Source: a virus
Virus record (IMG/VR): IMGVR_UViG_3300019776_000503
Coordinates: 1 to 21,684 of that record
Length of the DNA: 21,684 nucleotides
Direction: 5' to 3' (one strand)
How positions within the stretch are numbered: position 1 is the stretch's first letter; every line of letters starts with the position of its first letter. The position numbers and the translations under genes are program-made. The notes beneath the pieces are model-generated. The model saw nothing but the letters and a program-made list of their open reading frames with translations. It ran no database searches and had not been told where the DNA came from. Below are positions 1 through 21,684 of the stretch, in pieces.

Positions 1-82
1 CAACTTGAACTTCAATAGTGTTGGAACATTTAGTTCTATCTTTTTCATATGTAAGTTTTGTTTTTTTTTGTTGTTTAGAGAA

Positions 83-108
83 CCCCTACCAGTAGTTTCT
101 GGTAGGGG
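83..108. repeat. Perfect 10-bp GC-rich inverted repeat (hairpin)
   Basis: CCCCTACCAG at 83-92 pairs perfectly with CTGGTAGGGG at 99-108 around a six-base TAGTTT loop. The hexamer GAGAAC occurs directly on both sides. This is the most stable-looking stem in the gene-free region and stands out in AT-rich DNA. No T-tract follows it on either strand; the long T-run lies on the 5' side. It therefore does not look like an ordinary intrinsic terminator. Confidence 0.75.
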
Positions 109-127
109 AGAACAAAACAACTATGAT

Positions 128-149
128 TATCAGGAGATCAACCCTGATA
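128..149. repeat. 7-bp inverted repeat
   Basis: TATCAGG at 128-134 pairs with CCTGATA at 143-149 around an eight-base loop. It lies 20 bp after the stronger hairpin at 83-108 and is followed by an alternating TA tract at about 154-168. Function unknown; it may be part of the same structured element. Confidence 0.45.
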
Positions 150-230
150 TAAGTATATATATATATTTTAAGATAAGTTTTGGAAATATGGATTTTTTAC
201 AGGCCGGCAAAGGTGTTCGTGTTGATTTAG

Positions 231-488
231 TAAGTTAAAGCAGCAGCGCGCAAATCAAGAAATCCAACCCAACCAACCCAACCAACCACCACCACCAACC
301 ACATTTGCTCTAATATGTTTTCCTATTTGTGTTTGGAGATTGGAAATGAGGTTTTTTGGTAAGTTGAAGCAGCAGCGCGTAAATCAAACAAAACCAACAC
401 AACCAACCCAACCACCACCACCACCAACCACATCTGCTCTAACATGTTTGCCTATTTGTGTTTGGAGACTGGAAATGAGGTTTTTTAG
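231..488 (+). repeat. Two tandem copies of a 129-bp direct repeat
   Basis: Copy A (231-359) and copy B (360-488) run head to tail with an exact 129-bp period. Shared landmarks are CAGCAGCGCG near the start, a long CCA/CCAAC-rich tract, then CCTATTTGTGTTTGGAGA and GGAAATGAGGTTTTTT at the end. The copies differ mainly in the C/A tract, where compensating small shifts are seen, and by a few substitutions elsewhere. A degenerate relative of the repeat end also appears just upstream (about 180-200, GGAAATATGGATTTTTT). One reading frame is open through both copies because 129 is a multiple of three, giving a proline/threonine-rich peptide, but it has no ATG until 340 and I do not regard it as a gene. 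Confidence 0.85.
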
Positions 489-493
489 TATCA

Positions 494-514
494 GGGAACC
501 CGCAAGGTGTTCCC
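494..514. repeat. Hairpin with GCAA tetraloop
   Basis: GGGAAC (494-499) pairs with GTTCCC (509-514). Inside it CC/GG pairs close a GCAA loop (502-505) with one bulged T. GNRA loops are typical of folded RNA, so this may act in a transcript leading into the gene at 668. It directly follows the second 129-bp repeat copy. No T-tract follows, so a terminator role is unlikely. Confidence 0.5.
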
Positions 515-570
515 AAACCAACATCAACAAACTCTTTGTTTTTGTATATAAAACAAAGAAAGAACAAAAG

Positions 571-600
571 GAATAACAAAGAATAACAAAGAAAAACAAA
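571..600 (+). repeat. 10-bp phased A-rich tandem repeat
   Basis: GAATAACAAA occurs twice in exact succession (571-580, 581-590), followed by GAAAAACAAA (591-600) and a looser match at 601-610. Short A-tracts repeated once per helical turn are known to bend DNA. Its position about 70 bp before the first gene suggests an upstream regulatory or origin-associated bend. The bend is inference from spacing. Confidence 0.55.
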
Positions 601-667
601 GAGGCATAAAAAATCCATCTTTACAAAAAGTCATTTTTTTAACCTAATATATACAAACAAAAAGATT

Positions 668-1531
668 ATGGATTACAGACAACTTTACCCTTCTGATGAA
701 TGGTTCAAAGCCTTCATACCAGAAAATATCAAACACCCTATCATCTCAGCGCACGAATATTATAAGTTGTGTCGTTGGAACTTATGTCCCAGATATAAAA
801 TAAACTTCAATAATGATTTGATAGAACACGGAGATTTAGTTTTTATGAACTTGGAGTGGATTGAAAACTATGTTGATTGGTTTCGGTTCAATCCTCCTAA
901 AAATAAGTTCAGGGCTGTTTTTCACAACTCGGATTTAACTTTCACGCGTCAGCACTGGATCTGGATGGAAGCCTATACAACAGAAATCTATACAATCAAC
1001 TCTCCTTTTTGGAATGAGAAAATAAATCCTATACCTATGGGTTTTAATGATACGAGTGCTGGTGTTGTTTCTGCTTTAGATTTTAACTCTTATGTTAAAA
1101 ATGGTTCTTGGGGTAAGAAACAAAATCTATGTATAAATAAGTTTTGGAAAAATCAGTTGAGACCCGGAAGGTATGATGCCTTTAATAAACTCAAAGAAAA
1201 AGATTTTATAGATACTTTCACAGAGGAGGAATGGCTCCCAGTTCCGGAATATTACGAACAACTGAAAACATATCAATATTGTATCTGCCCACAAGGACAA
1301 GGTTGGGATACACATAGATTTTGGGAGTGTTTGCTTTTTGATGTAGTCCCTATTATTAAAACATCTGATTTTACCCACTTTTTAACACATTTCCCGTGTT
1401 ATATTGTTGATGACTATGGAGACATAAGGCACGAGTTTTTGTTGTCTCATTTTGAGGATTTTTATGAAAATATACAAATATACAAAGAGGAAAATCCTAA
1501 CTGGCTTTTCTCAACAAACTATATAAAATAA
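668..1531 (+). CDS. Exostosin/GT47-like glycosyltransferase
   Basis: This 287-residue protein probably transfers a sugar from a nucleotide-sugar donor to a glycan or protein acceptor. The clearest signature is at residues 207-231, CPQGQG followed by DTHRFWE and a hydrophobic VVPII stretch. It matches the C-terminal donor-binding motif of exostosin-like (GT47-type) enzymes, CP.G.G.DTHR.WE.L..G.IPI. The IPMGF motif near residue 120 also fits that family. No signal peptide or membrane segment is visible, so it should act in the cytoplasm. The start ATG lies after an A/T-rich leader without a Shine-Dalgarno site. It is the first gene after the repeat region and sits one base before a second glycosyltransferase gene, so the two are almost certainly co-transcribed. 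Acceptor and sugar cannot be read from the sequence. Confidence 0.8.
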   Translation: MDYRQLYPSDEWFKAFIPENIKHPIISAHEYYKLCRWNLCPRYKINFNNDLIEHGDLVFMNLEWIENYVDWFRFNPPKNKFRAVFHNSDLTFTRQHWIWMEAYTTEIYTINSPFWNEKINPIPMGFNDTSAGVVSALDFNSYVKNGSWGKKQNLCINKFWKNQLRPGRYDAFNKLKEKDFIDTFTEEEWLPVPEYYEQLKTYQYCICPQGQGWDTHRFWECLLFDVVPIIKTSDFTHFLTHFPCYIVDDYGDIRHEFLLSHFEDFYENIQIYKEENPNWLFSTNYIK

Positions 1532-1532
1532 T

Positions 1533-2249
1533 ATGTATGAAAAAAGATTTCACTATATATCCTTCGCTGGTTGTGGAGGTTTTAAGAACTCATTACAAAG
1601 GGGGTTGAAAGCCGCAACTGATTTTGGTTTTTACTCAAAAGGATATGATGATATGGATATAGACCATATCTTTAAGCAGTTTCACCCACACATATTTAAT
1701 GGAAAAAGAGGTTGTGGATATTGGAGTTGGAAACCTTATATCATAAGGGAAAGATTAAATGAAATAAAATATGGTGAGTATCTTATATATATGGACGCTG
1801 GTGTGGAAATGGTAAAGGATCCCAAACCCCTATTAGGACAAATAAAGTCAAAAGGTATGTTGTGTTTTGATATGAAATGGACTATCGGTCAATATACAAA
1901 AGGGGATGTTTTTTATCATATGAACCCAAACCATTCATACGATTACAAAGATGAAAGAATGGTTGTGGGTGGTGTTATTTTTATGAAAAAAACAGAGTAT
2001 CTTATGAGGTTCATAGATAAATGGCTTTATTGGTGTTTTTACAAAGATATAATAACAGATGAACCTTCTAAACATCCTAACTTACCAGAGTTTTCAAGTC
2101 ATCGCCACGACCAGTCAATCTTATCTATTTTGGTATATCAAAATGAAATCCCACACATTTCAGATCTATCACAATATAGATACTTAAATAGACATTACTG
2201 GGAAACTGATGATGAAGTATATTATTTCCTTCACGGGAACCGAACATAA
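1533..2249 (+). CDS. Glycosyltransferase, nucleotide-diphospho-sugar transferase type
   Basis: A 238-residue cytoplasmic protein resembling GT-A-fold transferases found in capsule and phage glycan clusters. Diagnostic pieces are GCGYWSWKPY at residues 60-69, the strand-end motif YMDAG at 86-90 in the place of the usual DxD metal motif, VVGGVIFM around 147-154, and RHDQSILSIL near residue 190, which fits the acceptor/catalytic side of this family. The start is one base after the previous stop, indicating an operon with the exostosin-like gene. Having a DAG triplet rather than DxD is common in this group and does not itself imply inactivity. Exact donor and linkage are unknown. Assignment to the general class is fairly sure; the family name is not. 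Confidence 0.75.
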   Translation: MYEKRFHYISFAGCGGFKNSLQRGLKAATDFGFYSKGYDDMDIDHIFKQFHPHIFNGKRGCGYWSWKPYIIRERLNEIKYGEYLIYMDAGVEMVKDPKPLLGQIKSKGMLCFDMKWTIGQYTKGDVFYHMNPNHSYDYKDERMVVGGVIFMKKTEYLMRFIDKWLYWCFYKDIITDEPSKHPNLPEFSSHRHDQSILSILVYQNEIPHISDLSQYRYLNRHYWETDDEVYYFLHGNRT

Positions 2250-2264
2250 AAAAAAAATATAAAT

Positions 2265-2714
2265 ATGACTGAACTTGAAAAATGTATTGAACTAAAAAAC
2301 AGAGGATATATATACGATTGGATTTTTGGTGTTGTTAGAAACAAAGAAGGTAAAGAGGTTGGGTGTTTTAGAGCAGGTTATAAAGGTATAAGTTTTAGTT
2401 ATAACAAAAAAGGACAAATCCTCAAAGCACATCGTTTCGGTTGGTATATGTTCTATGGAAAACTTCCTCAAAATGAAATAGATCATATCAACGGAGATAG
2501 AAAAGACAACAGGATTACAAACTTACGAGATGTTACACACCAACAAAACAACTTTAATAAAAAAGCAAAAGGTTATTATTTTCATAAACACGCTAAAAAG
2601 TTCTCCGCCGATATAAGGAAAGATGGTAAAAATATACATTTAGGATATTTTGATACAGAACAACAAGCACACGCAGCCTATTTAGAGGCAAAAAAAATAT
2701 ATCACAAAATATGA
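2265..2714 (+). CDS. HNH homing endonuclease with C-terminal AP2 domain
   Basis: This 149-residue protein is a free-standing homing endonuclease. The HNH core lies at about residues 55-95, with EIDHINGDRKDNR at 71-83 supplying the His and Asn of the motif and TNLRDVT following. Residues about 100-147 form an AP2-type DNA-binding domain (KGYYFHKHAKKFSADI, then LGYFDTEQQAHAAY). The HNH-plus-AP2 arrangement is common in phages. Its role is to cut a related site lacking the gene and so spread itself by repair. The leader before the ATG is a poly-A stretch ending TATAAATATG. Its stop overlaps the start of the methyltransferase at 2711 as ATGA, so the two are translationally linked. It interrupts an otherwise continuous glycan-modification cassette, as expected of an inserted element. 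Confidence 0.88.
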   Translation: MTELEKCIELKNRGYIYDWIFGVVRNKEGKEVGCFRAGYKGISFSYNKKGQILKAHRFGWYMFYGKLPQNEIDHINGDRKDNRITNLRDVTHQQNNFNKKAKGYYFHKHAKKFSADIRKDGKNIHLGYFDTEQQAHAAYLEAKKIYHKI

Positions 2715-3352
2715 ATATGTCATTTAATGAAAAACAAAACATCCCCCATTTTTTCCAAGAAATAGAAGGTTGGTTTACATACGCCGACCTATATTACTCT
2801 ATGGTTAAAAGAGCCGAGGAAGGAGCACACTTTGTAGAAGTTGGCGCTTGGCTCGGAAAAAGCGCGGCCTACCTCGCAACCGAAATCCACAACAGCGGTA
2901 AAAACATCAAGTTTGATGTAGTGGATCATTTTTGGGGATCCGATGAGCACACGGATCCAAACTCACGAGAATATCAACCAGAACTTTCACAAGATCCAGA
3001 TTGGTTGTATAATGAGTTCTTGAAAAACACATCACGAGTAAATCACATCATAAACACAATAAGGCAACCATCATTGGTTGCGGCAGAACTTTATGAGGAT
3101 GAAAGTTTAGATTTTGTTTTTATAGATGCGGCACACGACTATCAATCTGTTTTAGATGATATAGTCGCGTGGTTTCCAAAAGTAAAAACAGGTGCCTTCA
3201 TTTGTGGGCACGATATAACATACCACGAAGTTTCAAGAGCCGTAAATGATTTTACAGATGAAGCCGGAGAACAGGCTTATTCAGATAATAGAATGGATAT
3301 ATGGTTTATACAGAAGGGTAAAATCATAGAAAATATAATAGAAATAAAATGA
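2711..3352 (+). CDS. Class I SAM-dependent methyltransferase (Methyltransf_24-like)
   Basis: A 213-residue Rossmann-fold methyltransferase. Motif I is FVEVGAWLGKS at residues 41-51, which binds S-adenosylmethionine. An acidic strand end (FDVVDHFWG) follows near residue 76. The FVFIDAAHDY motif around 135-144 is characteristic of the Methyltransf_24/cephalosporin-hydroxylase-like group, in which the Asp and His residues help bind a metal. A second ATG at 2717 is also possible as start. It overlaps the HNH gene upstream by ATGA and the TylF-like gene downstream by ATGA (3349-3352). Its neighbours point to modification of a sugar or other small acceptor rather than DNA; that is inference. No NPPY-type DNA adenine methylase motif is present. 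Confidence 0.8.
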   Translation: MNMSFNEKQNIPHFFQEIEGWFTYADLYYSMVKRAEEGAHFVEVGAWLGKSAAYLATEIHNSGKNIKFDVVDHFWGSDEHTDPNSREYQPELSQDPDWLYNEFLKNTSRVNHIINTIRQPSLVAAELYEDESLDFVFIDAAHDYQSVLDDIVAWFPKVKTGAFICGHDITYHEVSRAVNDFTDEAGEQAYSDNRMDIWFIQKGKIIENIIEIK

Positions 3353-4002
3353 AAAACTTACCATACGCAATCGCCTATGCGAACCCTGAAACCGTTGATT
3401 TTTCCTATGAGGCGGTTTTTTTAACAAAAGATATAGAAGGAGATATAGTTGAATGTGGAGTGGCAATGGGCGCACAGATAATCGCCTTCAAGCAGGCCTT
3501 ACAAGTTTTAGGATCAGATAAAAAGATTTGGGGATTTGATAGTTTCCAAGGAATACCACTCGGTAATGAGTTTGATATAGAACAACCCGGTATTGGAACA
3601 CCCTTACATAATCAAAAAGCCGACTTACAATATAGGTTAGTTTCATCAGGCGTGACTTCACACTCAAAGGAACAAGTCATAGGTTTTTTCAATCAATATA
3701 ACACCTCGTTAGAAAGGGTTGAACTTATAGAAGGTTGGTTCCAGTTCTCATTACCCGTTTATGAAAAAGATATAGAAAAGATTTCTATATTGAGATTAGA
3801 TGGAGATTTGTATGAAAGCACCTTATGTTCGCTTCATAATCTTTATCCCAAGGTTGCCGAAGGAGGATATGTAATAGTTGATGATTGGGGTTTAGAAGGA
3901 TGTAGAAAAGCAATCACAGATTATTTTGAGAGATGGGAAGGTGAGTTCAATAAAAAAATGATCCCTGTTGGACGAGACACCGTCCATTATTTTATTAAAT
4001 GA
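3349..4002 (+). CDS. TylF/MycF-type sugar O-methyltransferase
   Basis: A 217-residue SAM-dependent O-methyltransferase of the TylF (macrocin O-methyltransferase) family. Visible landmarks are GDIVECGVAMG at 31-41 (SAM binding), WGFDSFQGIP at about 61-70, LDGDLYEST with Asp151 and Asp153, and VIVDDWGLEGCRKA with Asp178 and Asp179. The 27-residue spacing from Asp151 to the Asp178-Asp179 pair matches the magnesium-binding triad I recall for MycF (Asp191, Asp218, Asp219), so the active site appears intact. Family members methylate hydroxyls of sugars on macrolides and glycans. Together with two glycosyltransferases upstream this suggests a methylated sugar product. It starts within the previous stop (ATGA) and its own stop overlaps the next start in the same way. 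Confidence 0.82.
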   Translation: MKNLPYAIAYANPETVDFSYEAVFLTKDIEGDIVECGVAMGAQIIAFKQALQVLGSDKKIWGFDSFQGIPLGNEFDIEQPGIGTPLHNQKADLQYRLVSSGVTSHSKEQVIGFFNQYNTSLERVELIEGWFQFSLPVYEKDIEKISILRLDGDLYESTLCSLHNLYPKVAEGGYVIVDDWGLEGCRKAITDYFERWEGEFNKKMIPVGRDTVHYFIK

Positions 4003-4499
4003 CCGATAGTATAAGTGTTTGGATTGATGAAAACTATGGAAATCTTTTGGAGATTACACAGAAACTTTCTGGTAAATCTGATCCAGATGTCTTACACTAT
4101 GCGCTTGAAAGTTTTTTAACAAAGAAAAACTGCTCTGATATAGTTGAAAGTGGTGGAGCAAAGTTCTATATCATTACTATTTTAGTAAGGGCTTTGAGAA
4201 GTGGAACAAATCCATATTACAAGGGAGAACATTTATATACTTCACTTGATTTTGATGTTGAGGAGGAGAAATATGTAGAACCCTTTGCTGGTTTAACTGA
4301 TAGTGTTGTGTATAAATATATTGAGGATTTATTTTGGTATGATAAAGAAGTTTTCTTACTTTATATGTCTGGTAAATATACATATAAATCTTTGAGTGAG
4401 GAAACAGGAATATCAAGAACTTCCTTGAACTATACGGTGAATAGAGTTAAAGATTACCTTAAAAAAAAGATACAAGATGAAATCAATAGTAGAAACTAA
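3999..4499 (+). CDS. Putative phage sigma-70-like / HTH transcription factor
   Basis: This 166-residue protein has the outline of a minimal sigma-70-like factor. Residues about 25-75 resemble a degenerate region 2 helix bundle (DPDVLHYALESFL, then FYIITILVRALRS). Residues about 125-160 form a convincing helix-turn-helix of the region 4 type (YKSLSEETGISRTSLNYTV, then a basic tail). Such small divergent sigma-like proteins are frequent just upstream of terminase genes in Bacteroidota phages. It could direct the host polymerase to late genes; the repeated TATATTTA box before structural genes is an obvious candidate target. It overlaps the TylF-like gene by ATGA and the next small gene by 23 bp. 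An alternative is an HTH protein acting in packaging or regulation. Function is inferred from weak similarity by eye. Confidence 0.55.
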   Translation: MTDSISVWIDENYGNLLEITQKLSGKSDPDVLHYALESFLTKKNCSDIVESGGAKFYIITILVRALRSGTNPYYKGEHLYTSLDFDVEEEKYVEPFAGLTDSVVYKYIEDLFWYDKEVFLLYMSGKYTYKSLSEETGISRTSLNYTVNRVKDYLKKKIQDEINSRN

Positions 4500-4680
4500 A
4501 AATCTTTTAAGGAAATATACACTTCCTTATAGAAGTTTGACCCCTGATGAGATTGCTTATTTATATATCTTATATAATGAACTTACAGGGAAGGGGGAAC
4601 AAGATATAAACTGCGGGGAATGTCGTGAGGATGTTTTCCGTTTTGTGTATGAAAAATATAAACATTTATTAGATGAGTAA
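4477..4680 (+). CDS. Small protein of unknown function (CxxC)
   Basis: A 67-residue acidic-basic helical protein. It begins inside the 3' end of the sigma-like gene (23-bp overlap) and ends overlapping the DNA methylase start. The centre reads LYILYNELTGKG followed by CGECREDVF, giving a single Cys-x2-Cys pair and predicted helices either side. I recall small proteins of this LTGKG...C.xC..D layout beside terminases in Bacteroidota phages, but know no function. A single CxxC is not enough for a zinc site unless it dimerises. It is compact, in-frame, and tightly nested between two genes, which supports it being real. Confidence 0.6.
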   Translation: MKSIVETKNLLRKYTLPYRSLTPDEIAYLYILYNELTGKGEQDINCGECREDVFRFVYEKYKHLLDE

Positions 4681-5173
4681 CAAGATTGTTGGAAGTTTAG
4701 AAAAGCACTACACCCCATTATACCTGATTGAAAGAATGTGGGAGAAAGTCCAGATGATAGAGGAACCTATAACAGAGTTCCTTGAAAACTCCGCGGGTGA
4801 AGGCGGAATGATTGATTTTATCAAATCAAAAACAGATATACCTGTTCTGGCTTATGATATATTCAACAGCACAAAAAGACCAGATATAATAGAGGCTGAT
4901 TACCTGAAAACAAAAATAGAATATAAAAAGGGGAGAGTTGTGTTTATGAATCCGCCTTGGAGTAAGGGAACAAAGTTCTTAAAGAAATCTTATGTTGAAG
5001 CGGATTATTGGGTTTGTCTTTTTTCAGCAAATACATTACTGAATATAGATTATGAAAAGTTTTATCTGATAGAAGGTGAGATACATAGAAGGATTGAGTT
5101 TAATGGTTGTAAAGGAAAACTGGATGCGTTCTTGTGTCTGTTGAGGAAAAAAAAGGAAGGTGATACTTATTAA
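4673..5173 (+). CDS. Short N6-adenine DNA methyltransferase
   Basis: A 166-residue protein with the two hallmarks of a gamma-type or Dam-like N6-adenine methylase. A degenerate SAM-binding motif I, ENSAGEGGMIDFI, lies at about residues 38-50, and the catalytic tetrapeptide NPPW at 93-96 is preceded by a hydrophobic strand (VVFM). An acidic residue after a strand (AYDIFNS) fits motif II. It would methylate adenines in phage DNA, probably as protection from host restriction; no restriction enzyme gene is adjacent, so it is an orphan methylase. It is shorter than most such enzymes and has no obvious target-recognition domain. The start overlaps the previous stop (ATGAGTAA), and the next gene follows two bases after its stop. 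Confidence 0.75.
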   Translation: MSNKIVGSLEKHYTPLYLIERMWEKVQMIEEPITEFLENSAGEGGMIDFIKSKTDIPVLAYDIFNSTKRPDIIEADYLKTKIEYKKGRVVFMNPPWSKGTKFLKKSYVEADYWVCLFSANTLLNIDYEKFYLIEGEIHRRIEFNGCKGKLDAFLCLLRKKKEGDTY

Positions 5174-5175
5174 AG

Positions 5176-5499
5176 ATGGGTATTGAAAACAGAAGGCGGG
5201 TAGGTAGTGATTGTTTCATAATAAAAAAACTAACACAAAGTAATAAGGATTTAGATTATTTTACAAATCAGTTTGAGCCTGATGATTTTTATATTATGAA
5301 AGGGACAGGTAGGTTTAAGGAAGTTTCAACAAAAGATTTTCTGATTTTTAGGTATGGTAGATATACATTTTTTAAGAAAGAAATATATGATAAAAACTGG
5401 TTAGATCTATGGATTGATTGGACTAATAATAAAATAAATCTTTTGTTTTTAGATAAACCATTTCCTCCATTCAATCCAGAAAAAATAAAAATATACTAA
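5176..5499 (+). CDS. Hypothetical protein
   Basis: I do not recognise this 107-residue protein. It is rich in aromatic and charged residues (KDLDYF, KDFLIFRYGRYTFFKK, WLDLWIDWTNN), has no transmembrane segment or signal peptide, and looks like a small soluble alpha/beta protein. It begins two bases after the DNA methylase stop and ends 19 bp before the small terminase candidate, so it is part of the same early or packaging-proximal run. Spacing and codon use like its neighbours support it being a real gene. Confidence 0.6.
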   Translation: MGIENRRRVGSDCFIIKKLTQSNKDLDYFTNQFEPDDFYIMKGTGRFKEVSTKDFLIFRYGRYTFFKKEIYDKNWLDLWIDWTNNKINLLFLDKPFPPFNPEKIKIY

Positions 5500-5505
5500 A
5501 ACTTT

Positions 5506-5520
5506 TATATTTATAAATAT
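5506..5520 (+). promoter_or_regulatory. TATATTTATNRRTAT motif before the terminase genes
   Basis: TATATTTAT-AAA-TAT, with the ATG of the small terminase candidate at 5519 overlapping its end. TATATTTA resembles the Bacteroidota -7 box (TAnnTTTG) with a final A. If it works as such, transcription would start at or next to the A of ATG, giving a leaderless mRNA. The same 12 fixed positions recur before 10754, 17350 and 19060. No obvious -33 TTG element is seen. Confidence 0.45.
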
Positions 5521-5815
5521 GGAAAAAGAATATAACTTTAAGCCCGGCAAATCAGGAAATCCAAGTGGCAGGCCAAAAGGTTCCAAAACACAAAACACAT
5601 TACAGGTTCAACAGGCTTATATTGATTTGTTGAATAACAATATACACAACTTACAGATATGGTTGGATAAGGTTGCTCTACACAACCCATATAAAGCACT
5701 TGATGTAATGATAAAACTTTCCGCTTATGTCTTACCCAAAAAATCAGAAGTGGAGTTAGATGTGGCAGAACCTATTACAATCATATTTCCTAATAATGGA
5801 GTTCAAGATACTTGA
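5519..5815 (+). CDS. Putative terminase small subunit (DUF5681-like)
   Basis: A 98-residue protein that starts with FKPGKSGNPSGRPKGSK at residues 7-23, the signature of DUF5681 proteins. These are commonly encoded directly before the large terminase in phages and prophages. The rest is a short helical domain (LQVQQAYIDLLNN, IHNLQIWLDKVAL, ALDVMIKLSAYVLP). The expected role is recognition of phage DNA and presentation to the large terminase. It overlaps the large terminase by 20 bp and is preceded by the TATATTTAT promoter-like motif, so it may begin the late transcript. The small-subunit role rests on position plus the motif, not on proven homology. Confidence 0.6.
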   Translation: MEKEYNFKPGKSGNPSGRPKGSKTQNTLQVQQAYIDLLNNNIHNLQIWLDKVALHNPYKALDVMIKLSAYVLPKKSEVELDVAEPITIIFPNNGVQDT

Positions 5816-7037
5816 TGCCTACAAATCTATTTTTTATTCAGATAAAACATATCACCTTATATCAGGGGGTCGTGCGTCTGGTAAATCAACACAGGTTGCG
5901 GTATATTTCATAATAAAACTTTTTGAGCCCACTTATTTTCGTGGTGTTATATCACGATATACAGCAAAAAGTATAAAACACTCAATCTACCAAGATATAA
6001 TGGACTTATTAAAAAAGTTCAATCTCCTATCTTACCTTGATGTGACTGGTGATATAATCACACATAAAAAAACTGGTAATATGATACTTACTCACTCTGT
6101 TAAACTGGCTGAGGGAAGTATGACGGCAAAATCAAAAGGTCTATCAAATGTTTCACATCTTATTATAGATGAAGCAACTGAACTTGATGATGAGGAGGAG
6201 TTTTTTAAGTTAGTAGATAGTTTTAGATACAAAGACGCAGAAAGAAAAATCTTTCTATGTTTCAACCCATCAACAGAGGAGAGTTGGATTTTCAAGAGGT
6301 TTTATTTACCAGATGGAACACCAAATCCTAAATGGTTCGCTGAATATAACTTCATACATACCACCTATCACGACAACATAGAGAATATAGATCCAAAAAA
6401 AATAAAAGAGTGGGAACTTATGAAGGATATAGATCCAGATTATTACAACCACCACATATTAGGTAAATGGAGAAAGTGGGGTGAAGGACAAATCCTTACT
6501 TCTTGGAACTTTGTTCCTTTTAACCCAGATCCCGAAGCAGTTAGGATTATTGGATTGGACTTTGGTTTTTACCCTGATCCTGTTGCTGTTGTTGATGTTC
6601 GTAAGAAAGGTAGAAAGATATGGATAAGGGAACTTATATATGAAACAGGTTTAACAAATATGGATCTTATCCGTTTGATGAAGGAGAAAGGTATAAGTAG
6701 GACTGATTTGATACTCGCTGATAGTGCTGAACCAAAAAGTATAGAGGAAATAAGACGAGGTGGTTTTAAGATACAACCAGCAAAAAAAGGGCCTGATAGT
6801 TTGAGATTTGGATTGAATGAACTGAACTCACTTGAAGTTTATTGTGATACATCATCAAAAAATATCATACACGAATATAACAACTATGTATATAAGAAAG
6901 GTTCCTTCACACCAGAGGATAGATATAATCACACCATAGACGCCATAAGATACGCTCTATCAAAAGAGGCTCCAAGATATAATATATTCAAGACCAGACG
7001 AGAAATAGAAATACCTTCTTATTTTGACCCTGAATAA
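5796..7037 (+). CDS. terL: Terminase large subunit
   Basis: The packaging motor and nuclease, 413 residues from the chosen start. The N-terminal ATPase has Walker A GGRASGKST at 24-32, Walker B LIIDEATEL with Asp125-Glu126, and a coupling-type FNPST motif. The C-terminal RNase H-like nuclease shows three acidic positions, Asp255 in GLDFGFYPDP, Asp309 in LADSAEP and Asp382 in NHTIDAIRYAL. Both halves therefore look intact. An ATG 36 bp upstream (5760) is in frame but would extend overlap with the small subunit and adds a poor sequence. The start at 5796 gives MEFKILDAYKSI, which suits the family. It resembles the PBSX/Terminase_3 group. Confidence 0.95.
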   Translation: MEFKILDAYKSIFYSDKTYHLISGGRASGKSTQVAVYFIIKLFEPTYFRGVISRYTAKSIKHSIYQDIMDLLKKFNLLSYLDVTGDIITHKKTGNMILTHSVKLAEGSMTAKSKGLSNVSHLIIDEATELDDEEEFFKLVDSFRYKDAERKIFLCFNPSTEESWIFKRFYLPDGTPNPKWFAEYNFIHTTYHDNIENIDPKKIKEWELMKDIDPDYYNHHILGKWRKWGEGQILTSWNFVPFNPDPEAVRIIGLDFGFYPDPVAVVDVRKKGRKIWIRELIYETGLTNMDLIRLMKEKGISRTDLILADSAEPKSIEEIRRGGFKIQPAKKGPDSLRFGLNELNSLEVYCDTSSKNIIHEYNNYVYKKGSFTPEDRYNHTIDAIRYALSKEAPRYNIFKTRREIEIPSYFDPE

Positions 7038-7099
7038 ACAATCCGCGTTTTCTAAAAGTTGGTTTTTTTCTCTTATATATATTAGAAAAAAAACTGATT

Positions 7100-7564
7100 A
7101 TGATAGAAATGAAAAACTTGGAAGGGGATTATTATGTAGATAATCACGGGAACATTTACTCAAACAAAAGTGGTGTTCCAAGGATACTGAAAAACAGGAT
7201 ACAATCTGCGGGATATTCACAGGTAATCCTATGTAATGAAGGTATAAAAAAAAGTGTGTTGGTTCATAGAATAGTTGCGATGTTTTTTATACCTAATGAT
7301 GATATACAAAAAAAGTATATCAACCACAAAGACGGCAACAAACAGAACAACCATTTTGAGAACTTGGAATGGTGCTCAGCAAGGGAAAACAACCAACACG
7401 CTTACAAAAATGGATTGAAAAAAGGTGGTAGGAAACTTCTACCCCAAAATATAATAGAAATAAGGAATAGTGATAAAAAGACAAAAGAACTATCCATTAT
7501 TTATTCTGTGTCTCGTCCCACAATATATAGAATAAAAAATAAACAAATCTGGAAAAAAATATGA
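7100..7564 (+). CDS. HNH homing endonuclease (NUMOD4-type) with C-terminal HTH
   Basis: A 154-residue free-standing homing endonuclease. The N-terminus (YYVDNHGNIYSNKSG, residues about 11-25) is the NUMOD4-like module common in these enzymes. The HNH core is INHKDGNKQNNHFENLEW at 74-91, followed by CSARENNQHAYKNG. Residues about 112-154 form a helix-turn-helix that would bind DNA (QNIIEIRN, ELSIIYSVSRPTIYRIKN). It sits directly behind the large terminase, a frequent site for such elements, and is separated by 62 bp of AT-rich DNA. Its stop overlaps the next methyltransferase start in the context AAATATGA, the same junction as the other HNH gene. It is probably an inserted mobile gene. Confidence 0.9.
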   Translation: MIEMKNLEGDYYVDNHGNIYSNKSGVPRILKNRIQSAGYSQVILCNEGIKKSVLVHRIVAMFFIPNDDIQKKYINHKDGNKQNNHFENLEWCSARENNQHAYKNGLKKGGRKLLPQNIIEIRNSDKKTKELSIIYSVSRPTIYRIKNKQIWKKI

Positions 7565-8217
7565 TTGATGAAATAGAAATACTTAAAGAACTTCTCAAAG
7601 GAACACAAAACCCTATAATCTTGGATATAGGTGCCGCTGATATGACGCACTCACAAATGTTTAGACATATCTTTCCCGAGGCAAAGATTTTTGCGGTTGA
7701 ACCAGACCACAACTACAAAGAACATAATGAAATGATGAGTTCTGCCTATAATATAGATTATACATATGGAGTTTTATGTGATACAAACTCACCTGTGCGT
7801 TTTTATCCTTCAACTTCTTATTTGAGGATAGGAGAAGAAAAATGGTCTGGTTCAGGTAGTATATTCACACCAAACCAAGAAGTAATAGATACTAAATACC
7901 CTACACTTTCTTTTGATGAAACTGGATATGAAGTGCCAGGTTATACTTGGGAGGCTTTTATGGAAATGAAAGGGATTACCCATATTGATTACTTACACAT
8001 AGATACACAAGGAGCGGAATATTCCATTCTAAAAATGATTGATAAAACTTTTCCCCTTTATATTTTTAGTGAAATATGTGAGTTTGATACTTACAACACA
8101 GGAACTACAAGGGATAGATTTGATGATATGTTATATCAAAAGAACTATGTATGTATAGGTGATGATGGAGCAAATGCTCTTTACATAAGAGCACAAAAAA
8201 TAATAGATACAAAATGA
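7561..8217 (+). CDS. FkbM-family methyltransferase
   Basis: A 218-residue SAM-dependent methyltransferase. Motif I is ILDIGAADMTHS at 20-31, the acidic ribose-binding position lies in FAVEPD near 44-49, and the FkbM hallmark HIDTQGAEYSILK starts at about 146 with Asp148. FkbM enzymes methylate hydroxyl groups of natural products and sugars, and are common in phage genomes from environmental samples. It overlaps the HNH gene upstream and the second FkbM gene downstream, each by ATGA, so all three are translationally coupled. It differs strongly from the next FkbM gene and is unlikely to be a recent duplicate. Substrate unknown; glycan modification is inferred from the family and from the cassette at 668-4002. 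Confidence 0.82.
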   Translation: MIDEIEILKELLKGTQNPIILDIGAADMTHSQMFRHIFPEAKIFAVEPDHNYKEHNEMMSSAYNIDYTYGVLCDTNSPVRFYPSTSYLRIGEEKWSGSGSIFTPNQEVIDTKYPTLSFDETGYEVPGYTWEAFMEMKGITHIDYLHIDTQGAEYSILKMIDKTFPLYIFSEICEFDTYNTGTTRDRFDDMLYQKNYVCIGDDGANALYIRAQKIIDTK

Positions 8218-8876
8218 GCGACAAAGAAAAATATAGAGGACAACTATTACAAGACCAGTTCATAGATCAGGTTTTCAATAGAAAAAGAGGTGGAACTTAT
8301 TTAGATATAGGTTCTCACGATGGATATAATCTATCTAATACTTATTTTTTAGAATATGAAAGAGATTGGACTGGGGTTCTTATTGAACCTATGGAGGATG
8401 AGTTCTTGAAATCAAAGATTTTTAGAAAAGCAGATAGTAATAAGTTTTTCAACACAGCGGTTGCTGACTATGAAGGAACTTCTGTTTTTAGAAAGATTGT
8501 AGGTGGAAGTGAAGGATTGAATATGATTTCAGGGTTGGTTGAAAATCTTGACCCTAAACACATAAATAGAATAAGGGATGAAGCAACCTCTGGTTGTGGT
8601 GAGATTGTAGATATAGAAGTTCCTGTAAGAACATTACAATCCATTTTAGATGAGTGTGGTATATATAGTTTTGATTTTTGTTCCCTTGATACAGAAGGAT
8701 CTGAACTTCCTATATTAAAAGGGATTGATTGGGGAAAAGTTGATATATCTATATTTATTATTGAAAACAACTACGGAATAGAAAAAGAAATCACACCTTA
8801 TTTAGAGGACAAAGGATATATGAGGTGGGGTTATTTGAGTTGGGATGTTGTTTATAGAAAAAAAGATTTATTCTAA
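8214..8876 (+). CDS. FkbM-family methyltransferase
   Basis: A 220-residue methyltransferase. TYLDIGSHDGYNLSNT at 28-43 is motif I, VLIEPMEDEF near 55-64 is the second SAM motif, and FCSLDTEGSELPILKG at about 155-170 with Asp159 is the FkbM signature. The DIGSHDG...NT layout is that of phage and marine-bacterial FkbM proteins. It overlaps the previous FkbM gene by ATGA, and its TAA abuts the start of the neck protein gene at 8877, so it is wedged directly against the structural module. That tight placement suggests co-expression with virion genes, fitting a role in modifying the virion or a glycan made late in infection (inference). Confidence 0.84.
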   Translation: MSDKEKYRGQLLQDQFIDQVFNRKRGGTYLDIGSHDGYNLSNTYFLEYERDWTGVLIEPMEDEFLKSKIFRKADSNKFFNTAVADYEGTSVFRKIVGGSEGLNMISGLVENLDPKHINRIRDEATSGCGEIVDIEVPVRTLQSILDECGIYSFDFCSLDTEGSELPILKGIDWGKVDISIFIIENNYGIEKEITPYLEDKGYMRWGYLSWDVVYRKKDLF

Positions 8877-9551
8877 ATGGCAATAAGAGAAACTTTCAAG
8901 CCGCGTTTTTACGGAGATTTGATAGACATTTTCCAAGCGGCCTGTGATTTAACAGGTTTGGTTCAATATTTTAACTGGGGTGAGTTAGAGGATTTAGATG
9001 TGAAAACAGAAGGTTTATATGTAGATCAACTCAAAAATCAACCTTGGCTGACTGATACAAGAGGATATACAAACTTCCCAAGTGGTTCAACATTTTCAAC
9101 ATATCCCGCTCCTAACCTAATATATCCATATGTTTTTCTAAATCCATTTTCCTTACAAATCATACAAGGATATAATCAACACACCTGTAATCTTTATATT
9201 TTACAACAACCAGCCGGGGTAGATAGAAACGCCATCATAGAAAGTTTAGATGAAAGCCTGAAAATCTTACAAACTATATTCGCTGTTATTAAAAATACCA
9301 CTTGGAGAAACTCACCTCGTGCTGATGATTTAGGGGGGGCTACGAACCCTATGAATGATCCCTTATTCAAGAGAGGAACAGGTGTAAATAAAAAACTTTC
9401 AGTTGATGCCAGTTTAGATTATCCCATAAATGTTGTTCCTGTATATGACTTCGGTAATATGGGTGCTTATGGTTTTCAAGCAACCTTCACAATAAATATG
9501 AGAAACCCACTTGATTTAACAGAAATAAATAGAGTTTTAGACAGCATCTAA
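8877..9551 (+). CDS. Putative neck / tail terminator protein
   Basis: A 224-residue protein without a motif I can name with certainty. It is soluble, has no membrane segment, and ends in a beta-rich segment (NVVPVYDFGNMGAYGFQA, then TFTINMRNPLD) reminiscent of neck or tail-terminator proteins of Bacteroidota phages. Position supports this: it precedes the HK97 gp10-like gene and the tail assembly chaperone, where siphophages encode head-tail joining and tail terminator proteins. The start ATG directly follows the preceding TAA with no gap. Alternatives are a head closure protein or another virion component. Confidence 0.5.
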   Translation: MAIRETFKPRFYGDLIDIFQAACDLTGLVQYFNWGELEDLDVKTEGLYVDQLKNQPWLTDTRGYTNFPSGSTFSTYPAPNLIYPYVFLNPFSLQIIQGYNQHTCNLYILQQPAGVDRNAIIESLDESLKILQTIFAVIKNTTWRNSPRADDLGGATNPMNDPLFKRGTGVNKKLSVDASLDYPINVVPVYDFGNMGAYGFQATFTINMRNPLDLTEINRVLDSI

Positions 9552-9552
9552 T

Positions 9553-9969
9553 ATGAGCGAACTTCCAGAAAGGATACAGAAAAAAGTAAATGAACTTGGA
9601 GCGCTCACCCACGCTTTTTTATCTAACCAAGTTCCACAACCCGGACAAAATCCATACGCAACTGGTGTGTTGAAAAGATCATTAAAGGTGAGTTATTTTA
9701 GAAGTGGTGAAAGTATAGGATGGAGATTTTCTTATTTAGATTATGGAGCCTATACAAATCTGGGAACAAAGCAATATAACAAAATAAAGTTTGGTTCTAA
9801 AAAAGCGAACCCTTGGGAACTTCCACCTTTTCGTGGATATGTAAAAGGTGAAGGTGGGATACAGGCTCAATACTGGATGACACTTTCAGAAACTACACTT
9901 CTCAAAAAGTTCAAGGAGGATATAAAAGATGAAATCAAATCTTACTTAAAGAAAAAAATGAAAAAATGA
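9553..9969 (+). CDS. HK97 gp10-like tail completion / neck protein
   Basis: A 138-residue protein with the pattern of HK97 gp10-like proteins. An N-terminal helix is followed by YATGVLKRSLKVSYF at about 36-50 (family pattern TG.L..SI.V) and DYGAYTNLGTK at about 63-73 (family pattern YA.YVE.GT). It ends in a highly basic helical tail, KDEIKSYLKKKMKK. These small proteins join the tail to the head-tail connector. The order neck protein, gp10-like, tail assembly chaperone supports this. It overlaps the chaperone start by ATGA at 9966-9969. Confidence 0.6.
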   Translation: MSELPERIQKKVNELGALTHAFLSNQVPQPGQNPYATGVLKRSLKVSYFRSGESIGWRFSYLDYGAYTNLGTKQYNKIKFGSKKANPWELPPFRGYVKGEGGIQAQYWMTLSETTLLKKFKEDIKDEIKSYLKKKMKK

Positions 9970-10655
9970 TTACAAGTTTTACAATAGGATTAAAAAGATA
10001 TAATGTTCGTGATATAAAAGTTAAAGACCTATATTACATTTTAGATACAGAAAAATATGGTGATAGAGAAGGTGCCCTTCATATAGTATCACATCTTTCA
10101 GGGTGTCCCAAAGAGGACTTGAATAAGTTGAAACCTTTTCAGTTCAACCCATTATGGGGAATGATTACAGATAAAATAAAAATGGTTGAGGCACCACTAC
10201 ATACAGAAATAAAACTGAATGGAACCCATTATGGTTTCATCAAACTTGATGAGATTACCGTAGGGGAACTCGCGGATCTTGAACTTCTAAAAGTTGCTGG
10301 TAATAAAGAAAACAACACACACAAAATCCTTTCTATTTTATATAGACCTATTACTGGATATATTGGAAATAAATATACCATAGAGGAATATGATGGAACT
10401 AAAACACTTGAAAGAAGTGATGATTTTTTAGAACTGGATTTAGATATTATGAATGGTGCCATTTTTTTTTTCATAACTTTCATACAAACCTTTACAAATC
10501 GTATGAGCGGGCTTTTGGTGGAGGAGTTGAGGACGACACAAGCAGATATAACACAAAAACCCAACAAGGAGTTCTCGCTCTTTGGACGGACATACTCTAT
10601 ACCTTGGCAAAAGATGACCCGCTCAAAATCGGTGAAGCCTCTAAATGTGGGGTGA
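9966..10655 (+). CDS. Zero-frame product of the tail assembly chaperone gene (G-like)
   Basis: Without a frameshift the gene ends at a TGA at 10653-10655 and gives 229 residues. About the first 168 are shared with the longer form. The last 60 or so (from ITFIQTF onward) lack the regular look of a domain. In lambda the short protein G is the major product and a few percent frameshift to GT. Here the zero frame runs unusually far past the slip site, which counts mildly against a classical programmed shift. It overlaps the gp10-like gene by ATGA and lies upstream of the tail genes. Confidence 0.6.
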   Translation: MITSFTIGLKRYNVRDIKVKDLYYILDTEKYGDREGALHIVSHLSGCPKEDLNKLKPFQFNPLWGMITDKIKMVEAPLHTEIKLNGTHYGFIKLDEITVGELADLELLKVAGNKENNTHKILSILYRPITGYIGNKYTIEEYDGTKTLERSDDFLELDLDIMNGAIFFFITFIQTFTNRMSGLLVEELRTTQADITQKPNKEFSLFGRTYSIPWQKMTRSKSVKPLNVG

Positions 10656-10735
10656 TACATTGCTTTAACTATTTGGTTCGTAAAAAAGCCGAAGTAATGG
10701 AAAGTATGAAAAAAAATGTGAAAACAAGATTTTAG
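9966..10735 (+). CDS. Tail assembly chaperone, full-length by -1 frameshift (GT-like)
   Basis: Reading frame 9966 codes for a soluble protein up to a run of ten T at 10462-10471. Shifting back one base there, the sequence continues 88 codons to a TAG at 10733-10735, giving a 256-residue product. The shifted part is clearly protein-like: NLYKSYERAFGGGVED, then VLALWTDILYTLAKDDPL, KIGEASKCGVIHCFNYLVRK and a basic end. The unshifted continuation after the T-run looks like out-of-frame sequence. Siphophage tail assembly chaperones upstream of the tape measure (lambda G/GT) classically use a -1 frameshift, so this may be programmed. A homopolymer sequencing error (11 or 8 T in reality) would have the same effect. 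The domain FIKLDEITVGELADLELL at about 89-106 fits such chaperones. Confidence 0.6.
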
Positions 10736-10738
10736 TTT

Positions 10739-10753
10739 TATATTTATTAGTAT
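10739..10753 (+). promoter_or_regulatory. TATATTTATNRRTAT motif before the tail gene at 10754
   Basis: TATATTTAT-TAG-TAT, ending directly before the ATG at 10754. It begins three bases after the TAG of the frameshifted chaperone frame (10733-10735). If TATATTTA is a -7-type box, transcription would begin at about the ATG. It could give the large tail proteins their own leaderless transcript, separate from the chaperone. Confidence 0.45.
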
Positions 10754-12280
10754 ATGATTACACAATCCCTATACAAACCTTATGTTTGGAGCCCAGTATA
10801 TAATGATATAATATTTCAGGTTTTATCAGACAGACCTAATAATATAGATTTCAAGTATGTCTTTGATGTTATATTACAACCCGCTTATATAAGTGGTATA
10901 GGAGCAACTCCCTCTGGTGGGACTAACTCCGCTCGTTTTGAGGTAAGACCTTTACCAGATGGTTCTGGTTTATTAAATCTAAATAAGTTTCTACAAGGAT
11001 ACATAGACAATAATATAGGTTGGATTGAAACAGCACATAGTTCAACAGGTTCATCAACTTTGGACGCAACACACGCTGCTCCTTTTACTGGTGAAGTATA
11101 TGTAAGGGTTGGTGAAGTATATAGACAAACTTCCGGCTCAAATCTGGTGATGTATGATGGTATAGGAAACGCGACAGCCAATCAGGGAAATCCAGCCTAT
11201 CATCAATACGCACAGGCTGACGGCAAACTCGCAACCATTTCAGGGACAGGGCCGGGTGGGGGATTACCTGTGAGATATTACAACGGATATAAAAACCCTG
11301 AAAACTACTATAAGTTCATATCAAATCCAACACTAACAGATTATCCATATTCATTACAAGTTGGAACACCAAGTTCTCGTGAAGGACTTTTTAGAACCTA
11401 TATACCCGGCCCAACTGGTTCAAGAACTATATACCAACTTCCCGGTGATAAATGTTCCCTAACTTTTTGGAACAGATTAGATAGATGGAACATTCCAGAT
11501 GGGCAACATTACATCTGGGGTGCTCGTTTTAGGTCTTTCAACTCGGCTGGATCCCTTCTGGCAACAGATACAATAAATATGACCTTCTCCCAGTTCAACA
11601 ACCTTGGGCCTTTTAATGATTGTGCTTCTATTGCTTCCCTAACTTGGAGTGGATATAACATAGGACAACTCGCCTGTGGAGCGGGTGATAGAATAATGGC
11701 GAACAGATTGGCAACAACCCCCAATATATCTTATTATACGGTTCAGTTGTTCGCACCAGACAACCCCCTTATTTGTCTTTTCGCAAATCCTGTGAGCGAA
11801 CTTATTACTTTCCGTTTTGAGACACAGGAGGGTTTAGATTATGGAAGGTGGAGATTTTCTTGGTTAAATGATTTAGGTGGTAGAGATTGGTTCAACTTTG
11901 TTAAACAAAATAAAGAAATATACCAACAAACGAGACAAACTTATTACAGAGATCCATTTTATTATTCAGGAGACGCTTTTGGTTCTCTTTCAGTTCGTCC
12001 TTCTACTTATGGTGAAGTTGTGTATAATCAAACTATAACACAAAAGTTTCAAGCAACTACAAACTGGATTACAGAGGAATATAGTATATACTTAAAAGGG
12101 TTATTCAACTCACCACATATTTTAGTATATCCCCCTGATGATGTTGCGGATCCAAACATACCTCGTCTGGCTGTGATAGAAAGCAGTTCATATGAAGTAA
12201 TGGATTATAGAAAAGCCAAGATGTTTAACTATACTATTGATTTCCGTTTTTCACAACCTTTATATACACAAACTTCATAA
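10754..12280 (+). CDS. Tail structural protein (distal tail / baseplate candidate)
   Basis: A 508-residue, beta-rich virion protein with many Gly, Ser, Thr and aromatic residues and no membrane segment. The start (YKPYVWSPVYNDIIFQV, then FKYVFDVIL) and the C-terminal part (RWRFSWLNDLGGRDWFNF; the TEEYSIYLKGLFNSP segment; VMDYRKAKMFNYTIDFRF) resemble a tail protein family widespread in Bacteroidota phages. Its place between the tail chaperone and the tape measure, together with the large gene behind it, suggests distal tail or baseplate assembly. The order is unusual for siphophages, where such genes usually follow the tape measure. Function within the tail is inference; its being a virion protein is likely. 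Confidence 0.6.
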   Translation: MITQSLYKPYVWSPVYNDIIFQVLSDRPNNIDFKYVFDVILQPAYISGIGATPSGGTNSARFEVRPLPDGSGLLNLNKFLQGYIDNNIGWIETAHSSTGSSTLDATHAAPFTGEVYVRVGEVYRQTSGSNLVMYDGIGNATANQGNPAYHQYAQADGKLATISGTGPGGGLPVRYYNGYKNPENYYKFISNPTLTDYPYSLQVGTPSSREGLFRTYIPGPTGSRTIYQLPGDKCSLTFWNRLDRWNIPDGQHYIWGARFRSFNSAGSLLATDTINMTFSQFNNLGPFNDCASIASLTWSGYNIGQLACGAGDRIMANRLATTPNISYYTVQLFAPDNPLICLFANPVSELITFRFETQEGLDYGRWRFSWLNDLGGRDWFNFVKQNKEIYQQTRQTYYRDPFYYSGDAFGSLSVRPSTYGEVVYNQTITQKFQATTNWITEEYSIYLKGLFNSPHILVYPPDDVADPNIPRLAVIESSSYEVMDYRKAKMFNYTIDFRFSQPLYTQTS

Positions 12281-14641
12281 ATGAATAATATACAAATATA
12301 TTCTTTGGCTACACCGCCGGGTTCAACACAATCTTATTACTATAAACTGGATATTTTAGAAGGTGATCCCCTAAAAATCACATTAAAGATTACTGATGAG
12401 CCGGGTTCTGTTTCGTCAAACTACTCTCAAACTTTTAGGATCCCTTCAACCGAAAATAATGAAAAGGTTTTTAAGGGTGCTTGTGATCTAAATAATATAA
12501 CATTCAATCCACGCAGAAGGATTGATACTTTCATATCTGTAAATGGTTCCCTTTTTTCACAAGGTTTTTTAACATTAGAAAATGTTGTAAGAAACTTTTA
12601 TCACGATAGGTGTGAATATGAAGTTCAGTATGTAGGAGAACTCGCTGATTTCAAGAGTAAGTTAGGTGAGAGATATTTATGGGAACTTGATATGAACTCA
12701 TTATTACATCAAAGAAATATAAGTAATATAGAACTTTCTTGGTCGGCATCAACATACGGGGCTCTTGAAGCGGGTGGTTCAGCAACTGCTGGATTTCTAA
12801 ATGGAAATATAATCTATCCTATGAATGTAGAATATGGTTATGAATATACACCACAGGGAGTTCCTGATGATACAAGAAACAACACTATATCATCTCACGA
12901 TTGCGGAAACTCTTTTCTTAAAAACACTACTCCTTTATATCAAGAACAAATGAAACCGCTGGTGAGAGCCAAGTGGGTTGTTGATAAAATCTTTGATGAG
13001 GCTGGTTTTACATATTCATCAAACTTTTTGACGAGTAATAGATTTTTACCTATCTATATTGCTGGTGATGGACTACCAAGAGCCAGAACATTACCCGCTG
13101 GTGAAAGTAAGGCATTACTTGTATCTGGGTTTGATTATTTCGCAGCAGACAATCAATATAAAGATTTCCGTGGGGGCTACCCAACACAAATCATACAAAG
13201 TCCAAATCTTTTATTGACTGGTGATGAGGCAGGACAATATGAAGTTGGTTTGTCTGGAACTTATGGAGTTGTTTGGGATAGTGATAGTGTAAGGAGTTTA
13301 GTTGAGTTTGATACTCCCGGTGGAACAAAAGTGGTAAGAGCAACATATCAAGTTGAACTATTTAACTTTACAACACAAACACAAATATACGCTTGGACTG
13401 CCGATCAATATACTTTTTCTGTTATATCACCAGTCGCACAAGTTTCCTATTCATCATATAGAAACTTTCCTTTTACAACTTTCACATATTCAGCCTTTTT
13501 GACCGTTGGTGATAAAGTTGGTTTGAGAAATAGAATGAAGTTTGAGATTACTTCTGGAACTGGTGGATTTAGGGATAGAGGAACAGGTTTCCAAGCCAGA
13601 TCATTTATACAACATATTTACCCAACATCAGTAGGTAATAAGACGGTAGGAGTTTTACTTTCTCGTAAGATGAGACAAATAGATTTTATTTCATCTCTCG
13701 CAAAAAAGTTCAATCTCGTTATTGAACCAGATCCTTTTGATAAGAAAAAGTTAAAGATTGAAACTTGGAATGATTGGATACAGGGTGGAGAAAAAAAGGA
13801 CTGGTCTAAAAAACTTGATGGAAGTTCTGATTTTACTTTTGTTCCTATTTTCCAAGACAGGAAAAAGATACTTACACTAACAGACACAAAAGATACTGAT
13901 TGGCCTAATGTTTTATTTGAGACAAAAAATAAATATACCTATGGTAGATATAAGTTAAACTCTGATATAGAAACTCTTGATGGTGAGGAAGTGATAGAAA
14001 CAGGATTTTCTCCAACTATAATGGTGAGTTATGGTATATGTGGAGCAACAACTCCACCAGACGAAGGTGATAGAAGGTTCGCAATATTATCTATAAGTTC
14101 AGACGACAACCCAGAGAACGCAACTCTGGGACAAAGAAAACCAATAGAAGCCACACCGAGATTATGTTTTTGGAATGGAACTCAAAGTTGGAACCCAAAT
14201 CCACCGGGCAGCAGTCATTGGCACCTATATAATGACGCTGGAACAGGACACAATCAATATAGTTATACACCAGCCGTATCAAACTTTCAATATTATCCCG
14301 GGACTACAACATCAACTAACTTTGATATAAACTTTAATGGTGAAATATACTTGAACTATCTTGATGGTCTGTGGCCTCAAACATCAAACACCAGTTTTGA
14401 TTATTGGAGAGATTGGATAAATCTATATTATGATAGACCTTTTAATGGTTTTAATAATAGGAAAGCGAAGTGTAAGTTATATTTAACAGATGAGGATATA
14501 TTAGGATTTCAGTTTAACACAAAGGTTTTTATCGCGAATACTTGGTGGTTGGTTTCTGAAATATCAAACTATAATCTTGGTAAAGGAGGATTGACCGATG
14601 TTGAACTTATACAACTCGGATATACAAATATAGGACTATAA
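12281..14641 (+). CDS. Large tail / baseplate hub-like protein
   Basis: A 786-residue virion protein. The N-terminal 120 residues (YKLDILEGDPLKITLKI, SNYSQTFRIPSTENN, FNPRRRIDTFISVNGSLF, FLTLENV) match the opening of a large tail protein found in many Bacteroidota phages, where a small beta domain precedes a hub-like region. Later segments (SRKMRQIDFISSLAKKFNL at about 456-474 and VIEPDPFDKKKLKIETW) resemble the gp27/hub-type domain that loads peptides or fibres at the tail tip. The start follows the previous TAA with no gap, and the tape measure begins one base after its stop. No catalytic residues for a peptidase or lysozyme stand out. Likely a baseplate or tail-tip hub. Confidence 0.6.
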   Translation: MNNIQIYSLATPPGSTQSYYYKLDILEGDPLKITLKITDEPGSVSSNYSQTFRIPSTENNEKVFKGACDLNNITFNPRRRIDTFISVNGSLFSQGFLTLENVVRNFYHDRCEYEVQYVGELADFKSKLGERYLWELDMNSLLHQRNISNIELSWSASTYGALEAGGSATAGFLNGNIIYPMNVEYGYEYTPQGVPDDTRNNTISSHDCGNSFLKNTTPLYQEQMKPLVRAKWVVDKIFDEAGFTYSSNFLTSNRFLPIYIAGDGLPRARTLPAGESKALLVSGFDYFAADNQYKDFRGGYPTQIIQSPNLLLTGDEAGQYEVGLSGTYGVVWDSDSVRSLVEFDTPGGTKVVRATYQVELFNFTTQTQIYAWTADQYTFSVISPVAQVSYSSYRNFPFTTFTYSAFLTVGDKVGLRNRMKFEITSGTGGFRDRGTGFQARSFIQHIYPTSVGNKTVGVLLSRKMRQIDFISSLAKKFNLVIEPDPFDKKKLKIETWNDWIQGGEKKDWSKKLDGSSDFTFVPIFQDRKKILTLTDTKDTDWPNVLFETKNKYTYGRYKLNSDIETLDGEEVIETGFSPTIMVSYGICGATTPPDEGDRRFAILSISSDDNPENATLGQRKPIEATPRLCFWNGTQSWNPNPPGSSHWHLYNDAGTGHNQYSYTPAVSNFQYYPGTTTSTNFDINFNGEIYLNYLDGLWPQTSNTSFDYWRDWINLYYDRPFNGFNNRKAKCKLYLTDEDILGFQFNTKVFIANTWWLVSEISNYNLGKGGLTDVELIQLGYTNIGL

Positions 14642-14642
14642 T

Positions 14643-17333
14643 ATGGCAGAAGTAATAGATTTTACACTTGAAATAAACGGGGTTGATAGAGCCGTCAAAA
14701 GCGTTGAGGATTTAGAACAGGCGGTTAAAGACGCCAGACAGGCTTTTTCACAGGGAAACTTTGGAGAAGCCGAACTAAAATCTTTGGAAAAACAACTCCA
14801 AAATGTAGAAAGAGCGGCTCAAAGAGCGGGTGAAAGTGTGAAAACAGGAGCAAGGGCTGCTGGTTCAGGTGCCGCCTCGGCCAAAGATAAAGTGGATTTA
14901 TTGAGGGAAAGTTTTGATGGTGCTGGAACCGCGGCTGAAATCTTATCAGGAAACTCACAAGAAGTAGGTAATATAGTTTCAACAACTATGAGAGCAATAA
15001 GTGTGTTGAACGCCGCTCGTGAAGTTGCTGAAAATAAAGTCACAGCGGCTATTTTGAGAAAACTTGGTGTTGAGAAACTCGCTCAAGCATCACAAAGGAT
15101 TATGACCGGCTTACAGGCAGCGTATAATGTTGTTCTTTCAGCCAACCCTATTGGTTTGGTAATCGCCGCGATCGCCGCCTTGGTAGGTGCCTTTGCTCTA
15201 TTAAAAAGACCTATTGAGAACTTCCTAAAAGAGTTTGATAGTATCGGTAAAGTAGTAGATTTGATTATTGGAAAGTTGAGGGATTTAGGTTCCCTTCTTA
15301 CTTTTGGTTTGATTGACGACAACGCAACATCCAAAGCAAAAGCCAATATACAATCTATTTTAGATCAATATGAAAATCTTGAAAGCGCGGCAAATCAAGA
15401 AATAAATAATCAAACCAGATATGTAAATGAACTCAAAGCCCGTGGTGGAACAGCCATAGAGATTTTCAACGCTGAAAAGAAACTTCTTGAACTTAAAGTA
15501 AATCGGGAACAAGATACTATCAATAAACTTAAAAACTTCGCTCGTGATCTAACCGACGAACAAAGAACCCAGTTAGGGAAAATGAAAGAACAAGTAAGAA
15601 ACTATCAAAGCGATCTTGCTGTGTTAAACTCTAACTTCCAAAGACAAGAAGGAGAAAAAACAAGAGCGGCAGAACAGAGATATTTAGATGAAAAAGACAA
15701 AAGATTAAAAGAGGAAAAAAGTAGGATACAAAAAGGTCAAGATGAGATACTCCGTTTAGAACAGAAATATAATCAACTTCTTTTAGATGATGAAGTGAAA
15801 ACTATGAAAATGTTGGCGAACATCAGCGACCCACTTGGGCCGGAGGAAGCAAACCAAATGAGGAGAATGGAGTTTATGGAGGATATATATAAACAAGAAC
15901 TAAAAGCGCTCAGAGAAAGGGGTGCTTCTTTGGATGAAGTAAGAGCCCTACAAGCCCGTTTTGAGATGTTTATGTATGATGCCCAATCTAAAACTATATT
16001 AGGGAAAAAGTTAAAAAATATAGATTTAGAGGAAAAAATAGAAAATCAAAAAGCAAAAAAACTTGGAGAACTCCGAAAAAAAGAACTTGATGATGAACTT
16101 TCTTTGATTGAGGAACAACTACAAAAAAAGGAAATCACAGCCGAGGCAGCATCAGCCAAAATCGCGATTATAGAAAAAGTAAGGCGGGCTGTTGATAGGG
16201 AACTTGCCGATCAGGAAGGACAAAGAAAAGATGAGTTCAATAAAAAAAGAGAGGAGGCCGAGGAGGAACATTACAACAATCTCGCAATCATACAACAACA
16301 ATATAACGAACAATCAGAGGGATATGATAAAGAAGCGGCTGAAAATAGAGAAAAAACTTTTAATGATTTATTTACACAAATAGAGGCCGATATGAACGCG
16401 GCTCTTTACGCTCTTGAAAAATATAGAGAAGGCTTAGAAGGTGAAGGGGGTAGATTTTTCCAGAACTGGTCTAAAAACACACTCAGCAGAACTATAAAAG
16501 TATATAAGGACGCGATAGAAGTTGCCAAAAATGGGTTAAATGATTTACAAAATCAACTCAATAGAAAAAGTAAAGAGATCGCCGAAGCCGAACAAGAACA
16601 GGCAGCAGGTGCTGTTGTTGATATGGATCAGTTATATAAGGAAAAATCAAAGATTTTAGAAAAATATTTTAACTTCAAGAAAAATATAGTTGATTTAGAA
16701 AAAAGTTTAGATGAGGAAGTTTATGAAGGATTAGTTATGAGAGCCGAAGCCCTTTCTGGACTTTTTAGAGGTATGATGGAAATGACTGGTAAAGACCTAA
16801 AAAGGTATAAAGCAATGGCTATAACACAATCCATACTTGATACTTTGGCTGGTATAGGTAGAGCACTCGGTGGAAGTAAGCCACCTTGGAACTACATCGC
16901 GGCGGCTGGTGTTGGTCTGGCTGGTTGGGCAAATGTGAATAAAATAAGAAACACTCAAACTGATAGTGCTGATGGTGGGGGTGGGGACACAGAAGTTCAA
17001 CCAAGAAAACTTGCTCGTGGTGGTTTATTATACGGCCCATCTCACGGATCAGGTGGTATAAGAACTTCTTTTGGAGAACTTGAAGGGGGTGAGTTTGTAA
17101 TAAATAAAAGATCCACACAGAAATACGGCCCTCTTATTTCGGCAATCAATATGGCTGGTGGTGGTAAGAAGTTTGATACAGGTGGTATGTTAGGTTCAGA
17201 AGCAATGATAGGTGATTTAATGAACCAAGTTAAAATGAACCAAGAAACCCCTATCAAAACTTATGTAGTCGCAACAGATGTTTCAACAGCGTTGGAGGCT
17301 CAAACTAAAATAAGATATAAGACAACACTATAA
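14643..17333 (+). CDS. Tape measure protein
   Basis: At 896 residues this is the classic tail-length ruler. Residues 1-160 are helical with Ala/Gln-rich heptads. A hydrophobic membrane-type segment lies at about 165-190 (SANPIGLVIAAIAALVGAFALL), which may act in DNA entry. A long charged coiled coil fills roughly 270-720, rich in EEK and QKK heptads. The C-terminus has the Gly-rich tape-measure signature at about 789-815 (ARGGLLYGPSHGSGG, then GELEGGEFVINKRS). Length multiplied by the usual 0.15 nm per residue suggests a tail of about 130 nm. It starts one base after the hub-like gene. Confidence 0.93.
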   Translation: MAEVIDFTLEINGVDRAVKSVEDLEQAVKDARQAFSQGNFGEAELKSLEKQLQNVERAAQRAGESVKTGARAAGSGAASAKDKVDLLRESFDGAGTAAEILSGNSQEVGNIVSTTMRAISVLNAAREVAENKVTAAILRKLGVEKLAQASQRIMTGLQAAYNVVLSANPIGLVIAAIAALVGAFALLKRPIENFLKEFDSIGKVVDLIIGKLRDLGSLLTFGLIDDNATSKAKANIQSILDQYENLESAANQEINNQTRYVNELKARGGTAIEIFNAEKKLLELKVNREQDTINKLKNFARDLTDEQRTQLGKMKEQVRNYQSDLAVLNSNFQRQEGEKTRAAEQRYLDEKDKRLKEEKSRIQKGQDEILRLEQKYNQLLLDDEVKTMKMLANISDPLGPEEANQMRRMEFMEDIYKQELKALRERGASLDEVRALQARFEMFMYDAQSKTILGKKLKNIDLEEKIENQKAKKLGELRKKELDDELSLIEEQLQKKEITAEAASAKIAIIEKVRRAVDRELADQEGQRKDEFNKKREEAEEEHYNNLAIIQQQYNEQSEGYDKEAAENREKTFNDLFTQIEADMNAALYALEKYREGLEGEGGRFFQNWSKNTLSRTIKVYKDAIEVAKNGLNDLQNQLNRKSKEIAEAEQEQAAGAVVDMDQLYKEKSKILEKYFNFKKNIVDLEKSLDEEVYEGLVMRAEALSGLFRGMMEMTGKDLKRYKAMAITQSILDTLAGIGRALGGSKPPWNYIAAAGVGLAGWANVNKIRNTQTDSADGGGGDTEVQPRKLARGGLLYGPSHGSGGIRTSFGELEGGEFVINKRSTQKYGPLISAINMAGGGKKFDTGGMLGSEAMIGDLMNQVKMNQETPIKTYVVATDVSTALEAQTKIRYKTTL

Positions 17334-17336
17334 AAA

Positions 17337-17351
17337 TATATTTATGAATAT
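17337..17351 (+). promoter_or_regulatory. TATATTTATNRRTAT motif before the maturation protease
   Basis: TATATTTAT-GAA-TAT. The ATG at 17344 lies inside the motif, while the in-frame ATG at 17350 sits at its end, exactly as the start at 5519 does in the terminase copy. This supports 17350 as the real start if the motif is a promoter giving a leaderless mRNA. It follows the tape measure stop by three bases. Confidence 0.45.
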
Positions 17352-18987
17352 GAAGGAAGTAGTAGAACTCCAAATAAACGATGATGAAAATGAAAGTGGT
17401 GTATGGGCGATTGCTCTTGTAGAACAACCAGCCATTTCAGTTGATTTTTACGCCTTTAATGATGATACAGAAATGGTTGATGGTATAGTTGATATACTGG
17501 TAAAGATAAAAGACCCAGAAAACAGAAGGGAAGTTTTAGATGATGTCTTGAAAGATTTAGAAAATGAAGGAATAGACACAGAAGGTCTTATACAAAGAGT
17601 AATGGGTGAGGAGTTTGAGACCTATAATGATTACCCAAAGGCAGCCTCTGAAAACGCTTGTTCTGCTTTGAGATGGGCTGAGGAAAATGGTTGGGGTGAT
17701 TGTGGAACTCCTGTTGGAAAAATAAGAGCCAACCAACTTTGTAAGGGTGAAAACATTTCTCGTGAAACTATATCACGGATGGCTTCTTTTGCTCGTCATA
17801 GAGAAAACGGACAAAGGGAACTTGGTGATGGTTGTGGTCGGCTTATGTGGCAATCTTGGGGTGGAGATGAGGGAGTTGATTGGGCGATAAGAAAACTTGA
17901 AACATTAAAAGCCGAAAAGGAAGTTTTTGTAAAACCAAGAGCCGGTGAAAAGGAGGATGAGTTCATACCAAGATGTATGAGTGTTTTAATAGGTGATGAA
18001 GGATATGATGAAAAACAAGCCGCCGCAATCTGTTATACTTATTGGGAGGAAAAAATGGGTGTTGATGTTAGTGGATTGGCTCCTTATATACAAAATATTA
18101 AAGGTAAAAATAAAAAAAGGAGATATGAAGCACAAGAACTCGTTTTAGGTTTTTGTAAGGAGTTTGGATATACAGAAAAAGATTTAGAAAAGTTCGCAAA
18201 TGCGTCTTTGGGTGGTGGAATAAATAGTGTGGAACAGATGCCCCTTTGGGTTAGGGATCCGAGGGTTCAGACAACCTTATATAAATATGAAGGTGGTTTA
18301 AGATCTAACTCACGAGATTTCTGTATAGAAATGGTTGGACTAAATAAGTTCTATACTTTTGATATGATCGAGGCGATGGAAAACCTTGTTGTAAATGCTG
18401 GGTTTGGAGCCAGAGGAGCCGATACTTATTCTATATGGAGATATTTAGGCGGCAAAAACTGCTACCACTTTTGGAGGAGATACACTTATGTATGGAAAGG
18501 TGAAAACTTTGAGTTATTGAGTGAAGCAAGAGTTAAAGGATTGCCGGGAACTCGTATGATTGATAGACCCCGTGGTGGTGGGTTAAAGATGAGTTATGAG
18601 ATGTTTTATGATGAGGAACAGAAAGTTTTGGTTGGGCCTGTAATGGTTCCAGATATAGAAATCCCCAGAAAAGATGAAAATGATGAGGTATATTATGTAT
18701 ATTTTACACCTGAAACAATCAAATCCATCAGGGATAAGTTTATGAAAACCCAAACTAATCACGCAACAAACCAAGACCACGATGAGACAAAACCCGCTGA
18801 TACTTATATTATTGAAACTTGGATCAAAGAGGATGATGAGGACAAATCTAAAAAATATGGGTTTGGGGAACTCCCAGTTGGAACTTGGTTCTGTATGATG
18901 AAAGTTTTAAGTGATGAAGTATGGAAAAGAATAAAAGAAAAAGAGTTGAACGGATTTAGTGTAGAAGGACATTTCATAAAAAAATAA
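17350..18987 (+). CDS. Multidomain capsid maturation protease (XkdF/Peptidase S78_2-like)
   Basis: This 545-residue protein (547 from the ATG at 17344) combines several modules. Residues 1-40 carry VELQINDDENESGVWAIALV, typical of phage protease N-termini. About 93-178 is a domain with DYPKAASENA, GKIRANQLCKG and SRMASFARHRE, known as a fused accessory domain in phage head proteins. About 200-233 holds a small Cys-containing module (FIPRCMSVLIGDEGYDEKQ). About 309-385 holds SRDFCIEMVG and CYHFWRRYTYVW, a Cys/His-containing domain. About 413-545 is XkdF-like, with candidate catalytic His471 or His477 (NHATNQDHD) and Ser537 (NGFSVEGHF). It should cleave scaffold and capsid during maturation. 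Its place directly before scaffold and MCP is the standard order. The roles of the middle domains are unknown. Confidence 0.75.
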   Translation: MKEVVELQINDDENESGVWAIALVEQPAISVDFYAFNDDTEMVDGIVDILVKIKDPENRREVLDDVLKDLENEGIDTEGLIQRVMGEEFETYNDYPKAASENACSALRWAEENGWGDCGTPVGKIRANQLCKGENISRETISRMASFARHRENGQRELGDGCGRLMWQSWGGDEGVDWAIRKLETLKAEKEVFVKPRAGEKEDEFIPRCMSVLIGDEGYDEKQAAAICYTYWEEKMGVDVSGLAPYIQNIKGKNKKRRYEAQELVLGFCKEFGYTEKDLEKFANASLGGGINSVEQMPLWVRDPRVQTTLYKYEGGLRSNSRDFCIEMVGLNKFYTFDMIEAMENLVVNAGFGARGADTYSIWRYLGGKNCYHFWRRYTYVWKGENFELLSEARVKGLPGTRMIDRPRGGGLKMSYEMFYDEEQKVLVGPVMVPDIEIPRKDENDEVYYVYFTPETIKSIRDKFMKTQTNHATNQDHDETKPADTYIIETWIKEDDEDKSKKYGFGELPVGTWFCMMKVLSDEVWKRIKEKELNGFSVEGHFIKK

Positions 18988-18994
18988 AAAAATA

Positions 18995-19015
18995 ATCCAT
19001 CCAGTTTGGACGGAT
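18995..19015. repeat. Imperfect hairpin after the protease gene
   Basis: ATCCATCC (18995-19002) pairs with GGACGGAT (19008-19015) with one mismatch around an AGTTT loop. It lies between the protease stop and the TATATTTAT motif at 19025. No T-run follows, so it is a weak terminator at best. It might reduce read-through between the protease and the scaffold/MCP unit. Confidence 0.35.
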
Positions 19016-19024
19016 ACACATTAC

Positions 19025-19039
19025 TATATTTATAGGTAT
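19025..19039 (+). promoter_or_regulatory. TATATTTATNRRTAT motif before scaffold and MCP
   Basis: TATATTTAT-AGG-TAT. Unlike the other copies, it stands 27 bases upstream of the ATG at 19060, so a transcript starting from it would carry a short A-rich leader. It would drive scaffold, major capsid protein and the gene at 20552 as far as the terminator at 21127. Confidence 0.45.
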
Positions 19040-19059
19040 AGAGAAAAAATAATGTTCTT

Positions 19060-19605
19060 ATGAATAAACTAAATGAAATAAGAAAACTTCTTGGATTGAA
19101 AGTTGTTGAGGATATGAAGTTCGCGACAGCCACACTCACAGATGGAACCAAAATAGAGACAGAAGGGGAGTGGGCAGTAGGTTCAACCGTATATGTTGTT
19201 GGAGAGGATGGAACTAAAATGATTGCATCTCCCGGCGTCCATAGAACCGAAACAGCCGAGATTGAAGTAGATCCAAACGGACAAATCCTCCGTATAACAG
19301 AAGCCGCAAAGATGGCTGAGGTTCCAGAGGAAAAACCCGAAGTTGAACTCCCTGTTGAAGCAATCAAAGAGATAGTTAAAGAACTTATAGATGAGGAAAT
19401 GAAAAGGGTTAAAACTTCTATGGAAGTTTTACTCGCCGAAGTAGAAACTATGAAAACTGAACTTGGAAAAACAAAAGACCAATATAATCAAATAGTATCT
19501 ACACCAGCAGCCGAACCTCTAAAAACAATCTTTTCATCAGAAGGAAATGATGAACTTGATAGAAAGTTGAAACTTCTAAAAAAGAAAGATCTATTCCCAT
19601 TTTAA
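19060..19605 (+). CDS. Capsid scaffold protein
   Basis: A 181-residue protein placed between the maturation protease and the MCP, the usual place of the scaffold. An N-terminal part (about 20-80: FATATLTDGTKIE, EWAVGSTVYVV, GVHRTETAEIE) looks like a small beta domain. From about 88 onward it is acidic, proline-bearing, then a coiled coil (EAIKEIVKELIDEEMKRV, LLAEVETMKTELGK). The C-terminus is basic and ends KLLKKKDLFPF, as a capsid-interacting tail might. The beta domain suggests it is not a pure coiled-coil scaffold. A tiny out-of-frame ATG at 19052 opens a four-codon frame and is not a start. Confidence 0.65.
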   Translation: MNKLNEIRKLLGLKVVEDMKFATATLTDGTKIETEGEWAVGSTVYVVGEDGTKMIASPGVHRTETAEIEVDPNGQILRITEAAKMAEVPEEKPEVELPVEAIKEIVKELIDEEMKRVKTSMEVLLAEVETMKTELGKTKDQYNQIVSTPAAEPLKTIFSSEGNDELDRKLKLLKKKDLFPF

Positions 19606-19628
19606 TAAAAAAAATAATATAACACAAT

Positions 19629-20525
19629 ATGCCTCTAAATCTCACAGGCCTCGCGACCTACACAGACCAAAACTCCGGCATTCTACTTGGTAGAGCAATC
19701 CTCGGAGCAGATTTCTTACAATATGTAAATCTACAACCCGGCTATTCTGCTGGAACGGTAGATATAAATGTTCTCAACCTTGGACTTCTTGATTTCACAA
19801 CCAGAGCCTGTGGATGGCCTACAAACGGAGGTGGAACGGTGAGTTATGAAAAAGTTTCAGTCACGGTTAGAAACAGACAACAAAAATCCTCTCTATGTCT
19901 CCAAGACCTTCGTGGTTATTGGTTGTCGGCTCAGATGGGAGCAGGTGGTTTCCAAGAGGACTACCCACTTGAGCAATGGCTTACTGACGAGATGGTTAAA
20001 GCAACCAGATTGAACTTTGAGCAAACACTCGGAACAGATATAATCTCTGGTATGACCGCTTCTAATGGTGTGACTACGGTTGCTTCGGCTGGTTGGACGG
20101 TTTCAACTATCTTTGATAGTGCCAACAACCTTATTGACGCAATCCCAACAAATGTTAGAAGCCGTGATGATTTACATATGTATATGTCTTATGGTGTGTT
20201 CCGTAATCTATCAAGAGCGTTGGTTCAGTTGAACTATTTTAACTATCCTGTAAATGGAGCAACCAACTATGGTTCAGGTTTAGGACAGCACATAATGTTC
20301 CCCGGAACAAATATTAAATGTGTTCCTGTGGCTGGTTTGGGAACTTCTAACAGAGTTTTCCTCGGTCCAAAAGAACACCTTGTAGTTGTGACTGGACTTA
20401 CAGACGACCAAGATAAACTTGATGTTTGGTATAGTAAAGATAATGATGAAATCAGGACACTTTCAGCCTATCGCGCTGGTATTGGAGCGGTATATTCATC
20501 TTTCGTTCAGAACGGACAAGCCTAA
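19629..20525 (+). CDS. Major capsid protein (HK97-fold candidate)
   Basis: A 298-residue protein, preceded by protease and scaffold. The N-terminal part contains GILLGRAILGADFLQYV and DLRGYWLSAQMGAG. The C-terminal part (FLGPKEHLVVVTGLTDDQDK, DVWYSKDNDEIRTLSAYRAG, IGAVYSSFV) is typical of the P-domain end of HK97-fold capsid proteins in Bacteroidota phages. It has many Gly, Asn and Thr residues and no Cys clusters or membrane segment. The leader is A-rich without a TATATTTA box, so it is likely transcribed with the scaffold. Gene order and protein type both support the call; no fold search could be run. Confidence 0.8.
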   Translation: MPLNLTGLATYTDQNSGILLGRAILGADFLQYVNLQPGYSAGTVDINVLNLGLLDFTTRACGWPTNGGGTVSYEKVSVTVRNRQQKSSLCLQDLRGYWLSAQMGAGGFQEDYPLEQWLTDEMVKATRLNFEQTLGTDIISGMTASNGVTTVASAGWTVSTIFDSANNLIDAIPTNVRSRDDLHMYMSYGVFRNLSRALVQLNYFNYPVNGATNYGSGLGQHIMFPGTNIKCVPVAGLGTSNRVFLGPKEHLVVVTGLTDDQDKLDVWYSKDNDEIRTLSAYRAGIGAVYSSFVQNGQA

Positions 20526-20551
20526 AAATAAAAAAATAAAATCCATAACAA

Positions 20552-21103
20552 ATGGCAATAATAAACTCCCTAATCACAAACGGTATAAACCTTGACCCAA
20601 TAGATAGTGTTGGTGGCATCCAACAACTTTGGATATGTGCCTCCTTTTCTCAAACAGGTCTAACGCTTTCAGCCACCTCATCCAGAATAGACACATTACA
20701 AGGTTCAGGAACTTTCTTTCAGTTTGATATAGCCAAAGATACTTGTTCTTGGACTGAAACAGCAACAATCGCACCCGCCGCTGGAACTTTATTCTTTCAG
20801 GGAGACCTTTTAATGGTGTTCCATAAGTTAGAACAATATAGAAGGAACCAGTTAAACTTACTCGCAAGAAACAGATTTATTAGAGCGGTCTTTTTAGACA
20901 ACAATAATAGATGGTGGTTTGTTGGATTGAGAAGGGGAGCGCAACTTACAACAGGAACAAATCAAACAGGAGTTGCTCCCGGTGATATGAACGGATATTC
21001 TTACACCATACAGGCACAGGAACCCGACCCTTGTTTTTTCATCAACGCCACATCATCTTTAAGTGGTTTCACTTGGACTGCGGCAACTATCGTGACTACA
21101 TAA
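20552..21103 (+). CDS. Putative tail tube / structural protein
   Basis: A 183-residue beta-rich protein directly downstream of the MCP. Segments FFQFDIAKDTCSWTET, the GTLFFQGDLLMVFHKLEQ stretch, RRNQLNLLARNRFIRAVFLD, RWWFVGLRRGAQL and GVAPGDMNGYSYTIQAQEPDP resemble a protein family common in Bacteroidota phages. The repeated strands and late 'GD.NGY...L...EP.P' pattern fit a tail tube-like protein. A capsid decoration or head-completion protein is also possible. It is the last gene before the terminator at 21127 and probably abundantly expressed with the capsid protein. Confidence 0.5.
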   Translation: MAIINSLITNGINLDPIDSVGGIQQLWICASFSQTGLTLSATSSRIDTLQGSGTFFQFDIAKDTCSWTETATIAPAAGTLFFQGDLLMVFHKLEQYRRNQLNLLARNRFIRAVFLDNNNRWWFVGLRRGAQLTTGTNQTGVAPGDMNGYSYTIQAQEPDPCFFINATSSLSGFTWTAATIVTT

Positions 21104-21126
21104 AACTAAATAATCTTTTTTTTAAG

Positions 21127-21156
21127 AACCCATCTTTAACAGATGGGTTTTTTTAT
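21127..21156 (+). terminator. Rho-independent terminator after the head genes
   Basis: AACCCATCT (21127-21135) and AGATGGGTT (21141-21149) form a perfect nine-base stem around TTAAC, running directly into a T-run (21148-21154, then ATTTCTTTT). It is the clearest intrinsic terminator in the window and should end the capsid transcript started at 19025 or earlier. Confidence 0.9.
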
Positions 21157-21162
21157 TTCTTT

Positions 21163-21179
21163 TATATTTAGATATAGAT
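21163..21179 (+). promoter_or_regulatory. TATATTTA promoter-like box (variant)
   Basis: TATATTTA at 21163-21170, then GATATAGAT and the ATG at 21180. It keeps the TATATTTA box but not the exact NRRTAT half seen in the other four copies. It sits immediately after the terminator, as a new promoter would, and its predicted start point lies within a few bases of the ATG. Confidence 0.4.
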
Positions 21180-21656
21180 ATGAACTTCAATCAAATAATC
21201 CCTTACGCTTATCAAGGCACGGCAAAGATGGTTTTTTATTTTGATATGATCTATGATTATCCTTATATAGATAGTTGGGTTATGATATTAAAATCTCGTA
21301 TGACTGGTGAAAGGGTTGGGCCTTTTACTTGTAATGTTGTAAATAAGGACGAGCGTTCAGTGATGCTTTCATATGAAATCACAAACGCACCAGATCAGGT
21401 TGATTGGGAAGTCGGGGTTATTTATATACGGGATGAAGGATACTGGGATTATGAACTTTTTAATCCTGTGAATATAGATCTGGTAAAACCAATCCCGGCT
21501 TCTCGTGGTTCTATATATTTCTATATAGATCCATCTAAAAATGATATATTCCCTCAAACTTATCCCGAGATTGATTTTGTTGATCCACAAGAAAAAGGAT
21601 ATGATTTTAATGATGACTTTGAGGCGGATGTATATAACTCAAATCCAATAACATAA
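21180..21656 (+). CDS. Structural protein of unknown function
   Basis: A 158-residue, strongly beta-type protein. It begins with QGTAKMVFYFDMIYDYPYID, continues with WVMILKSRMTGERVGPF and YEITNAPDQVDWEVGVIYI, then GYWDYELFNP, and ends in an acidic tail (FNDDFEADVYNS). It resembles small neck or virion beta-sandwich proteins next to capsid genes in Bacteroidota phages, but I cannot name a family. It begins a new unit, after the terminator at 21127 and a TATATTTA box. Confidence 0.6.
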   Translation: MNFNQIIPYAYQGTAKMVFYFDMIYDYPYIDSWVMILKSRMTGERVGPFTCNVVNKDERSVMLSYEITNAPDQVDWEVGVIYIRDEGYWDYELFNPVNIDLVKPIPASRGSIYFYIDPSKNDIFPQTYPEIDFVDPQEKGYDFNDDFEADVYNSNPIT

Positions 21657-21671
21657 AAAAAAATATATAAT

Positions 21672-21684
21672 ATGAATAAAAAAG
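21672..21684 (+). CDS. Start of next gene (partial)
   Basis: ATG at 21672 with an A/T-rich leader of the same AATATG kind as other starts in the window, giving MNKK before the right edge. The gene runs off the window, so nothing more can be said. Confidence 0.4.

Follow-up and report, generated by a model that had tools for sequence, protein, structure and literature searches.

A tail-module gene of an aquatic phage group keeps two C-terminal reading frames behind a run of at least nine T and is probably expressed through RNA polymerase slippage

The virus contig analysed here, whose whole length of 21,684 bases is called the window, has in its tail module a zero-frame ORF of 229 aa (9966-10655) that spans a run of ten T, preceded by A (10461) and followed by C (10472). 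Read from 10469, the -1 frame gives 88 residues before its stop, and the +1 frame is shut immediately after the run (Table 1). The extents given by an earlier sequence-only reading, namely A and T10 at 10461-10471, a zero frame ending at 10655 and a -1 frame open to 10735, were all confirmed on the window sequence. No ATG, GTG or TTG occurs near the run in the -1 frame of the window, and the nearest upstream stop in that frame is 13 codons away; therefore, the -1 part would not easily be read from a start of its own.

Table 1. Features of the slip gene and its neighbours in the window
Feature	Positions	Strand	Remarks
Upstream gene, tail completion / Neck1 protein	9553-9969	+	phrog_5, E 9.7e-10
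N-terminal domain common to both products, up to the run	9966-10461	+	ORF; phrog_32199-like; putative tail assembly chaperone
T10, proposed slip site	10462-10471	+	codon phase A TT/TTT/TTT/TT C
C-terminal tail of the 229-aa short product, zero frame	10472-10655	+	stop TGA 10653-10655; ORF maintained in family
C-terminal domain of the fused long product, -1 frame	10472-10735	+	87 codons past the T run; stop TAG 10733-10735; conserved in relatives
Probable dual-coding overlap of both C-termini	10472-10655	+	openness, amino acid similarity and synonymous-codon tests
TAA in the +1 frame	10474-10476	+	would end the reading of transcripts that lack one U
Putative tail tape measure protein	14643-17333	+	weak TMP_N and tape-measure profile matches; two genes separate the slip gene from it

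We regard the gene as a putative tail assembly chaperone from its position together with weak profile matches, gene order being the better evidence. In the window the order is Neck1, slip gene, two genes and putative tape measure gene, and in two relatives (L003 and L012) it is TerL, slip gene, four genes and tape measure gene. The placement in the tail module made by the sequence-only reading is therefore upheld by the Neck1 gene upstream and the putative tape measure gene downstream; its phrase "before the tape measure" is right as to upstream but not as to directly before. The profile phrog_32199, annotated as of unknown function, matched all 47 sampled family members, whereas PF10109 (Phage_TAC_7), which scored 20.6 bits in the window and so stayed under its cut-off of 25, matched four and phrog_166 (tail protein) gave weak matches in five of the 47. 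Structure models were obtained for the short product of the window (pLDDT 83.6) and for the long product of L010 (pLDDT 91.5), and in both the slip junction is predicted to fall inside a long helix. No usable PDB match was obtained for these models with Foldseek and VIA-align, or by sequence profile; the BFVD matches were mostly uncharacterized phage proteins, with one "tail assembly chaperone" at a weak E of 0.089. Elsewhere in the window, a 547-aa ORF (17344-18987) carries an XkdF-like protease domain at its C-terminus (PF14550, residues 423-543), and its residues 313-397 match a family of portal proteins (phrog_33693); this points to a head gene that was fused or rearranged. By eye, HNH homing endonuclease-like ORFs are found before and directly after the terminase region (2265-2714 and 7100-7564), and several methyltransferase-like ORFs (2711-4002 and 7561-8876) are interspersed in the packaging/structural module.

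The arrangement is not confined to the window. An initial search found one relative with 62% identity in the N-terminal domain (L001) and more distant ones (L002-L007), all of them split alike at T10 or T9. Altogether 347 related loci were gathered, with identities to the window as low as ~25%, and most of these sequences came from two scans with N-terminal patterns and three narrower scans; the alignment-based scans (A1 and A3) relied on peptide patterns from the N-terminal part, outside the run. Among the 269 loci with distinct sites, T9 was found in 227, T10 in 39 and T11 in one, each with two long frames, and these account for all but two sites, namely an A_AAT_TTT variant and a deletion, both without the run. 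Neither T7 nor T8 was seen at any of the 267 T-run sites. The isolate Nonlabens phage P12024L belongs to this set, where the site is CTTTTTTTTTAT (T9) with a -1 extension, and both parts are entered in GenBank as two hypothetical proteins. An alignment-based search of genome contigs found the gene on two contigs of one Winogradskyella MAG, and a search of genome contigs with one protein as query gave no match. The Winogradskyella contigs point to Flavobacteriia, which are probably the hosts of this aquatic phage group. A hypothetical protein of Flavobacterium phage 2A (ANB40923.1) may be a distant relative (hhalign probability 64.5%, 122 columns), and its phage 6H counterpart gave a fold match (BFVD E 7.9e-4). 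Unlike the slip gene, the phage 2A gene (L348 759-1640) has no T run and reads as one 293-aa ORF. The phage 6H gene (L347 10352-10927) is split, and the sequence around its break differs from that of phage 2A; it resembled another frameshift case, but the phage 2A counterpart is one ORF, and the split may be real or an error.

Downstream of the run, the -1 domain is conserved across relatives, which, along with the same layout at nearly all of the 269 distinct sites, bears out the earlier claim that the gene continues in the -1 frame. The zero-frame tail was examined by resampling given the -1 protein and the codon usage of each genome. The resampled sequences closed the zero frame early, whereas the real one stayed open longer than predicted in 99 of 133 representatives (p<0.05; median p 0.012), each sequence being tested individually and the 133 being related to one another. 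Residue similarity in the zero frame was 33.7% as compared to 21.4% in simulation, albeit the simulation ignores shared ancestry, which inflates the difference, so that its size is not a probability. Synonymous-codon identity was 0.645 in the overlap, 0.503 upstream and 0.624 in the short region after the overlap, and is weak when taken alone. Of the relatives for which both ends are available, all but three have a +1 frame that closes within 14 codons; thus, base composition does not account for the open frames. These comparisons argue that the zero-frame tail has been kept as a reading frame within the family and, since it is maintained along with a conserved -1 domain, that the overlap of the two C-termini is dual coding. 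Hence "disordered-looking", as the zero-frame tail had been described, does not do justice to it in the family, although openness is borderline in the window (p=0.05) and not significant in its nearest relative, L001 (p=0.28). There is a precedent for such a long zero-frame tail with dual coding in SPP1, where gp17.5 has the first 112 of its 173 aa in common with gp17.5* (PMC6316719); the distance from slip site to zero-frame stop averages 26 nt in the SEA-PHAGES set (PMC10885494). Judging from the reading frames, two protein endings are almost certainly obtained from the same DNA in this family via a run of at least nine T.

Several variant lineages are informative in this respect. L278 (T10) and L311 (T9) are 92-96% identical and one T apart, and in L278 the long product is read directly with the short tail intact in the +1 frame. 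The same swap of frames is seen between L010 (T11) and L268 (T10), with the long product direct and the short tail again intact in the +1 frame of L010. Because the frames are swapped, polymerase slippage could still make both products in L010 and L278, whereas a -1 ribosomal shift could not. Both are single contigs, and assembly error could be responsible there. As evidence against a shift, the sequence-only reading had named homologues with a natural zero-frame ending, or relatives in which 8 or 11 T leave a single open frame: no T8 was found, and the two continuous sites among the 269 are these, T11 in L010 and T10 (T9 plus one) in L278, whose intact short tail in the other frame fits slippage. 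L081 and L084 (IMGVR 3300027571_000406 and 3300000928_001514) carry the gene without the T run, as AATTTTATTTAC, with a canonical in-frame A_AAT_TTT heptamer and both frames open for 83 and 90 codons, and may represent a switch from polymerase to ribosome slippage. In L284, the run is lost through a deletion that leaves the long product fused in a single frame, the tail region being open for 74 codons in the +1 frame.

In our view, the gene at 9966-10735 probably gives rise to two proteins with a common N-terminus and different C-termini through RNA polymerase slippage on the T run. Bacterial polymerase slips on at least nine A or T (PMC5009743, PMC6260861, PMC1088944), and the run is never below nine T at the T-run sites, whereas a ribosomal heptamer needs only T7, which argues for the polymerase. 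The run is found in all three codon phases, and where a T is lost on its 5' side (GAT, AGT), there is T on the 3' side (TTG, TTT) with nine kept, as in L014, L048 and L054; about 20 changes of run length or phase are needed on a tree of 138 protein rows, and the retention of nine T through these changes likewise favours the polymerase. So does the retention of the run in GC-rich members that prefer TTC, e.g. L030, which at ~55% GC has CTTTTTTTTTGG. Furthermore, long T and A runs are avoided elsewhere in the coding sequence of the same genomes. By codon resampling over 450 kb, T runs of at least nine were observed three times against 14.9 expected, T8 once against 13.8, and A runs of at least nine nine times against 48.7. 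T7 is avoided in every frame, and least so in the ribosomal X_XXY_YYZ frame (observed/expected 0.43, as compared to 0.05 and 0.19 in the others), a pattern consistent with a cost that does not depend on frame, such as slippage during transcription or replication. The argument from avoided slippage-prone runs follows Baranov et al., including the caveat (PMC1088944) that replication slippage can be a further source of long-run avoidance. The serious weight that the sequence-only reading gave to slippage was well placed. Of the few other runs of at least nine T in these phages, several (e.g. L003 9853, L029 9739 and L064 5345) follow a C-rich stretch directly ahead of the chaperone gene and are terminator-like.

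Programmed -1 ribosomal frameshifting on U_UUU_UUU, where the ribosome slips back one base and reads into the long product, is possible, albeit rather unlikely as the explanation for the family. T_TTT_TTT, a legal -1 heptamer, is in frame at every site with T9 or more, and ribosomal shifting is general in tailed phages (PMC5009743). SPP1, with the same gene layout and a 61-aa zero-frame tail, has a UUUUUUC site at which a shift was predicted (PMC6316719), and the run-less L081 and L084 retain A_AAT_TTT with both frames open. On this explanation the extra T would be due to the local amino acids (L/V/I-F-F-Y/W), against which stand the lack of T7 and T8 at all 267 T-run sites and the compensation of T across codon phases. 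Moreover, U_UUU_UUU is reported to shift far less readily than A_AAA_AAG in E. coli (PMC5009743). No nested RNA structure was detected 3' of the run, the mean MFE z of -0.1 to -0.3 being the same as in control windows and RNAalifold giving 0 pairs (one isolate-record row was left out of two structure analyses), and this also argues for the polymerase. Shine-Dalgarno-like motifs upstream of the run are few (10 of 133 representatives), yet commoner than in a single control window (1 of 133). Against the ribosome also speak the fact that elsewhere T7 is least avoided in the ribosomal frame, and the lineages L010 and L278, where the short product could not be made by a -1 ribosomal shift. In view of these points and of the swap of frames with both proteins intact in the lineages with one extra T, transcriptional slippage is favoured over -1 ribosomal frameshifting, and both may act.

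A decayed gene or two separate genes, with the -1 part a relic or self-initiated, is very unlikely. The two parts in P12024L are indeed annotated in GenBank as two proteins, and GTG or TTG occurs near the run in the -1 frame of 67 of 133 representatives. However, both frames are conserved over deep divergence, the window has no start near the run in its -1 frame, and an ATG near the run is found in only five of the 133 representatives; over all 133, the last -1 stop lies a median of 15 codons before the run. From this survey of start codons and upstream stops we judged separate initiation of the -1 part unlikely; in addition, L010 encodes directly the long product that was modelled at pLDDT 91.5. 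Even less probable is a homopolymer sequencing or assembly error with a true T number of 8 or 11 and one continuous frame: homopolymers this long are error-prone and two of the 269 distinct sites read continuously, but the same split recurs in hundreds of contigs from independent metagenomes, in the Winogradskyella MAG and in the isolate P12024L, and the zero-frame tail itself is maintained, so that error, to which the sequence-only reading had given equal weight, is rejected for the family.

What we observed at the locus are both reading frames, their conservation and a selected run length, and from these we infer that the shift is made by transcription rather than translation. Under polymerase slippage, the 229-aa short form, which ends at 10655, would come from ordinary transcripts with U10. 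RNA polymerase would slip on the T run in some fraction of transcripts, and those with one extra U, or two fewer, would yield by ordinary translation the long form, which ends at 10735. If lambda is a guide (PMC5009743), both forms may function in tail assembly: the short form would be the more abundant chaperone, acting on the tape measure protein, and the long form a minority adaptor to the tube protein.

It is reasonable to consider what this would mean, although the wider proposal stands at even chances in our estimate. In it, a large aquatic phage group, probably of Flavobacteriia, has swapped the ribosomal tail frameshift for polymerase slippage on T9-T10, with the C-termini dual-coded over ~50-90 codons; the chaperone ratio, and thus tail assembly, would then be set by transcription, and at least one lineage (A_AAT_TTT) would be ribosomal. 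The G/GT shift is a standard example of ribosomal recoding in tailed phages, and dnaX of Thermus and of E. coli follows the same protein logic with a differing expression layer. If the polymerase slips at the run, the phage group would have the same protein logic as G/GT via another expression layer, as with dnaX, with a polymerase-dependent chaperone ratio. The survey also identifies hundreds of recoded genes that had gone unannotated, as well as a long overlap with dual coding, and the proposal is directly testable in the isolate Nonlabens phage P12024L. An arrangement like that of lambda G/GT is known; the change of mechanism would be new and, though unproven, is well supported.

As compared to known systems, the gene resembles lambda G/GT in having, at the sequence level, two products with a common N-terminus and a -1 C-terminal extension, and in being a tail-module gene upstream of the tape measure gene, although in the window the putative tape measure gene does not follow it directly, being separated from it by two others. 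Neither sequence nor fold comparison gave a match to gpG/gpGT. The slip site is T9-T11 here, and slippage is probably by the polymerase, whereas in lambda it is by the ribosome. The zero-frame tail is mostly ~50-90 codons as compared to a few in lambda, a difference that the sequence-only reading had correctly pointed out, though it has a precedent in SPP1 gp17.5 (PMC6316719). SPP1 gp17.5/gp17.5* is in fact the nearest precedent for the layout, with a U-run slip inside the gene and a long zero-frame tail overlapping the -1 extension; it differs in its UUUUUUC (T6C) site, its predicted ribosomal shift and its Gram-positive host, with no demonstrated homology (PMC6316719). The Nonlabens phages P12024L and P12024S (P12024L_40/41 and P12024S_38/39) are isolate members of the family itself, and differ from the others in a short zero-frame tail of ~24 codons; their parts are entered as separate hypothetical proteins with no frameshift annotated. 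Among the open-access papers searched, the recoding cases found for phage tails were all ribosomal, with no polymerase-slippage tail case, and those of polymerase slippage concerned IS elements, dnaX and secretion systems. These transcriptional cases, i.e. Thermus dnaX, Shigella mxiE/spa13, IS transposases and Citrobacter tssM, have an A9/T9-type run and two C-termini (PMC5009743, PMC1088944, PMC4256274). The present family is like them in that long runs are avoided elsewhere in genes, and unlike them in that the run is conserved over a whole phage group with probable dual coding downstream.
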